From Nitrococcus mobilis Nb-231 (GTDB lineage Bacteria > Pseudomonadota > Gammaproteobacteria > Nitrococcales > Nitrococcaceae): a stretch of 64,000 nt of DNA. Numbering within the stretch: position 1 is the stretch's first letter; each line of letters begins with the position of its first letter. The stretch spans positions 2,024,541 through 2,088,540 of the forward strand of contig NZ_CH672427.1 of assembly GCF_000153205.1 (NCBI RefSeq), given 5' to 3'. The notes under the pieces were generated by a model. That model saw only the letters and a list, made by a program, of their open reading frames with translations, was not told where the DNA came from and did not search any database. Both the position numbers and the translations under genes were made by a program. Below, one piece after another: positions 1 through 64,000 of the stretch.

Positions 1-1
1 C

Positions 2-1972
2 GGGCCGGCAATCAAGCTCTCCACGGAGGCTTCCAGCGAGTTATCCCGCGAGGGCTTCCGGATTCGCTCCGCCGGTCGGGATATTCACATCACCGGCGGC
101 AGCGCGCGCGGACTGCTCTATGGCGTCTACGCTTTTCTGGAGGACTACGTCGGCGTGCACTGGTACGGACCTGATTACACCCACATTCCGCAGCGCCCGA
201 GCTTGACCGTTCCGGCCATCGCCCGAACCGAAGCGCCCGCATTCGCATATCGCGAGGTATTCGTACGAGAGGCGGATAAACCGGAATACAGTGCTCACAA
301 TCGGTTGAATGGGCGTTTCGGTCATCGCCTGGTGCGCGCCATGGGCCAGTATCCCGAGGCGTTCGTACCTCTGCGCATGTTACCCATTTTTAAGCTGATC
401 CCCCGCAAGAAATATGCAAAATCGCACCCGGAATACTACGGCGGCGGCCAGTTGCGCTTCGCCGAGCCCGAGGTGCGGCGGATCGCGCTCGAGGCACTGC
501 GCAAAAAGCTCGAGCGATGGTCTCATGCTGATGCGCAACCGTATTACCTGCTCATCGAGCCGGCGGATCGGAACACCTATTACCGGGGTGGCACGGATGG
601 CGAGCTCATCGCTCGCCACGGCAGCCCGGGCGCCGCGTATGTGGATTTTGTGCGCCGCCTCGCCGAACAAGTGGCCAGCGATTACCCCAACGTCACGCTG
701 CTGGCCTTGGCCTATCAGTGGAGTCGCAAACCGCCCCGGGACATGACGCTGCCTAACAACATGGGAGTGATGTTCTCGGACATCGAGCGCGACTTTGCCC
801 AACCGCTGCAGGCAAGTAACAATCGTGCCGTCCGCACTGACCTCAAGGGATGGAATACGCTTACCGGGCAGATACTAGTATGGACCTACATCACCAATTT
901 TGGCGGCTATTTGCAGCCCTATCCCGATTTGCGTGCGTTGACGCAAGATGTGCCTCGGCTCGCACGCGAGCCGGCAATAACCGGCTTGTTCGCCCAAGGC
1001 GCCTATAACACGACCGGCGGCGAATTCTCCGTGCTGCGCGCCTGGGTGCTGGCGCACTTGCTCTGGGATCCAGGCCAGGATCCAGAGCAGCTCATCCAAT
1101 CCTTTCTAGAAGGCTATTACGGCGTAGCGGCGCCGCACATCGCTGCCTACATCCGTTTGCTGCACGATAGCGCGGCGCAGATTGGAGTCCGGCTAAGCGT
1201 CAAGATGCCGCCGACCGCTGCCTACCTCACGCCCCCTTTATTGCAGAAAGCAGATCGGCTCTTTGAACGTGCCGAACGCGCCGTGACCGACGATCCGACC
1301 CGCCTGCGTCACGTGCGCATCGCGCGCAGCGCCCTAGATTACGCCATCTTGGCTTCCCCTCAGGCCGAGGGCGATGGCTCGAGCTGGATCAACCGCACCG
1401 CCCGCCTCGAACGACTACAGGGTTACCTGAGGTTGTCCGGGATGCGAGCGTATCGCGAGGGCGGCGGGGCGTCTCCCAAACGGCTGCTGGAGGCATTGTC
1501 CATAGCGCGGAACGCGCCACAACCGCCGGCCGTGTGCCAAAACACACCGGCCGATGACTGTCGTTCGGTGCAGGAGCTTACGCTCGATCTCGCCGGCGGC
1601 GCACGGATGGTACCGGACCAAGCTGCCTCCGACGGCGCCGCCGTGACCATGAAAGGCGACAAACGGGTCTGGGGTATTCAGTTACCGCTCGACCGGCTGT
1701 TGCCGGACAGCGGTCGGTGGCGGGTATACATTGCGGCCCGTGTCGCCGCAGATGGCCATGCACGCGTATTGCTGCGGACCGGAATCTATCCGGGCAAGCG
1801 CCGCAGCGTCACCGTCGAAGACCTCGCTGGCGAGGGCTACCGGCTCATCGAACTGCCTGGCCTCTGGCAGCGCGGAGCGGGGCGTTACCTTTGGGTGGCT
1901 CCACCCGGCGCCAAGTCGGTGCAAGCCATTTACGTCGATCGCATCATTGCGGTCCGCGCGGACGACTCATGA
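2..1972 (+). CDS. DUF4838 / alpha-glucuronidase N-domain-like protein (5' truncated)
   Basis: The reading frame is open from the first full codon of the window, so the start lies outside; 656 residues are visible. The first ~55 read GFRIRSAGRDIHITGGSARG, then LLYGVYAFLEDYVGVHWYGP, the pattern of the alpha-glucuronidase (GH67) N-terminal domain. The middle (YLLIEPADRN, a VTLLALAYQW strand, a YYGVAAPHIAAYI helix) matches the DUF4838 region that usually follows it. The last ~140 residues look like a beta-rich, carbohydrate-binding-type module. Such proteins are predicted glycoside hydrolases, but the activity of DUF4838 is not established. Its stop overlaps the start of the polysaccharide ligase gene (ATGA), so it belongs to the exopolysaccharide operon and may trim or modify the polymer. 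That role is inferred. Confidence 0.7.
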   Translation, partial: GPAIKLSTEASSELSREGFRIRSAGRDIHITGGSARGLLYGVYAFLEDYVGVHWYGPDYTHIPQRPSLTVPAIARTEAPAFAYREVFVREADKPEYSAHNRLNGRFGHRLVRAMGQYPEAFVPLRMLPIFKLIPRKKYAKSHPEYYGGGQLRFAEPEVRRIALEALRKKLERWSHADAQPYYLLIEPADRNTYYRGGTDGELIARHGSPGAAYVDFVRRLAEQVASDYPNVTLLALAYQWSRKPPRDMTLPNNMGVMFSDIERDFAQPLQASNNRAVRTDLKGWNTLTGQILVWTYITNFGGYLQPYPDLRALTQDVPRLAREPAITGLFAQGAYNTTGGEFSVLRAWVLAHLLWDPGQDPEQLIQSFLEGYYGVAAPHIAAYIRLLHDSAAQIGVRLSVKMPPTAAYLTPPLLQKADRLFERAERAVTDDPTRLRHVRIARSALDYAILASPQAEGDGSSWINRTARLERLQGYLRLSGMRAYREGGGASPKRLLEALSIARNAPQPPAVCQNTPADDCRSVQELTLDLAGGARMVPDQAASDGAAVTMKGDKRVWGIQLPLDRLLPDSGRWRVYIAARVAADGHARVLLRTGIYPGKRRSVTVEDLAGEGYRLIELPGLWQRGAGRYLWVAPPGAKSVQAIYVDRIIAVRADDS

Positions 1973-3267
1973 ATCGTCCGCTAGCACACCCGTATTCGCC
2001 GGGACCGCCCGGTATGAGCATGACCGCCACCACGGACTATAGATCGAGCATCGCGACTGCTCCGATAAGCACGCGCAGTTGGCTGCTCTGCGCCTGGGCC
2101 GTACTCTGCACGCTTACACTCTCAGCGGTCAAAATCCCCATCGGCTTCGATTTGCGCCTCGGCCAAATTGCGCTCGCCGGCACTTTTTTTGTGCTGATCC
2201 TGCACGATATGCACCGTGAACAATTGCACTGGGGTGCTTTGCTCTCGGTCACAGGCTGCGGCCTAATGCTGAGCGCGCTCAGCCTGTTCTCCAATTACCC
2301 ACAGGTAAATGAGCTTACCTTCATCGTCAAGTACGTGCTGGTCTATCCGATGGCGTTCTATACCGGGATGAGGTTAGTATCACTGGTCCGAGCCGGGCGC
2401 ATGGCGGAATTGCTGGAGCTGGTGCTGCTGTTTGCCGCGGTGCTCGCCGTCGTGCTGTTTTTCCATCCGATTCCCGCGCTGATTCACGAGCGCCCCGCTT
2501 ATCTGTCCTATGGGCTCAAAGGCAGCTTCTGGGAGCAGGGGGAATTCGCCTTTTTCAGCGGGCTCTTCTTGCTCGCCGCCCTAGCCCTGCGCCTTGAGCA
2601 CCGGCACTGGCCGCAGCGACGCTGGCCCATAGCCCTACTCTACTTTTTCGTCATCGGCTGCGCGCTTGCGAGCTATAACAAAACGATCTGGATCGCGCTG
2701 ATAGGCGCTTGCCTGGCCGCCGCCCTCTTTTATCGGGGGCGCTCGCACATCAGCGGCGTAGCCCGGGGCTGGGCCCTGCGTCTGGCACTGATCGCCACTG
2801 TCGGCGCGGTTGCACTGGCCGCCTACAACGAATGGCTGCCCGCTGGCGAGAAATTGGTCACCGCCGCAATGCTCCAAAACAAATGGGATAACGAGCGGGG
2901 CGCCGCACTCCGAGTGGCCTGGGATTTGGTCATGCAGGCACCCTTGCTTGGCCACGGTTTCGGATTTGTCGAAGCCTATTTCGGTAATTATCCGTCCGAG
3001 ATCATTGGCCTTGGCAGCGGTTCCGCTCAGCTGTTCAATGTGTACCTGGATATCTGGCTGTCGGCCGGTGTCCCTGGACTCATCTACGCCCTCGGCATGC
3101 TTATTGTCGTATTCAGTGGCCGAAGTCTGTTCTCGGTGCTGGTGGTGAGCTACCTGTTCGTGTTCGCCAACGCCAACCCGGTTGGCCAACACGAATATTA
3201 CCATCTTTTTCTCGGCATGGCCTTTGCCGCGGGGCGCGACCCATCTCAGCCGGTGACTGCTTCTTAA
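1969..3267 (+). CDS. O-antigen ligase/polymerase-family membrane protein
   Basis: A 432-residue polytopic membrane protein with about 10-12 hydrophobic segments, beginning after a ~40-residue polar N-terminus. A long extracytoplasmic stretch before the last helices (around AAYNEWLPAGEKLVTAAML to LLGHGFGFVEAYF) has the layout of Wzy/WaaL-type proteins (Wzy_C), including the G-x-G-F element and an H-x-Y-Y motif near the C-terminus. These enzymes polymerise lipid-linked oligosaccharide repeats or transfer them to an acceptor in the periplasm. The ATG overlaps the preceding stop codon, implying translational coupling; the frame is also open further upstream, but that overlaps the previous gene. 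It is likely the polymerase of this locus; ligase activity cannot be excluded. Confidence 0.75.
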   Translation: MNRPLAHPYSPGPPGMSMTATTDYRSSIATAPISTRSWLLCAWAVLCTLTLSAVKIPIGFDLRLGQIALAGTFFVLILHDMHREQLHWGALLSVTGCGLMLSALSLFSNYPQVNELTFIVKYVLVYPMAFYTGMRLVSLVRAGRMAELLELVLLFAAVLAVVLFFHPIPALIHERPAYLSYGLKGSFWEQGEFAFFSGLFLLAALALRLEHRHWPQRRWPIALLYFFVIGCALASYNKTIWIALIGACLAAALFYRGRSHISGVARGWALRLALIATVGAVALAAYNEWLPAGEKLVTAAMLQNKWDNERGAALRVAWDLVMQAPLLGHGFGFVEAYFGNYPSEIIGLGSGSAQLFNVYLDIWLSAGVPGLIYALGMLIVVFSGRSLFSVLVVSYLFVFANANPVGQHEYYHLFLGMAFAAGRDPSQPVTAS

Positions 3268-3322
3268 CTACAGCACAGCACATGGGCTTTATATCAACGC
3301 ACTCTCGGCAAGGAATGTAAGC

Positions 3323-4159
3323 ATGCAGGTGGCAGCAGCAGCAGCAACCAACGAATATCAATCTGAGAAAATCGCACCGCGCATCGTCATTTCGGTGGTC
3401 AGCCATGGCCAGGGGGATTTGATCCGTGGGCTACTCACTGACATCCATAAGCACTGGAATTCCGAGGGTCTGCATCTGGTGCTGACTCAGAATCTGCGCG
3501 AGGACACGCCCTTGGAGATGGAGCGTCTCGCGTTTCCCACACGAGTGATCCGAAACACCCACCCCAACAGCTTCTCGGCCAATCACAACGCCGCCTTCGA
3601 GGTCTTCGATAGCGACGTCTTCTGCGTGGTCAATCCGGATATACGTTGCCCCGAGGATCCCCTGCCGGCGCTGCTGGGGGCGCTGGCACAGCCTGATATC
3701 GGAGTAGCCGCACCTCTGGTAAAAACCCCCCAGAGTGTGGTGGAGGGCAGCGCACGGCGGCGAATCACACCGTGGCGCCTAGCCTTACGTATCAGCGGCC
3801 TAGCTCGGAGACTGGAGTACAAAATCGAGCGGGACCCGATCTATCCCGACTGGGTAGCGGGTATGTTCATGGCTTTGCATTCGGGAGATTTCCGACGGCT
3901 TGGCGGATTCGACGAGCGCTACCGATTGTACTGCGAGGATGCAGATCTGTGCATGAGGCTATGGGCCGCCGGTCGGCGCGTGATGCTCGTACCCAAGGCA
4001 CTCGTCGTGCATGACGCCCAGCGGGACAGCCACCGCAAGTTGCGCTATCTGAGCTGGCATGTGGCAAGCCTACTCCGGTTTTTCGTCTGCCATCCTTTCT
4101 ATCGGCGCATTCGTGCTGCTCCGACCGAACGCATGGAGGTTCCGTGCCGACACCTTTGA
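3323..4159 (+). CDS. Family 2 glycosyltransferase (rhamnosyltransferase-like)
   Basis: A 278-residue GT-A-fold transferase. It opens with RIVISVVSHGQGD (nucleotide-binding strand), followed by NHNAAFE, the acidic pair in VVNPDIRCPED that takes the place of the metal-binding DxD, and the acceptor/catalytic block WVAGMFMALHSGDFRRLGGF with ERYRLYCEDADLCMRLWAAG. These features are typical of WcaA/rhamnosyltransferase-type GT2 enzymes that add a sugar to a lipid-linked intermediate on the cytoplasmic face. The ATG has AAGGA about 8 nt upstream. The 3' end overlaps the next glycosyltransferase by 16 nt, consistent with one operon. The sugar donor cannot be told from sequence. Confidence 0.85.
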   Translation: MQVAAAAATNEYQSEKIAPRIVISVVSHGQGDLIRGLLTDIHKHWNSEGLHLVLTQNLREDTPLEMERLAFPTRVIRNTHPNSFSANHNAAFEVFDSDVFCVVNPDIRCPEDPLPALLGALAQPDIGVAAPLVKTPQSVVEGSARRRITPWRLALRISGLARRLEYKIERDPIYPDWVAGMFMALHSGDFRRLGGFDERYRLYCEDADLCMRLWAAGRRVMLVPKALVVHDAQRDSHRKLRYLSWHVASLLRFFVCHPFYRRIRAAPTERMEVPCRHL

Positions 4160-5397
4160 CTAACTCACCCCCCGCTAGCGGATTTAGCCTAACGACATCG
4201 TGCGCTCCGACCGCTCGACTGCGGGTGGCCTTCGTAGCCGTATCCTACACGGCGCAACGCGACGGAGTGAGTATCTACGCGGAGAATCTGCTGCTGGAGA
4301 TCCTGCGGCAGGCACCGCGGCAAGGCTTGGCGCTGCAGGTGGATATTTTCGTCTGTGGTCGGGCCGCTGGCGTGCTGGAAAACATTCTTCGGCAGGAAGA
4401 CGCCATCACTCCCGAAATACGCATCGTTGCCACCGTCTATGACGGCCCACTCATCAAATATCTGGGGGTGCCATTGCGCCTGCGTTCGCACGGACCCTAC
4501 GACTGCATATTCGTCCCTAACTTGCAGCCACTATGGTTGCCCGCACGCCGCACGCTCGGGGTACTCCACGATCTTACCTATCAAGTGGCAGGCGCCTATT
4601 TCCCGAGTTGGCGGGTGCGCTATATGGATCTGCTGACGCGGTTCTGGCTGTGGCGTGGGATGACCATCGGCTGCATCTCAAGGACGACTATGCATGATCT
4701 GGAAAGGTTCTATCCGACAAGTTGCAGCAGACCACACCCGTACTTGCCGAACGGTCTCCCGGCCAAGCTGGCGACTGCTCCACGACCGGGCCGTAAAGAA
4801 ACGGAGCAAAAATTTACTGCGACACCGCTCGAGTTGATTTTCGTGGGCCGCCTGAACCACCTCAAAGGCTTCGACCGAGTCCGCTCTGTCTGTCTTCGGT
4901 TGAGCGAATACGGCGCGGCCTGGGGCATCGAGGTAACCCTCCATGTCGTAGGCAAGGACACGCCCGAGAGCCCACAACTGTTGGCTGAACTCCGGCTGCC
5001 ACGGATCCGACTAATTCGGCACGGTTATCTGGACGATCGCGCGCTGAACGAACTTTATCGGCGTAGCGGCTTCTGCCTGTTGCTCTCCCGTAACGAGGGA
5101 TTTGGCCTGCCATTGCTGGAGGCAATCAGGCAGTGCTGTGTACCGCTGCTCTCGGATATTGCCATCTTCCGAGAGGTAATGGGCCCAGAGTATTCCCTGT
5201 TCGCCGGGGACGCTGCAGGCATCGACGGCCTGGTGGAGTTCGTGCACCGCATACGCACCGATCAGATGTATCGGGGAGATGTCCTGAACCGGATGGACCG
5301 GGTACTCGCTGTTTGGGAAGGAGGTTATAGCCAGGCCGCCCGGAACATGCTTGCCTGGGCTACGGGAAATGCCGAATCGATAGGCGAAGGTGCGTGA
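4144..5397 (+). CDS. Family 4 (GT-B) glycosyltransferase
   Basis: A 417-residue GT-B transferase. The N-half has RVAFVAVSYTAQRDGVSIYA, the glycine-containing loop of the acceptor domain, and the strand LGVLHDLTYQ. The C-half has LIFVGRLNHLKGFDRV (donor domain start) and the donor-binding block LLLSRNEGFGLPLLEAIRQC containing the E-x7-E motif, as in mannosyl/glucosyltransferases of GT4. The start is GTG with GGAGG four bases upstream, inside the end of the GT2 gene. It probably adds one sugar of the exopolysaccharide repeat. It is followed by the AT-rich intergenic region, where the operon may end. Confidence 0.88.
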   Translation: MPTPLTNSPPASGFSLTTSCAPTARLRVAFVAVSYTAQRDGVSIYAENLLLEILRQAPRQGLALQVDIFVCGRAAGVLENILRQEDAITPEIRIVATVYDGPLIKYLGVPLRLRSHGPYDCIFVPNLQPLWLPARRTLGVLHDLTYQVAGAYFPSWRVRYMDLLTRFWLWRGMTIGCISRTTMHDLERFYPTSCSRPHPYLPNGLPAKLATAPRPGRKETEQKFTATPLELIFVGRLNHLKGFDRVRSVCLRLSEYGAAWGIEVTLHVVGKDTPESPQLLAELRLPRIRLIRHGYLDDRALNELYRRSGFCLLLSRNEGFGLPLLEAIRQCCVPLLSDIAIFREVMGPEYSLFAGDAAGIDGLVEFVHRIRTDQMYRGDVLNRMDRVLAVWEGGYSQAARNMLAWATGNAESIGEGA

Positions 5398-5886
5398 GCG
5401 GATTCATTATCGATGCGCCCCAATTTCGCATCGCATCACATTTTGTTATCTGAACCGGCTTACGCTTGCAGAAACAGCCGCCCTGAAAAACCACATCGTT
5501 TTGTCAGGCACTTTTATCAGGTATATAAAATTCAATAAAACATCGAAACCGTCCAACCCCACCTAGATGGTGTTGGATCGCACAGCGAACCAAACGGCAA
5601 TCATCGACAATGCCGCCAACATACGCGATAAGCGGATAGAATTAACTTTTATTATTTGGTTTGGTTGCTACTTAAATATGCCTCTAAACATAACGCAATT
5701 GATCGCATCATGTCGGGATGAGCCTGTCTCTCGCTTGCACCGTGGCGTCCTCTACGAGACGATTACACCACTCCGGCATGCTATTCCCACGAAGGCGATA
5801 CTTCAGTAACCGCTGATTGCGTTATGTTTAGAAGCAAGTTGGTTAACTAAAATTCAACACCTAGAGAGAAGTTCACAAGGTGAAAA
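5398..5886. other. AT-rich intergenic region in the polysaccharide locus
   Basis: 489 bases without a convincing gene. Composition shifts from GC-rich to AT-rich near 5430 and stays AT-rich into the methyltransferase gene. An 80-codon open frame at 5567-5809 has no recognisable domain and no good ribosome site, and I do not call it. The region contains a 17-bp inverted repeat, listed separately. A promoter for the methyltransferase probably lies here, and AAGGTG stands just before its ATG. Confidence 0.5.
5682..5832. repeat. 151-bp element bounded by 17-bp perfect inverted repeats
   Basis: TCTAAACATAACGCAAT at 5682-5698 is the exact reverse complement of 5816-5832. One mismatch further out, pairing resumes for two bases. 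The arms are 117 bp apart, too far for a simple terminator, so this looks like the ends of a small non-autonomous mobile element (MITE-like) or a decayed insertion sequence. No target duplication could be fixed. It lies exactly where base composition changes. Confidence 0.5.
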
Positions 5887-6669
5887 ATGCCTAATATATT
5901 CCAGAAATTCGTTCGCACCAATCGAGACTTATCAATACAATTAAGAGAGCGGGTTGGTTTTTTCTATGAAGAAAACTTTTATGACCATCTTAGGGATGCC
6001 TTAAACAGCGTTCTGAAATCGAACGGACGACAGACTATTCTTGAGGTGGGCGGCGCCGACAGACCATTTTTAAAAAAAAATAAACGCTACGAATACCATG
6101 GCCTGGATATAGTAGACGGTTTGTCATTTAAAGATAAATACGATCGTTTTTATGTTCAGCCAGCAGAACAAAAATTTCCAAATAAATATAATCTTGTGTT
6201 CTCCGTATCCGTAATCGAGCACATTAAAGACAATAGGAAATGCTTTAAAACAGTGTATGACAGCTTGCTAAACAACGGAAAAACTATCCATTATTTTTCA
6301 TGTAAAAACCATCCCTTTAGTTTAGTCACGCGGAGTGTTGGACATAAATTTCAAAATATACTTATAAAATATCTGCGCCCAGAATTTGCTGATCTGACAG
6401 GATATAAAACATATTACGACAAATGTTCCAAGCGGGATATAGAAAGACTTTTAACCGAGCTTGGATATAAAAATATAGAAATAAAATGTTTTTTTGGGGC
6501 AGCCGATTATTTTGGTTTTTTCCTACCATTTTTTGCTTTAATAACTATTTTTAATAAATTTTGTAGATTGCTCAATCTCTCTGCCTTTGCATCGGGTGTC
6601 ATCGTATATGCAGAGAAAACTAGCCAAGATTGCTATCAGTCTGGCAACACCCCTGCGCCTGTGGCATAG
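5887..6669 (+). CDS. Class I SAM-dependent methyltransferase (AT-rich, likely acquired)
   Basis: A 260-residue protein with a SAM-binding motif I at ILEVGGADRPFL (residues ~50-61), an acidic motif II at YHGLDIVDG, and a post-motif block LVFSVSVIEHIKDNRKCF, which is the standard Methyltransf_11 pattern. Codon use is strikingly AT-rich, with many AAA, AAT, TTT and ATA codons, in contrast to every neighbour. The last ~13 codons are GC-rich, which may mean the original C-terminus was replaced at a recombination junction near 6630. It sits between glycosyltransferases and a sulfotransferase, so it may methylate a sugar or a lipid carrier of the polymer. The substrate is unknown. Confidence 0.75.
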   Translation: MPNIFQKFVRTNRDLSIQLRERVGFFYEENFYDHLRDALNSVLKSNGRQTILEVGGADRPFLKKNKRYEYHGLDIVDGLSFKDKYDRFYVQPAEQKFPNKYNLVFSVSVIEHIKDNRKCFKTVYDSLLNNGKTIHYFSCKNHPFSLVTRSVGHKFQNILIKYLRPEFADLTGYKTYYDKCSKRDIERLLTELGYKNIEIKCFFGAADYFGFFLPFFALITIFNKFCRLLNLSAFASGVIVYAEKTSQDCYQSGNTPAPVA

Positions 6670-6907
6670 GGCGCCGACCAGGGGAACCCTAAAATCCCGT
6701 TTATGCCGAGTCCTTCAACAGGATTCTCCTAAGCGAAGTGGAAGGGCTATGAACGAGCAAATCAATTAGTCAGCTTCCTTAGGGAAATTGCTTAATTTCT
6801 CTCTGGTTATTCTGGTGAAAACTAAAATTCGACCGAACCAATAACCTGGATACCGATCTGCACCGACAAGACGAATAGGTCAGTTTTTCTGAACAGGAGA
6901 TCGCAAA

Positions 6908-7768
6908 TTGAACCGCTGCACACCGCCAATCATCATCTTGGGCATGCACCGCTCGGGCACCAGCCTGGTTGCACGTATGCTCGAGGAGATCGGGTTGTTT
7001 CTAGGTTGGCGCAAAGATATCAATCACGAGGCTTGGTTTTTTCTCAGGCTCAATGATTGGCTGTTGCGCCAATGCGGCGGTGCTTGGGATCACCCTACGC
7101 CCATACACCATTTGCTCACTAACTCTCTCGGTCGCAGGATGGTAACCGATTATTTGCGCTTCATGCTCGGTGCGCCACGTGCCGCCACGTACCTGGGGCT
7201 GCAGCAATATTTCCGCTATCGATCCATACCGGCGATCGAGCGGCCCTGGGGATGGAAGGATCCGCGCAACACCTTCACATTGCCGCTCTGGCTGGACCTG
7301 TTCCCGGAGGCTCGGATAGTACACGTCTATCGACACGGTATCGATGTGGCAGCCAGTCTCACGCATCGCCAAGGCGAAAACCTAGCTCTATCGCAGCGCC
7401 GTTTCCGGAGCCGGCAGTGGCTTTACGCGTTCATTACCCCCCGCCAAGACGGGTTTACAGAGTCCTGGCGCTGTGCGGAACTCGACGAAGCATTGCGCCT
7501 CTGGTGCGAATACATCTACAAAGCGCGGGCTCATGCGGCGAATCTCGGCAATCGGGTCATGGAGATCCGCTACGAGACTCTGCTGGAGAACCCGCATCGC
7601 GAGCTTTCGAGCCTCGCGGCATTCTGCTCTTTGCCCGTCTCGAAGAAACTACTGGAACGGGTCGCGGGTCGTATCCATCCATCGCGCGCATTCGCCCACC
7701 GTCACGATCCGATGCTGCGGAAGCTGGCCGAGCGCTGGCGCGAGCAGTTGCAGCCATTTGGTTATTGA
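6908..7768 (+). CDS. Sulfotransferase family protein
   Basis: A 286-residue protein. The N-terminus IIILGMHRSGTSLVARMLEE is a textbook 5'-phosphosulfate-binding loop for PAPS. The 3'-phosphate block follows as WGWKDPRNTFTLPLWLDLFP and ARIVHVYRHGIDVAASLTHR, with Arg and Ser at the expected places. The C-terminal RYETLLENPHRELSSLAAF completes the Sulfotransfer domain. It would transfer sulfate from PAPS to a hydroxyl group, here plausibly on the exopolysaccharide. The start is TTG, chosen because AGGAG (6895-6899) lies 8 nt upstream and the conserved motif begins almost at once. Base composition returns to the GC-rich norm. Confidence 0.85.
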   Translation: MNRCTPPIIILGMHRSGTSLVARMLEEIGLFLGWRKDINHEAWFFLRLNDWLLRQCGGAWDHPTPIHHLLTNSLGRRMVTDYLRFMLGAPRAATYLGLQQYFRYRSIPAIERPWGWKDPRNTFTLPLWLDLFPEARIVHVYRHGIDVAASLTHRQGENLALSQRRFRSRQWLYAFITPRQDGFTESWRCAELDEALRLWCEYIYKARAHAANLGNRVMEIRYETLLENPHRELSSLAAFCSLPVSKKLLERVAGRIHPSRAFAHRHDPMLRKLAERWREQLQPFGY

Positions 7769-7921
7769 TTTGGACAGCACAACGAGGTCGTGCATGAAGA
7801 GTCATTCCCATATAGATGCTGCGCTCGACGGATGCAGGCGAAAACCACACCCGATCAACACACGCTCGACACCGGAAACCGGCATCGAGCCGATGCTGGC
7901 TTTACCGGGAGGGGGGATCCG

Positions 7922-9160
7922 ATGCCCCTAACCCGCCGCGCCCTGCCAGCGTTGTTGATCGCCGCGATAGTGGTGTCTTGCGGTGCTCGGGCCGCGCCGT
8001 TGACACCAACACCGCCGCGGCCCGAAGGCAAAACCCTCGGTGCCTACGTCTACGGTGGCGGCATCTATAACAGCAACCCCTTCCTGATTTCGAACGATAC
8101 CGTAGCCCGAAACCGACTCGGAACCACCGATACCGGCGATTTTATCACCCGGGCCGGGGGCGGGCTGCAAATGACATGGCCGATCGGCTTGCAGATGCTA
8201 CACTTCGACGGCTGGATCGAGCGTAACAAATACCAGAATTTCACCTCCCTCGATCACACCGCTTTCGATGCCAATCTCGGCTGGGACTGGGAAATCGGCC
8301 GATTGTGGAGCGGCACGGTCGAGACAGGCTATTCACGCGGCATCGCAAGCTTCCAGGAATTCCGAGCTCTGGACAAAAACGTCACGACTAGACAGGTGAC
8401 GTCCGCCGACGCCGGCTTGCGGTTTCTACCCGATTGGGAGTGGGTACTCGGAGCGCACCGGCGCTCCACCTCCTTTGACAAACGCAGTGACCTCGACCGG
8501 GTGGAGAGCACCGGTTTTACCGAGGTGCACTACAATTCGGCGGTGAACACCCGCATGGGACTGCGCGCCGAAATCACCCGAGGCGACCTGAACCGGGACG
8601 AACGGCTCGCTGACGGCACCGTGCTCGGCAACGATTACATAGAGACTCAATACAGTGTCGTGCTCGGCGTCGAGGGCAGCGAGGAATTGTCCTATCTAAC
8701 AGGCCGCTTCGGGTTTACCCAGCGCAAGTTCGATGATCGACCCGAACGCGACTTCTCTGGTCCGACGGCACATCTGTCCTACCTATGGAAAGTGACTGCA
8801 AACACCGGCCTCAGACTTTCCGCCTGGCGCGAGTTGCAGGCCCAGAACAATGAAATCGCCAACTACCTAATCTCCCAAGGCTACAGCTTGGAGCCGATCT
8901 GGCAAGCCACGGTCAAAATCCGGGTTCGCGGTCATTATTCCTTCCAAAACAGGGATTACCAAGGCAGAGAGACACCGGGCAACCTCAACGCCGGCCGAGA
9001 GGACGACCTACACACGATCGGACTTGGCATCGACTACCAGGCGCTGCCCAATCTTTACCTGTCCCTGGAAGCCAAGCACCAGTCTCGGGATTCCAATCGC
9101 GAAATAAGAAATTTCGACTATGAACAGATATCTGCCGGAGTCACTTATGAATTCTTTTGA
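7922..9160 (+). CDS. epsL: EpsL-type outer-membrane beta-barrel protein of exopolysaccharide export
   Basis: A 412-residue protein with a signal peptide (LPALLIAAIVVSCGARAAP) and then long alternating amphipathic strands ending in an aromatic C-terminus, VTYEFF, the sorting signal of outer-membrane barrels. Blocks such as FDANLGWDWEIGRLWSGTVE, SFQEFRALDKNV and FSGPTAHLSYLWK follow the family of EpsL proteins associated with exosortase-linked polysaccharide loci. It is thought to help carry polymer through the outer membrane. The start at 7922 is preferred over in-frame upstream codons because GGGAGGGG precedes it and the signal peptide follows directly. It overlaps the export gene by 14 nt. 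Confidence 0.78.
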   Translation: MPLTRRALPALLIAAIVVSCGARAAPLTPTPPRPEGKTLGAYVYGGGIYNSNPFLISNDTVARNRLGTTDTGDFITRAGGGLQMTWPIGLQMLHFDGWIERNKYQNFTSLDHTAFDANLGWDWEIGRLWSGTVETGYSRGIASFQEFRALDKNVTTRQVTSADAGLRFLPDWEWVLGAHRRSTSFDKRSDLDRVESTGFTEVHYNSAVNTRMGLRAEITRGDLNRDERLADGTVLGNDYIETQYSVVLGVEGSEELSYLTGRFGFTQRKFDDRPERDFSGPTAHLSYLWKVTANTGLRLSAWRELQAQNNEIANYLISQGYSLEPIWQATVKIRVRGHYSFQNRDYQGRETPGNLNAGREDDLHTIGLGIDYQALPNLYLSLEAKHQSRDSNREIRNFDYEQISAGVTYEFF

Positions 9161-10016
9161 TCAATCCAACCCGTCTCAATGCAACCTTATGCCCGCCCTT
9201 CTGCGTCTAGGCCAAACAGCCATAGGGTTTGTCATGGTGGCCTTGTTCGGCTTTACGCTGCTTGCCTCGGGAATCGTGAGCGCACAACAAGCCGAACCGG
9301 AGTCCTACCGACTCGGCACCGGCGATCGAATCTCCGTGAATGTGGCCGGTAGCCCGGAATTCGATACCATCACGCGGATTCGTGAGGACGGTGCCATCGG
9401 CTATCCTTACCTTGGCACCGTTCAGGTGGGCGGCCTGACCCTGGAAGAGGCGGAAAACCGCATCGAACGGCAACTGCTGGCGGCCAAACTGTTGCGTAGC
9501 CCCCAGGTCACGGTGACAGTGGAGCAATACCTTAGTCGCCAGGTTACCGTGCTCGGCCAGGTCAAGAACCCCCAGCGTTACGGGCTTTCCGGGCCAAGCA
9601 CTGTGCTGGATCTGATCGCCGAAGCCGGCGGCCGCCGCGAGGACGGTGCCGATTACGTAATACTCATCCGCCGCGAGAACGGCCAATCGAAACGCCACAT
9701 CCTGACCATAGACGCACTGACGGCCGGCAATGCCGTAGGTACTCGGGTGCAGGCCGATGACGTGGTAATCGTACCGCGGATGAACGTGTTCTATATCGAG
9801 GGTGCGGTGCAAAAATCAGGGATGTATCGACTGGAGGAAAACATGACGGTGATGCAGGCCATCTCGGTCGGCGGTGGCCTAAGCCCACGCGGCAGCTATA
9901 GCCGCATCGAGATCAAACGACACGAGAACGATGGGCAAATTGCGACCTTGGGTGCGGAGCTCGATGATATCCTCAAGCCCGGGGACTTGCTGCACGTCAA
10001 GGAACGCATCTTCTGA
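9147..10016 (+). CDS. epsE: Polysaccharide export protein, Wza/EpsE type
   Basis: A 289-residue protein with a hydrophobic signal segment (VMVALFGFTLLASGIVSAQQ), then the Poly_export domain starting at YRLGTGDRISVNVAGSPEF with the conserved EDGAIGYPYLGTVQVGGLTL turn, then two SLBB repeats (QVTVLGQVKNPQRYGLSGPS and FYIEGAVQKSGMYRLEENMT). It should form or line the periplasmic/outer-membrane export channel. I see no lipobox cysteine, unlike Wza. The chosen ATG has CGGAG 6 nt upstream; another in-frame ATG lies at 9120. No chain-length kinase or exosortase gene is present in the window, so the rest of the machinery must lie elsewhere or upstream. Confidence 0.85.
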   Translation: MNSFDQSNPSQCNLMPALLRLGQTAIGFVMVALFGFTLLASGIVSAQQAEPESYRLGTGDRISVNVAGSPEFDTITRIREDGAIGYPYLGTVQVGGLTLEEAENRIERQLLAAKLLRSPQVTVTVEQYLSRQVTVLGQVKNPQRYGLSGPSTVLDLIAEAGGRREDGADYVILIRRENGQSKRHILTIDALTAGNAVGTRVQADDVVIVPRMNVFYIEGAVQKSGMYRLEENMTVMQAISVGGGLSPRGSYSRIEIKRHENDGQIATLGAELDDILKPGDLLHVKERIF

Positions 10017-10169
10017 CGGTTTGCCGGGGGTATTGGGCTGTTCTCGATTTATCGCCCCGCCCAGGCGTTGCCAAGCAGGGCAGCGCTGCCCAATAATGGC
10101 AAGACCCACGGAGACAGCTCCTCTTGCCCCCGGCCGACAACATCAACACACCGAACAGCAGTGGCCGCT

Positions 10170-11096
10170 TTACCAATTCTCTTCGAGCCAGGCGGCGAGC
10201 TCCGAGAGATCCAAGTGCTCAGCGTAGTCCACTAGTTCAGGTAATCTAGCGCTTTCATCAAGCAAGATGGGCTTGTCCATCGGCAAGAGCGGAGCGAAGC
10301 GGAAATACCGCTCCCGTAAAAGTTGGCGGCACTGAAAATCAGTGATCGCCACACTGGCGTCATTCATGAGATCCAACAACCCGGCGCCGAGCCAGTGAGT
10401 ACTACCCCAATCGTGCCGGCGGCCGGAAATGTACCTCCCCACGTTGCCATTGCCGAGGGAGAGCACACGGAGTTCCGGTAAGGTAAGCGCCGAGGCTTCG
10501 CAGCGGGCACGCACCGCATGCGCGATAGCCACCATGCTCGGGTTGTTGGCGTATACCCCTCCATCTATAAAGCCATCCACCGATGGGAAGTACATGGGGG
10601 CCGCGCTTGTGTAGAGGGCCACACGATAGACGAGCCGATCGGCGTCTTCCGAACCCGATAGATTGTGGAATAGCTTCGGTCGCCAGGTGCGCTCCCAGGG
10701 ATCCACCGCCTCATTATCCAAATCGCAGGCCGGCACGAGAACTTGTTTGTGCAGATCTGCGAGCCGAGTCGCCTCTCCCAGGCTGCCCTTGAGCTCTCGA
10801 CACAGCGCCCCGTTGTCATAGGCCGCTGTCGGCCGCTGACCCACCTCAGCACCGAATGGCCGGCGGCTATCATGGAAAATGGCCTGCCCCTTGCGCTCAT
10901 AGAGCTGCCGTAGCTGGGTCGGAGAAAGACCACCGGCCAAACCCAAAGCAAGAATGCCGCCGCTCGATGTACCAGCCAAAAGATCGGCCACGCCGATCAA
11001 ACTGGGAGCGACTTTGAGCAAACGCTCCAGAAGCACTGCCGTAACCACACCACGCACACCGCCACCGTCGAGCGCCAAGATGCGATATTCCCCCAT
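10170..11096 (-). CDS. Patatin-like phospholipase
   Basis: A 308-residue cytosolic-type patatin. The oxyanion loop DGGGVRG is at residues 10-16, the nucleophile elbow GTSSG at 42-46 (catalytic Ser44), and the dyad aspartate lies in FIDGGVYANNPS. The family hydrolyses acyl esters of phospholipids. No signal peptide is visible. The ATG at 11096 has AGAGGA about 7 nt upstream; an in-frame extension would add 39 residues with no known match. It is monocistronic, convergent with the polysaccharide operon and divergent from the antiporter. No cyclic-nucleotide synthase or other defence gene is adjacent, so a role in lipid turnover is more likely than CBASS. Confidence 0.85.
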   Translation of the reverse strand: MGEYRILALDGGGVRGVVTAVLLERLLKVAPSLIGVADLLAGTSSGGILALGLAGGLSPTQLRQLYERKGQAIFHDSRRPFGAEVGQRPTAAYDNGALCRELKGSLGEATRLADLHKQVLVPACDLDNEAVDPWERTWRPKLFHNLSGSEDADRLVYRVALYTSAAPMYFPSVDGFIDGGVYANNPSMVAIAHAVRARCEASALTLPELRVLSLGNGNVGRYISGRRHDWGSTHWLGAGLLDLMNDASVAITDFQCRQLLRERYFRFAPLLPMDKPILLDESARLPELVDYAEHLDLSELAAWLEENW

Positions 11097-11481
11097 AATC
11101 CAATCCTCTGCTGCCACAGTCTCAACCGTACGAGCGCCACACCTGAGAAAACGCTGCCGCCACAGCGGCGAGTCTGGCAAGCCCTGTGAAGCCGCGTTGC
11201 AGCCACCCAACATGCCGAACCGAGGGCTGTTCTACGATAGAATCGTCGAATTCATCGTATACACGATCCAGCGTGCGTTTGTACAAAATCCAATCGCGAC
11301 TCGGCGCTCACCGCATGGCTCACTTCAGGATGCAATGACGGGCGGGTTGCGGGCTTGCTCTAGTAGACGGTAGGCAGTCCGACGAGAGGCAATTTGCAGG
11401 GAGCCGGCCACGTCGCAGTGTGGTGCGGTCCGCGGTAGCAGGAATTTCGGCACCCGCCAATACCCGGAGCAACAGCACACC
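11097..11481. other. Intergenic region between divergent patatin and antiporter genes
   Basis: 385 bases. It must hold promoters for both divergent genes, but I could not pick a convincing -35/-10 pair. CGGAG at 11465-11469 is the likely, rather distant, ribosome site of the antiporter GTG start. No RNA gene or repeat is evident. Confidence 0.4.
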
Positions 11482-13464
11482 GTGGAAATTCTGCAAGATA
11501 TCGTAATCCTGCTCACCGCCTCGGTCATCGTGGTCGCTGTCTTCCGCCGCCTCGCCTTGCCCCCCGTTATCGGCTACTTGTTCGTCGGAGTGGCGCTCGG
11601 CCCTTCCGCCAGCGGCGTGGTCTCCGATGCTCTGAACATTCCTCTATTGGCGGAGTTCGGAGTGGTCTTCCTGCTCTTTACCATCGGCTTGGAGTTCTCG
11701 TTACCCCAGCTGCGGACTATGCGCTGGACAGTGCTCGGTCTGGGGGGCGCTCAGGTGCTGATAACCAGTGTGCTCGCAGCCGTGGCCGCTTGGTATCTGG
11801 GAGCCAGTTGGCCGGGGGCGGTCGTAATCGGCGGCGCCCTGGCACTGTCGTCGACCGCCATCGTGATCAAACAACTGACCGAACAGGCCGAGATTCACTC
11901 CCGCCACGGACGCAAGGCGCTCGGCGTGCTGCTGTTCCAAGATCTTGCCGTAGTACCGTTGTTGATCCTCATACCGATTCTCGCCAACACATCCGACGGC
12001 AGTATCCCATTGGCGCAAGCGTTGGCCCTGGCTTTGGTCAAGGGTGTGGGGGTATTTCTGCTGATCATCTGGCTAGGACGCAGAGCATTGCGGCCCTTGT
12101 TTCATGAAGTGGCGGCCGCTCGCTCAAATGAGCTTTTCACACTGGCGGTACTGTTGGTTGCCCTGCTCGCGGCATGGATGACGCAATTAGCCGGCCTATC
12201 CCTGGCATTAGGGGCCTTTCTCACTGGGATCATGTTGAGCGAGACCGAGTACCGTCACCAAATCGAAGCCGATATCCGTCCTTTTCGCGACGTGCTGCTG
12301 GGGCTGTTCTTCATTACCGTGGGGATGCTGCTCGACCCACGCGATCTGCTCGACAACTGGCATTGGGTGCTGCTGCTCGTTACGGCGTTGATGCTGTTCA
12401 AGGCTGTGCTGATCTATGTGCTGGTCCTGGTCAGCGGAGATGACAGCCGGGTTGCGGCGCGCACCGGCGCAATCCTCGCTGGCGGTGGGGAATTCGGCTT
12501 TGCCGTGCTCTCTCTGGCATTGGCGAGCCATCTGATCCAACCGGCTGTTAGCCAGATTGTGCTCGCCACGATCATCCTTAGCATGATCATCACCCCGTTG
12601 CTGGTTCGACACAACGGGCTGCTTGCGCAGCATATCGCCAACATCGGTCTTGCAACCCACGGTAGCGGGACCGTACAAGCGATTGCCCAGAGCGCTCATG
12701 AGTTGCGTAACCATGTCATCATTTGTGGCTATGGCCGCACGGGTCAGAACGTAGCCCGCTTTTTGGAACGCGAAGGTTTTGCCTATCTCGCGCTGGACCT
12801 CGATCCGGCTCGCATCCGTCAGGCCCGGATCGCCGGCGAACCGGTCAACTTCGGAGACGCGGCCCAGCACACCATCCTGGAAGCCGCCGGGCTCAAAAGA
12901 GCACGAATGGTCGTCATCAGCCTCGACAACCCTGCCGCGGCCCTTAAGGTAATGCAGCATACGCGCGAGCAACGACCGGATCTCCCGGTTTTGGTCCGCA
13001 CTCGGGACGACACTTGGCTGGAGCATTTCGAGCAGTCCGGTGCCACGGCCATCGTGCCGGAGATTCTGGAGGCAAGCCTGATGCTCGCCTCGCATACGCT
13101 CGCCCTACTCGAGGTTCCTCTCTCCCGGGTCTTTCGCTATGTACGAGAGGTGCGCTCGGATCGCTATCGTCTGCTGCGCGGCTACTTCCATGGCGAAGAA
13201 CGACTCGATCTGGAGCAAGGCGAGCGGTTCCACGAACAGCTGCACGCCATGGCCTTGCCTCACGGCGCCTATGCAATCGGTAAGCGAATCACGGACACCG
13301 GCCTGGAAGAGATCGACGTAACGATCACAGCAATCCGGCGCGGCGGCATTCGTGGGCCACAGCCGGAACCGGATACCCGCTTATTGGCTGGTGATGTACT
13401 GGTCCTCTACGGCGCTCCCGAGAACCTGGAAAAGGCCGAGGCTTTACTCCTCACCGGCATATGA
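11482..13464 (+). CDS. KefB/KefC-type cation:proton antiporter with RCK domains
   Basis: A 660-residue protein. Residues 1-~385 form about 12 transmembrane helices of the CPA2 Na+/H+ exchanger fold, with FLLFTIGLEFSLPQL and ALALSSTAIVIKQL typical of Kef proteins. A RCK_N domain follows (VIICGYGRTGQNVARFL, a GxGxxG nucleotide-binding loop, then LDLDPARIRQA and VNFGDAAQ). The last ~80 residues form a RCK_C (TrkA-C) domain ending LLAGDVLVLYGAPENLEKAE. It probably exports K+ in exchange for H+ under nucleotide or glutathione control. The start is GTG at 11482. No KefG/KefF partner is adjacent. An insertion sequence begins 32 bp after the stop. Confidence 0.9.
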   Translation: MEILQDIVILLTASVIVVAVFRRLALPPVIGYLFVGVALGPSASGVVSDALNIPLLAEFGVVFLLFTIGLEFSLPQLRTMRWTVLGLGGAQVLITSVLAAVAAWYLGASWPGAVVIGGALALSSTAIVIKQLTEQAEIHSRHGRKALGVLLFQDLAVVPLLILIPILANTSDGSIPLAQALALALVKGVGVFLLIIWLGRRALRPLFHEVAAARSNELFTLAVLLVALLAAWMTQLAGLSLALGAFLTGIMLSETEYRHQIEADIRPFRDVLLGLFFITVGMLLDPRDLLDNWHWVLLLVTALMLFKAVLIYVLVLVSGDDSRVAARTGAILAGGGEFGFAVLSLALASHLIQPAVSQIVLATIILSMIITPLLVRHNGLLAQHIANIGLATHGSGTVQAIAQSAHELRNHVIICGYGRTGQNVARFLEREGFAYLALDLDPARIRQARIAGEPVNFGDAAQHTILEAAGLKRARMVVISLDNPAAALKVMQHTREQRPDLPVLVRTRDDTWLEHFEQSGATAIVPEILEASLMLASHTLALLEVPLSRVFRYVREVRSDRYRLLRGYFHGEERLDLEQGERFHEQLHAMALPHGAYAIGKRITDTGLEEIDVTITAIRRGGIRGPQPEPDTRLLAGDVLVLYGAPENLEKAEALLLTGI

Positions 13465-13496
13465 TCAAACGGAACCTAACCACTACCCACCCCTGC

Positions 13497-14694
13497 CAGG
13501 GCTGTTCAATGCTGAGAGAATAATGCAGATTGTCTTGTAACCTGCAGGATTAATAGTGATACCCATGCAGCTCAAGGCTTACCTATCAGCGATTCCCGAT
13601 CATCGCCGGGCTCAGGGCCGGATGTATGACCTAACTCACCTTCTGCTGTTCAGCATCCTGGCCGTGGTCTTGGGCGCGACCTCTTACCGAAAGATCCAAC
13701 GATTCATGGATACTCACCGTGAACGCCTGAACGCTCTGTGCCAACTGCACTGGAAGCGCGCGCCGGCCCATACCTCCATTCGCTACGCCCTCCAGGGCTT
13801 GGATGCCAAAGCCGGCGAGCTTGCCTTCCGTCGCCATGCCTCTGATCTGGACGGCGAGGGAGCGCAGCACGCTATATCGCCATGGACGGCAAGACCCTGC
13901 GCGCGGCAGTTTCGATCACTTCGAGGACCGCAAGGCCGCTCAGGTACTCAGCGCACTGGCCACTGAGTGCACCCTTGTGCTCGGCCACGTGTGGATCACC
14001 GATGAGGAGGGCGAGAAGCATCACGAGATTCAGGCCGCCCAACAGCTGATTGAAACGCTTGGATTATCGGGTCGTCTATTCACCCTGGATGCGCTCCACA
14101 CCCAAAAAAAACCACCGAGCTCGTGATCGCCACGGGTAACCACCTGCTCGTCCAACTCAAACGCAACCAGCCCTTGCTCCACGATGCGATGTCGAATACA
14201 CGCGTGGTCATCCCTTCGTGGATGAGCATCACACTCATGAGTTCGGCCGACGCAATCGGATCGAGAAGCGCGCCGTCCATGTCTGGCACCTGCATCCGGG
14301 CCTGGGCAGCAAACCCTGGTACGACCATTTCCGCGCGCTGATCCGCGTACAGCGTCATACCGAACGCTTCGATACCCGGCTGAGAGACTGGCGCGTCTCC
14401 AAAGAGTGCGCCTACTACCTCTGCGACCTCGTGTTGCCCACCGCGCGGTTCAGCGAAGCTATTCGCAACCATTGGTGTGTCGAAAACCGCGCACACTACG
14501 TACGCGATACCCGATTCCAGGAAGATGCCAGCCGCATTCGTCGCAACCCCTGCATCTTCGCACTGCTCCGCTCTTTCGCACTCAACCTCATGCGCTTCAA
14601 TCGCGTGGAGAACACCAGCCAAGGCCTCTACGACAATGCGCTGTGCCTCGATCGGGTGCTGGCTTATGAGGGGCTGTAGCATTGAACAGCCCTG
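13497..14694 (+). mobile_element. ISAs1-family insertion sequence (1198 bp) with 10-bp target duplication
   Basis: The ends are exact 17-bp inverted repeats, CAGGGCTGTTCAATGCT at 13497-13513 and its complement at 14678-14694. They are flanked by a perfect 10-bp direct repeat, CCACCCCTGC at 13487-13496 and 14695-14704, as expected for ISAs1 elements (about 1.2 kb, 8-10 bp duplications). The single transposase inside is interrupted by frameshifts. The clean ends and duplication show that this copy arrived by transposition and has not moved since. Confidence 0.92.
13556..14679 (+). pseudogene. ISAs1-family transposase, frameshifted
   Basis: All parts of an ISAs1 transposase are present but spread over three frames. 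The N-terminal domain (YLSAIPDHRRAQGRMYDLTH, then HLLLFSILAVVLGATSYRKI) is followed by the catalytic MDGKTLR block at 13882, LSALATECTLVLGHV, LFTLDALHTQKK, then NHLLVQLKRNQPLL, and WYDHFRALIRVQRH to the C-terminal NHWCVENRAHYVRD motif. Shifts lie near 13855-13880, near 13899, in the A8 run at 14104-14111 (one A short of the expected frame), and near 14190. No full-length product can be made without recoding, so the element is probably non-autonomous now. Sequencing error at the A-run could explain one shift, but hardly all four. Confidence 0.9.
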
Positions 14695-14874
14695 CCACCC
14701 CTGCCACGCAGAATCTGATCCAAGAAAACTTATCTTACCGATCCTCTCCGAAGTTTTCAGAATCGAAACCCCAATTAAAGTGGTGCTCGACATGAGATCT
14801 CATTACCCTTTACGATAAACTGCTGAGAGGAATAAATGGAATCTAACAATAGCTAAAGAGGGTTTAGAGTAAAT

Positions 14875-15186
14875 ATGAAAAAGATCATCACAGGCTCAAT
14901 CATTGCTGCCTCCCTCACACTCGGCGGCTGTGCAACTTCCGTGCCATATGGAGCATTCTATACCAAGCTTGATCTCCCAGTTACAGCAACCAGTAACAAC
15001 GGCCCAGCCATGAAAGTGGGTGTCGCCAGCTGTAAAAGCATCCTCGCCATCGTGGCAACGGGTGATTGCAGCATAGAGACGGCCAAGAAAAACGGTGGTA
15101 TCACTGAAGTCCATCATGTCGACTGGAAAGCCGAAAACACTTTGGGCATCATCGGCAACTACCAAGTGGTAGTTTACGGTAACTGA
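14875..15186 (+). CDS. TRL-like small lipoprotein
   Basis: A 103-residue protein with a lipoprotein signal peptide ending LGGC (Cys19). After it come SVPYGAFYTKLDLPVTATSN, VGVASCKSILAIVATGDCSI and NTLGIIGNYQVVVYGN, which match the TRL (tRNA-associated locus)-like protein family: short exported proteins containing a glycine-rich SCxSILxLVAxGD block. Function in that family is unknown. The two further cysteines flank the conserved block and might form a disulfide. It stands alone, between the insertion sequence and a long stretch without genes. Confidence 0.8.
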   Translation: MKKIITGSIIAASLTLGGCATSVPYGAFYTKLDLPVTATSNNGPAMKVGVASCKSILAIVATGDCSIETAKKNGGITEVHHVDWKAENTLGIIGNYQVVVYGN

Positions 15187-16440
15187 TTACTGATCGCTGT
15201 TAGTCTGATCGTTTTCTAAACTTACCCCGCGTGGCGAGGGGGCTGCCGTCATGGGTATTGGGTCAGGCAAATGCTTGGGCCCGAGAACAAAGCAGTGGGA
15301 AACGAGCCAGCGTGGGGCTCCCGAGATACAGCGAGCTCAACAATGGTTCGAAGGTTAGTATCATATAGATAGGCACCCCCTCCCGCGGGATTAGGATCTA
15401 GCCGCAAGTCAACCCTTCGCCCTCAGCGAGGTGTTGGCGTACCTCCAACGCCCGTCGACACCTGCCTCGACGAGTATGAGAGTTGTGTATTAAGCACACG
15501 CACCCCCTGATGCGCAAAATCAGTTCACCACAGCGCTACGCTTTAAATACAACTTTAATATACAACTATTAGGCACTGGGCACTAATTAAGAAAACTATA
15601 AAATGCTACTAATAGATGGCTATCCTAAATTAAGGATTGCTTACACTGGGAGGAATGCTACTCTTAAAGTCCGCTATGCTAAACAGTGCAGTTGCGATGA
15701 CTGGACCGGGCGTTCAGGTGGACACTATAGTAAGTAGCATTGTGCATGTGTTAGTTGGCATGTGGCGCTTATTGGGAAACACGGTAGCCGAGTTCGACTT
15801 CATTCACCGGATTCGGGATAGGGCGGCATACCAATGTCGCGATTACGAAAAGCGAGTATGTTGCCCCCCACCCATCTTACCCACGTGCACCAGGTTGTAT
15901 TTCGGCCTGTGGTAAAACAGGCTACTCCCAGCTTGGGGTTCAGGACAGACGACGGATGCTTCCTCCTCACCGGCGCTGGGCACGCACGCGCAGGTCGACC
16001 CGGCAACAACCGGAGAGACATACTTCGTTGGCCGAGGAACCCGCTCGGCAAAGCATACGGGCACCGCACACTTCATTTCCATCGGCACGGTAAGTGCACC
16101 TTCCCAATCGACCACCATTCGCAAGGAACGCACGGCATCCGGTACCGAACGGGACAAATCCGCAGAAAGGGGGCATTCGGTGTCGGTTTCAGCACGGCGC
16201 GCGTCCTATTTCAGTTGCAAAATTATTATTTATTGATTAGTAAACTAGGTTTTACTGCCATCGGGGATGCGGCATTAGGCGTGCTCATACCACCGCCGCC
16301 GCGGCATTATCGGCAGTATTGCAAGGCCCTGGGACGGGTCGATAACGTGACATAAAACAAAAGCAATAAGGATAAGTTCATGTGTCAGCAAAATATTATA
16401 GATACGACAAGTGTCGATTTACGACGAGGAGGCTAGCGAC
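15187..16440. other. 1.25-kb stretch with no convincing gene
   Basis: Open frames exist on both strands (for example 15637-15915 and 15834-16355 on +, 15843-16157 on -), but none has a recognisable domain, a credible composition and a good ribosome site. 15490-15680 is AT-rich and contains TATA-like stretches. On the + strand around 16000-16220 a third frame reads through without stops and has a soluble-protein-like composition; this may be the eroded end of a dead gene. GAGGAGG at 16424-16430 is the ribosome site of the downstream channel gene. Confidence 0.4.
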
Positions 16441-17376
16441 ATGAGCGATTCAGAAAAATCTAGGCGACAGGGTAAGCCAACCCATGGCGACAATCCGTCG
16501 GTCACGAACCCGGCCGGCAATCCACTGGCGGGAAATCCCAACGCCGCAGCAGCGGGCACGCTACCGGCAGCACCCAGCAACGTTACTGTCGCAGAAACCG
16601 TACCGCCGGCGGAGATGGGGGCGGCGATTGCGGCGGACGCGGCAAAGAAGGCCAAATTCCCCGTTTCTCATCTACTGGTCCGCGGTTTTTTGTGTACGCC
16701 CTTTCTGGGCTATGGAGCCGCTGTGGTCTTCGCCATGGTCTCCGCCGGCATACCGCTCGGCGCGGCCGGACTGATTTTCCCGGTAGGCTACGTCACGCTG
16801 AGCTTCCTGGGCCTGGAGATGGCGACCGGCAGTTTCGCGGTAATGCCCATCGGCTTGTACGCCGGGACCGTTACGCTATGGCAACTCATCCGCAACTGGT
16901 TTTGGACGCTGGTGGGGAACCTGATCGGGGGCATCTTCTTCGCCTGGCTGCTCTGGTTCTCCTTGACCTATGGCGGGGCCGTCCCGCCGAATCCCATGCT
17001 CGTCCACATCGCCCACGTCGCCGAGCATAAAGTTGCGTATAGCCAGTTCGGTATCATCGGCTGGTGCGCCGCCATCGGCATGGGCGTGCTCTGTAATTGG
17101 CTGGTGAGCCTGGGATCGGTCATGTCCAAGTCCTCGCGCAGCACCTTGGGTCGGGCGGTGCTGATGTGGATACCGATCGGGACGTTCTTTGCGCTGGGCT
17201 TCGAGCACACCGTGGTGAACATGTGGCTCATCCCGACGGGCATGTTCTCGGGCGCCGACGTGAGCATCTACCAGTGGTGGGTGTGGAATCAGATCCCGGT
17301 CACCATCGGCAATATCCTCGGCGCGATGGTCTTCAACGGTACCCTGTGGTACTACACGCATGCACTGAATCCGTAA
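16441..17376 (+). CDS. Formate/nitrite transporter (FNT) family channel
   Basis: A 311-residue protein. The first ~70 residues are polar and rich in Gly, Pro, Ala and Asn. Six transmembrane helices follow, with both FNT landmarks: FLGLEMATGSFAVMP (re-entrant loop after helix 2) and FEHTVVNMWLIPTGM, carrying the central pore histidine. FNT proteins are pentameric channels for formate, nitrite, acetate/lactate or hydrosulfide. The substrate cannot be told: no pyruvate-formate lyase, nitrite reductase or sulfite reductase gene is next to it. The ATG is fixed by GAGGAGG 8 nt upstream. The long low-complexity N-terminus is unusual for FocA/NirC and may be a regulatory tail. Confidence 0.87.
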   Translation: MSDSEKSRRQGKPTHGDNPSVTNPAGNPLAGNPNAAAAGTLPAAPSNVTVAETVPPAEMGAAIAADAAKKAKFPVSHLLVRGFLCTPFLGYGAAVVFAMVSAGIPLGAAGLIFPVGYVTLSFLGLEMATGSFAVMPIGLYAGTVTLWQLIRNWFWTLVGNLIGGIFFAWLLWFSLTYGGAVPPNPMLVHIAHVAEHKVAYSQFGIIGWCAAIGMGVLCNWLVSLGSVMSKSSRSTLGRAVLMWIPIGTFFALGFEHTVVNMWLIPTGMFSGADVSIYQWWVWNQIPVTIGNILGAMVFNGTLWYYTHALNP

Positions 17377-17731
17377 AACAGCAGAAGCTCAGCTGTTGGA
17401 TTCTCGGCCTGTTTTTTTTCAGAGAGGGCCGCGAAAGGGACCGCAAAGCATTGATGCCTTACCGATGAACGCCCTTTATTGACCAGATTGCCAAGGGTAA
17501 TGACAAGACGGCTCGGAAAAATGCTTTTTGACCCAGCCATCTTACCCGAAGCGATGCACAACCACATCTGACTAAAGGCATCAGGAGAGGCGAAATGACA
17601 GGGACGTCATTTCGCCTTCAGTAATAAAAGATCGATTTCGGGCCACACCCCACACCGAGCTGCAAAAATACCCACACACTATTGGTCTCTGATCAAGTCC
17701 TAAAAATAGCCGCACGAGCAGATATTTTACC
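17377..17731. other. Convergent intergenic region with hairpin
   Basis: 355 bases between the convergent channel and clpB genes. A 12-bp perfect stem (17588-17599 with 17606-17617, 6-nt loop) carries AGGCGAAATGAC and its complement, but it lacks a following T-run. A short AACAGC/GCTGTT stem at 17379-17399 followed by eight Ts at 17413-17420 could end the channel transcript. Nothing else is recognisable. Confidence 0.45.
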
Positions 17732-20332
17732 TTAGGCTACGGCAACGTGGTGCGCGCCGCACACGAAAACGAGCGCTCCGTCCCGAGCATCTACCTTGAT
17801 GGTATCGCCAGCGCCAAAACGACCCTCGAGAATGGCTTGCGCGAGCGGATTCTCCAGGCGTTGTTGGATGACCCGCTTGAGCGGACGGGCGCCGTAAACT
17901 GGATCGAAACCCGCCTGTGCTAGCATCTCCAAGGCCTCCTGCGTAAGCTCGATGCCCATATCCTGCTCGCGCAATCGGCGATCGACATAGGCGATCTGGA
18001 TCTCGGCAATTCGCTGAATTTGCTCGCGATCCAGCGAGTGAAATACGACCACGTCGTCGATGCGATTGATGAACTCCGGTCGAAATTGCTGGCTAACGAT
18101 CTCCATGACCGCCTGCCGCATCGCCTGGTAGTTCTCCTCACCCGCCATCTCCTGGATCACCTGAGAACCCAAATTCGAGGTCATGACGATGACCGCGTTG
18201 CGGAAGTCCGCCGTACGGCCGTGACTGTCGGTCAGCCGACCGTCGTCAAGTACCTGCAGGAGAACGTTGAAGACATCGGCATGGGCCTTCTCCACCTCAT
18301 CGAGCAGAATCACGGCGTATGGCCGCCGCCGAATTGCTTCAGTCAGATAACCGCCCTGCTCATAGCCGACATAGCCGGGCGGTGCACCGATGAGTCGTGC
18401 GACCGCGTGCTTCTCCATGAACTCGGACATATCGATCCGAACCATGGCCTCCTCGGTATCGAATAGAAAGGTCGCCAACGCCTTGCACAGCTCGGTCTTA
18501 CCGACGCCGGTCGGCCCGAGGAACAAGAACGAGCCGTTGGGTCGCTTGGGATCGGCCAACCCTGCCCGCGAGCGACGGATGGCATTGGCGACTGCAGCGA
18601 CGGCCTCCTCCTGACCTATAACCCGCCCCTGCAGGGCCTGTTCCATGTGTAGAAGCCTCTCCCGCTCACCTTCCAGCATCTTGCTCACTGGGATACCGGT
18701 CCACTTGGACACCACCTCGGCAACCTCCTCCTCCGTGACCTTGTTGCGCAGCAGCTGCATATCCTGCATCTCGGCCTCGGAAGCCACCTCAAGCCGCCGC
18801 TCCAGCTCCGGGATGCGGCCGTATTGCAGCTCGGACATGCGTGTGAGATCGCCCGCACGGCGCGCCGTCTCCAGTTCCTTGCGCGCCTGCTCAAGAGATT
18901 CCTTGATGGCATGTGTCCCTTCGACCGCAGCCTTCTCCGAATCCCAGATCTGCTCGAGGTCCTGATACTGGCGCTCCACCTCTTCGATCTCCCGCTCCAC
19001 CGTCTGCAGGCGTTTTTTGGAGGCCTCGTCGGCCTCCTTAGCCAACGCCTCGCGCTCGATCTTGAGCTGGATCAAACGTCGCTCGAGACGATCCATCGCC
19101 TCGGGCTTGGAGTCGATCTCGATACGGATGCGACTCGCCGCCTCGTCGATCAGATCGATGGCCTTGTCGGGTAACTTGCGCTCGGTGATGTAGCGCTGCG
19201 ACATCGTCGCGGCCGCGACGATGGCCGGATCCGTGATCTCGACCCCGTGGTGGACCTCGTAGCGCTCCTTCAAACCGCGCAGGATGGCAATCGTATCTTC
19301 GATGGTGGGCTCTTCCACGGTGACCTTTTGGAAGCGCCGCTCGAGTGCAGCATCCTTTTCGATATACTGGCGATACTCATCGAGAGTGGTAGCGCCGATG
19401 CAGTGCAGCTCGCCCCGAGCCAGCGCTGGCTTGAGCATATTGCCCGCGTCCATCGAGCCTTCGGCCCGGCCCGCACCAACGATGTTGTGGATCTCGTCGA
19501 TAAATAGAATGATTTGGCCCTCCTGTTTGGCCAAATCCCTCAGCACGGCCTTGAGCCGCTCCTCGAAATCACCACGAAACTTGGCGCCTGCCACCAACGC
19601 ACCCATGTCGAGCACGAGCAGGCGCCTACCCTTTAGAGCCCCCGGTACCTCGGCGTTGACGATACGCTGGGCGAGCCCTTCCACGATCGCCGTCTTGCCG
19701 ACCCCGGGTTCACCGATTAGGACCGGATTGTTCTTGGTCCGGCGTTGCAGAACCTGAATCGTACGGCGAATTTCCTCATCACGGCCGATTACCGGATCGA
19801 GCTTGCCCTGCTCAGCACGCTCGGTAAGATCGATGGTGTATCGCTCAAGCGCCTGCCGTTGCTCCTCGGCGTTGGGATCGCCAATCTGCTCGCCGCCGCG
19901 CAGTTCGTCGACCGCTTTCTCCAGCGCCGCCTTCGATGCACCGGCCCGAGTCAGGATCTCTCCCAACCGGGTACGGCCGTCCGTGACTGCAGCCTGCACC
20001 AGTAGCTCGCTCGATATATATTGATCCTTGCGCTGCTGGGCAAGCTTGTCGGTGAGATTGAGCAGGCGCGCCAGCTCTTGGGACATGTGTACCTCACCGC
20101 CGGTGCCCTGAACCGTAGGAATGCGATCCAACGCCTCACCAAGCTGCGAGCGCAGGTAGTTGACATTGACGCCGGAGCGTTGCAATAGCTGACGTGCAAT
20201 CCCCCCTTCCTGATCCAGCAAAGCGGTCATCAGGTGTTCGGGCTCGATAAACTGATGATCGCGCCCGACCGCCAGTGATTGCGCATCGGCGATCGCCATT
20301 TGGAATTTGGTCGTCAATTTATCCATGCGCAT
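17732..20332 (-). CDS. clpB: ATP-dependent disaggregase ClpB
   Basis: A 866-residue ClpB of normal length. The N-domain starts [23 protein letters not shown]1 has Walker [14 protein letters not shown] and Walker [15 protein letters not shown]. The coiled-coil M-domain spans ~400-520, with many Glu/Arg heptads ([20 protein letters not shown]). NBD2 has [14 protein letters not shown] and [14 protein letters not shown]. With DnaK it extracts and refolds aggregated proteins. GAGG precedes the ATG by about 8 nt and a heat-shock promoter lies ~45 bp upstream. It follows rluD and pgeF as in many gammaproteobacteria, but its own promoter makes heat-induced expression likely. Confidence 0.98.
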
Positions 20333-20372
20333 AAGAAAAACCTCAAATTCAAATTTAGCTTTCTAAAGTCAA

Positions 20373-20400
20373 AGATGGGGCAAATAGCGGCTATTTCAAC
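20373..20400 (-). promoter_or_regulatory. Sigma-32 heat-shock promoter of clpB
   Basis: Read on the minus strand, GTTGAAA (20400-20394) is followed after 13 bases by CCCCATCT (20380-20373). The sigma-32 consensus is CTTGAAA, 13-15 bases, CCCCATnT, so only one position of the -35 differs. It lies just upstream of clpB, a classic heat-shock gene. Confidence 0.85.
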
Positions 20401-20492
20401 GGATTCACGGCAAAGATGCGCATCAATAAAACCATCTTCGCGAGGAGTGAGATCAAGGTGGCTTGCCGGGACCATCGGCCGCCTGGCAATAC

Positions 20493-21269
20493 TCACGTAG
20501 GTTTAGTAAGCCAAAGTAAGCTGGCCATCCGACCTGTGCGCCCGTCCCGGCGGTAGGAATAAAAGCGCCGCGCATCGCTGACCGTGCAAAAACCGCCGCC
20601 GTAGACGCGCGCCACACCGCAGCACCGAAGTCGGTGGCGGGCAAGATGATAGAGATCAGCCAACCACCGCCCGTGCGGTATGGCGCGGAAGGCGGTGACG
20701 AGGTCAGAGTCGACAGCTACAAAGGCGTCGCGCACCTCAGCACCCACCTCGAAAGCCTGCGCTCCGATAGCCGGTCCCAACCAGGCCAACAGGCGCGCAC
20801 CGGGTACGCCGAGCGCGGCGTGCGCCGCCTCGATTACCCCGGCCGCGAGGCCACGCCAACCTGCGTGGACCAGCGCCACCCGACGACCATCCCGGTCACA
20901 AAGGAAAACCGGCAGGCAATCGGCCGTCTGGATAGCGCAGACCACACCGGCACGCATTGTCCATACCGCATCCGCCGCGGTGCTATCGCGCCTTACCTGC
21001 TCAGCCGCAGCCACCCTGACGCCATGCAGCTGATGCAGCCAGCGCGGCTCTTCTGGCAGTGCGAGTCCGGAGCGTAGCCGCCGGCGATTCTCGGCCACAT
21101 GCTTCGGGCAATCCCCCGTGCGAACCCCCAGATTGAACGACGCATACGGCGGCTGGCTCACACCACCGCAGCGCGTAGTCACCGCTGCCCGAACACCCGC
21201 CGGGGCGGGCCAATCGGGAATCAGCCAAGATACCGTTGCAGGCACGGCTAAGCTCCTCGCACTCGGCAC
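20493..21269 (-). CDS. pgeF: Peptidoglycan editing factor / multicopper polyphenol oxidase-like (YfiH)
   Basis: A 258-residue protein of the YfiH/Cu-oxidase_4 family. The motifs are RCGGVSQPPYASFNLG, the zinc/copper-binding QTADCLPVFL (Cys with nearby His), VALVHAGWRGLAAG, and the C-terminal FYSYRRDGRTGRMASLLWL. In E. coli PgeF removes wrongly incorporated residues from peptidoglycan precursors; other members show purine-nucleoside or laccase activity. Its place between rluD and clpB is the conserved gammaproteobacterial order. The start at 21269 gives the usual length. Confidence 0.92.
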   Translation of the reverse strand: MPSARSLAVPATVSWLIPDWPAPAGVRAAVTTRCGGVSQPPYASFNLGVRTGDCPKHVAENRRRLRSGLALPEEPRWLHQLHGVRVAAAEQVRRDSTAADAVWTMRAGVVCAIQTADCLPVFLCDRDGRRVALVHAGWRGLAAGVIEAAHAALGVPGARLLAWLGPAIGAQAFEVGAEVRDAFVAVDSDLVTAFRAIPHGRWLADLYHLARHRLRCCGVARVYGGGFCTVSDARRFYSYRRDGRTGRMASLLWLTKPT

Positions 21270-21325
21270 GGCTTGAAGCCGGTGGAAGCATTGCCAGACG
21301 GATCCAATAGAATTTTAGTAAGACC

Positions 21326-21350
21326 GTAGGCCGCCTGGACGGCGGCCTAC
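21326..21350. other. Perfect 10-bp hairpin between rluD and pgeF
   Basis: GTAGGCCGCC at 21326-21335, a 5-base loop, then its exact complement at 21341-21350. It lies in the 212-bp gap between rluD and pgeF. No T-run follows on the minus strand, so it may attenuate or stabilise the transcript rather than terminate it. Confidence 0.5.
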
Positions 21351-21481
21351 GAGCCCACAAGGATGTGTTGACGGCGTGCCTTATCAAGCCCAACCGGACC
21401 CGTCCCCACACATCGGCACTCACTTTTGGTAGCCACCATGCAGGGCGCTGCCGAGCGCATCTGGATTAAATTGCACCACCT

Positions 21482-22429
21482 CTATCGGCAGCCGCGCAAA
21501 ACCTCCAACAGATAAGCGTAGTCGGCAGGCAACGGACTGTGCCAACCCACGGCTTGCTCCGTAGCCGGATGCACCAGCCGTAGCTCGAGCGCGTGCAACG
21601 CTTGGCGTCGAAAACCGCTCAACGCGGTTTTGAGCTCCTCGCTCGCACCCTTGGGCAGCCGGGTCCGACCGCCGTAGACCGGATCGCCCACGACCGGCTG
21701 GCGCAGCCAAGCCATATGCACCCGTATCTGATGTGTGCGGCCGGTCTCCAGACTACAGCGTAACAGTGTATGGGCCGCAAAGCGCTCCACTACCCGGAAA
21801 TGCGTTACCGCCGCTCGGCCATCCTGGCGTACGGCCATACGCGTGCGATCCCGCCGGTGCCGGCCGATTGCGGCCGTCGCCCGGCCACCGCTCGTAACCA
21901 CCGCCGAGACCAGCGCCAGGTAGTCTCGTTTCACGCTCCGAGCCTGTAGCTGCTCGACCAGTAGCTTATGCGCGGTCAAATTCCGAGCCACCACCATGAG
22001 GCCCGAAGTCCCTTTGTCCAAGCGGTGCACGATGCCAGCGCGCGGCAATCCCGCCAGCCGTGGGTCATAGTGGAGCAGGGCATTCTGCAGGGTGCCGCCC
22101 GCATGACCGGCGCCGGGATGCACGATGAGGCTGGGCGGCTTGTCGATCACCAGCAGGCTATCGTCCTCGTAGACGATGCGCAGCGCAATCGGCTCGGCCG
22201 CCACCGCACCTTCCTCCTCGAGCAGGACGCTCAAGCGCACCTGCTCACCGCCGCATACGAGGTCCTTGGCACGCAGCACAGTGGTATCTACCGTAATCGC
22301 ACCAGATTTCAACCAGGCCTGTAGGCGGCTGCGGGAGTATTGTGGAAATATGGTGGCCAGCGCCCGATCGAACCGCTGCCCGGCTTGCGCAATGGGAATA
22401 ATTGCGGTGTGCTCGATTCGCTCGCTCAC
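21482..22429 (-). CDS. rluD: 23S rRNA pseudouridine(1911/1915/1917) synthase
   Basis: A 315-residue RluA-family enzyme. An N-terminal S4 RNA-binding domain (GQRFDRALATIFPQYSRSRL, AWLKSGAITVD) precedes the catalytic domain with IVHRLDKGTSGLMVVARN, in which the aspartate after RL is the nucleophile. LETGRTHQIRVHMAW and GDPVYGG are also conserved. It modifies helix 69 of 23S rRNA during 50S assembly. It is divergent from bamD across 78 bp and first in the rluD-pgeF-clpB series. The length and S4 domain favour RluD over RluC, as does the neighbour bamD. Confidence 0.94.
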   Translation of the reverse strand: MSERIEHTAIIPIAQAGQRFDRALATIFPQYSRSRLQAWLKSGAITVDTTVLRAKDLVCGGEQVRLSVLLEEEGAVAAEPIALRIVYEDDSLLVIDKPPSLIVHPGAGHAGGTLQNALLHYDPRLAGLPRAGIVHRLDKGTSGLMVVARNLTAHKLLVEQLQARSVKRDYLALVSAVVTSGGRATAAIGRHRRDRTRMAVRQDGRAAVTHFRVVERFAAHTLLRCSLETGRTHQIRVHMAWLRQPVVGDPVYGGRTRLPKGASEELKTALSGFRRQALHALELRLVHPATEQAVGWHSPLPADYAYLLEVLRGCR

Positions 22430-22507
22430 GGTGCTGGGCGAACCTCACGCTTTCCCCTACAATAAAGTGCTTTACATGCGGTTATCACGCCAAATCCTAC
22501 TTTTGAT

Positions 22508-23607
<1,100 letters not shown>

Positions 23608-23619
23608 CTACCCTGCTGA

Positions 23620-23771
23620 GGAAGCTCTGAAATTCCGTTCATGCTGAGCCCTTCGACTATACTCAGGACAAACTTGTCGAAGCACGAACGGAATTTATAA
23701 AGCAATTCTAATATGTTAAATAATGCCCTCTGACAAGCTCTGGGCGAACGGATTAATTAATCAAGAGCTCC
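23620..23771. repeat. MITE-like element (152 bp) upstream of glnB
   Basis: The ends are GGAAGCTCTGAAATT and, reversed, GGAGCTCTTGATTAATT, resembling the ends of the IS5-family element at 42933. Flanks are CTGA and CTAA, an imperfect 4-bp duplication. It contains an 11-bp perfect inverted repeat (23630-23640 with 23686-23696) and a second, GTCGAA/TTCGAC pair, inside it. The remaining sequence up to nadE (23772-23985) shows no gene. Confidence 0.45.
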
Positions 23772-23985
23772 CTAATGGATTGCCTGCCTCGCCGAGCGCC
23801 TTCCATTGCGCAAAACTCGAAATATTTTAGCCCTCATGCATCAAGGCTTGCCTAATGTAGTACCTCGCCCGCAACTCCTCACATAGAGGCCGCGCCCCGA
23901 ACCCCGCCTCTAACAACCGATGCGTTCGCTCCTTAGGTGGCACATGGTGGCCGGCAACAGCGCCGTGCCCGATCCATCGATTTCG

Positions 23986-25617
23986 CTAACGCCCTCGTGC
24001 GAAGCCGGAGGTAATCGGGTAGCGCCGATCACGACCGAACGCCTTGGTGGTGACCTTGACCCCAGGCGGTGCCTGGCGGCGCTTGTACTCGTTACGGTGG
24101 ACAAGTCGCACCACCTCCTCAACCGTCGCGCGATCATAACCCTCGGCAACAATTTCCTCCACCGAGCGATCCTCCTCAACGTAGGCCGCCAGAATTGTAT
24201 CGAGCACGATATACTCGGGCAGGCTGTCGGTATCCAGTTGATTCGGACGCAACTCGGCCGAGGGCGGGCGCGTTAGTATGCTTTGGGGAATGACCTCACC
24301 AAGCTCGTTGCGATAGCGAGCCAAAGAGTATACATCGGTCTTGAAGATATCTTTCAATGGCGCGAACCCCCCGACCATATCGCCATAGAGCGTTGCGTAG
24401 CCCACGGCCAGTTCACTCTTATTGCCGGTTGCCAGCACCAATTTCCCCTGCTTGTTAGAGAGCGCCATCAGCAGGGTGCCGCGAATTCGGGACTGGAGAT
24501 TCTCCTCCGTAACATCCGCCGGTGCATCGGCAAATACCGGTTGGAGAGTTTCCGAGAAAGCCTTGAAAACGCCTTCGATGGCAATGACGCGGTGGCGGAT
24601 CCTGAGGCTCCCTGCAAGCGCCGCGGCGTCGGTCCAGCTTATCTCAGATGTGTACTGCGTCGGCATCATGACCGTCTCGACGCGCTCGGCGCCGAGCGCA
24701 TCCACGGCCACACAGGTGACTAGGGCGGAATCGATCCCGCCGGAAAGCCCGATGATTACTCCGGGAAAGCCGTTTTTTTCGACATAATCACGTACGCCCC
24801 AGACCAGTGCGTCATAGAGAACCGCCTCTTCCGATGGATCCTCTTCGATCGAACCCTCCAGCGCCTCCCAGCCACCCCCACGCTGGAGCAAGTCCACAGG
24901 AACGAGCCCGGGGCGAAAGCGCGGGGCGCGAACACGCAGATCGCCGTGGCGGCCAAAGGCACACGATGCGCCGTCGTAGACCACCTCGTCCTGACCGCCG
25001 GCCATGTTGCAATAGAGCATTGCCACACCGGATTCACCGATGCGTTCGCGGATCACCGCCTCGCGGGCGGCCCGCTTATATTGATCGAACGGGGAAGCAT
25101 TAAGGTTGACGACGACCTCGGCGCCCATCTGCACCGCCCACGCCACGGGCTCGGGATGCCAGGCATCCTCGCAAATGGTCACACCGATACGGCAACCTGC
25201 GACCTCGACGACGCACGGCGCACTGCCAGGCTCAAAATAGCGCGTGTCATCGAACACACCATAGGTGGGCAGGTAATGCTTGGCATAGGTCGCCGCGATT
25301 CGCCCCTGCTCGATTACGAGTGCGGCGTTCATCAATCCGGTGGCGCTGCGCACCGGCGCCCCGACAATCAGGGTCACATCCCGCACCGCACGACACAATT
25401 GTGCGATCGCCGCACTGACTTCACCGAGAAAATCATTGCGCAACAATAAATCATCCGGTGGGTAGCCGGTCAGCGCCAGCTCCGGGAAGATCACCACCCG
25501 CGCCCGCAGCTCGTCCCGGGCACGGCACGCCGCGTCAATGACGGCCAGCGTGTTGCCCCGGACATCTCCGACCAACAGATTCAGCTGCGCCATAGCAATG
25601 CGAAGGCGATCGTTCAT
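23986..25617 (-). CDS. nadE: Glutamine-dependent NAD+ synthetase
   Basis: A 543-residue two-domain enzyme. The N-terminal nitrilase-fold glutaminase (residues 1-~250) carries the triad in FPELALTGYPPDDLL (Glu), KHYLPTYGVFDDTRYF (Lys) and VTICEDAWHPEPVAW (Cys). The C-terminal synthetase has the PP-loop LSGGIDSALVTCVAV and the NKSELAVGYATLYGDMVGGF block. It amidates nicotinate adenine dinucleotide with glutamine-derived ammonia, the last step of NAD synthesis. It lies 34 bp downstream of sucD on the same strand and may be cotranscribed. The last ~10 residues are Arg-rich. Confidence 0.96.
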   Translation of the reverse strand: MNDRLRIAMAQLNLLVGDVRGNTLAVIDAACRARDELRARVVIFPELALTGYPPDDLLLRNDFLGEVSAAIAQLCRAVRDVTLIVGAPVRSATGLMNAALVIEQGRIAATYAKHYLPTYGVFDDTRYFEPGSAPCVVEVAGCRIGVTICEDAWHPEPVAWAVQMGAEVVVNLNASPFDQYKRAAREAVIRERIGESGVAMLYCNMAGGQDEVVYDGASCAFGRHGDLRVRAPRFRPGLVPVDLLQRGGGWEALEGSIEEDPSEEAVLYDALVWGVRDYVEKNGFPGVIIGLSGGIDSALVTCVAVDALGAERVETVMMPTQYTSEISWTDAAALAGSLRIRHRVIAIEGVFKAFSETLQPVFADAPADVTEENLQSRIRGTLLMALSNKQGKLVLATGNKSELAVGYATLYGDMVGGFAPLKDIFKTDVYSLARYRNELGEVIPQSILTRPPSAELRPNQLDTDSLPEYIVLDTILAAYVEEDRSVEEIVAEGYDRATVEEVVRLVHRNEYKRRQAPPGVKVTTKAFGRDRRYPITSGFARGR

Positions 25618-25651
25618 AGCATCAAATCGACGGCGCAGCGGCCAGCCCGCT

Positions 25652-26524
25652 TCACCCCACGAAAAACTCGTTCATCGTCGAGCCGATCTCGGCCGGTGAG
25701 CGCACTGTCGCCACGCCCGCTTTGACAAGCGCGGTAAACTTGTCCTTAGCCATACCTTTGCCGCCGCTGATGATGGCGCCGGCATGGCCCATGCGCTTGC
25801 CCGGCGGAGCCGTCACGCCGGCAACATAGGCCACGACGGGTTTACGCACGTTGGACTCGATGAACTCAGCCGCCTCCTCCTCGCTAGTGCCGCCGATCTC
25901 CCCCACCATCACGATGCCTTTGGTCTGGCGGTCCTGCTCGAAGCGCTGCAGCACGTCGACGAAGGACAGGCCTTGAATGGGGTCGCCACCGATGCCCACG
26001 CAGGTGCTTTGACCCAGGCCGATGTCGGTAATCTGCTTGACCGCCTCGTAGGTCAGGGTACCCGAGCGGGAGACGATGCCGATGGATCCGGCCTTGTGGA
26101 TTTGACCCGGCATGATGCCGATCTTGCACTCGCCGGGGGTGATCACACCGGGGCAGTTGGGGCCGACCAATATGGCATCGTAGTAGGTGAGCGCCGCTTT
26201 GACCCGGAGCATGTCCTGCACCGGTATACCCTCGGTGATGCAGGCGATCACGCGGATACCGCCTTCGGCCGCTTCCAGGATCGCATCCGCCGCGTACACC
26301 GCCGGCACATAGATCATGGAGGCATCGGCGTGGACGCTCGCCACCGCCTCTCTGACAGTATTGAATACCGGCCGGTCCAGATGGCGTTCACCACCCCGGC
26401 CGGGTGTCACGCCGCCGACGATCTGCGTTCCATAGCTGATGCACTGCTCGGCGTGGAAGGTCCCCTGACGGCCGGTGAACCCCTGAACGATCACCTTGGT
26501 GCCCTTGTCGACCAGAATGCTCAT
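25652..26524 (-). CDS. sucD: Succinyl-CoA synthetase alpha subunit
   Basis: A 290-residue protein of standard length. A Rossmann CoA-binding domain starts [20 protein letters not shown]. The conserved [20 protein letters not shown] and the phospho-histidine loop [14 protein letters not shown] (active-site His) are present. With SucC it interconverts succinyl-CoA and succinate in the TCA cycle, making ATP or GTP. The order sucC-sucD is kept, with 34 bp between. Confidence 0.98.
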
Positions 26525-26558
26525 GGTGTCGCGCCCCGTCCTGCCCGCTAAAAATGAC

Positions 26559-27728
26559 TCACCGCGCTACTGCGGCAACTGCGCGCTGAGCGGCGGCGGT
26601 GAGGTTGCCGGCAGCGATGATGTCGAGCTCACTTTCGGCAAGCAGCTCCTTGCCTCGCTCGACATTGGTTCCTTCGAGACGCACGATGACCGGCACGCTG
26701 ACCCCCACCTCCTTGACCGCGTTGATGATGCCCTCGGCAATCATGTCGCAGCGCACGATACCGCCGAAGATGTTGACGAGGATGGCCTTTACGTCAGGGC
26801 TCGAACAGATGAGCTTGAACGCCTCGGTCACCCGCTCTGTGCTAGTGCCTCCGCCCACGTCCAGGAAATTCGCCGGCTCGCCCCCACAAAGCTTGATAAC
26901 GTCCATGGTGGCCATAGCGAGCCCGGCGCCGTTGACCATACAACCGATGTTGCCACCCAGAGTGATGTAGTTCAGCCCATGCTGCGCAGCCCGGATCTCA
27001 GTTTCGTCCTCTTGGGAGAGATCCCGCATGTCGGCGATTTCGGGCTGACGGCCGACCGCGACGGCGTTGTCATCGACATTGATCTTGGCATCCAATGCCA
27101 ACAACTCATCCTGGGTGGTGAGGATTAACGGATTAATCTCGATCAGGCTGAGGTCGCGCTCGATGAAGCAGTGGTAGAGACTCAGCATGATCTTTACCCA
27201 CTCTCCGACCCGTTTGCCCTCCAGTCCCAGCCCAAAAGCCAGTTGACGGCACTGATAGGCTTGCAAGCCGACGACGGGATTTACCCGTGCGGTAAGAATC
27301 CGCTCGGGGTGATGGGCGGCCACTTCCTCGATGTCCATGCCACCGGCGGCCGAAGCCATGAACAGAATGCGCTTGCTCACCCGGTCCACCAGCGCGCTCA
27401 GGTAGAGCTCGCGCGCGATATCCAGCCCCTCCTCGATCAGCACGGCATTGACCGGTAGGCCCTTGGTTGGGCTCTGAGCCGTGACCAAGCGGGTGCCGAG
27501 CATGGACTCGGTATACTGGGTCAGCTCATCGAGACTCCCCGCAAGCTTGACACCACCGGCCTTGCCGCGGCCGCCGGCGTGGACCTGCGCCTTTACGACC
27601 CAACGATCGCCGCCGATTTGCTCGGCGGCCTTGCGCGCCTCAGCAACGGAGCGTGCGACATAGCCGCGAGGGATCGGAATGCCGAACCGGGAGAAGAGGT
27701 GCTTCGCCTGGAATTCGTGGAGATTCAT
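26559..27728 (-). CDS. sucC: Succinyl-CoA synthetase beta subunit
   Basis: A 389-residue ATP-grasp subunit starting [20 protein letters not shown], the usual SucC N-terminus; this ATG has AAAGG about 7 nt upstream and is preferred to an in-frame codon 24 nt earlier. It carries [42 protein letters not shown], and the C-terminal [16 protein letters not shown] loop. It binds nucleotide and succinate and pairs with SucD. Oxoglutarate dehydrogenase genes are not adjacent, unlike E. coli. Confidence 0.98.
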
Positions 27729-28054
27729 CTCTGTGCCTTTCGCCCAAGACAAGCCTCGCTATTCTCCCCCCAAAGCCCACGCAAAGCAAAACCGGCTCAT
27801 AAAAGGACGCCTCGACTACACACCAAGGCCAGCTAACAACCGACAAGCAACGGGTGCAGAACCGGAAATCCGTCGCAGAAATGCAAGGCCAGTACCGATC
27901 ATTATAAATGTGTGTATTAGAGAAGAATTCCGGTCTAGAGGTGCGCCGCCGCCATTCGGGGTCCATTTAACGCTTGCTGGATTCCGGCTAGCGCTGGAGC
28001 GACAAGCGAGCGATTAATCCTTACACCGGCACATTGAAAAACCGGGGCGAGCCG
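27729..28054. other. Divergent intergenic region sucC / pilS
   Basis: 326 bases holding the promoters of sucC (minus) and pilS (plus). It is AT-richer around 27895-27925 (ATTATAAATGTGTG). No RNA gene, repeat or clear operator was seen. Confidence 0.35.
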
Positions 28055-29692
28055 ATGCAAAGTCAAGCATATGCAGCTCAGCAACCCCAATCCGTCGTAG
28101 CCGCCATGCTCCGGGAAATAAGCGATTGGCGCCCACTGCGTATCCTGTGCGGCTACCGTATAGCGGTCGCAGCCATTTTGCTGCTGGCTTTCGCGGCCGG
28201 CCACCGCAACGAGCTGTTCCCCCTCGTCTACCCCGCGCTGTTTCTCGAGATCTGCCTGGGCTATCTGATACTTGCTTTGCTCGCCTTCACAATGGCCTAT
28301 GCGCAGCAACCAGCCTTTGCGCTGCAGCTGCACAGCCAGATTCTTCTGGATATCTTCGCGATCGCCGGGCTTATCCATGCCAGCGGCGGTTTGCAGGCGG
28401 GGCTCGGCATCCTGATGGTAATCGCGGTCGCCGGCGGCAGCCTGCTTGCCGGGGCGCGAATGAGTGGCTTCTATGCTGCGGTCGCCACCCTCATCCTGTT
28501 GTTCGAACAAGCGCTCGCCGAGCTCGCCGCGAACACGGGACACGGCAGTTACACTCAAGTGGCCGCACTCGGACTCGCCACCTTCGCAACGGCGTTTGCC
28601 GGATCGATGCTCGCTCGGCGGGCCCGGGAGAATGAGGCGCTGGCAGCGCAGCGCGGTTTGGACGTGGCCGATCTCGAGGTACTCAACGACCAAATCGTGC
28701 AGCGTTTAGAGATCGGCGTGATCGCCTTGGATTCCGGCGATCGTATTCGTTTACTCAACCGCGCCGCCCGGGAATTGGTAGGTGATGTGGATACCCGCCG
28801 CCGGCCACCCTTAGCCGAAGTTTCGCCGGGGCTCGCTGGCGCTTACCGGCGCTGGCGCGAGACTTGGGCTGGCGCGCTCGAACCCCTCACCGCACGGCGC
28901 GGCGGGCAGGAATTCGCGCCGCGCTTTCATCCGCTTGGATCGCAGGGACGGGCCGGCGTGCTGATTTTTCTCGAGAACCTCACGCAAATGCGCGCCCAAG
29001 TGCAGCAGGTCAAGCTCGCCTCCATCGGCCGCCTGGCCGCGAGCATCGCCCACGAGATTCGCAACCCGCTGGCCGCTATGATGAATGCCGCTCAGCTGCT
29101 CAGCGAGGCTCAAGACGCACGATCAGCTAACCGCCGCTTGGTGGAGATCATCTACCAACAAGGCAAGCGGCTGAACACTACGGTCGAGAACGTGCTGCAA
29201 CTCTCCCGGCGGACCCCTCCCAGCCGCAACCGCATTCAACTGGCGCAATGGCTGCCAATGTTCGTCGCCGATTGGCGCGAGCAACAAGGGCCCGACCTGA
29301 ACCGGGTGAGCTTCGAACTCGAAGGCGCCGCCGTGGCGGCATTGTTCGATGCCGATCATCTGCGCCAGGTTCTTGATAATCTAACGCGCAACGCCGTCGA
29401 GCAGGTCGAGCAAGCAGGTGGCACGCCGCGGGTTGTGCTGCGCATGGGCCGGGATCCGAGCGCCCACCCGTTCTTAGAAGTGGCTGATAATGGCCCGGGT
29501 GTACCCCTGGCGATTCGGGAGCACCTCTTCGAGCCGTTCGCCACCGGCTCGGCCAATGGTACCGGTTTGGGGCTTTATCTCGCTCGAGAACTCTGCGAGG
29601 CAAACCAAGCAAGGATCCATCTCAACGAAGAAGTGGCCGCCGGCGCCTGCTTTCGAATTACCTTCGCCGATCCGCTCAAGGAGGACGACTAA
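28055..29692 (+). CDS. pilS: Two-component sensor kinase PilS
   Basis: A 545-residue membrane histidine kinase. Six hydrophobic segments fill residues ~30-190, as in PilS of Pseudomonas, followed by a PAS-type region (QIVQRLEIGVIALDSGDRIR). The HisKA domain has the phospho-His box ASIAHEIRNPLAAMM, and the catalytic ATPase domain has DNLTRNAVEQVEQ, VADNGPGVP and GTGLGLYLARE. PilS monitors pilin in the inner membrane and controls PilR phosphorylation. The ATG at 28055 follows GGGGCGAG; a TTG 21 nt upstream is the alternative. The pilR gene begins 3 nt after the stop. Confidence 0.94.
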   Translation: MQSQAYAAQQPQSVVAAMLREISDWRPLRILCGYRIAVAAILLLAFAAGHRNELFPLVYPALFLEICLGYLILALLAFTMAYAQQPAFALQLHSQILLDIFAIAGLIHASGGLQAGLGILMVIAVAGGSLLAGARMSGFYAAVATLILLFEQALAELAANTGHGSYTQVAALGLATFATAFAGSMLARRARENEALAAQRGLDVADLEVLNDQIVQRLEIGVIALDSGDRIRLLNRAARELVGDVDTRRRPPLAEVSPGLAGAYRRWRETWAGALEPLTARRGGQEFAPRFHPLGSQGRAGVLIFLENLTQMRAQVQQVKLASIGRLAASIAHEIRNPLAAMMNAAQLLSEAQDARSANRRLVEIIYQQGKRLNTTVENVLQLSRRTPPSRNRIQLAQWLPMFVADWREQQGPDLNRVSFELEGAAVAALFDADHLRQVLDNLTRNAVEQVEQAGGTPRVVLRMGRDPSAHPFLEVADNGPGVPLAIREHLFEPFATGSANGTGLGLYLARELCEANQARIHLNEEVAAGACFRITFADPLKEDD

Positions 29693-29695
29693 CCG

Positions 29696-31033
29696 ATGCC
29701 GCGACCCCTCGCATTGATCGTCGACGACGAACCAGACATCCGCGAACTAGCCCAGCTCACGCTGGAGCAGATGGACCTCGAGGTTCGCACGGCGCCGGAT
29801 CTGCACACCTCCCGCGCGCTGCTCGCTGCCCAACCGTTCAGCCTGTGCCTAACCGACATGCGCTTGCCGGACGGCGATGGCCTGGATCTAGTACGGCTCA
29901 TGCAAAAACACCATCCGGACACGCCGGTGGCGGTGATCACCGCACACGGCAGCATCGAGACCGCCACCGCGGCCTTGAAGGCCGGGGCATTCGATTTCGT
30001 AACCAAACCGGTCGACCTCCATGTACTGCGCCGGCTGGTCGAGCATGCGCTGCGCTTGAGCGAGTTTCCGGAGATCGACCGGCGCTCGCGCAATACCCTG
30101 CTCGGCGATTCCTCGGCGATGCAGCAGATTCGCGCGACGATCGTCAAACTCGCCCGCAGCCAAGCACCCGTCTACATCTGCGGCGAATCCGGCACCGGCA
30201 AGGAACTCATCGCCCGGCTCATCCACGACAAAGGTCCGCGCCGCGATCGAGCCTTCGTGCCGGTCAACTGCGGCGCGATCCCGACCGAGCTGATGGAGAG
30301 CGAGTTCTTCGGCCACAAAAAGGGCAGCTTCACCGGTGCCTCGGCGGATAAGCCGGGTTTGTTCCAGGCGGCGGACCGGGGCAGCCTGTTCCTGGACGAG
30401 GTGGCCGAGTTGCCCCAGCACATGCAGGTCAAGCTGCTACGCGCCATTCAGGAGAAAGCCGTGCGCCCGGTCGGCACTCTGCGGGAGGAGTCGACCGATG
30501 TGCGCATCCTCAGCGCCACCCACAAGGATCTCGGTCAGCTCGTTACGGATGGCGCCTTCCGGCGCGATCTCTACTATCGGATCAACGTGATCGAGGTCCG
30601 CGCGCCGAGCCTGCGCGAGCGCACCGAGGACATCCCGCTGCTGGTCGAGCATACCCTGCGCCGCATGGTCGGCGAGGCCAACCCTTTGCCGCGTCTCGAC
30701 GACGCAGCCCTCGCCGCACTCAGCGCCTACCCCTTCCCAGGCAACGTCCGCGAGCTCGAGAACATCCTGGAGCGCGCCCTCACGCTCAGCGAAAACGATC
30801 TCATCGGCGCGGCCGACCTGCAGCTGCCACAGAAAAGCCGGGAGGTTCAAGCCCCCACCACGGTCGAGCCGGCTCAGGACTTCGAGCTCGAGAGTTACCT
30901 CGGCGAGGTGGAACGCGAGGTCATCGTCAAGGCGCTCGAAAAAAGCCGCTACAACAAGACCGCCGCCGCGCAACTGCTCGGCATCACCTTCCGCGCGCTG
31001 CGTTACCGGCTGAAGAAGCTGGGGCTGGAGTAG
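29696..31033 (+). CDS. pilR: Sigma-54-dependent response regulator PilR
   Basis: A 445-residue NtrC-family activator. The receiver domain carries the phospho-Asp in CLTDMRLPDGDGL. The AAA+ domain has Walker A ICGESGTGKELIAR, the sigma-54 contact loop FFGHKKGSFTGAS, Walker B GSLFLDEVAELP and RRDLYYRINVIEVRAP. The C-terminal Fis-type helix-turn-helix is NKTAAAQLLGITFRALRYRL. It should bind upstream of pilA and drive the sigma-54 promoter found at 31282. Confidence 0.96.
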   Translation: MPRPLALIVDDEPDIRELAQLTLEQMDLEVRTAPDLHTSRALLAAQPFSLCLTDMRLPDGDGLDLVRLMQKHHPDTPVAVITAHGSIETATAALKAGAFDFVTKPVDLHVLRRLVEHALRLSEFPEIDRRSRNTLLGDSSAMQQIRATIVKLARSQAPVYICGESGTGKELIARLIHDKGPRRDRAFVPVNCGAIPTELMESEFFGHKKGSFTGASADKPGLFQAADRGSLFLDEVAELPQHMQVKLLRAIQEKAVRPVGTLREESTDVRILSATHKDLGQLVTDGAFRRDLYYRINVIEVRAPSLRERTEDIPLLVEHTLRRMVGEANPLPRLDDAALAALSAYPFPGNVRELENILERALTLSENDLIGAADLQLPQKSREVQAPTTVEPAQDFELESYLGEVEREVIVKALEKSRYNKTAAAQLLGITFRALRYRLKKLGLE

Positions 31034-31070
31034 TCAGTCAAATACTGACGCGCATTTCGCATGCGTCATT

Positions 31071-31084
31071 CCGGCGCAGGCCGG
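31071..31084. repeat. REP-like palindrome
   Basis: CCGGC-GCAG-GCCGG within CATTCCGGCGCAGGCCGGGA, the common REP core dispersed in many proteobacteria. The same core occurs inside the repeat elements at 32703 and 37128. It lies downstream of pilR. Confidence 0.6.
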
Positions 31085-31281
31085 GATCCACCTCCTGTCC
31101 CTAACGCGGTTGTCACTGACGCAGATTGTCACCTCGAAGGCGGCAGGTGACGCAGCCGGTCCATGACGAAGGCACGTCGAGCGCCGATAATTTAATTCTA
31201 GATCGAGGTATATTTTTTAACTTACTAATTTAATTGGCTATATAAATATCTTCCTCATTTGGCGAACTCTTTTTTTAAAAG

Positions 31282-31299
31282 TTGGCATGACATATGCAT
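31282..31299 (+). promoter_or_regulatory. Sigma-54 promoter of pilA
   Basis: TTGGCATGACATATGCAT has GG at 31284-31285 and GC at 31296-31297 with exactly 10 bases between, as the -24/-12 consensus (TGGCAC-N5-TTGCA) requires. It is ~130 bp upstream of pilA, just after pilSR, the activator pair that uses sigma-54. The upstream 31190-31280 is AT-rich, suited to PilR binding. Confidence 0.85.
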
Positions 31300-31428
31300 T
31301 TAATCAGTGCACTAGGGACTGCGCCGAATACTTCTGCAGGGGGAGGAGGCGGCGAACCCGCCGGGCACTGTAATCGCTGTCTACAGAGATTTATCTTGCA
31401 AACACCTTGCTAAATACGGAGTTGAATT

Positions 31429-31863
31429 ATGCAAAAGGTCCAGCAGGGCTTCACACTGATCGAACTGATGATCGTGGTCGCGATCATCGGCATCCTGGCC
31501 GCCATCGCCATCCCGGCCTATCAGGACTACGTCGCCCGGTCGCAGATGACCGAGGCATTCAGTCTCGCGAGCGGCCAGAAGACCAACGTCGCCGAGATCT
31601 GGACGTCCGAAGGCTCGTTCAATAGCGCTGATAATGGGAAGTTTGGAATTCCGACCAACACCACTATCAATGGTAAGTATGTCAACAAAGTAGATGTCTT
31701 GAACGGCAAAATTACGGCAACCATGCAAACAGCTGGAGTGTCTTCTGGCATCAGTGGCAAAACACTGAGTCTGAGCCCGCAGACCCACAGCGGGTCGATC
31801 GAGTGGAAATGCTCCAGCAACGCAGCGCAAAAATACATACCCAAAAACTGCACCGGCACCTGA
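31429..31863 (+). CDS. pilA: Type IV major pilin
   Basis: A 144-residue type IVa pilin. The 7-residue leader MQKVQQG ends at the PilD cleavage/methylation site, before [20 protein letters not shown] with Glu5 of the mature protein. Then comes the alpha-helix [20 protein letters not shown], a variable centre, and the C-terminal disulfide loop between Cys in IEWKCSS and PKNC. It polymerises into the pilus for twitching, adhesion and DNA uptake. It is controlled by the sigma-54 promoter upstream and closed by a strong terminator, so it is transcribed alone. Confidence 0.97.
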
Positions 31864-31886
31864 TACTCAAATGTATTGAACAAGGG

Positions 31887-31921
31887 AAAGCGAACCCCTC
31901 TTCGAGAGGGGTTCGCTTTTT
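31887..31921 (+). terminator. Intrinsic terminator of pilA
   Basis: A 14-bp perfect stem with a UUCG tetraloop, from AAAGCGAACCCCTC to its complement at 31905-31919, ends in a T-run at 31917-31921. It lies 24 bp after the pilA stop. Confidence 0.95.
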
Positions 31922-31960
31922 AAGAGCCACCGGATTCGAACAGGCACAAAAAGGCACATT

Positions 31961-34096
31961 ATGCCGACAACCGATACCCTCGTCAGGGCCGCACTGTTCA
32001 GCGCGCTCCTAGCTCTGGCTTGGCTGGTCTATGCCCCCGGGCTCCACGGCCCCTTCCTGTTCGATGATTACGCCAACCTGCCGGCGCTGGGCGACTACGG
32101 AACGATCAATAACACCGAGCGCCTGATCAGCTACCTGACCAGCGGCATCGCCGGTCCCACTGGGCGGCCGCTCGCCCTGCTCAGCTTTTTGATCGACGAC
32201 AACAAATGGCCGACCAGCCCTGAGGCCTTTAAATACACCAGCACCTTGCTGCATCTCCTCAACGGGGTGCTGCTGATCTGGCTTTCCACCCGGCTGGCCC
32301 AAGCACTGGGGCATACCCGCAAACACGCCGAATGGATCGGCCTGCTCGCCGGTGGCCTCTGGCTGCTGCATCCGTTCTGGGTATCCACCACCCTCTACAT
32401 AGTTCAGCGCATGACGCTGCTCTGCGCCACCTTCGTGCTCGGCGGGCTACTGGCTTATGTACATGGGCGGCAGCGCCTGCTAGCGGGCACTCGGCAGCGG
32501 GCGTATCTATGGATGTCGGGCGGCATCGTTTTTGGGACGACGCTCGCTGTTCTGAGCAAGGAGAGCGGTGCCCTACTGCCACTTTTTGCCCTGCTGATCG
32601 AATGGCTGGTGTTCAGTCGAGCGGAAGAAAAGACCGTTAGGGAGACTCCGATTTATTTGTCACACCGGCGTAGACCGATGTCCAGCTTTTTGCTTTTTCT
32701 AGGTTCCGGCTTCGGCCGGAATGGTAAAAAAGCGATTAATCAAAGTTGCCATAGCATGTCGGACTCAACGTTCCGCTGGTGGCGGACCATCTTTCTCATA
32801 GCGCCCACAATCCTTCTGCTGGCTTATCTGGTCCATCAAACTCCCGGCGCGATCACCGGGGCCGCACACAGCCGCGATTTCACCTTGGCACAGCGCCTGC
32901 TGACCGAGCCGCGCATCGTCCTGACCTATATTAAGCATCTATTCCTGCCTGAGCCGTACACCGCCGGCCTGTTCCAGGACAGCATCACGGTATCGACCAA
33001 CCTCGTGCGCCCCTGGACGACCTTCCCGGCGATGGCGGTCATCGCGGGACTGCTTTTTTTGGGTTGGAAAGTCCGCCGCCGATACCCAAGCCTGGCGCTC
33101 GCTATTTTCTTCTTCTTCGCGGGCCATCTCATCGAATCCACGGTCGTGGCTCTCGAACTTTATTTCGAGCACCGCAGCTACACACCCGCGCTGTTTATTT
33201 TCCTGCCGCTTTCGATCTGGATCGTCACCGCAGCGGCACCGGCACCAAAGCTCCGTATCGAGCTGGCCGTCATGTTATTGGTCGTGATCAGCAGCCTGAC
33301 ATGGCTGCGCGCGGATCTGTGGGGGAATGCGGCCCAGCAAGGCCTCATGTGGGCCCAAAAAAACCCGGACTCCCCGCGTGCCCAAACTTACGCGGCATTG
33401 ATATTGGAACAGAAAGGGTCATACGAGACCGCCCAAGGGATTCTGAACAAGGCATCGGAAAAACATCCCGATTCGGTGATGATCGAGCTGAACCGATTAT
33501 CGCTGGCTTGCAACATAAACCGGGTGAAGCAGGAAGAGGTGATGCAAGCGGCCGAAGCTTTGCGCACCGACAAGCGCACGGAGCGCCTCGCCTATCAGAT
33601 TATCAATAAATTCATCCAAAAATTGGATCGCCAGCCCTGCACGGGCTTAGGCACAGCCCAGATCGAGCGGCTGATTCTTGCCGCACTAGCTAACCCGGCG
33701 CTTGCTCGCTCGGACGGAAGCCGCCAATCAATGCTCAATCTCTATGGGCTATTGGCGCTGAAAACCGGGCATCCCGAAACTGCAGCGCAGCGTTTCATTC
33801 AAGCGCTTCAGGTCAAGCCAAGGCCGGGTGCCGCACTGACCGAGGCCGCTCAAATGGGATCAGCCGGCCATCCATGCATGGGGCTCGCTATCCTGGCGGA
33901 ATACCATGCTGCCTCCACCCATCAGAGCGCCAGGCTCGGCTTCAGCATGGTCTCCCTCCACCGCTGGTGGTTGCAGCGAAGCAAGTATTACTCCAGTGAG
34001 TTCGACCGAATTTCAAGGCTGCTACGCCAAGATGCATTAAAAAGCGGCGGCAGTTGTGCCCAGGCATCTTTGGCAACAACTCGTAGGGCGCAATAG
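31961..34096 (+). CDS. GT-C-like membrane protein with C-terminal TPR region (candidate pilin glycosyltransferase)
   Basis: A 711-residue protein with ~11 membrane helices in residues 1-~440, then a soluble region with tetratricopeptide-like pairs (AQTYAALILEQKGSYETAQG, LYGLLALKTGHPETAAQRFI). The first periplasmic loop has FLFDDYANL, an acidic pair placed as in GT-C glycosyltransferases. A later block, LIESTVVALELYFEHRSYTP, is conserved in this group of TPR membrane proteins. Genes for pilin glycosylation often follow pilA, which suggests that role; this is inference. Residues ~226-263 are a polar, Arg/Ser-rich insert coded by a repeat element, probably in a loop. The ATG follows AAAAAGG. Confidence 0.7.
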   Translation: MPTTDTLVRAALFSALLALAWLVYAPGLHGPFLFDDYANLPALGDYGTINNTERLISYLTSGIAGPTGRPLALLSFLIDDNKWPTSPEAFKYTSTLLHLLNGVLLIWLSTRLAQALGHTRKHAEWIGLLAGGLWLLHPFWVSTTLYIVQRMTLLCATFVLGGLLAYVHGRQRLLAGTRQRAYLWMSGGIVFGTTLAVLSKESGALLPLFALLIEWLVFSRAEEKTVRETPIYLSHRRRPMSSFLLFLGSGFGRNGKKAINQSCHSMSDSTFRWWRTIFLIAPTILLLAYLVHQTPGAITGAAHSRDFTLAQRLLTEPRIVLTYIKHLFLPEPYTAGLFQDSITVSTNLVRPWTTFPAMAVIAGLLFLGWKVRRRYPSLALAIFFFFAGHLIESTVVALELYFEHRSYTPALFIFLPLSIWIVTAAAPAPKLRIELAVMLLVVISSLTWLRADLWGNAAQQGLMWAQKNPDSPRAQTYAALILEQKGSYETAQGILNKASEKHPDSVMIELNRLSLACNINRVKQEEVMQAAEALRTDKRTERLAYQIINKFIQKLDRQPCTGLGTAQIERLILAALANPALARSDGSRQSMLNLYGLLALKTGHPETAAQRFIQALQVKPRPGAALTEAAQMGSAGHPCMGLAILAEYHAASTHQSARLGFSMVSLHRWWLQRSKYYSSEFDRISRLLRQDALKSGGSCAQASLATTRRAQ
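32641..32750. repeat. MITE-like element inside the GT-C/TPR gene, frame kept open
   Basis: A 110-bp element with ends GGAGACTCCGATTTAT and, reversed, GGCAACTTTGATTAAT (11 of 16 identical). It contains a REP core at 32703 and is similar along both its ends to the element at 37097 read on the opposite strand. Flanks are TTAG and ATAG. The element plus a 4-bp duplication is 114 bp, exactly 38 codons, and has no stop in the host frame. Confidence 0.7.
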
Positions 34097-34173
34097 CGAA
34101 GCGTATTGCGCCGCATGCTCTGACAAACCCAACAACACGGTTTCCAATACCGACGATCACGGAATTACGCGCC

Positions 34174-34705
34174 ATGCCCGACTACCGCCGCGCCTGGAAT
34201 CCCGGTGGCATCTATTTCTTCACCATCACACTGTTACAGTGGTGCGGCAACGATCAGCTGGTCCGACATATCGATCAGCTACGGGATGCCATTCACGGGC
34301 TCGACGGATATACCCCTTCACCATCCACGACTGGCTGGTGTTATCTGATCATATGCATTGCGTACTGGAGCTGCCGGTCGACGATACGGACTTCGCGCTG
34401 CGTTGGCGGCTGATAAAAGCGGGCTTTGCCAAGCAGGTGCCGGTACGGGAGTGGCGCTCGGAGGTCTGAACGCGACGCGGCGAACGGGGCATATGGCGGC
34501 GACGGTTCTGGGAACACTTGGTCCGCGATGCAGTGGACTTTTCCACACATATGGATTATTGCACTTCAATCCAGTCAAGCATGGGCTGGTAGCCCGGGTG
34601 GCGGACTGGCCGTATTCGACGTTTCATCGGTGCGTGACGGCGGGGATGTACCCGGTCGACTGGGCAGGGAGCGCGGTGATTGATGAGGCAGGCTTTGGAG
34701 AATGA
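34174..34705 (+). pseudogene. REP-associated tyrosine transposase (RAYT), decayed
   Basis: The pieces of a Y1/RAYT transposase follow one another in three frames: MPDYRRAWNPGGIYFFTITL, then [20 protein letters not shown] (with the H-x-H metal motif), [32 protein letters not shown], and finally [20 protein letters not shown] with [16 protein letters not shown]. There is a frameshift near 34315, an in-frame TGA at 34467-34469, and another shift near 34560. The gene is dead. RAYTs mobilise REP palindromes, which fits the REP cores nearby. Confidence 0.88.
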
Positions 34706-34756
34706 GCTCGCGGAGAACATCCGGCGCATTACGGCCTTCGGCTTAATGCACCCACA

Positions 34757-35041
34757 TTAGTTCCCTTCTGGCGGCCATTGCCGCGAGGTATGCACAATCG
34801 CCAGCATTAGAATTGTTTAGCCGTCGATCGCGCAGATGAGGATATAGTGCGGATGAGCGATCAACTCTCGTGTCCCCGCTATTCGCCCGAGACGGCCCAT
34901 TTCGGAGTGATCTCCCAGACGCTCGGCGGCCACCCTAAGCTGGTCATCCAGCATGGCCGCCGCCCATGGATCGTCGGCCTCGATATGCTCATATATAGCG
35001 ATGCGATCGGCCAGCGCCGGTGTAGTCCATACCAGCTTCAC
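34757..35041 (-). pseudogene. ParE/RelE-family toxin with a premature stop
   Basis: From the GTG at 35041, 74 codons read MKLVWTTPALADRIAIYEHI and so on to HPHYILICAIDG, a ParE-type toxin, then TAA (34819-34817). The same frame continues for 19 more codons with TILMLAIVHTSRQWPPEGN, the normal ParE C-terminus, to a second stop at 34757. The full frame of 94 residues is the usual length. So a single nonsense change removes the last beta-strand and the conserved His/Arg end. The start overlaps the antitoxin stop (GTGA). Confidence 0.85.
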
Positions 35042-35322
35042 GCCTCGCTAGACCGGCGCCTCGAGACCGCACGCCGCTCGGCAAAATAGGCCTCGACCTC
35101 TTCACTCGGTGTAACCTGTCCCGCTGTTGCGGCGGCGATTCCCGCTTCGACTTTACGCCGAAATCAAGCATCATAGCCGGCCGCCGCTTCCTGCGCCCGC
35201 AAGTAATCGCGCATGAATGCGCGCAGCAGTTGCGCGCCGGTCCGGTCGTGGGCCTTTGCGGCCGTCGTAAAGGCGGACTTTAGCTCCTCTTCGACACAAA
35301 ATGTAAAGGTGGTCTCGGCCAT
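35038..35322 (-). pseudogene. Cognate RelB/ParD-type antitoxin with a premature stop
   Basis: From ATG at 35322 the frame reads MAETTFTFCVEEELKSAFTT with HDRTGAQLLRAFMRDYLRAQ, a ribbon-helix-helix antitoxin N-domain, then hits TGA at 35166-35164 after 52 codons. In the same frame FRRKVEAGIAAATAGQVTPS continues to a stop at 35038 that overlaps the toxin start. Related antitoxins usually have Trp before F-R at this point, so TGG to TGA is the likely change. The DNA-binding half could still be made without its toxin-binding half. Confidence 0.8.
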
Positions 35323-35517
35323 CTCCGATACCTCGTAGCTGTTGGGTAATCGTTATGCAATGTGACACACTACGAGTTGCTCATATAACCGGACATGGGC
35401 CTCAACTATCCCTTTACATGAATAAATAGCCTGTTCCCAAGCAAATATGAGCCCAGCGAGGGATTCTGTGCGATCTTTGGCAGAACGATAAATATTAAAG
35501 CGGTTTAATCGGAAGCC

Positions 35518-36441
35518 ATGAACATGGCGATGCACAGCAAACCGGTGCCGGCTCACCGAGCCGCGACGTTAGGCATCGTTCTCCCCGCCAAGAACGAAGC
35601 GGCCGCGCTGCCCGAGCTGCTCGACCGGCTGCGCGCGATCTATCCGAAGACGGAGATCCTGCTGATCGACGACGGCTCGAACGACGCTACGGCACGACTC
35701 GCGCGCGCACACGGCGCCCGCATAATCACCCATCCTTACAGCATGGGCAATGGTGCCGCCATAAAAGCCGGCGCCCGGGCGGTCAACGGCGAGATCATCG
35801 TCTCCCTGGATGCCGACGGTCAGCACCGGCCCGAGGACATCGAGAAGCTGCTCGCCAAGCTCGACGAGGGCTATGACATGGTCGTCGGAGCGCGGGATAA
35901 CGCCTCGCAGGCGAGCGTCGGACGCTCGCTCGCGAACCGGTTTTACAACGCCTTGGCGAGCCTGCTGGTGGGGCATCGCATCGCGGATCTCACCTCCGGC
36001 TTTCGGGCCGTACGGGCCGCCAAGTTTCGCGAGTTCTTGTACCTGCTGCCCAACGGCTTTTCTTATCCGACCACGATCACCATGGCCTTTTTCCGCGCCG
36101 GCTACAGCGTGGCCTATGTCCCCATCGAGACCGGCCAGCGCAACGGCCATGGCAGCCACATCCGACCGCTGCGGGACGGGGCGCGCTTTTTGCTGATCAT
36201 CCTCAAGGTCGCCACGTTATACTCGCCGCTCAAGCTGTTCGCGCCCGCCAGCGTACTGTTCTTCCTGCTCGGACTGGGAAATTACGGCTACACGTACGCC
36301 GTCGAGGGCCGGTTTACGAACATGAGCGCGCTGCTGTTCAGCGCTTCGGTCATCGTGTTTCTGATCGGTCTGCTATCAGAGCAGATCACGGCTCTTATGT
36401 ACAAAGACGGACGCTATTCGGATTCTCGGGAAAGCCATTGA
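35518..36441 (+). CDS. Family 2 glycosyltransferase with C-terminal membrane helices (DPM1/GtrB-like)
   Basis: A 307-residue protein. The GT-A domain has LGIVLPAKNEAAALPELLDR, ILLIDDGSNDAT, SLDADGQHRPED (DxD metal site) and DLTSGFRAVR. Two hydrophobic segments lie near 240-262 and 274-292. This layout belongs to polyprenyl-phosphate sugar transferases, which load mannose, glucose or similar onto undecaprenyl phosphate. Such a lipid-linked sugar could feed the GT-C protein 1.4 kb upstream, but that is inference. GGAAG stands just before the ATG. Confidence 0.88.
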   Translation: MNMAMHSKPVPAHRAATLGIVLPAKNEAAALPELLDRLRAIYPKTEILLIDDGSNDATARLARAHGARIITHPYSMGNGAAIKAGARAVNGEIIVSLDADGQHRPEDIEKLLAKLDEGYDMVVGARDNASQASVGRSLANRFYNALASLLVGHRIADLTSGFRAVRAAKFREFLYLLPNGFSYPTTITMAFFRAGYSVAYVPIETGQRNGHGSHIRPLRDGARFLLIILKVATLYSPLKLFAPASVLFFLLGLGNYGYTYAVEGRFTNMSALLFSASVIVFLIGLLSEQITALMYKDGRYSDSRESH

Positions 36442-36495
36442 GTTTCCTGAAGCAGCGGCACGCGAACCTTCTCGGATAAACCCTTCTCTTTTCGC

Positions 36496-36677
36496 TCATT
36501 CCGCCCATAACGCAGCGAGCGGAAGAGGCACGGCGTCGAACGGCTCGGCGGCCACCTCGGCCTCGTCAACGAAGCTCGCCAACAAAAGCCATTGGCCGCG
36601 TAGCGGAGCATTTTCGACATGCGATCGAGCTTCGCCGTGGCCGGTGAGAGGACCTCGCAGACCCAGCCCGGGCTCAC
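36496..36677 (-). pseudogene. Uma2/DUF820-family endonuclease remnant
   Basis: On the minus strand SPGWVCEVLSPATAKLDRMS with KMLRYA is the core of the Uma2 (PD-(D/E)XK-like) family. In another frame, after a deletion near 36600, LLLASFVDEAEVAAEPFDAV and PLPLAALWAE give the normal C-terminus and a stop at 36498-36496. The central catalytic part between these blocks and the N-terminus are missing. Confidence 0.75.
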
Positions 36678-36720
36678 TTCGAATCAGGCGGTCGCCGGCG
36701 GCGCTTAGCGGGGGGGGGCG

Positions 36721-36860
36721 GCGCGCCCCACGAACTCCGACCTGACCTTTCAGATCAAGGGAACCAGCACCACGAGCACCGTCCAGAGCCGATTGCCGTG
36801 GCGCTCTGGGGTCTTGGGTTGCTCGGCCTCAGCGCAGGAGCAAGACGCCGGCACCGTTGA
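36721..36860 (+). pseudogene. C-terminal remnant of a PEP-CTERM (exosortase-sorted) protein
   Basis: One frame ends TNSDLTFQIKGTSTTSTV at 36783. One base out of phase the next frame reads PEPIAVALWGLGLLGLSAG followed by ARRRHR and a TGA at 36858-36860. PEP, a hydrophobic helix and a terminal Arg cluster make a textbook PEP-CTERM sorting signal, and the Thr/Ser-rich stretch before it is also typical. Loss of one C at the junction would explain the shift. No start or body of the gene remains; a run of nine Gs lies at its left edge. Confidence 0.75.
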
Positions 36861-37096
36861 GATCCATTGCAGCAAAGCTCCGTTGGCCTCGCCAGAAACG
36901 GCAAGGCCTGCTTCCATATCGCCCGGTACGGCTGTCATGGAACCTTCAAAACCGCTTCACGGAAAGCCCCAGTGCCTGGCGCTCAGCGCCGCACGTGCGC
37001 AATCGCCCCGCTCGTGAAGCCTGGCTACGCGCCGCCGGGTTGCTGCGGCATATTACGCTACAATCGGATTAACGCTACATCAATTATTCAAATTAA

Positions 37097-37276
37097 GGAA
37101 ACTCTGATCAATCACGTTCTCATCATTCCGGCGAAAGCCGGACAAATCCGTAGGAACGGCTTTGAACAGCTTCAGCTGGCTCAGAGGGCGCAAACCAGGG
37201 AAGGTTTACGTAATTCAGTCAAATCAATAATCTGGACACCGGCCTTCTCTGGTGTGACGAATAAATCAGAGGCTCC
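37097..37276. repeat. MITE-like element (180 bp) with TTAA flanks
   Basis: The ends GGAAACTCTGATCAAT and, reversed, GGAGCCTCTGATTTAT match at 12 of 16 positions and are flanked on both sides by TTAA (37093-37096, 37277-37280). The right end matches the left end of the IS5-family element (42933) at 15 of 18 positions. A REP core CCGGC-GAAA-GCCGG lies at 37128-37141. Its ends and REP part are similar to the element at 32641. Confidence 0.75.
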
Positions 37277-37348
37277 TTAAAAAACGAGAGCGACAGGCCA
37301 TCTTGCAACTATGGCGAGATGAGGCGAGCAAGCATTTGAGTTTAGGAC

Positions 37349-39322
37349 ATGCAAAGGATGAACATCCATTCTCGCCTCATCAGCGCAATTGCCGTAGCAA
37401 TAACAGCGGGGGTACTAGTAAGCCACGGCGTTTGGGAGCTCAGCGTGGCGAGCAAGCCCACCTCCAGCATAGGCGCGCTACTTGAGCTGTTCGTCGCCGT
37501 GGTGCTGGCGGCCTGGTCATGGTACCAGCTGCGTCATACGCAGCATGCTCTTCCCACAACTCGCGTATCCCTTCTGACACTTCCGGCCCCACGTCTGGGT
37601 TTCGCCTGGATCAACGTCAAGGCGCACACGCAACTCGATGAAAATCCCTGCTACCATGCCATGATCCTCGACAGCATGGCCGACGCCGTTTTCATCATCG
37701 ATCATGGTTTTCGGATCCTGGACTGCAACCGAGCCGCCGAGGCCCTGCTCGGTCGAGATAACGCCGAGCTCAAGGGAATCGCTCTGAACCAACTGCTGCG
37801 GGCACAGCAGGTCGATACCCTGCTCAAAGCGATCGATACCACAGTCACGCATACCGGGCGCTGGCAAGGCGAACTCTGCTTTGGCAACAGCCAAGGCATC
37901 TTGACGGAAGCCATTTTCGTGCCGCTAATGGATAGCAGCACCAAGCGACAGGGCACACTGCTTGGCGTGGTACGGGACATCCGCGAGCGCAAGGCGGCCG
38001 AAACCCACCTCGGCTATGCAGCCAATTACGATCCGTTGACCGCACTGCCGAATCGATCGCTCTTCCGCGATCGACTCGATCAAGTCTTAGCCGACGCCAG
38101 TTGGCAGCGGCGACAAATAGCACTGCATCTCATCGATCTGGACAATTTCAAACTGATCAATGAGGGGCTCGGTCACGCGCAGGGCGATCAAGTTCTGCAG
38201 AGAATCGCACAGCGGCTCGGCGCGGCGGTGCATCGGAGTGATACCCTGGCCAGGGTCGGGGGCGACAAGTTCGCCCTCATACAAACGAGCCTGCACCGCG
38301 TCGAGCAGTCCGCTTTCCGCGCCCAACACCTACTGGATGTAGTCGAACCAACCCTGACCATAGCGGGTGAACGCGAGCTCAACGTCACCGCCAGCATCGG
38401 CATAGCCCTATACCCCGAGAACGGGCTCGCTACCGAGGAACTCACTCACAATGCCGAGCTCGCTCTCTCCCGCGCCAAGCTGGAGGGGCGTAATGCTTAT
38501 TGCTTCTTCGTCCGCGGCATGGAAGAGGAAATGCGGGTGCGCTGCGCGCTCGAGCACGATTTGGGGCAGGCCTTAACGCACGATGAATTTCTGTTCCACT
38601 ACCAGCCTCAGGTGGAACTGACGACTGGACGCGTAATCGGCTGCGAGGCATTGATTCGCTGGCACCACCCAAAGTATGGCCTGCTCTATCCGAGCCGATT
38701 CATCTCCATGGCGGAAGAGAGCGGCGCCATCATCCCTCTCGGCGAGTGGAGCTTGCGAGAAGTTTGCCGGCAACTCAAAGTCTGGCAACGGGAAGGGCTG
38801 CCGATCGGGCACATCGCCGTGAACCTTTCCGCCGTGCAGTTCCGCTACCCGGAGTTCGCCTCCCTAGTCGATCAGGTCTTGCGAGATGCCTCAGTCGACC
38901 CCGCCTGCCTGGAGCTCGAGGTCACCGAGTCGCTCGCCATGGAGAACCCCGAGCTAGCGGCTAGCCTTGTCGCTCAGCTCAAGCGGCTGGGCGTGAAACT
39001 GGCAATCGACGATTTCGGCGCCGGTTATTCATCACTGGGCTACCTGAAACGCTTCCCCGTACAAATGCTCAAGATCGACCGCTCCCTCATCGACGAGCTT
39101 GCTACCAACGGCTGCGACGCCGCGATAACTATAGCCGTCATCGAACTGGGCCATAGCCTCGACATGCACGTGCTGGCCGAGGGCATCGAGACCCGGGAGC
39201 AACTTGATTTTCTGCGCCGCCATCACTGCGATTTCGGCCAGGGCACCTCCTTTGCGGCCGCGATGCCGGCCGGCGAATTCGCGGCCTGCGTAAGGCGGTT
39301 CGCCGTAGGCGATCCGCTCTGA
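37349..39322 (+). CDS. PAS-GGDEF-EAL cyclic-di-GMP protein with degenerate GGDEF
   Basis: A 657-residue protein with two N-terminal hydrophobic segments (residues ~8-30 and ~42-60), a PAS domain (ILDSMADAVFIIDHGFRILD) and a GGDEF domain from YDPLTALPNRSLFRDRL, whose signature is changed to VGGDKFALI. A complete EAL domain follows with GCEALIRWHHPKYGL, VNLSAVQFRYPE, LEVTESLAMENPELA, IDDFGAGYSSLGYLKRFPVQ and HVLAEGIETREQL. The Glu to Lys change at the metal/catalytic site should abolish cyclase activity, while the EAL residues look intact. So it is probably a membrane phosphodiesterase, perhaps regulated by GTP at the dead GGDEF domain. It stands alone. Confidence 0.92.
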   Translation: MQRMNIHSRLISAIAVAITAGVLVSHGVWELSVASKPTSSIGALLELFVAVVLAAWSWYQLRHTQHALPTTRVSLLTLPAPRLGFAWINVKAHTQLDENPCYHAMILDSMADAVFIIDHGFRILDCNRAAEALLGRDNAELKGIALNQLLRAQQVDTLLKAIDTTVTHTGRWQGELCFGNSQGILTEAIFVPLMDSSTKRQGTLLGVVRDIRERKAAETHLGYAANYDPLTALPNRSLFRDRLDQVLADASWQRRQIALHLIDLDNFKLINEGLGHAQGDQVLQRIAQRLGAAVHRSDTLARVGGDKFALIQTSLHRVEQSAFRAQHLLDVVEPTLTIAGERELNVTASIGIALYPENGLATEELTHNAELALSRAKLEGRNAYCFFVRGMEEEMRVRCALEHDLGQALTHDEFLFHYQPQVELTTGRVIGCEALIRWHHPKYGLLYPSRFISMAEESGAIIPLGEWSLREVCRQLKVWQREGLPIGHIAVNLSAVQFRYPEFASLVDQVLRDASVDPACLELEVTESLAMENPELAASLVAQLKRLGVKLAIDDFGAGYSSLGYLKRFPVQMLKIDRSLIDELATNGCDAAITIAVIELGHSLDMHVLAEGIETREQLDFLRRHHCDFGQGTSFAAAMPAGEFAACVRRFAVGDPL

Positions 39323-39431
39323 GCGCTGCCACCCAAAAGCGGTCGCCTACCCGTTCGAGCAGGGAAAATTAAGCTACGATTCATCGATGCCTCGTAGGCT
39401 TGTAGCCGACGACCGGCGTGGAAAAAAGCTT

Positions 39432-40058
39432 ATGTCGCATGATAATCAAGTCAAAGTGTGGGATCCGGTGGTGCGGGTTTTTTACTGGACCCTGGTGGTC
39501 GCCTTTTTTGCGGCCTATTTCATCACCGACGACGACTTTCTGTGGCTGCATTCCTGGGCCGGCTATCTGATCCTCGCGCTGGTCGCGCTGCGGATCATCT
39601 GGGGCTTCGTTGGCACCCGCCATGCCCGGTTTGCGAACTTCGTTACTGAGCCATCGGAGTCGTTACGCTACTTATCGGAGGAAATCACGGGCCGGGCCAG
39701 CCGTTACCTCGGTCATAACCCCGCCGGGGCGGCGATGGTCATTGCCATCCTCGTGTTTCTCTTACTGGCTACGCTGTCGGGAATCGTTTTATATGCCGCC
39801 GACGACGGCACCGGGCCGTTGGCAGGTTGGATCGCGAAATCCGAAACTCTCGCAGCCCCCCTGGAGGACATCCATGAGTTATTCGCCAATTTGACCTTGG
39901 CGCTGGTCATCGTGCATACCGGCGGGGTTCTATTGAGCAGCGTGACCCACCGTGAAAACCTGATGGCCTTGATGTTCCATGGCTACAAGCGGCGTGAGGA
40001 TGCGCCAGGGAGTCCTAGCGCAGAGGTTCAAGGAGAAGATGTTCGCGGTGATGCGTAA
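39432..40058 (+). CDS. Cytochrome b561-family membrane protein
   Basis: A 208-residue protein starting MSHDNQVKVWDPVVRVFYWT, the usual opening of di-haem cytochrome b561 (Ni,Fe-hydrogenase b-subunit-like) proteins. There are four membrane helices with histidines placed for haem ligation: LHSWAGYLILALVALRIIWG, and VIVHTGGVLLSSVTH near the end. It would shuttle electrons between quinol or periplasmic donors and haem proteins. The chosen start gives the conserved N-terminus; an upstream in-frame start would add 15 atypical residues. It overlaps the PepSY gene by 20 nt and begins a five-gene group with a two-component system. Confidence 0.85.
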   Translation: MSHDNQVKVWDPVVRVFYWTLVVAFFAAYFITDDDFLWLHSWAGYLILALVALRIIWGFVGTRHARFANFVTEPSESLRYLSEEITGRASRYLGHNPAGAAMVIAILVFLLLATLSGIVLYAADDGTGPLAGWIAKSETLAAPLEDIHELFANLTLALVIVHTGGVLLSSVTHRENLMALMFHGYKRREDAPGSPSAEVQGEDVRGDA

Positions 40059-40347
40059 CCGTTTCACAGGGCTTGCGCTCCTATTATTGGGTTCGCTGAC
40101 GCACGCCGAGGAGCTGGATCAGGACGACGCCCGGCGTCTGCTGGAGGCCGGAGCAATCCGGCCTCTGAGCGTTATTCTGCAGACTGCCCAGGCTACGCGC
40201 CCCGGCCGCGTACTCGAGGTGGAGCTGGAGCGCGAGTCCGGGCAAGTCATCTACGAGGTGGAGGTAATCGACCGGCGCGGCCGCATCTGGGAGCTGCACA
40301 TCGACGCGGCCACCGGCCGGCTACTCCGCACGGAGCGCGAGAAGTGA
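40039..40347 (+). CDS. PepSY-domain periplasmic protein
   Basis: A 102-residue protein with a signal peptide (RNRFTGLALLLLGSLTHAEE) and a PepSY domain: DDARRLLEAGAIRPLSVILQ, RVLEVELERESGQVIYEVEV, IWELHIDAATGRLL. PepSY proteins often sit beside PhoPQ-like systems and cytochrome b561 and may inhibit peptidases or sense envelope stress. The start at 40039 follows AAGGAG closely; the ATG at 40051 is an alternative. It is followed 1 nt later by the response regulator. Confidence 0.85.
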   Translation: MFAVMRNRFTGLALLLLGSLTHAEELDQDDARRLLEAGAIRPLSVILQTAQATRPGRVLEVELERESGQVIYEVEVIDRRGRIWELHIDAATGRLLRTEREK

Positions 40348-40348
40348 C

Positions 40349-41023
40349 ATGCTGATCCTGGTCGTGGAAGATGATTACGTGCTGGCTGAAGGTTTGCGAC
40401 GGGACCTGAAGCGGGCCGGATTCGCGGTCGATCTGACCGGCAGCGCCGTGGATGCCGCGCATCTTGGCCGCGAAGCGCTCTACGATCTGATCGTGCTCGA
40501 TCTCGGCCTGCCGGACGGCGCCGGCTTGGAGATGCTGCGCGGCTGGCGCGCGGCGGGCAATCCGATTCCCGTGCTCATCCTGACTGCACGGGATGCTTGG
40601 TATGAGCGGGTAGACGGCTTCAAAGCCGGTGCCGATGACTACCTAGGCAAGCCTTTTCATACTGAGGAACTGCTCGCTCGAGTGGGTGCATTGCTACGGC
40701 GGGCACACCGACAACAGCCCAGCGGACCGCTGCAAAGCGCCGGACTCGTGCTGGACGAGGAGGAGCAAAAGGTAATCCTTCCCGATCAGCAGCCGGTCCG
40801 GCTTACGGCAACGGAGTTTCGCCTGCTGCGCTATTTCATGCTCAATCCGCAGCGCCTGCTGTCGAAAGCACGGCTGACTGAACATGTTTACGCCGAGGAT
40901 GGCGACCCGGACAGTAATGTGCTCGAGGTCTATGTCAATCGTCTGCGCCGTAAGCTCGGTTCGGATTATATCGAGACCCGCCGTGGCCAAGGTTATCGGT
41001 TCCGTGACCCAACCGCGGCATAG
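40349..41023 (+). CDS. OmpR/PhoP-family response regulator
   Basis: A 224-residue regulator. The receiver has ILVVEDDYVLAEGLRRDLKR, the phospho-Asp in DLIVLDLGLPDGAGLEML, and the Lys in DDYLGKPFHTEELLAR. The winged-helix output domain has LTATEFRLLRYFMLNPQRLL, SKARLTEHVYAED, SNVLEVYVNRLRRKLG and IETRRGQGYRF. It is coupled to the kinase gene 11 nt downstream. By analogy with PhoP/QseB-type pairs beside PepSY proteins, it probably answers to envelope, metal-cation or redox stress; the signal is not shown. Confidence 0.93.
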   Translation: MLILVVEDDYVLAEGLRRDLKRAGFAVDLTGSAVDAAHLGREALYDLIVLDLGLPDGAGLEMLRGWRAAGNPIPVLILTARDAWYERVDGFKAGADDYLGKPFHTEELLARVGALLRRAHRQQPSGPLQSAGLVLDEEEQKVILPDQQPVRLTATEFRLLRYFMLNPQRLLSKARLTEHVYAEDGDPDSNVLEVYVNRLRRKLGSDYIETRRGQGYRFRDPTAA

Positions 41024-41034
41024 AGCCCAGAGGT

Positions 41035-42384
41035 ATGAGTATGAGCGCGCCGCTCAGCCTCGAACGCCGCCTCGCCCGCCTGTTGCTGCTCAGCGTGGCG
41101 AGTCTGCTGCTGGTAGCCGTGCTGGCGACGGGCATCGGGATCGCCCGAATAACCCGAGACTTCGTGGTGACTCGGCTCATGCACGACCGCGACAATCTGA
41201 TCGCCTCTTTACAGAGTGCGCGCTGCGCGCCGAACACCCTGCCGGTCATTTATCAAAAAGTCTACTCCGGTCATTACTATCAAATTGAGCACCCTGGCAA
41301 GCCTACGCTGCGTTCACGCTCGCTCTGGGACGCACGGCTGGCTCTGCCAGGGTTACAAGCAGGGCAAAATTGGCGGGGCTTTCTAGCGGGTCCAGACGAC
41401 CAATATCTGCTGGTCTTGGTGACTGGAGTACTACAAGGCGGCGCCACGGTCCAAGTTGCGGTAGGCGAGGACGTCTCAGCGTTACGCAACACCCTCTTTG
41501 TAATCTACGGCGGCACCCTGGCAGCCGGAATTCTGCTCGCCTTAGGGCTTTGGCTATTGCAACGGCGGCTGCTGCGCAGTCTGCTGAACCCCTTATTCGA
41601 AGCCCGCGCTGACCTGACGCGCCTAGAATGTGGCGAGCTCACGCAACTTCCACAGGCGGGAATACCCATAGAGATTTTGCCGTTGGTCAACCACATCAAT
41701 CGCCTGCTGGAAATCATGGGTCGGCGCCTGGCGCGCTCCCGAAGTGCGATCGGCGATCTCGCCCATGCGCTCAAAACGCCGCTGGCGGCTCTGGCGCAGC
41801 TAGAAGGCGAGCCTGCTATACGCCGCGATCCGCAGACGGCCGAGCAGCTGCGGCAGCATGTACAGCGACTGGACATGCTCATCGATTCCCAACTACGTCG
41901 TGCCCGCTTCGGTGGTGGCGGGGCTCCGGGAGTGAGCGTGCCGTTGCGGGAACAAATTGACGATCTCATCGCCACACTCCACCGTATCTACCGGGACAAA
42001 CCTATCCAATGCACCGTCTCGGTAGCGCAATCCACGCGCTTCCCCGGGGATCGCGAGGATTTACTCAAGCTGCTGGGCGTGATCCTGGACAATGCCTTTA
42101 AATGGGCACGGGGGTACATCGCCATCCGCGCTGAACCCGGCCCCCCGTTGCAGATCTGGATCGCCGATGACGGGCCAGGTATCGCCGCGGAGGACGTCAC
42201 CCGACTGGCCCGCCGTGGCCAGCGGCTGGATGAGTCCGCCCCCGGCAATGGTCTGGGGCTGGCGATCGCCAACGACATCGTTGCGCAATACGGAGGCCGC
42301 CTCGACATTACCCCACAGGGGTGTCTTGGCGGCCTCACGGTCTGTATCACGCTCCCTCGCGAAGCTCAGAGTCTAGCCGATTAG
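41035..42384 (+). CDS. Sensor histidine kinase (PhoQ/QseC-like)
   Basis: A 449-residue kinase with two membrane helices (residues ~16-40 and ~158-178) around a ~115-residue periplasmic sensor. A HAMP-like linker is followed by the H-box SRSAIGDLAHALKTPLAALA, N-box GVILDNAFKWARGYI, and G-boxes IWIADDGPGIA and GNGLGLAIANDIVAQYGGRL. The H-box with His-Ala-Leu-Lys-Thr-Pro is that of PhoQ-type kinases. Its stop overlaps the end of the convergent PepSY gene by 4 nt. Confidence 0.92.
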   Translation: MSMSAPLSLERRLARLLLLSVASLLLVAVLATGIGIARITRDFVVTRLMHDRDNLIASLQSARCAPNTLPVIYQKVYSGHYYQIEHPGKPTLRSRSLWDARLALPGLQAGQNWRGFLAGPDDQYLLVLVTGVLQGGATVQVAVGEDVSALRNTLFVIYGGTLAAGILLALGLWLLQRRLLRSLLNPLFEARADLTRLECGELTQLPQAGIPIEILPLVNHINRLLEIMGRRLARSRSAIGDLAHALKTPLAALAQLEGEPAIRRDPQTAEQLRQHVQRLDMLIDSQLRRARFGGGGAPGVSVPLREQIDDLIATLHRIYRDKPIQCTVSVAQSTRFPGDREDLLKLLGVILDNAFKWARGYIAIRAEPGPPLQIWIADDGPGIAAEDVTRLARRGQRLDESAPGNGLGLAIANDIVAQYGGRLDITPQGCLGGLTVCITLPREAQSLAD

Positions 42385-42722
42385 TCTTTATGAGGATGGC
42401 GTTCATCATGAACTGAAACCTTGTTACCGGCGCGATTAACATCAAACTCGCTCTCCCGGCCATCAACACCAAGAAACTCGACCTCATAGAGACCCTGCTG
42501 GCCGTCATCCTCGCGCTCGATCCCAAGGACTTTACCGCCATGGCGACTTTCAACCTCGTCGATCAATGCCTTGAGATCCGGCGCCTGCTCGAACACCTGA
42601 GCCTGCGCCGCCGGCGTCATGACTTCGTCATGGGTCATCGCGGCGACCAACAGCGTCGCGCCAAACAGCGCCGCAGCGCCCATTAAGGTAGTCAGTATTG
42701 CATTGACTCGTTTCGATATCAT
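42381..42722 (-). CDS. Second PepSY-like exported protein
   Basis: A 113-residue protein with an N-terminal membrane/signal segment (ILTTLMGAAALFGATLLVAA) followed by a PepSY-type fold: FEQAPDLKALIDEVESRHGG, KVLGIEREDDGQQGLYEVEF, DVNRAGNKVSVHDERH. The His/Asp/Lys-rich tail might bind metal. It faces the two-component system from the opposite strand and could be its target or a partner of the first PepSY protein. Confidence 0.75.
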   Translation of the reverse strand: MISKRVNAILTTLMGAAALFGATLLVAAMTHDEVMTPAAQAQVFEQAPDLKALIDEVESRHGGKVLGIEREDDGQQGLYEVEFLGVDGRESEFDVNRAGNKVSVHDERHPHKD

Positions 42723-42932
42723 TAGCGTAATCTCATCGATTGCTTAAACACGGCATCAAGATTAAATGGACGAGCTGAATTCAAACTTAATCGCAGCTTC
42801 TTGGCACGACTGAGTCACCCGAATACACACGATGACTACGCCATAGCGCTGCCAACCCAACTGACAGGCGCTAATATGATCTGATATTGACTTTGAGAAC
42901 GTATCTGGGATCACTCTGCGCTGTTACGCTAT

Positions 42933-44109
42933 GGAGACTCTGAACTATTCCCGGCCACGCCAGTATAATTGCGGCATTGCCACGGACCCAGGCGGAACCG
43001 ATGAAACAAACCACCTTTGCTTCGATGAGTTTTGCGGCCAAGAAGCGGCGCACGCGCCGGGAGAAGTTTCTCGCCGAGAGGGAGCAGGTGGTGCCTTGGG
43101 CAAAACTGGTGGCGCTCATTGAGCCGCACTACCCCAAGGCGGGCCGGCGTGGCCGCCCGCCGATGCCGCTTGAGTCGATGCTGCGTATTTATTTCATGCA
43201 GCAGTGGTACGCGCTCTCCGACCCGGCCATGGAGGATGCGCTCTATGAGATCGAGTCGATGCGCCGCTTCGCCGGGCTTGAGCTCATCGACGACGCGCTG
43301 CCCGACGAGACCACGATTTTGAAGTTTCGCCGCCTGCTGGAGCGCCACGGCCTGACTGCCCAGATGATGAACGTAATCCACGACGTGCTCGCCGAGCGCG
43401 GGGCGCTGCTCAAGGGCGGCACTATGGTCGATGCCACGATTGTGCACGCTCCGGCCTCGACGAAGAACAAGGCGCGCCGGCGCGACCCGCAGATGCACCA
43501 GACGCGGAAGGGCAATCAGTGGTATTTCGGCATGAAGATCCACGTGGGGGCCGATGTCAACAGCGGCCTTGCTCACACGGTTTCGGTGACTGCAGCCAAC
43601 GCCTCGGACATCAGCCAATTGCCGCGCCTGCTGCGCGAGGACGACCGCGCGGTCTTTGGTGATAAGGGCTACGTCGATAACACCCTTAAGCGCGCGGCGC
43701 GCCGGGCGGGTGTCTACTGGGGCGTGTCCTTGAAGGCAAGCTCCAAGCACAAACTCACCGGTGCGAACAAGCGCACCAACCGCAAGCGCTCCTCGGTCCG
43801 TGCCCGGGTGGAGCACATTTTCCGGGTGATCAAGCGCCAATTCGGTTACACCAAGGTGCGCTACAAGGGGCTTGCCAAGAACGCCGCCCAGGTGTTCACG
43901 CTGATCGGCCTGACGAATCTGTATCTGGTGAGGAGGCAACTGATGACGAGCTGACAGGCAAACTGCGCCTGCTTGCTCCGAAAAGGGGTTCAGCGGCGCC
44001 AAACGGCCCCGTAAATCAGCACTCGGCGGCGGGAAACCGAGCATTTTTACCCTTCCTCTCGTCAGAGACGAATGCGTTTGACTTCAGCTCGAATAGTTCA
44101 GACGTTCCC
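42933..44109 (+). mobile_element. IS5-family insertion sequence (1177 bp)
   Basis: Terminal repeats are GGAGACTCTGAACTATTC at 42933-42950 and, reversed, GGGAACGTCTGAACTATTC at 44091-44109; the inner 12 bases are identical. TAT flanks both sides (42930-42932, 44110-44112), a TNA-type 3-bp duplication known in IS5 subgroups. One intact transposase fills most of the element. Confidence 0.88.
43001..43954 (+). CDS. IS5-family transposase, apparently intact
   Basis: A 317-residue DDE transposase. The N-terminal IS5 domain has VALIEPHYPKAGRRGRPPMP and MLRIYFMQQWYALSDPAMED. The catalytic residues are in GGTMVDATIVHAP (Asp), RAVFGDKGYVDN (Asp) and VRARVEHIFRVIKRQFGY (Glu), followed by the family YKGLAKNAAQVFTLIGLTNL end. 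The ATG at 43001 (MKQTTFASMSF) is preferred to an in-frame start 24 nt upstream. No frameshift is seen, so it could be active and could also move the short elements with similar ends elsewhere in the window. Confidence 0.95.
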   Translation: MKQTTFASMSFAAKKRRTRREKFLAEREQVVPWAKLVALIEPHYPKAGRRGRPPMPLESMLRIYFMQQWYALSDPAMEDALYEIESMRRFAGLELIDDALPDETTILKFRRLLERHGLTAQMMNVIHDVLAERGALLKGGTMVDATIVHAPASTKNKARRRDPQMHQTRKGNQWYFGMKIHVGADVNSGLAHTVSVTAANASDISQLPRLLREDDRAVFGDKGYVDNTLKRAARRAGVYWGVSLKASSKHKLTGANKRTNRKRSSVRARVEHIFRVIKRQFGYTKVRYKGLAKNAAQVFTLIGLTNLYLVRRQLMTS

Positions 44110-44189
44110 TATGGAGATGCCGAAATGAAAACGCGCAGCAACTCACGATAAATAAAGTAACGAGGCAACCGTTGCAGCCGACCACAGCA

Positions 44190-45020
44190 ATGAACAGGAT
44201 GAGGATCACGACCCGCGGGACCGGCGCGCTCGTAATGGCTTGCAGTCTCTGGGTGACGGCATGCACCACCTCCCCGACCGGACGCAGCCAGCTCAAGCTG
44301 TTCCCGGAGCAACAAGTGGAGTCGATGGGGACGCAAGCCTATAAGGAAATGAAACAGAAGCAGCCCATCGCCGACGACCCGAGAGTGACGAGCTATGTGC
44401 GCTGCGTGGCCGATGCGATTACGCGAGTCTTGCCGGGGGAACACGGCAAAACCCACTGGGAAGTCACGGTGTTTCGCAGCGATCAGATCAACGCCTTCGC
44501 ATTGCCGGGCGGTAAGATCGGCGTCTACAGCGGCTTGCTCAAAGTGGCGCAGACACCGGGGCAGCTCGCCACGGTGATCGGCCACGAAGTGGGTCATGTA
44601 TTGGCCGGGCACGCCAATGAAAGGCTATCGACCAATGCTGCCACCCAAACCGGCCTGGACTTGCTCTCGATCTTCGTCGGCTCGGGGGGCTTTATAGAGC
44701 AACAGGGCCTGGCGCTGCTCGGCCTGGGCGCTCAGGTGGGTATCATCCTGCCGTTTAGCCGCACGCAGGAAAGCGAGGCCGATGAAATCGGCGCAGAGCT
44801 GATGGCGCAGGCCGGGTTCGATCCGCGGCAAGGCGTCGAATTATGGCAGAATATGAGTAAAGCAGGCGGCGATCAGCCACCGCAGTTCCTCTCCACCCAT
44901 CCATCGCCGTCGAATCGTATCGAGGATTTGCGTGACCACATGCCCCGGGCAATGCGACTCTACGAGCGCGCCCAGTTCGACGGCCGCAATCCGGAGTGCA
45001 CCCGCCCCGCCACCAAGTAG
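44190..45020 (+). CDS. M48-family metalloprotease lipoprotein
   Basis: A 276-residue protein with a lipoprotein signal ending VTAC (Cys25). The peptidase M48 domain begins QQVESMGTQAYKEMKQKQPI. NAFALPGGKIGVYSGLL and the zinc motif TVIGHEVGHVLAGHAN are followed by the third ligand in RTQESEADEIGAELMAQAGF, and the end is FLSTHPSPSNRIEDL. It resembles LoiP/YcaL-type periplasmic proteases that act in outer-membrane quality control. The start is uncertain among 44172 (TTG), 44190 and 44199; none has a strong ribosome site. The insertion sequence ends 80 bp upstream and may have separated it from its promoter. Confidence 0.9.
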   Translation: MNRMRITTRGTGALVMACSLWVTACTTSPTGRSQLKLFPEQQVESMGTQAYKEMKQKQPIADDPRVTSYVRCVADAITRVLPGEHGKTHWEVTVFRSDQINAFALPGGKIGVYSGLLKVAQTPGQLATVIGHEVGHVLAGHANERLSTNAATQTGLDLLSIFVGSGGFIEQQGLALLGLGAQVGIILPFSRTQESEADEIGAELMAQAGFDPRQGVELWQNMSKAGGDQPPQFLSTHPSPSNRIEDLRDHMPRAMRLYERAQFDGRNPECTRPATK

Positions 45021-45238
45021 CTCGAAGACCGATAGGCTGCGCTCATGCAGCCGAGGTGCACTTGCGCCACGACTACGCGCAAGTGAACTCGATTTCGCAA
45101 AATAGCTTTTGCATCTTCATTCCAGCGTAAGTCGAAATGACGGAATTAGGGAACCATTCGAGGTTCTCCGCTAGCCATAGCGAGAGCCCACATCCCGTCC
45201 GGGTTAAGCCAGCCCGGTGACGCTTTGGTAGCGGGCGA

Positions 45239-46111
45239 CTAATCGAAAATCACCGTGCGATTTTCATAGCAAAGTACCTTGCGCTGGATGTGCGCCCAAA
45301 CGGCCCGTGCCAGAACCAGCTTCTCCAGGTCACGCCCTTTGCGGATCAGCTCCTCTACCGGATCACGATGGGTGATGTGCACCACATCCTGCGCGATGAT
45401 TGGGCCGGCATCGAGCTCGGCGGTGGCATAGTGGCTGGTCGCGCCGATGATCTTGACGCCCCGGGCGTGCGCGTTGTGGTAGGGGCGCGCACCTGGGAAA
45501 GCGGGCAGGAAAGAGTGGTGGATATTGATAATGCGATTAGGATAATTGGCGATGAGTTGCGGACCGAGGATCTGCATATAGCGGGCGAGCACGATCAGAT
45601 CGACCCGTTGCGCTCGTAATAACTCAAGTAACCTCTGCTCCTGATGCGCTTTGTTCTCCGGGGTAACCGGCAAGACGTGATAGGGCAAACCGAACTGCTC
45701 CGCCACGTCTCCCAAGTCTTCGTGATTGCTGATGAGCACGGGGATCTCCACACGCCACTCCCCGGATTGCCAGCGTGAGAGCAGGTCATAGAGACAATGA
45801 GGCAGCCTCGAGACCATGATGGCGATACGTGGGACCTCATCTGAAAACGAGAGTGTCCAATGCATTCCGAACCGTTGCCCGATCGCCTCGTCGAATGCCT
45901 TGTCAATCGCCTCGACGGCCACACGAAAACGCGCGAGCTCCCACTCGACACGCATAAAGAATATGCCGCGCCGCTCGTCCACGTGCTGATCGAGATAAAC
46001 GATATTGCCCTCGTTACGGGCGATAAATTCACTGATAGCCGCCACTAACCCCTGCTGATCCGCACAGTGCATGAGCAGAATCGCTGTACGCTCGGTCGCC
46101 ATGCCCGTCAT
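45239..46111 (-). CDS. purU: Formyltetrahydrofolate deformylase
   Basis: A 290-residue enzyme. The ACT domain is at the N-terminus (TAILLMHCADQQGLVAAISE). The formyltransferase fold follows with IPVLISNHEDLGDVAEQFGL and LARYMQILGPQLIANYPNRI, and the catalytic block is INIHHSFLPAFPGARPYHNA with GATSHYATAELDAGPIIAQD. It splits 10-formyl-THF into formate and THF, balancing one-carbon units with GlyA, which is also in this window. Starts at 46111 and 46102 are both possible. It is monocistronic. Confidence 0.95.
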   Translation of the reverse strand: MTGMATERTAILLMHCADQQGLVAAISEFIARNEGNIVYLDQHVDERRGIFFMRVEWELARFRVAVEAIDKAFDEAIGQRFGMHWTLSFSDEVPRIAIMVSRLPHCLYDLLSRWQSGEWRVEIPVLISNHEDLGDVAEQFGLPYHVLPVTPENKAHQEQRLLELLRAQRVDLIVLARYMQILGPQLIANYPNRIINIHHSFLPAFPGARPYHNAHARGVKIIGATSHYATAELDAGPIIAQDVVHITHRDPVEELIRKGRDLEKLVLARAVWAHIQRKVLCYENRTVIFD

Positions 46112-46329
46112 GATGCCCCCCCAGTGCGTGCCCGCGTATAGAAAACATTAGCGGTTTATATCGGAGCGGGCATCGAGCCCGACCAGCTTATCGAGGTGAG
46201 CCGCATCGAGTTGCCAAGTGCATCGCAATAGCGCTCTGCGGGCAAGCCATCGCGAGTGTTGCAATAAATTAACACTACCCCGCGGGCCTCCGTGCGCGGC
46301 ATTATCCACATACCGGCTGACGAAACGCT

Positions 46330-46677
46330 CTAAGGCTCCTGCGACAGCCGTAGAGCCTCCTCGCGGCTATAGAAACGCCCCCCGTAGAGAAATCCGGCAA
46401 TCAATCCAGGCTTGGCTTCCAGCACGTGGCCGGCCTCATCGCGACTGACCACCAGCTCGTCCGGCAGTCCTTCGAGGCAGTGCACCGCAGCCAAGCGTCC
46501 ATCGGCTTGACATGAGGGATAAACAATATTCGTATCAGGATCCAGAAAAGCCGGGCGGAAGCCGTCCGAGCGGTTGCCCTCACTGACGGCTTTCGTTCCT
46601 TGATAGCGCCGGTTGTCCTGCAACAGACGAACAAGACTCAAGGGATAGATGCGGCCTGCGTCTGATCTCACACTCAT
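46330..46677 (-). CDS. Conserved hypothetical protein
   Basis: A 115-residue soluble protein starting MSVRSDAGRIYPLSLVRLLQ, without signal peptide or membrane segment. I do not recognise the family. It has a pattern DPDTNIVYPSCQADGRLAAV, then VHCLEGLPDELVVSRDEAGH, with two cysteines. The ATG has GGGAG 7 nt upstream, and codon use matches the genome, which supports a real gene. It lies between purU and ettA, with gaps on both sides. Confidence 0.6.
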   Translation of the reverse strand: MSVRSDAGRIYPLSLVRLLQDNRRYQGTKAVSEGNRSDGFRPAFLDPDTNIVYPSCQADGRLAAVHCLEGLPDELVVSRDEAGHVLEAKPGLIAGFLYGGRFYSREEALRLSQEP

Positions 46678-46984
46678 GATGCCACTCCCGTTGCGTCCCA
46701 TGCCGCCTCGAACAAGCCACCCATTGGGGCTGGGTCGCGGCCTCTTTTAATCGATTGCCGCCGATCCAACCACCGTGGTGGACCCAAAAGCGACACCTCC
46801 AGCTGATACCAAGCACCATATATGCCAATCTTGGCTAAATAATTATATATTTATATTTCAAATACTTACAAAAACACTTTCAGAGAAGGTCGAAAAAGTG
46901 TTCAAGAATCCGACACTGCGCGTCACTCGAACTGGTCGATTGGGCAAGTGCCGACTCAACATCACACGCCAGGGATGCGATCAA
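46678..46984. other. Intergenic region upstream of the hypothetical gene
   Basis: 307 bases. 46820-46875 is very AT-rich (TAAATAATTATATATTTATA), a likely promoter area for the minus-strand hypothetical gene. No RNA or repeat was recognised; no clear terminator for ettA was seen. Confidence 0.35.
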
Positions 46985-48649
46985 TCAGGCCAGCCGCCGG
47001 TATTTAAGCCGGTGCGGATTAACGGCTTCATCCCCGAGCCGCTGCCTTCGATCGCGCGCGTAGTCGGCATAGTTGCCCTCGAACCACTCCACTTGGCTGT
47101 CGCCCTCGAAGGCAAGGATGTGGGTGGCGATGCGATCGAGGAACCAGCGATCGTGCGAGATCACCAGGGCGCAGCCGGGGAAGGCCAACAGCGCTTCCTC
47201 CAATGCACGCAGGGTTTCCACGTCCAAATCGTTGGTGGGCTCGTCAAGTAGCAGTACATTACCGCCGCGTTTGAGCAGCGCGGCCAGGTGCACCCGGTTA
47301 CGCTCACCTCCCGAGAGCTCTCCAATGCGCTTTTGCTGATCCGCGCCCTTGAAGTTGAAGCGGGCGACGTAAGCACGCGAGGGGACCGTGTAGCGCTGGA
47401 TCTCGATAAGATCCTGGCCTCCCGAGATCTCCTCCCATACGGTCTTACCGTCGTCCAGGTGGTCGCGGCTCTGATCAACATAGGCCAGATCGACCGTCTC
47501 GCCAAGCCGGACTTCACCGGCATCGGGACGCTCCTGCCCCGTCAGTATCCGGAACAACGTCGTCTTACCGGCGCCGTTGGCGCCGATGATGCCGACAATA
47601 GCCCCCGGGGGAACCTTAAAGCTCAGATCATCGATCAACAGGCGCTCGCCGTAGCCCTTGACGAGGTGGTTGGCCTCGATCACGAGGTCGCCCAACCGTG
47701 GACCCGGCGGGATATAGATCTCGTTGGTCTCGTTGCGCTGCTGAAACTCCCGTGACTGCAACTCATCGAACTGCCGCAGACGGGCCTTGCTTTTGGCCTG
47801 CCGGCCTTTGGGGTTGCTACGCACCCATTCCAGCTCATGCTGGATCGTCTTGCGGTGCGCCGCCTCCGCACGCGCCTCTTGCGCCAATCGCGCCTCCTTC
47901 TGCACCAACCAGGAAGAGTAATTGCCCTTCCAGGGGATACCGTAGCCGCGATCGAGCTCCAAAATCCAACCGGCCACGTTGTCCAGGAAATAACGGTCAT
48001 GGGTCACGGCAACCACCGTACCCGGGTACTCGGCCAGATAGCGCTCGAGCCAGGCAACCGATTCGGCATCCAAATGGTTGGTCGGCTCATCGAGCAATAG
48101 CATGTCGGGACCGGCGAGCAGCAATTGGCAGAGTGCCACCCGGCGCCGCTCACCACCCGAGAGGTTAGCAATCTCGGCCTCCCATGGGGGCAACCGCAAC
48201 GCATCGGCGGCCTGTTCAAGCTTGCGCTCCAGATCCCATGCGCCGGCGGCCTCGATCTGGTCCTGCAGATGGGCCTGCTCGGTCAGCAAAGCATCGAAAT
48301 CGGCATCCGGCTCCGCGAACCGAGCACTGACCTCATTGAACCGGTCCAGCAGCGCTTTGATCTCGGCCACGCCGTCCTCGACGTTGCCGCGCACGTCCTT
48401 GCTCGCATCGAGCTCCGGTTCTTGAGGCAAGAAACCGATTTTGATTCCCGGTTGCGGCCGCGCTTCGCCTTCGAAATCACGCTCGACGCCAGCCATGATG
48501 CGCAACAGCGTGGACTTGCCGGCGCCGTTCAGCCCGAGCACACCGATTTTGGCGCCCGGAAAGAAGGATAACGAAATATCGCGCAGTATTTGCCGTTTTG
48601 GGGGGACGAGCTTGCCCACCCGATTCATGGTAAAGATGTACTGTGCCAT
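46985..48649 (-). CDS. ettA: Energy-dependent translational throttle protein EttA (ABC-F)
   Basis: A 554-residue ABC-F protein starting [20 protein letters not shown], the characteristic EttA N-terminus. There are two ATPase domains with [17 protein letters not shown] and [16 protein letters not shown], signature motifs [15 protein letters not shown] and [15 protein letters not shown], and Walker [17 protein letters not shown] and [16 protein letters not shown]. The P-site tRNA-interaction motif region lies between. It gates the first translation steps according to ADP/ATP. The length equals E. coli EttA; in-frame upstream codons would add an atypical tail. Confidence 0.96.
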
Positions 48650-48799
48650 GGTGCCTCGAAACGATGGGTACCCAAACCGACGATTCCGCCCGCACCGATG
48701 TGTCTTGGTGCGGCTATAGATCACCTACCGCCGGAGAGACGCCGCATTCTATCGAACTCAGCGTACGTTAACCATTGCCAGGTAGGAGTGAGCAGGTCA

Positions 48800-49705
48800 T
48801 TAACCACGCCCCCGGGTGCGAGTCTTGCCCGCGCGGGCGTGCTTTTCGATGAACTGGATGATGGCCGCGGCAATGTCCTTACCAGTGGCCCGCTCAATGC
48901 CCTCTAAACCGGGAGATGAGTTCACCTCCAACACAACGGAACCATGGTTGGAGCGCATAATGTCCACACCCGCGACGTTGAGCCCCATGATTTTGGCCGC
49001 GCGGACCGCACTCGAGCGCTCCTCGGGGGTGATGCGAACGCTCGAGACTTGGCCGCCACGGTGGACGTTCGAGCGAAACTCGCCTTCCTTGGCTTGGCGC
49101 ATCATAGACGCCACCACCTTATCGCCCACCACGAAGCAGCGGATATCGGAGCCGCCGGCCTCCTGGATGAACTCTTGAGTCAGAAAATAGGCATTGAGCC
49201 CATGAAAAGCATCGATCACGCTTTCGGCCGCCTTGTTGGTCTCCGCCAGCACCACCCCCATGCCCTGCGTGCCCTCGAGCAGTTTGATCACCAGCGGAGC
49301 ACCGCCGACGAGGTTGATCAGATCCTCATTGTCATCCGGCGAGAAGGCGAAGCCGGTGACCGGCAGGCCAATACCCCGCCGTGCCAGCAGCTGCAGCGAG
49401 CGCAACTTATCGCGGGAGCGGCTGATGGCCACCGACTCGTTGAGGGGAAAGACGCCCATCATTTCGAATTGGCGCAGCACGGCGGCGCCGTAAAAGGTAA
49501 TAGAGGCCCCGATGCGCGGAATGACCGCATCCACGGATTTTAGGATTTCGCCCCGATAATGGACCTCCGGGCGGTGCGCGCTGACTTTGACGTAACACCG
49601 CAAAGGATCGATCACCCGGACGCTATGCCCTCGCTCGCGTGCGGCCTCGACGATCCGGCAGGTGGAGTAGAGCTTGGTGCTGCGAGAGAGGACGATGATG
49701 TTCAT
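48800..49705 (-). CDS. rimK: Ribosomal protein S6 / alpha-L-glutamate ligase RimK
   Basis: A 301-residue ATP-grasp ligase. It opens [20 protein letters not shown]. Substrate and ATP sites include [60 protein letters not shown] and the metal-binding [19 protein letters not shown]. RimK adds glutamate residues to the C-terminus of ribosomal protein S6. The aspartic-protease gene 37 bp upstream is the RimB-type partner seen in some rim operons, so the two probably act on the same modification. Confidence 0.95.
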
Positions 49706-49742
49706 GCTTTTTCTTTTGGCATCGATTTACCTCGGCTCGTAC

Positions 49743-50240
49743 TCAACGGGACCGATGCCGTCGGCTGCCGGCGGCGAACTCGCCATCAGCAGCTCCGGCT
49801 AAGTAAGAAGCGCCCGGATCGACAAGCAAACGCCCCTTCATGGCCCGACGGCCAAGCAGCATACGAAAACCCATATTATCGCGATTGGTAAGGGTGAGTT
49901 TAATCGACCAGCGCCGGCCTGCGATAAGCACAGGGGTACGGATTACGAGCCGTCGCTCACGATGCCCGGTCGAGCTGGTCACGACCCGCTCGGCAACGAC
50001 ATCGGCTAAGCAGTGCACCGTGGTACCGGTGCATCGTTGGACCGGGTGGACCTCGAAGCTTACTCGGTCCGTTCCATTATCCCGGTAACGCCGCACATGA
50101 ATGGCATGCAGCGCGGAGGTTGCCGCGCCGGTATCCACCTTGGCCTTGATGCGCGCTACACCGAGCGTGGGTAGCGCAACCCATTCGCGCCAACCGACCC
50201 AAAGCCGAGACCGCGAGCGGGCGCCGCTTACCCCAACCAT
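49743..50240 (-). CDS. RimB-like retropepsin-type aspartic protease
   Basis: A 165-residue protein with the retropepsin-like motif RIKAKVDTGAATSALHAIHV (catalytic Asp in DTGA) and a second conserved block LTLTNRDNMGFRMLLGRRAM. This is the ATP-dependent zinc protease/DUF family that accompanies RimK. RimB of Pseudomonas trims or removes the glutamate tail put on S6 by RimK. No signal peptide is seen, consistent with a cytoplasmic role. The first ~15 residues may be extra; the next in-frame start would be GTG-type. Confidence 0.85.
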   Translation of the reverse strand: MVGVSGARSRSRLWVGWREWVALPTLGVARIKAKVDTGAATSALHAIHVRRYRDNGTDRVSFEVHPVQRCTGTTVHCLADVVAERVVTSSTGHRERRLVIRTPVLIAGRRWSIKLTLTNRDNMGFRMLLGRRAMKGRLLVDPGASYLAGAADGEFAAGSRRHRSR

Positions 50241-50349
50241 AGGGCTTCATCTCCACACAGGCGGACAACGCGGTCCAGATTATGACAGACTCTGATTGTT
50301 TGATAAGTGGCTCAGCCAAACTGAATATACTGTATATAAGGTAGTGGCT

Positions 50350-50913
50350 ATGATCCGGAATGACACGGCGCAGTCGGATCGGCCCGAGGCGCCGACAATC
50401 GGGCCGCCCACGAGCGACTCGTCCGAGGGTCCACGGTTTCTCTGCGATCGGATGCTGATACGGCTGTGCCGCTGGTTGCGCGCCGCCGGCTACGATACCA
50501 GCCTGGCCGGTGAGCGCACGAGTGACCACCGGCTGCTGACGACGGCCGTGGTCGAGCAACGTTATCTGCTCACCCGCGACCGCAAACTGCTCGAACATCG
50601 CGGCGCCGCCGGCCGAGTGATCCGACTGCAAGCCGTACGCCCCGCCGGTCAAGCCGCCGAGCTCGCGCAACGGCTTTCGCTTGACTGGCTGCACGCCCCC
50701 TTTAGCCGGTGCCTGCTCTGCAACGCGCCGTTGCACGTCGACTCGGGGCACGGTGCTCCCCCGGGTAGCCACGGCCCCTTTCGCCGGTGTCCGTCCTGCG
50801 CGCGCCGCTATTGGGACGGCGGGCACGTGCGGCGCATGCGCGCGCAGCTTACCACGTGGCGTCACGCGGCCAGCACTGGAATGCACCGCGCGGATGAATC
50901 ATTTATCCTATAA
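50350..50913 (+). CDS. Mut7-C RNase-domain protein
   Basis: A 187-residue protein. After a ~30-residue polar lead, it has the Mut7-C/PIN-like core RFLCDRMLIRLCRWLRAAGY, RLLTTAVVEQRYLLTRDRKL, and then two zinc-knuckle pairs, SRCLLCNAPLH and RRCPSCARRYW, followed by HVRRMRAQL. The family is predicted to be a ribonuclease with a treble-clef zinc finger; its target in bacteria is unknown. The ATG at 50350 is chosen; a TTG 54 nt upstream would extend it. It is divergent from the RimB-like gene. Confidence 0.85.
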   Translation: MIRNDTAQSDRPEAPTIGPPTSDSSEGPRFLCDRMLIRLCRWLRAAGYDTSLAGERTSDHRLLTTAVVEQRYLLTRDRKLLEHRGAAGRVIRLQAVRPAGQAAELAQRLSLDWLHAPFSRCLLCNAPLHVDSGHGAPPGSHGPFRRCPSCARRYWDGGHVRRMRAQLTTWRHAASTGMHRADESFIL

Positions 50914-51101
50914 AGCCTAACGGGGTTGCGCCGGCGATCCACCGAGCGGCACTCTGGTGCAGTAACCGCGCGGTCGTGGAACCTTAGCTCGCCCCGCTGA
51001 GTCCGAATCCTGGCGCTGCAGGCCCAATCACGGCGGGCGTGAGCTTTAGTATGCATGCCCCGGATGCCAAATCGCTTTTGCTCAATTATAGAGGGGGTCG
51101 C

Positions 51102-52364
51102 ATGTTCTCCAGTGAGATGACCATTGCCGGACTTGATCCTGAACTGGCCGAGGCGATCGAGCGGGAGAAACATCGCCAGGAGGAGCACATCGAGCTCATC
51201 GCATCCGAGAACTACGCCAGCCCGCGGGTGCTCGAGGCCCAAGGCAGTGTTCTGACCAACAAATACGCGGAAGGCTACCCGGCCAAACGCTACTATGGCG
51301 GCTGCGAGTACGTGGATATTGCTGAGCAACTGGCCATCGACCGGGCTAAGCGACTGTTCGGCGCGGCCTACGCCAACGTGCAACCCCACTCGGGCTCCCA
51401 GGCCAATGCCGCCGTCTACCTGGCGCTGGCCAAGCCGGGTGACACCATCTTGGGCATGAGCCTCGATCACGGCGGCCACCTGACCCATGGCGCCAAGCCG
51501 AATTTCTCGGGCAAACTGTTCAACGCCGTGCAGTACGGCATCGATGCGCGAACCGGCGAGATCGACTACGCGCAAGTCGAGCGCCTTGCCCTCGAGCACC
51601 GGCCCAAGCTGGTAATCGCCGGTTTTTCAGCCTATTCACGAGTGATTGATTGGCAGCGTTTTCGCGAAATAGCCGACGAGATCGGCGCCTACCTGATCGT
51701 CGACATGGCTCACGTAGCGGGTCTCGTGGCCGCCGGCCTTTATCCCAACCCGGCTCAGATCGCCGATGTCACCACCACGACGACTCACAAAACCTTGCGT
51801 GGCCCACGCGGCGGCCTGATTCTGGCACGCGCTAACGATCGGGTCGAGAAGGCCTTACAATCCCTGGTCTTTCCAGGCACTCAGGGTGGACCGCTGATGC
51901 ATGTCATCGCCGCCAAAGCGGTCGCGCTGAAGGAAGCGTTGGAACCGGCCTTCACCGATTATCAACAGCAGGTTCTGGCCAACTCCCGAGCGATGGCGGC
52001 CACCGTTATGGACCGGGGCTTTCAGGTGGTCAGCGGCGGCACCGATAATCACCTGTTCTTGATCAACCTCATCAAGCAGGGCTTGACCGGCAAGGAGGCC
52101 GACGCCGTTTTGGGTCGAGCGAATATCACGGTGAACAAAAATACCGTACCGAACGACCCGCAATCGCCATTTGTTACCAGCGGCTTGCGTATCGGCTCAC
52201 CGGCCGTTACCACCCGCGGTTTTGGTGAGGCGGAAGTCCGGCAATTGGCGGGGTGGATATGCGACATCCTGGATGACATCCATAATGAGCAAATTATCGC
52301 CCGGGTCCGCAGTCAAGTACTGGAGATCTGCCGACGCTTCCCGGTCTACCAGGCAAGTGCTTGA
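51102..52364 (+). CDS. glyA: Serine hydroxymethyltransferase
   Basis: A 420-residue PLP enzyme. [40 protein letters not shown] and the PLP-lysine block [20 protein letters not shown] are all present, with [11 protein letters not shown] near the C-terminus. It converts serine and THF to glycine and 5,10-methylene-THF. GAGGGGG stands 5 nt before the ATG, which settles the start although the frame is open 63 nt further up. It heads the series glyA-nrdR-ribD-ribE conserved in gammaproteobacteria. Confidence 0.98.
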
Positions 52365-52533
52365 GCCGGGAAGACCGGCCGAAGCCATCCCATCCAACCG
52401 GAACAGGAGCGGTCGTTACGGCTCACGCTCGACTGCTCGGTCCATCCGCAATGACCCGGCGAACCCGGATACCCGCGCACCGGCGTCTTGTTGTAACACC
52501 GCGCCGATCGGCGCGGTGGCGGGGTAGGCTAGC

Positions 52534-53037
52534 ATGCGCTGCCCGTTCTGCCAGGCCCAGGAGACCCGCGTGATCGATTCCCGTCTCGCCGGTGAGGGCG
52601 ATCAGGTACGTCGTCGCCGCGAGTGCCTGCAATGCGTCGAGCGTTTCACTACTTACGAAAGCGCCGAGTTGGTAATGCCCCAGGTCGTCAAACGCGATGG
52701 CTCGCGGGAGGTACTGGACCATCGAAAATTGCGCACCGGATTGCTGCGAGCGCTCGAGAAACGCCCGGTCGCCACCGAAGCCATCGAAGCGGCGATAAGC
52801 CGCATTCTCAAGCGAATCCGCCACAGCGGCGAGCGTGAAATACCGGCTCGACAGATCGGGGAATGGGTTATGGATGAGCTGCGTGAGCTCGATCAAGTCG
52901 CCTACGTGCGTTTCGCCTCCGTTTACCGCAGCTTCCAGGACGTGAGCGCCTTTCGCGAGGTGATCGATGGGCTGGAGCAGCTGCAGCCTAGGGAAAGTCG
53001 CTTGCCGCCGTCCGACGACGAGCCAAAGGATCAGTAG
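52534..53037 (+). CDS. nrdR: Transcriptional repressor NrdR
   Basis: A 167-residue ATP-cone repressor. The N-terminal zinc ribbon reads [20 protein letters not shown] with the second Cys pair in [15 protein letters not shown]. The ATP-cone domain starts [16 protein letters not shown] and ends [20 protein letters not shown]. It represses ribonucleotide reductase genes when dATP is high. Position after glyA and just before ribD (1 nt gap) is the usual order. Confidence 0.97.
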
Positions 53038-53038
53038 A

Positions 53039-54169
53039 GTGCGACGGCGCGATGAGGTGACCGATTTTACGGCCGCTGACCGGCAATACATGGCGCACGC
53101 CCTACGCTTGGCGAAGCGTGGGCTTTTTTCGACCGGACCCAACCCGCGGGTGGGCTGCGTAATCGTACGCAACGGGCAACTGGTCGGCGAGGGCTGGCAC
53201 CGCCGGGCGGGCGAGCCGCATGCGGAAATTAATGCCTTGGCGGCTGCGGGCCAAGCGGCACGCGGCGCCATCCTGTATGTGACCCTGGAACCTTGCTGTC
53301 ATCACGGCCGTACACCTCCGTGTACCACAGCACTGCTCAGCGCCGGGATCACGCGGGTCATTGCAGCCTGTAAAGATCCTAACCCACGGGTCGCCGGGCA
53401 AGGACTGGAGCAGCTAACGGCTGCGGGTATCACCACCCGCCACGGGCTAATGGCAGAACAGGCGCAAACCCTGAATCCCGGCTTTTTCAAGCGCATGCGC
53501 ACCGGCCTACCCTACGTACGCTGCAAGCTCGCCATGAGCCTAGACGGACGCACGGCGATGGCCTCCGGTGAGAGTCGCTGGATCACGGCCGCCGCGGCAC
53601 GAGGCGATGTCCATCGACTACGGGCCCGCAGCGACGGCCTACTCACCGGCCACGGTACCGTCCTGGCCGATGACCCCCAACTGACCGCTCGTGATGTGGA
53701 CACTTCTTGGGATCTGGTCCAGCCTTGCCGACTCGTGCTCGACTCGCGTTTGCGTATCCCCAAACAGGCCCGCATGCTGCAGGAGCCCGGCAAGGTTGCC
53801 GTGCTATACGCTCATCACGACCGCCGGCGCGCCCAGGATCTCACTGCTGCCGGCGCCGAGTTATGGCCGATCGAACCGGATAGCGACGGCCGCGTAGAGC
53901 TCCGCCAGGCCTTGACCGCGATCGGCAATGCCGAAATCAACGAGCTACTGGTCGAGGCCGGCCCCACCTTGAGCGGAGCCCTATTGCAGGCTGACTTAAT
54001 CGATGAGCTGGTGGTGTATATCGCCCCTCACCTCATGGGAGACGAGGCGCGGCCTTTGTTGCGGCTACCCGGGCTGGTTCGAATGGCGGAGCGAATCCCG
54101 ATCACGATCACTGATATGCGGGCCCTTGGTCCGGACCTGCGCTTGACGGCTCGCTTGGAGAAAGGCTGA
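53039..54169 (+). CDS. ribD: Bifunctional diaminohydroxyphosphoribosylaminopyrimidine deaminase/reductase
   Basis: A 376-residue two-domain enzyme. The deaminase has the zinc motif GEPHAEINAL and LYVTLEPCCHHGRTPPCTTA. The reductase has VRCKLAMSLDGRTAMASGES with RWITAAAARGDVHRLRARSD, and EINELLVEAGPTLSGALLQA. It carries out steps 2 and 3 of riboflavin synthesis. The start is GTG at 53039, with AGGA 8 nt upstream, giving MRRRDEVTDFTAADRQYMAH. Confidence 0.96.
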   Translation: MRRRDEVTDFTAADRQYMAHALRLAKRGLFSTGPNPRVGCVIVRNGQLVGEGWHRRAGEPHAEINALAAAGQAARGAILYVTLEPCCHHGRTPPCTTALLSAGITRVIAACKDPNPRVAGQGLEQLTAAGITTRHGLMAEQAQTLNPGFFKRMRTGLPYVRCKLAMSLDGRTAMASGESRWITAAAARGDVHRLRARSDGLLTGHGTVLADDPQLTARDVDTSWDLVQPCRLVLDSRLRIPKQARMLQEPGKVAVLYAHHDRRRAQDLTAAGAELWPIEPDSDGRVELRQALTAIGNAEINELLVEAGPTLSGALLQADLIDELVVYIAPHLMGDEARPLLRLPGLVRMAERIPITITDMRALGPDLRLTARLEKG

Positions 54170-54790
54170 ATGTTCACGGGAATCGTGCAGGCGGTGGGAA
54201 CCGTACGGCAAGCGAGCCCATATGGGCAGGACCGGCGGCTCCTTATCGAGCCGGGGGATTTGGACAGCAATGGGCTGCAGCCAGGCGATAGCCTCGCAGT
54301 CGATGGCTGCTGCCTCACACTGGTTAGCAAAGCCGCCGATGGCTTCGTTGTCGACGTCTCCGCTGAGACCTTATCGCGCACCACCCTAGGGGATCTCACG
54401 GCGGGCAATCAAGTCAACCTCGAGCCAGCGCTCACCCTAAGCAGCGCGCTCGGCGGTCACTTAGTGAGTGGGCATGTGGATGGCGTTGCCGAACTGCTTT
54501 GGCGAAGTCCGGCCGGACGTTGTGAGCGCTGGTGCCTCCGGGGCCCGCAGCGGCTGGCCCGGTATATCGCGGAGAAAGGCTCGATCTGCCTGGCGGGCGT
54601 CAGCCTTACCGTCAATGCGGTGGCCGGAGCCGAATTCGAAGTGGCTCTCGTGCCGCATACCTTGCAGGTGACGACGCTCGGCACGCGCCGCCCGGGCGAG
54701 TGCATGAACTTGGAGATCGATCTTGTTGCCCGCTATCTGGAGCGGCTCATGCTGAGTGCTGCGGTACCCCCCGCCGACTATGAGAGATAG
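54170..54790 (+). CDS. ribE: Riboflavin synthase alpha chain
   Basis: A 206-residue enzyme with the usual MFTGIVQAVGTVRQASPYGQ start and two lumazine-binding repeats: DSLAVDGCCLTLVSKAADGF with SAETLSRTTLGDL, then GSICLAGVSLTVNAVAGAEF with VALVPHTLQVTTLG. GGHLVSGHVDGVAEL is the linker. It dismutates two lumazines into riboflavin. The ATG follows the ribD stop directly. Confidence 0.96.
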   Translation: MFTGIVQAVGTVRQASPYGQDRRLLIEPGDLDSNGLQPGDSLAVDGCCLTLVSKAADGFVVDVSAETLSRTTLGDLTAGNQVNLEPALTLSSALGGHLVSGHVDGVAELLWRSPAGRCERWCLRGPQRLARYIAEKGSICLAGVSLTVNAVAGAEFEVALVPHTLQVTTLGTRRPGECMNLEIDLVARYLERLMLSAAVPPADYER

Positions 54791-54871
54791 CACGGGGCCG
54801 CTCGCTCGCTACGCCCGGCCAAGACTCGAATGGAATGGTAACGCTAACCGGGAGGCGAAGGGGATATCCTA

Positions 54872-56005
<1,134 letters not shown>

Positions 56006-56276
56006 ACGAGCGGCTGCTCGGTTTATTCCAAGCGCCGATCGAAACCGGCGGCAGGCAAGTTCCGACCGCAGCAGCCCAGCCGCATACATGTTTTGCTGTT
56101 TGCAGCCATGGCGCTACGTTATAAAGTGCTCTGGCGACACCTTTAGGAATACGCGCTGCTATTCCTTCGCCGCGGCGGATTGCACTAGGGCCGTTCACTG
56201 GAAGCAGGGTGGAAACGCCCTCATCAGGCCCTAGGCAGACGCCTTCCTGCAAGATTTTCTTGATGAATACGAGAAT

Positions 56277-56744
56277 ATGCTCAAAACCATCGAGGGTGAT
56301 TTCACCGCCTGCGAAGGTCGCTTCGCGATCGTTGCCAGCCGGTTCAACCGCTTCATTGTGGACAATCTGCTCGAGGGCGCACTCGATACTCTGCGACGCC
56401 ATGGAGTAGCCGAGCATGCAATTACCGTCATTCGCGTCCCCGGCGCTTATGAGATGCCGTTGGTGGTCAATCGGGTGGCCCGTTCCGGCCAGTACGACGC
56501 GATCATTGCCTTGGCTTGTGTCATTCGTGGCGGCACGCCACACTTTGATTACGTCGCCGGTGCGTGCGCCCGGGGCATTGCCGAAGCTTCATTGGCGCAT
56601 GATGTGCCGATCGGCTTCGGTGTGCTCACCACCGATACGATCGAACAGGCCATCGAACGCGCCGGTACTAAAGCCGGCAACAAAGGCACCGAGGCCACGC
56701 TCTCCGCTCTGGAGACGGCCAGCCTGCTGCGCCGACTGGATTAA
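56277..56744 (+). CDS. ribH: 6,7-dimethyl-8-ribityllumazine synthase
   Basis: A 155-residue enzyme starting [20 protein letters not shown]. It has [56 protein letters not shown] and [20 protein letters not shown] with [12 protein letters not shown]. It joins the products of RibB and RibD to lumazine. A 271-bp gap separates it from ribB with no gene in it; nusB follows 11 nt later. Confidence 0.97.
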
Positions 56745-56755
56745 AGCGAAAGCAA

Positions 56756-57229
56756 ATGACTGCAAACGGCAAAACCCATGCACCGCGGCACCGGCGCAGC
56801 CGCGCTCGTCGCCGCGTGCTCCAGGCCCTGTATCAATGGCAGCTGACCGCTCAGGACAGCGCGGAGATCGAACGGCAGTTCCTCGAGGAACACAACATGG
56901 CGCATGTCGACCTCGAATACTTTGCGGAACTGCTCTACGAAATCCCCGCCCGGCTAGCCAGCCTCGATGCCCTCATCGAGCCGGCCCTGGACCGACCGCT
57001 AGCCGTTATCGACCCCGTTGAAAAAGCCATTCTCCGAATGGGGACCTATGAGCTCACCCAGCGTCTTGATATTCCCTACCGGGTGGTCGTCAACGAGGCT
57101 GTGGATCTGGCCAGACTGTTCGGTGCCGAGCAGAGTCACCGCTATATCAACGGCGTGCTGGATCGGGTCGGGCACCACACCCCCTTGCGGGCGGCCGAAA
57201 TTGGCCGTCGACGAGCCGAAAAACATTAG
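56756..57229 (+). CDS. nusB: Transcription antitermination factor NusB
   Basis: A 157-residue all-helical protein: RRSRARRRVLQALYQWQLTA, VEKAILRMGTYELTQRLDIP, YRVVVNEAVDLARLFGAEQS, HRYINGVLDRVGHH. With NusE it binds boxA RNA and keeps rRNA operons from early termination. The order ribH-nusB-thiL is the conserved one. Confidence 0.97.
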   Translation: MTANGKTHAPRHRRSRARRRVLQALYQWQLTAQDSAEIERQFLEEHNMAHVDLEYFAELLYEIPARLASLDALIEPALDRPLAVIDPVEKAILRMGTYELTQRLDIPYRVVVNEAVDLARLFGAEQSHRYINGVLDRVGHHTPLRAAEIGRRRAEKH

Positions 57230-57336
57230 TGCGAAGCGCGCCGCCGAGCGCTGAGTGTGCACGTGTATTCGTGCTCGGCGGTGGTCAAGCGAGGTGGCCA
57301 TGGCGGACTGTTGGGTTCTACCCGAGGGCTAAAGCG

Positions 57337-58311
57337 ATGGCGCTCTCCGAATTCGAACTCATCGAGCGCTATTTCACGGGAATTGGCGCCCGCCGCGACG
57401 ATGTCATCCTCACCGTAGGTGACGACGCGGCGCTCGTGGCACCACACAGCGGGCGACGCCTAGCGCTCAGCACGGACACCTTGGTGGCGGGTGTTCATTT
57501 CCCGGTCGATGCCCCCGCGGAGGCCGTGGGCTACAAAGCGCTTGCCGTCAATCTCAGCGATCTGGCGGCGATGGCTGCCGAGCCGGCCTGGCTGTTGCTT
57601 GCCCTGACACTGCCACGGGCCGACCCGGACTGGCTCGAGCGCTTCGCCGGCGGACTGGCCGCGCTGGCGAATGGAGCCGGGATGGCCCTCGTCGGGGGTG
57701 ATATCAGTCGCGGGCAGGCCATAACGGTTACGGTTCAGGTGGCCGGCTACGCCGATCGGCCGCTGCGCCGCGACGGCGCGCGCCCCGGCGATGGCCTATA
57801 CGTATCCGGAACGCTCGGGGATGCGGCCCTTGGCCTACAATTCTGGCAAGGCGGTCAGCGTGAGGGCGTCGATGCTCACTTTCTGATCGAACGCCTACAC
57901 CGCCCCACCCCACGAACCGCGCTGGCACGGGCTCTCGCCGATCTCGCCACGGCCGCCATCGATGTGTCCGATGGACTGTTGGCGGATGCGGCGCACCTGG
58001 CCGAGCGCAGCGCGGTCGCCGTGCTCATCGAGCCCCACCGGCTGCCGCTGTCCTCGGCTTTGCGCCGTTCAGCATCGGCAACGCACGCAACGACATTGGC
58101 TTTGACCGGCGGCGATGATTACGAACTTTGCCTGAGCCTGCCGCTGGATCGGGAAAAAGAAGCCCACGCCCGGGCCCGACAGGCGGGTGTGAGTCTGACC
58201 CGCATCGGTCGAATCGAGGACGGCCGCGGTATCCGACTGATCTCCGCCACGGGCGAGGCTTTAACCTATACGCACCACGGCTACAAGCATTTCCCGGTGC
58301 CCAGCCGCTGA
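57337..58311 (+). CDS. thiL: Thiamine-monophosphate kinase
   Basis: A 324-residue AIR-synthase-fold kinase: MALSEFELIERYFTGIGARR, DDVILTVGDDAALVAP, LALSTDTLVAGVHFPVDAPA, GGDISRGQAITVTVQVAG, AAIDVSDGLLADAAHLAERS, LTGGDDYELCLSLP. It phosphorylates thiamine monophosphate to the active diphosphate. The ATG at 57337 gives the family N-terminus with GAGGGC upstream; the open frame continues back over the nusB stop. Confidence 0.95.
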   Translation: MALSEFELIERYFTGIGARRDDVILTVGDDAALVAPHSGRRLALSTDTLVAGVHFPVDAPAEAVGYKALAVNLSDLAAMAAEPAWLLLALTLPRADPDWLERFAGGLAALANGAGMALVGGDISRGQAITVTVQVAGYADRPLRRDGARPGDGLYVSGTLGDAALGLQFWQGGQREGVDAHFLIERLHRPTPRTALARALADLATAAIDVSDGLLADAAHLAERSAVAVLIEPHRLPLSSALRRSASATHATTLALTGGDDYELCLSLPLDREKEAHARARQAGVSLTRIGRIEDGRGIRLISATGEALTYTHHGYKHFPVPSR

Positions 58312-58426
58312 GGGAATCTCGCCTCTGTAATCCGCAACCGATTCCTGAGCCATCGATTTGAGAGCCGCCCGCGGCGCCCGCACGCCTGCGGCCAATAAGT
58401 CAAACCCGCCAGCTAATGTCCCGGCC

Positions 58427-58708
58427 TTAGCCTACCTGCTTGAGGTAGTCCCAGTAGGTATACCAGGTCCGATTCTCCCAGACCTTCACCTGCGGGTTAT
58501 CCGCATAGCGACGCTGCAAATCGTGGGTATGCCACCACAGCGCACGCGCCTGTGCCACAGTGGACTGATTGGGGCGAGAAGCTTTTATGGTCAACCATTG
58601 CTGCTGAATGGTGTGGATTTCATTATGAAGCTGGCGAACGCCCGACCCACCGGCCACCAGCCCGAGGAAAAAAAGTCCTGCCAATAAGCCCAAGATCGCT
58701 TTTCTCAT
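58427..58708 (-). CDS. Small envelope protein of unknown function
   Basis: A 93-residue protein with an N-terminal hydrophobic segment (ILGLLAGLFFLGLVAGGSGV) and a Trp/Tyr-rich soluble part (ALWWHTHDLQRRYADNPQVK, RTWYTYWDYLKQVG). No family is recognised. GGGAG sits 5 nt before the ATG, and the topology (one anchor, periplasmic tail) argues for a real gene. It lies alone between thiL and sufT. Confidence 0.6.
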   Translation of the reverse strand: MRKAILGLLAGLFFLGLVAGGSGVRQLHNEIHTIQQQWLTIKASRPNQSTVAQARALWWHTHDLQRRYADNPQVKVWENRTWYTYWDYLKQVG

Positions 58709-58861
58709 TCACTCTCCCTGCTTGAAGGTAAGCGTTCTCCCCATTTGGCAATCCGATCTTACCTAAGATGAAGAAGTTCCCTTGCTCACCAAATTTTTTA
58801 ATTGACTCCCTGAGCATAATAATGGCAGTCAGCCGTTCTCACCATGCTTTTGGGTACCCGG

Positions 58862-59413
58862 CTAGAGCAGACCGGTCTCAAGTTGGGCCGCCTCCGACAT
58901 CATGTCCTGGGTCCACGGCGGCTCCAAGACGATCTCGATCTCAGCCTCCTCCACCGTCGGCACCCGACTCACCTTCGTTTTAACGTCATAGGCGAGGATA
59001 TCCCCCATGCCGCAACTCGGCGCGGTCAGGGTCATACGGATATAGACGTGCCGGCGATCCTCGGCCAGCTTCTTGATGTCGCACTCATAAACCAGACCCA
59101 GCTCGACGACGTTAACGGGGATCTCAGGGTCATAGCAAAGCCGCAGCTGATCCCAAACCGTTTTTTCCACATCCTGGTCGGTCGCACACTCCGGTAGTGT
59201 GGGCGGTGGGTCGGGCTCCCGGCCGATGGCATCGGCGTTCGAGCCGTCGATCCGAAACAGACTGGCCCATAGATTGACCGTATAGCTGCCGCCCAGAGCC
59301 TGGGTGATCTCCCCCTCGGACCCCTTGTGGATGATTCCCGTCTCACCAGTGGGAACCAATGCGACCTCACAATCGCGGAGGAACGTAACCGCGGTATTGG
59401 TTTCCGATGCCAT
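58862..59413 (-). CDS. sufT: Fe-S cluster assembly protein SufT
   Basis: A 183-residue protein with an N-terminal ~90-residue lead (TFLRDCEVALVPTGETGIIH, LGGSYTVNLWASLFRIDG) followed by the MIP18/DUF59 domain: LCYDPEIPVNVVELGLVYEC, IRMTLTAPSCGMGDILAYDV (with the conserved Cys) and IEIVLEPPWTQDMMSEAA. SufT helps mature certain Fe-S proteins. GAGGAGG stands 5 nt before the ATG at 59413. No suf or isc genes are adjacent. Confidence 0.9.
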   Translation of the reverse strand: MASETNTAVTFLRDCEVALVPTGETGIIHKGSEGEITQALGGSYTVNLWASLFRIDGSNADAIGREPDPPPTLPECATDQDVEKTVWDQLRLCYDPEIPVNVVELGLVYECDIKKLAEDRRHVYIRMTLTAPSCGMGDILAYDVKTKVSRVPTVEEAEIEIVLEPPWTQDMMSEAAQLETGLL

Positions 59414-59641
59414 AAGCACCTCCTCATCCGTCGGCCATCAACCGAGCCCAAACGAATCACCAACCGGCCAAGCCGACGCTAAGCGATATAAACTGTCTTA
59501 AGTTGAATTTTAACAGCAGGCCGCCATCTAGTGTAGTGCGTCGCCCGCAGCCAAACGCGCGCCAACACATAAGTATATTTAATCCTTCTCATCGTTTGCT
59601 GTATTTTGTTTGGTTTGGCAGCGTTTTGGTAGCTACGACCG

Positions 59642-62600
59642 ATGACCGACTCAACGAATCGGCTGCAGGAGGAACTCGAACACCGGGTCCTGCTGCTCGA
59701 CAGTGCGACGGGCACGATGATCCAGCGCTATCGCCTGGCGGAAGAGGACTTCCGCGGCGATCGTTTTCGTGATCATGGCTGTAATCTGCAAGGCAACAAC
59801 GATTTACTGGTCTGCACTCGACCGGATATCGTCGCTGAGATTCATCGATCGAACCTGCAAGCCGGCGCTGACATTATCGAGACCAACACCTTCAATGCCA
59901 CCACGCCCTCGCAGGCGGATTATGCGACCGAGCATTTGGTCCCTGAGATCAACCTGACCGCCGCGCGCATCGCCCGCAAGTGCGCCGACGAGTTCTCGCG
60001 CGCGACCCCGCAGCAGCCGCGTTTCGTCGCCGGAGTGCTGGGGCCAACGAGCAAGACCGCCTCCCTCTCTCCGGACGTCAACAACCCAGGCTATCGCAAC
60101 ACCAGCTTCACCCAGCTGGTCGAGGCCTATACCGAGGCGGCGCAGGGGCTGATTAGCGGTGGCGTCGATCTGCTGCTGGTAGAGACTATTTTTGACACTT
60201 TGAACGCCAAAGCCTGCCTGTTCGCCCTAGATGGCTTATTCCAGCAGCTTGGTACCAAGGTGCCGGTTATGGTCTCGGGCACAATCACCGACGCGAGCGG
60301 CCGCACCCTCTCGGGTCAAACCACGGAAGCGTTCTGGAACTCGGTGCGCCATGCGCAACCCTTCGCCATCGGGCTCAACTGCGCGCTCGGCGCCGAGGAT
60401 CTCCGCCCCTACATCAAGGAGCTCTCGCAGATCGCCGAGTGCTACGTCAGCACTCACCCCAACGCCGGGCTGCCCAACGAGATGGGTGAGTACGAACAAA
60501 GCCCGCACGCCATGGCGCAGTTGCTGCGTGAGTTCGTCGAAAGCGGCTACGTCAATATCGCCGGCGGCTGTTGCGGCACCACACCGGAGCATATCGCGGC
60601 CATCCGCGAGGCTATCGCTGGATTGCCGCCGCGACAGCGGCCCGAGCGGCCGCGCGCCCTGCGCCTATCCGGTTTGGAGCCGCTCACCCTCGGCACGGAT
60701 TCCCTATTCGCGAACATCGGCGAACGAACTAACGTGACCGGCTCGGCTCGGTTCCGACGCCTGATCAAGGAAGATGACTTCGAAGCCGCCCTGGAGGTGG
60801 GGCGTGATCAAGTCGAGAGCGGGGCGCAAATCATCGACGTCAACATGGACGAAGGGTTGCTGGATTCCAAGGAGTGCATGGTGCGCTTTCTCAATCTGGC
60901 CGCCGGCGAGCCCGATATCGCTCGCGTCCCCTTCATGGTGGACTCCTCCAAATGGGAAGTAATCGAAGCTGGTCTGCAATGCATCCAGGGCAAGGCCATC
61001 GTCAACTCCATCAGTCTCAAAGAGGGGGAGGAGGATTTCATCGCCAAAGCCGGCCTCGTACGCCGCTACGGGGCGGCCGCCGTGATCATGGCCTTCGACG
61101 AACAGGGCCAGGCCGATACGCTCGAGCGGCGAGTAGCGATCGCCGAGCGTGCCTACCGGATCCTCACCGAAGAAGTGGGCTTCCCGCCCGAGGACATCAT
61201 CCTCGATCTCAATATCTTCGCCATCGCCACCGGCCTCGAGGAACACAATAACTACGCTGTGGACTTCATCGACGCCACCAGAGAGGTCAAGACGAGGCTG
61301 CCACACGTCAAGGTCTCCGGCGGACTGTCCAACCTGTCCTTCTCGTTTCGCGGCAACGAGCCGGTACGCCGGGCCATGCACTCGGCCTTTCTCTATCATG
61401 CGATCCAGGCCGGCATGGATATGGCTATCGTCAACGCCGGCCAGCTCGAGGTCTATGACGACATACCCAAGGATCTCTTGGAGCGGGTCGAGGATGTGCT
61501 ACTCAATCGACGCGACGATGCCACCGAGCGGCTGGTGGAGTACGCCGAGCAGTTCAAAGGTCAGGGCGCGAAGAGCAAGGAGGAAGATCTCGAGTGGCGC
61601 ACCCGGTCGGTCGCTAAGCGCTTGGAGCACGCCCTGGTCAAGGGGATCGTGGAGTATATCGAAACGGATACCGAAGAGGCGCGAACGCAGCACGCACAAC
61701 CCATCGAGGTAATCGAAGGGCCGCTGATGGACGGTATGAACGTGGTCGGCGATCTGTTCGGCTCCGGCAAAATGTTCCTACCGCAGGTGGTCAAAAGCGC
61801 CCGGGTGATGAAGAAAGCAGTCGCCTACCTACTTCCCTTCATCGAAGCGGAAAAGGCAAAGCACGGCAACAGCGAACCCAATGCCCGCATCGTGATGGCG
61901 ACGGTCAAGGGTGATGTTCACGATATCGGCAAAAACATCGTCGGCGTTGTTCTGCAATGCAACAATTTCGAGGTCACCGACCTTGGCGTCATGGTGCCCA
62001 ACGAAAAGACGCTGGCCATCGCCCTTGAACAAAAAGCGGATATTGTTGGCCTGTCAGGTCTTATCACACCGTCGCTGGACGAAATGGTGGGCATGGCCAA
62101 GGAGATGGAACGCCAAGGGCTGGACATTCCGCTGCTGATCGGTGGCGCGACCACCTCACGCGTGCACACGGCGGTCAAAATCGCGCCGCAGTATTCCGGC
62201 GATGTGATCTACGTCAAGGACGCCTCCCGGGCGGTCGGAGTTTGTTCGAAGCTCATGAGCACCACTCAGCGCGCGGCTTACGTGCAATCCATCAAGGAAG
62301 AGTACGAGGGTGTCCGTCAGCAGCGCGCCAAGCGGCAGCGCAAACAGAAATGGCTGCGCATCACCGAGGCACGCGCGAACCGCTACCCGATCGATTGGAC
62401 GACCTACGAGCCGCCGCAGCCGCAGCAACCGGGTCTGCACGTGCTCGATGAGGTCGCGCTGGAGACACTCGAGCCCTACATCGACTGGACGCCGTTTTTC
62501 TCCGCCTGGCAACTCGCCGGGCGCTTTCCGAAGCTTCTCGACGATGCCCTCGTCGGCGAGGCGGCGCGTAAGCTCTATGCCGACGCGCGCGCCATGCTGA

Positions 62601-63343
62601 CCCAAATCATCGAAGAGCAGTGGCTGCAAGCCCGTGGGGTCTGCGGGCTGTTTCCCGCCAATGCCGTGGGCGAGGATACTGAAGTCTATACCGATGAATC
62701 CCGCACTCAAGTCCGGCTCGTCACCCATCATCTGCGCCAACAGACCGAAAAACCGGCCGGACGACCCAATATGAGCCTGGCCGATTTTGTGGCACCCAAG
62801 GAGACAGGCCTCCCCGATTGGCTGGGAGCCTTCGCGGTCACCACCGGCATCGGCATCGAAGCGCACATTCGCCGCTTCGAAGCCGAGCACGATGATTACA
62901 ACGCCATTTTGCTCAAAGCGCTGGCCGACCGCCTTGCGGAGGCTTGCGCCGAGATGCTCCACCACCGGGTTCGGACCGAATACTGGGGCTATACCACCGG
63001 GGAAGCGCTCGATAACGAGGCACTCATCCAAGAGCGATACCAGGGGATTCGGCCCGCACCGGGTTACCCGGCCTGCCCCGATCACACCGAGAAAGCGCTG
63101 GTCTGGGAACTGCTGGATGCCGAGCGCAACGCCGCCATAACGCTCACCGAGAGCTGGGCTATGGTACCCACCGCGGCTGTGAGCGGATGGTATTTTGCCC
63201 ATCCGAATGCGCGCTATTTTGGCCTTGGACAGATCTACCGGGATCAGGTCGAAGACTACGCCAAGCGTAAAGGCATGAGCCTTAAGGAGGCTGAACGCTG
63301 GCTCACGCCCAATCTGGGCTATGATCCCGAGGAGCTGGCATGA
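59642..63343 (+). CDS. metH: Cobalamin-dependent methionine synthase
   Basis: A full-length 1233-residue MetH with four modules. The homocysteine module has [20 protein letters not shown] and the zinc Cys pair in [13 protein letters not shown]. The folate module begins [20 protein letters not shown] and has [20 protein letters not shown]. The B12 module has [20 protein letters not shown]-type sequence, with the cobalt-ligand His in DVHDIGKN, and [20 protein letters not shown]. The SAM-activation module has [20 protein letters not shown] and [18 protein letters not shown]-like sequence ([20 protein letters not shown]). It methylates homocysteine from 5-methyl-THF. No B12 riboswitch could be recognised in the 228 bp before it. 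Confidence 0.98.
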
Positions 63344-63380
63344 ACCGATTGCGCCGACCGGACCAATTGGAGCTAACCCG

Positions 63381-63419
63381 GAAGTTTCAGTGCGCCTTTC
63401 CACGGTGCACTGAAACTTC
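63381..63419. terminator. Hairpin after metH
   Basis: GAAGTTTCAGTGC (63381-63393) pairs perfectly with 63407-63419 over 13 bp with a 13-base loop, 38 bp after the metH stop. There is no T-run, so it may be a weak or Rho-assisted terminator or an RNA-stabilising stem. Confidence 0.45.
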
Positions 63420-63575
63420 TGGGCTAGGCAAAAGTCGCTGACCTGGGTATAAAGGAAAATGTGAGTCACGCTGTGCCAAGCAGCGCAGCATCATGCGTGT
63501 GTCCACAGCCGAGGGGATTGACGCGTCCGCAGCCTCGGTAGATGGATTTAATACCCACCAGTGGAGGAAAGAACA

Positions 63576-63743
63576 ATGGCCCGCCTCGCGATCAAAGACC
63601 TGCATGAGAACATCGAGCTCGATCAGAAGGCTATGAAGAACATTCGTGGAGGGGCCCGGGGGACGATGGGTGCCGGCGCTAGGGCGCGCACCTCAGTCCG
63701 GCCTCTGCGAACCTCGCTGCGGCGCCTTTTTCCAAACAAATAG
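63576..63743 (+). CDS. Double-glycine leader peptide, candidate RiPP/bacteriocin precursor
   Basis: A 55-residue peptide. Residues 1-26 read MARLAIKDLHENIELDQKAM then KNIRGG: an acidic amphipathic leader ending in Gly25-Gly26, the cut site of C39-type peptidase transporters. The 29-residue tail has no Cys, no acidic residue and seven Arg plus a C-terminal Lys, e.g. TSVRPLRTSLRRLFPNK. The ATG has GGAGG 8 nt upstream. A second gene with a similar leader begins 192 bp downstream. Family knowledge: short proteobacterial peptides with DL..N..LD..AM..I.GG leaders are thought to be exported or modified peptides, but I cannot name the class. Any processing enzyme would lie beyond the window. Confidence 0.7.
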   Translation: MARLAIKDLHENIELDQKAMKNIRGGARGTMGAGARARTSVRPLRTSLRRLFPNK

Positions 63744-63935
63744 CCCCGCCTAAGACACTCTATAACCAACGATCCGCCCGAACAACGGCGGTCGAGGTGA
63801 CGTGGCGCGCTAGCTAACCCGCGCAAAAAAACGGCAGGGGCCATTGATAACGCTTGCGAACACCTCCAAATTTGATGGTGGCATGCAACGTGTAATTACT
63901 CATGCAAGATCCATCAGTCCCGTCGGAGGTGAGGC

Positions 63936-64000
63936 ATGAGCCTGCTACTGGATGACCTGCCCAAGAATTCAGGGCTCGATCAGCTTGCTACCCACCACGC
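63936..64000 (+). CDS. Second leader-peptide gene (3' truncated by window)
   Basis: Only 21 full codons are visible: MSLLLDDLPKNSGLDQLATH and one further His. It shares the pattern DL..N..LDQ.A with the leader at 63576, spaced identically. GGAGG lies 8 nt before the ATG. It is probably a paralogous precursor or a related leader-bearing protein. Its tail, and whether a Gly-Gly follows, cannot be seen. Confidence 0.6.
   Translation, partial: MSLLLDDLPKNSGLDQLATHH

Follow-up and report, generated by a model that had tools for sequence, protein, structure and literature searches.

A probable IS5-type miniature element with a REP-pair core, read in frame within a membrane protein gene of Nitrococcus mobilis Nb-231

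How can a gene for a conserved membrane protein carry a stretch of repetitive DNA in its middle and still be open from its start to its stop codon? This question is raised by a locus in a 64,000-nucleotide stretch of the genome of Nitrococcus mobilis Nb-231 (hereafter, the window), in which an earlier note, made from the letters alone, had recognized a short mobile element "domesticated" as codons of a glycosyltransferase-like protein. Our best explanation, to which we assign a probability of about 0.82, is that the insert is a non-autonomous IS5-type MITE with a REP pair as its core, which is tolerated in a loop that serves as a recurrent landing site. At the level of sequence, the analysis establishes the family of the element, its ends, its duplication and its frame, as well as its absence from homologues, the presence of other inserts in the same loop and a resident insertion sequence (IS) with matching ends. 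The features concerned are collected in Table 1.

Table 1. Features of the locus and related sequences; positions refer to the window unless a locus is named.
Feature	Position	Strand	Remarks
Gene for a type IV pilin, immediately 5' of the host gene	31429..31863	+	Pfam Pilin E 6e-29
Host gene, 711 aa: predicted GT-C-fold membrane domain (about 1-460) and TPR tail	31961..34096	+	
Left target-site duplication, TTAG	32637..32640	.	
MITE, class A short form, 110 bp	32641..32750	+	Residues 226-263 together with the 4-bp duplication
Left terminal inverted repeat	32641..32658	+	Agrees at 14/18 with the resident IS (left end)
First REP-like palindrome, degenerate	32659..32684	+	Consensus CGTC-ACACCGGC-GAAG-GCCGGTGT-CCA
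Second REP-like palindrome, TTCCGG-CTTCGG-CCGGAA	32704..32721	.	Core of the predicted hairpin
Degenerate right terminal inverted repeat	32733..32750	-	Agrees at 10/18 with the resident IS (left end)
Right target-site duplication, ATAG, differing at one position	32751..32754	.	
Long form of the MITE family, 180 bp, flanked left and right by TTAA	37097..37276	-	
IS5-family insertion sequence, 1176 bp, CTAT on both sides	42933..44108	+	One of 10 near-identical copies; probable mobiliser
IS5-family transposase, from the first ATG	43001..43954	+	NCBIfam transpos_IS5_4 E 5e-104; DDE_Tnp_1, DUF772
Contig ends of G002 with a related IS5-type IS	L244, L248, L252, L259, L262, L265		
Repeat-like peptides in other loops of the protein family	L162:5239-5304; L170:5131-5196; L198:4870-4959		

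The host gene is a single open reading frame from start to stop. In the sequence libraries (Pfam and NCBIfam), as in a sequence search of the PDB, its product is matched over the TPR tail only. The AlphaFold model of the protein, based on 45 sequences, has a mean pLDDT of 89 and a pTM of 0.90, and VIA-align of the membrane domain gave a Z score of 19.0 (rmsd 4.7, 325 residues) with the yeast STT3-containing OST chain, 17.8 with the Pmt complex and 15.8 with ArnT; Foldseek against the PDB ranked TPR proteins first and returned weak GT-C matches. The glycosyltransferase-like nature that had been proposed for this membrane protein thus agrees with a GT-C fold in the predicted structure (Z 15-19). 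Because the model is GT-C-like, a pilin gene adjoins the host gene and a pilin-type start motif is present within the flanks of 50 of the 80 named homologue loci, the host protein is plausibly a pilin-linked glycosyltransferase. In the model, residues 231-270 form a block with a pLDDT of about 50-58 between two helices (201-228 and 269-292) that exceed 90. The membrane topology of GT-C enzymes is known, and this topology, together with the order of the helices, would place the loop that holds the insert in the cytosol, between two intact membrane helices.

Two further REP-related features lie at the 3' end of the gene. A GTAG-tagged REP palindrome (GTAG-GGCGCAATAGCGAAGCGTATTGCGCC, 34083-34112) overlaps the end of the gene and provides its stop codon TAG; it has one exact site in the window, where none is expected by chance. 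Directly 3' of the host gene (34056-34705) lies a frameshifted remnant of a REP-associated tyrosine transposase (RAYT), which matches NCBIfam REP_Tyr_transpos in two ORFs (E 2.5e-13 and 4e-6), both below the curated cut-off.

The element itself begins with GGAGACTCC and ends with AAGTTGCC. The earlier note had delimited it as 110 bp with a 4-bp flank, and both the coordinates and the arithmetic proved exact, the flanks being TTAG and ATAG: the resulting 114 bp correspond to 38 in-frame codons without a stop, through which the 711-aa frame stays open. The encoded residues 226-263, VRETPIYLSHRRRPMSSFLLFLGSGFGRNGKKAINQSC, contain seven K/R against one D/E, in line with the basic loop that had been described. 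That the segment is a repeat was borne out by a search of its own genome (3.62 Mb, 9 contigs), which gave 14 matches at E<=10, with seven below 1e-5, including full-length relatives at C1:2989413 (76%, E 9e-15) and C1:732405 (77%, E 2e-14). The similarity claimed with the long-form element at 37 kb, on the opposite strand, is also real (80% over 60 nt and 78% over 49 nt), and this long form has 22 matches in the genome at E<=1. With E values down to 1e-14, a chance resemblance of the copies can be ruled out, as can a known RNA family, since the region 31800-37400 holds no Rfam match at gathering score.

A consensus of this family, which we named class A, was built from 13 other short copies in four genomes of the genus. 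It is 110 bp long and consists of the terminal inverted repeats GGAGCATCTGATTTATTC and GGAACCTCTGATCAATTA around two inverted palindromes that form a head-to-head pair with the structure CGTC-stem-4-base loop-stem-CCA. Judged by eye, these consensus cores fit the CGTC class of REPs (CGTC tag, stem of 8-9 bp, loop of 4-5 bases, CCA tail); the core of the window copy is degenerate, with a TGTC tag and a changed stem. The degenerate terminal repeats and the REP core noticed before are therefore both present, as MITE ends around REP palindromes. Other class A copies are flanked by the 4-bp duplications TTAA/TTAA (the 37-kb copy) and TTAG/TTAG and CTCA/CTCA (two others). The window element is 110 bp long, contains no transposase and has dispersed copies, and, as terminal inverted repeats and 4-bp duplications surround the REP pair, we consider it to be a MITE. 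A second family in the same genomes, class B, is 131 bp long with ends GGGAACCTCGAAT... and duplications TAAT/TAAT and AAAT/AAAT in its two best-delimited copies. Class B has matches in five of five genomes, and class A in four of eight, all four of the genus. A scan of the transposase loci L207-L236 revealed no class B terminal repeat next to them.

A candidate for the enzyme that moved the class A element is encoded in the window itself. The resident IS5-family IS has 10 copies in the genome that are 98.7-100% identical over about 1.18 kb, and nine of these 10 lie between two identical 4-bp sequences, in most cases TTAG or TTAA. The agreement of its left end with that of the window element (Table 1) has a binomial probability of 4e-6. 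The ends of the class A consensus agree with the resident IS at 13-14 of 18 positions and with a related IS in another genome, G002, at 15-16 of 18, the right end of the consensus matching an end of this G002 IS at 16 of 18. The right end of the window copy agrees with the IS ends at only 9-11 of 18 positions, and with its changed target duplication and degenerate terminal repeat it constitutes weak evidence. The searches made revealed no similarity between the interiors of the IS and of the element, which have only their ends in common. From these matches we infer that the resident IS5-family IS moved the window element. Mobilisation by another enzyme, for instance a RAYT, seems very improbable, since the terminal inverted repeats and 4-bp duplications match the resident IS, as in DDE transposition. 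To our knowledge, RAYT elements are not expected to generate this combination. In favour of such an enzyme are the RAYT remnant that lies 3' of the host gene and the report in PMC3733652 that CGTC REPs are without a dedicated transposase. Two observations concern IS elements in the genus more generally. DDE_Tnp_1 has 63 matches in the 3.62-Mb genome of N. mobilis Nb-231 (G000) versus 1-13 in four genus relatives, and many contig ends of G002 seem to be assembly breaks caused by its related IS5-type IS, whose ends are GGAACATCTGATCAATTC.

Insertion of such an element would not by itself close a reading frame. Nine of the 14 aligned copies, including that of the window, are 110 bp long, and this standard length plus the duplication (110+4 = 114 = 3 x 38) is divisible by three. 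Moreover, two of the six frames of the family consensus are free of stops, and the host gene uses one of these two. These properties explain why the gene stayed open, and selection for an open frame need not be assumed; a frame rescued by selection was ruled out on the same grounds. Differences from the consensus number 10 synonymous and 17 non-synonymous in the window copy, against 56 and 128 in the pooled remaining 13 copies, scored in the same frame, which is meaningless for them (random expectation 24% synonymous). Thus, the substitutions in the window copy resemble those in other copies and give no clear sign of constraint, and weak constraint may lie behind the slight synonymous excess (10/27 versus 56/184). 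The predicted RNA hairpin of the element is somewhat more stable than those of shuffled sequences (z -2.2; 6 of 200 shuffles are as stable), and therefore a role of the insert at the RNA level is also possible.

Next to its own copies, the homologues of the host protein provide the second context in which the insert can be viewed. Matches to the host protein are present in 35 of the 144 genomes searched, its own included. The alignment comprises the window protein and 163 ORFs of at least 300 codons with blastp E<=1e-15, taken from 109 loci. Some of these loci have paralogues, and two of them (L038 and L127) are one contig. The loop between E214 and P282 measures 69 aa in the window protein, 68 aa in G003 and 23-32 aa in 129 of the 164 rows. 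Residues 226-263 are missing from the homologues, as the earlier note had predicted for a non-native segment, which rules out native coding sequence, and none of the homologues examined, unrelated species included, carries the same insert. The window element is thus an in-frame insertion that homologues lack, as would be the case for an element of the type of the Rickettsia palindromic elements (RPEs) discussed below.

The nearest relative, G003 (Nitrococcus sp. MAG isolate 48_S62), has a host protein that is 74-75% identical, with its conserved motifs kept, and carries a class B element of 131 bp at the same spot, within about 12 bp of the window insert. Another class B element in this genome (L038:910-1017) follows the pilin gene and precedes the start codon of the host-gene orthologue. 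Identity is 0.755 between the window insert and class A, and 0.69-0.70 between the G003 insert and class B; the two inserts are 0.553 identical in the same orientation and 0.577 in the opposite one, and we read the higher opposite-orientation score as quasi-symmetry of both elements.

These comparisons bear on what the insert does for its host. True domestication would mean that the insert provides a selected function, either as a basic cytosolic loop or as an mRNA hairpin in the coding region, and the basic peptide, the hairpin score and the in-frame element kept at this place by a second species would agree with it. Against this, the substitution pattern resembles that of other copies, the peptide occurs in none of the homologues examined, the loop is modelled with low confidence, and the element in G003, the closest orthologue, belongs to another family and is only 55% identical. 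We therefore consider domestication very unlikely, and this part of the earlier claim did not stand; we infer instead that the insert is tolerated rather than put to use, with a neutral effect. Equally unlikely is that the host gene is decaying and that the insert persists because the protein is dispensable. The degenerate RAYT directly downstream and the same-genus genome G001, in which no match to the host protein was found, could be taken to point that way, but the remainder of the 711-aa frame is open and as similar to G003 as stated above, conserved motifs are retained, and the protein is modelled with high confidence. The long host protein is presumably made and working.

Large inserts in this loop are not restricted to Nitrococcus. 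Loops of at least 48 aa were found at nine distinct loci, and seven of them were tested for dispersed copies (L154 and L198 were left out, the loop peptide of L198 being much like that of L175). Dispersed repeats make up part of the loop in five of these seven: the window protein, G003, and the more distant homologues L149 (six matches, five elsewhere in the genome), L175 (14 matches, 13 elsewhere) and L136 (nine matches, seven on other contigs), whose loop repeats are unrelated. The loop inserts at L162 and L130 are single copy in their own genomes, so that a long loop is not always a repeat. In L149 (Gammaproteobacteria MAG REEB218), a long dispersed palindrome at 3119-3289, read as CEGRASDP...GLLRRFASRNDG, brings the loop to 87 aa. 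Inserts of at least 14 aa also occur near residues 116, 179 and 427, in further loops of the family, and the E214-P282 loop is therefore one of several permissive ones; it holds the largest repeat-derived inserts seen in these homologues. Repeat-like peptides such as APSPASGGGLGR occur in family loops near the residues corresponding to 116 and 179 of the window protein.

How exceptional is an intragenic copy? We merged 63 rows to 59 distinct element sites in five genomes; only sites with a locus and a listed match were counted, and further matches without a locus or with a weaker E value were left out. An ORF of at least 50 codons is present on both sides of the element at 10 of the 59 sites. 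Among the eight of these 10 that were Pfam-scanned (all but L075 and L085), homologues support a position well inside a protein gene only for the window gene and its G003 orthologue; at L071 and L073 a Pfam domain lies 3' of the element, and at L017, L080, L084 and L091 the ORFs around it have no Pfam match. For N. mobilis Nb-231 itself, this amounts to one supported intragenic copy among the 19 element sites examined. Random sampling would hardly have left both survivors in one loop of one gene, which implies either that this loop is very permissive or that one old insertion was later overwritten. A single ancestral Nitrococcus insertion, replaced in one species through recombination with another family, would account for the two inserts lying within about 12 bp of each other and for their being the only supported cases among the 59 sites. 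Nevertheless, this scenario is unlikely: each insert is closer to its own class than to the other insert, their terminal repeats and lengths (110 versus 131 bp) differ, and the window copy keeps a near-intact duplication of its own. As far as the sequences can tell, two independent insertions are favoured over one that was overwritten.

According to the model of a tolerated MITE, head-to-head CGTC-class REP palindromes would form the core of an IS5-type miniature transposon. This transposon would have entered the gene for a pilin-linked GT-C/TPR membrane protein and duplicated 4 bp of the target in doing so. Given a length of 114 bp, or 38 codons, and a stop-free consensus frame, the insertion itself would have left the gene open. 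The added residues would form a flexible and tolerated cytosolic loop between two membrane helices, and in other species, different and unrelated palindromic repeats would have entered the same loop.

Several known systems resemble this one in part. RPEs, according to the review PMC10969869 (citing Ogata 2000, 2002), are palindromic repeats that lie in frame in unrelated protein genes. The window element is likewise a short palindromic mobile repeat that is read in frame and itself has an open frame. It differs in that it resides in a gammaproteobacterium, with visible IS5-type ends and a 4-bp duplication and with an IS with matching ends in the same genome, and in that just one intragenic copy is supported among the 19 sites examined in its genome. 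By analogy, the window element may be said to work like an RPE; the likeness is one of behaviour. In PMC3733652, CGTC-tagged REPs are described as head-to-head dimers, some of them intragenic, and different REPs are reported at about the same recB site in two Xanthomonas species. The Nitrococcus consensus cores fit the CGTC type (CGTC, 8-bp stem, 4-base loop, CCA) and also form dimers; but while that paper reports no dedicated transposase for CGTC REPs, IS5-type ends and target duplications enclose the Nitrococcus dimer. With IS5-family MITEs the window element shares ends related to those of a full-length IS in its own genome and 4-bp duplications rich in TTAG/TTAA, whereas its interior is a REP dimer. 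Finally, the Coxiella elements QMITE1/2 are MITEs that add basic peptides to genes and, according to PMC5896051, strike functional genes at their 3' ends; addition of a basic peptide is common to both, but the window insert is in the middle of a conserved membrane protein. We found no paper on the Nitrococcus elements in the literature searched, where most subscription papers fall outside coverage. On our best reading, the system is close to RPEs and intragenic CGTC REPs, to which it adds an IS5-type mobilisation route.

A more general proposal, which we put forward tentatively, is that in Nitrococcus CGTC REP dimers travel inside frame-neutral IS5-type MITEs, and that these and other palindromes persist preferentially in one cytosolic loop of pilin-linked GT-C/TPR enzymes, a recurrent natural site across Gammaproteobacteria. 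The locus offers a clear natural case, outside Rickettsia, of a mobile palindrome turned into protein sequence with the probable mobilising enzyme encoded in the same genome. The presence of this probable mobiliser makes the spread of CGTC-type REPs directly testable. The case also suggests that protein insertions may survive through the combination of a frame-neutral element length and a permissive loop, without the gain of a new function.

Follow-up and report, generated by a model that had tools for sequence, protein, structure and literature searches.

A double-glycine peptide precursor and a candidate HetC-like peptide-export system in Nitrococcus mobilis Nb-231

The stretch of 64,000 nucleotides analyzed in this study (the window; G000:C1:2024541-2088540, where G000 denotes the source genome) ends with two small genes, here named P1 and ORF145, of which the second runs on past the window end, and an operon for an exporter follows downstream (Table 1). 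A long inverted repeat without a T run (AAGTTTCAGTGC...GCACTGAAACTT, window 63373-63427) is located just 3′ of metH; it is missing from the equivalent place in the sister species.

Table 1. Positions of the precursor gene P1, its neighbor ORF145 and the exporter operon, numbered from the first nucleotide of the window
Feature	Position	Strand	Basis or remark
Ribosome-binding site of P1, GGAGG	63563..63567	+	read directly
P1 leader, 26 aa, MARLAIKDLHENIELDQKAMKNIRGG, predicted cleavage after Gly26	63576..63653	+	leader-family profile
P1 core, 29 aa, ARGTMGAGARARTSVRPLRTSLRRLFPNK, including stop codon	63654..63743	+	conserved in 3 Nitrococcus species
Start of ORF145, leader-like N-terminus without Gly-Gly	63936..64000, runs to window-equivalent 64373	+	sequence
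Exporter operon	window-equivalent 68115-80475 = L003 6115-18475	-	4-16 kb past window end

P1 encodes 55 aa, leader and core in direct succession, with Gly-Gly at residues 25-26. A first-pass annotation of the window had described a small gene with a strong ribosome-binding site, Gly-Gly at this place and a Cys-free tail of 29 residues with a charge of about +8, and all of this was borne out, the computed net charge of the core being +8. Its description of the leader as acidic fails, because the leader has a net charge of +1. Before the Gly-Gly, hydrophobic residues are found at -4 (Ile), -7 (Met) and -12 (Leu), the positions that in the work on LahT150 occupy a hydrophobic groove of the C39 domain (PMC6363468); P1 thereby combines the Gly-Gly end and the three hydrophobic positions that define a double-glycine (PCAT) leader. 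The leader pattern occurred once in the window and in none of 40 shuffles of it. Between three Nitrococcus species, dN was 0.05-0.07 versus a dS of 0.24-0.42 for the whole gene, and 0.03-0.09 versus 0.43-0.59 for the core alone, which indicates purifying selection. Since selection constrains the sequence, with dN well below dS and the core included, P1 is supported as a coding gene, and the complete small gene at 63576-63743 is a real double-glycine precursor.

ORF145 starts with an ATG at 63936, preceded by GGAGG at 63925-63929. The residues DL..N..LDQ.A, previously noted as shared with P1, are present, and on this locus the two adjacent genes had been taken for tandem precursors. This proposal had to be abandoned: read past the window end, ORF145 is a complete protein of 145 aa without the second Gly-Gly whose absence the annotation itself had named as an argument against its proposal, and it carries a full-length non-precursor domain. 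Genuine tandem precursors with the same leader occur about 16 kb downstream of P1 and in other genomes. The last ~105 residues of ORF145 correspond to a domain found in 44 of the 369 genomes of a class sample, mostly without an ORF145-type N-terminus; there is no Pfam entry for it, and by its sequence the C-terminal part can be classed as a widespread gammaproteobacterial small-protein domain. A paralogue without the leader-like N-terminus is located within the window (46330-46746, minus strand), and a third copy of the domain at G000:C1:2804015. Within the first ~20 residues, L8, L14, D15 and A18 are invariant, at the spacing that L9, L15, D16 and A19 have in the leaders described below. The copy in the genome G049 matched the leader profile weakly (E 8e-4; 1.8e-3 using the profile without P1), and the Nitrococcus copies gave no significant match to it; taken together, a leader-like N-terminus without a cleavage site is suggested. 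Two other Nitrococcus genomes carry ORF145 at 88-90% identity, and G049 at 51%. The P1-ORF145 pair is kept in four genomes and seemingly also in G029, with a second gene there that appears to have degenerated. The predicted structure of ORF145 (mean pLDDT 44) was too poor a model.

The DNA following the window, to which the first-pass annotation had pointed for export genes and additional precursors, contains both within ~17 kb: a C39-peptidase ABC transporter, HlyD and a TolC-like channel, and two further precursors with the same leader. The operon comprises these precursors (P2 and P3), a TolC/NodT-like channel, an FHA protein, HlyD, a PpiC/SurA-like isomerase, a cNMP/C39 peptidase/ABC protein of 1036 aa, a sigma-54 activator and a HEAT-repeat protein. 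The 1036-aa exporter consists of two cNMP stretches, a C39 peptidase (Pfam Peptidase_C39, 3e-41) and ABC domains, and its residues 319-1028, the C39-ABC part, align along PCAT1 (4ry2). The genome thereby contains a cognate C39-ABC exporter linked to the leader family, as is characteristic of PCAT systems. The genes of the export operon and the neighbors of P1 encode proteins of the transport, isomerase, FHA, regulator, porin or TerC types, and no modifying enzyme such as a LanM, radical-SAM or YcaO protein was recognized among them. P1 had been proposed as a RiPP, a substrate of a peptidase-transporter or a modifying enzyme; the peptidase-transporter part stands, and a RiPP in the strict (modified) sense is unsupported because no modifying enzyme was recognized at the locus. 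An immunity gene was not recognized either. In Nitrococcus and G049, a gene for a MinD/ParA-like ATPase (L003 18886-19665, plus strand; L049 4298-5050) adjoins the precursors, with 67% identity between the two and an FHA protein close by in both.

Copies of this exporter operon with precursors nearby were found in G002, G004, G049, G656 and G722 as well as in Burkholderia stagnalis and two Caballeronia records, and in G248 exporter and precursors are located on separate contigs. Pairwise identity of the C39-ABC part was 67-68% for Caballeronia/Burkholderia and 44% for Nostoc sp. HK-01, one of the cyanobacterial exporters that are the closest relatives outside the Pseudomonadota among plasmid records and that in this strain is accompanied by HlyD and PpiC. 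More distant operons (L075-L078), with a sigma-54 activator and a C39-ABC protein at 34-36%, in most cases include PpiC, HlyD and FHA pieces and are without a leader of the P1 family.

The leaders share the core motif DL-x5-LD-x2-A-x3-[IV]-x-GG. Searching the own genome with P1 alone gave weak matches, two of which head the downstream export operon. A profile of four leaders detected nine loci in G000, with a further eight, five and six in G002, G004 and G049, respectively, and later profiles extended the family to G248 and to two genomes of another family (f192); the same leaders are present in named Burkholderia and Caballeronia replicons. The leader family occurs in other Nitrococcus, in Ectothiorhodospiraceae and in Burkholderiaceae, and a profile excluding all P1 orthologues scored P1 with 42.9 bits (E 6.8e-12 versus 4643 N-termini). 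Its distribution is patchy, with 5/54 genomes of the order, 3/369 of the class sample and 3/398 of a phylum sample, counts that each include G000. The precursors tested fall outside all Pfam, NCBIfam and PHROG families, so the leader profile picks up precursors that these libraries miss. Membership of P1 in the radical-SAM leader family TIGR04149 was rejected (14.2 bits, E 0.03, below the curated cut-off of 25 bits). Five near-identical precursors, termed A-type, whose leaders have Ser at -7 where P1 has Met, are scattered far from the exporter (G000:C1 339995, 341669, 368659, 690286 and 700674; L053-L055), each with a sigma-54-type site ~90 nt upstream.

Leader family and exporter co-vary across genomes. 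PpiC was present in 7 of the 21 genomes tested, and no genome with several precursors falls outside these seven; within the genus, G001 and G003 have neither the leader family nor PpiC. A narrow-pattern PpiC scan of the genome contigs returned three loci only. Exceptions are G215, with the exporter and no leader match at the threshold used, and G029 and G256, which lack PpiC and have one leader match each. The P1 orthologue of G049 and the ORF145 that accompanies it directly adjoin the sigma-54 gene of the exporter operon; between the pair and the operon in Nitrococcus lie genes for an alginate-export-type porin, a TerC-family protein and other products. As P1 thus stands apart in Nitrococcus and lacks a sigma-54 site, its co-expression with the exporter is putative. 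Also, G000 has three other C39-domain loci, of which two encode short proteins, and P1 could therefore depend on a different exporter. Very probably, P1 is a substrate of the downstream C39 exporter. With leader homologues beside export genes in other genomes and further precursors bearing the same leader, the earlier assignments as a peptidase-transporter substrate and as a conserved leader with differing core proved right.

A total of 50 precursors was tabulated, and classes were split by the charge density of the core. The ten most basic cores have 29-47 aa and on average 6% Asn+Gln; the other 40 mostly have 53-74 aa, are near neutral and contain on average 18% Asn+Gln, with repeated Q-x-Q and N-N motifs. 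Cys occurs in only two of all cores. On this basis, the cargo comprises peptides of two classes: P1 belongs to the short ones rich in Arg/Lys, and P2, P3 and the scattered A-type to the longer, Asn/Gln-rich ones without charge, with a border that is not sharp because a few basic-type members (f192b_1, Bsta_1 and P4 of G002 and G004) fall on the non-basic side of the cut. Several loci combine one P1-like gene, with IKDL in the leader and a core starting with AR, with several Asn/Gln-rich genes. A curli-type amyloid was considered for the Asn/Gln-rich companions and rejected, since Pfam detected no curlin repeat: Curlin gave no match at E up to 10 among the exported cores scanned. The predicted structure of P2 (mean pLDDT 44) was too poor for showing a fold.

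Sigma-54-type sites, which agree with the -24/-12 consensus (GG-N10-GC) in 9 or more of 12 positions, were found 40-109 nt upstream of 25 precursor genes versus 14 of 309 background ORFs; these 25 are related paralogues and not independent, yet drawn from five families. All six stand-alone P1-type genes are without such a site, and a consensus scan detected no sigma-70-type promoter before P1. Probably, P1 is expressed under conditions other than those of the Asn/Gln-rich genes, for whose regulation the sigma-54 activator encoded in the operon itself is the prime candidate. In both f192 genomes, genes for a PP2C phosphatase and a Ser/Thr kinase (L114 4278-5048, L116 7824-8600, L115 133-2385, L117 6559-8682) flank the exporter operon near the FHA protein, which may suggest control by phosphorylation.

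From these data, we infer with considerable confidence that P1 is an unmodified double-glycine peptide which is cut and exported by a dedicated HetC-like peptidase ABC exporter. By analogy with LahT150 (PMC6363468), the P1 leader would dock on the C39 domain of the exporter and the peptidase would cut after Gly26. The basic 29-aa peptide would then exit via the ABC protein, the HlyD adaptor and the TolC-like channel, and the PpiC protein may assist folding or docking. One exporter would handle both the basic P1-type and the Asn/Gln-rich cargo, the genes of the latter being activated at sigma-54 promoters, for which the activator of the exporter operon is the probable regulator.

Concerning the extracellular function, we lean towards a secreted antagonistic peptide set, the evidence for preferring it to a structural role not being firm. 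Tentatively, the peptides may be unmodified bacteriocins similar to class II microcins, with P1 as a cationic membrane-active killer of competitors. The short core with a net charge of +8 agrees with this, as does the established exit of class II microcins, small double-glycine peptides, via C39/HlyD/TolC (see PMC9746304, PMC10233263). Comparable cyanobacterial clusters have been named bacteriocin clusters (PMC3140520), but they received this name from their sequence, no immunity gene was identified for P1, and the purifying selection on its core argues against a fast-changing toxin, although it does not exclude one.

Somewhat doubtful is the alternative that, with an unchanged export mechanism, the secreted set builds an extracellular structure. 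Here, the Asn/Gln-rich peptides would self-assemble on the cell surface into amyloid-like fibers or a matrix, and the basic P1-type peptide would be a minor part, such as an anchor, a nucleator or a bridge to DNA or to anionic polysaccharide. Consistent with such a structure are the two sharply distinct kinds of core that share one leader, the presence in each system of several Asn/Gln-rich genes and, as a rule, a single basic one, a P1 core that is conserved and not diversifying, and the uncharged, Cys-free, Q-x-Q/N-N-repeated composition of the non-basic cores; composition by itself is weak evidence, however, Pfam gave no match to curlin or another fiber family, and the P2 model is too poor to reveal a fold. 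An elaborated version, in which self-assembling Asn/Gln-rich peptides under sigma-54 control and a basic partner are secreted via the HetC-like exporter as a two-component system and ORF145, docked on the exporter, acts as a regulator or gatekeeper, appears unlikely. Still less probable is a role as signals sensed by neighboring cells, as proposed for HetC substrates in Nostoc: HetC is the nearest characterized exporter architecture (PMC10986499), but no receptor or two-component system was found with the locus, and many paralogous Asn/Gln-rich copies are unlike a single signal. A reading of P1 as a random ORF, or as a degraded precursor without product, is hardly credible, despite its position apart from the exporter and its lack of the sigma-54-type site of other precursors, given that orthologues occupy the same position in three species of Nitrococcus and in one other genus, a dN/dS of ~0.1-0.2 and the independent profile match.

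The export of P1 as an unmodified double-glycine peptide can be compared with several known systems. Class II microcins are unmodified small peptides with a Gly-Gly leader that use tripartite C39 ABC/HlyD/TolC export. The predicted P1 peptide and its exporter share these features; the leader differs by an additional conserved DL block and Ala at -8, and microcin-type immunity was not recognized. To the radical-SAM-modified RiPP leaders of TIGR04149 (GG_sam_targ_CFB), the P1 leader bears a weak resemblance, but unlike in those systems no radical-SAM enzyme was recognized at the Nitrococcus locus. Among open-licence papers, nothing relevant was found for Nitrococcus and bacteriocin, and for the exporter gene set only the HetC or cyanobacterial paper was retrieved, both being weak evidence of absence; in this literature, we found no earlier description of the leader family, the two-class cargo or the sigma-54 set. 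Substrates of long-type (HetC-like) exporters have so far mostly been guesses. Because exporter, leader family and sigma-54-type promoters form one readable group here, which spans a marine nitrite oxidizer and Burkholderiaceae, substrate, cleavage and function become directly testable.

HetC of Nostoc PCC 7120, a C39 ABC exporter that includes a cNMP domain, is required for cell differentiation, and the vicinity of hetC is without an identified Gly-Gly substrate gene (PMC10986499). The Nitrococcus exporter likewise joins a C39 peptidase and ABC domains to a cyclic-nucleotide-binding domain at the N-terminus; unlike HetC, it has two cNMP stretches and its putative substrates adjoin it. The putative bacteriocin clusters of cyanobacterial groups I, II and VI contain a long-type C39 ABC protein with CAP_ED, HlyD and a SurA-type rotamase (PMC3140520). 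The same combination of an N-terminal cNMP/CAP_ED C39-ABC protein, HlyD and a PpiC/SurA-type rotamase is found together in Nitrococcus, whose operon adds an FHA protein, a TolC-like channel and a sigma-54 activator, whose cores are Cys-free and of two classes, and whose leader differs from the published cyanobacterial consensus M[RK]EL-x3-E[IL]-x2-[IV]-x-G[GA] (PMC3140520). The Nitrococcus system would thus work like C39 double-glycine export with a gene set matching the cyanobacterial long type (PMC3140520; HetC, PMC10986499), and the locus as a whole looks like a real, undescribed peptide-secretion system.
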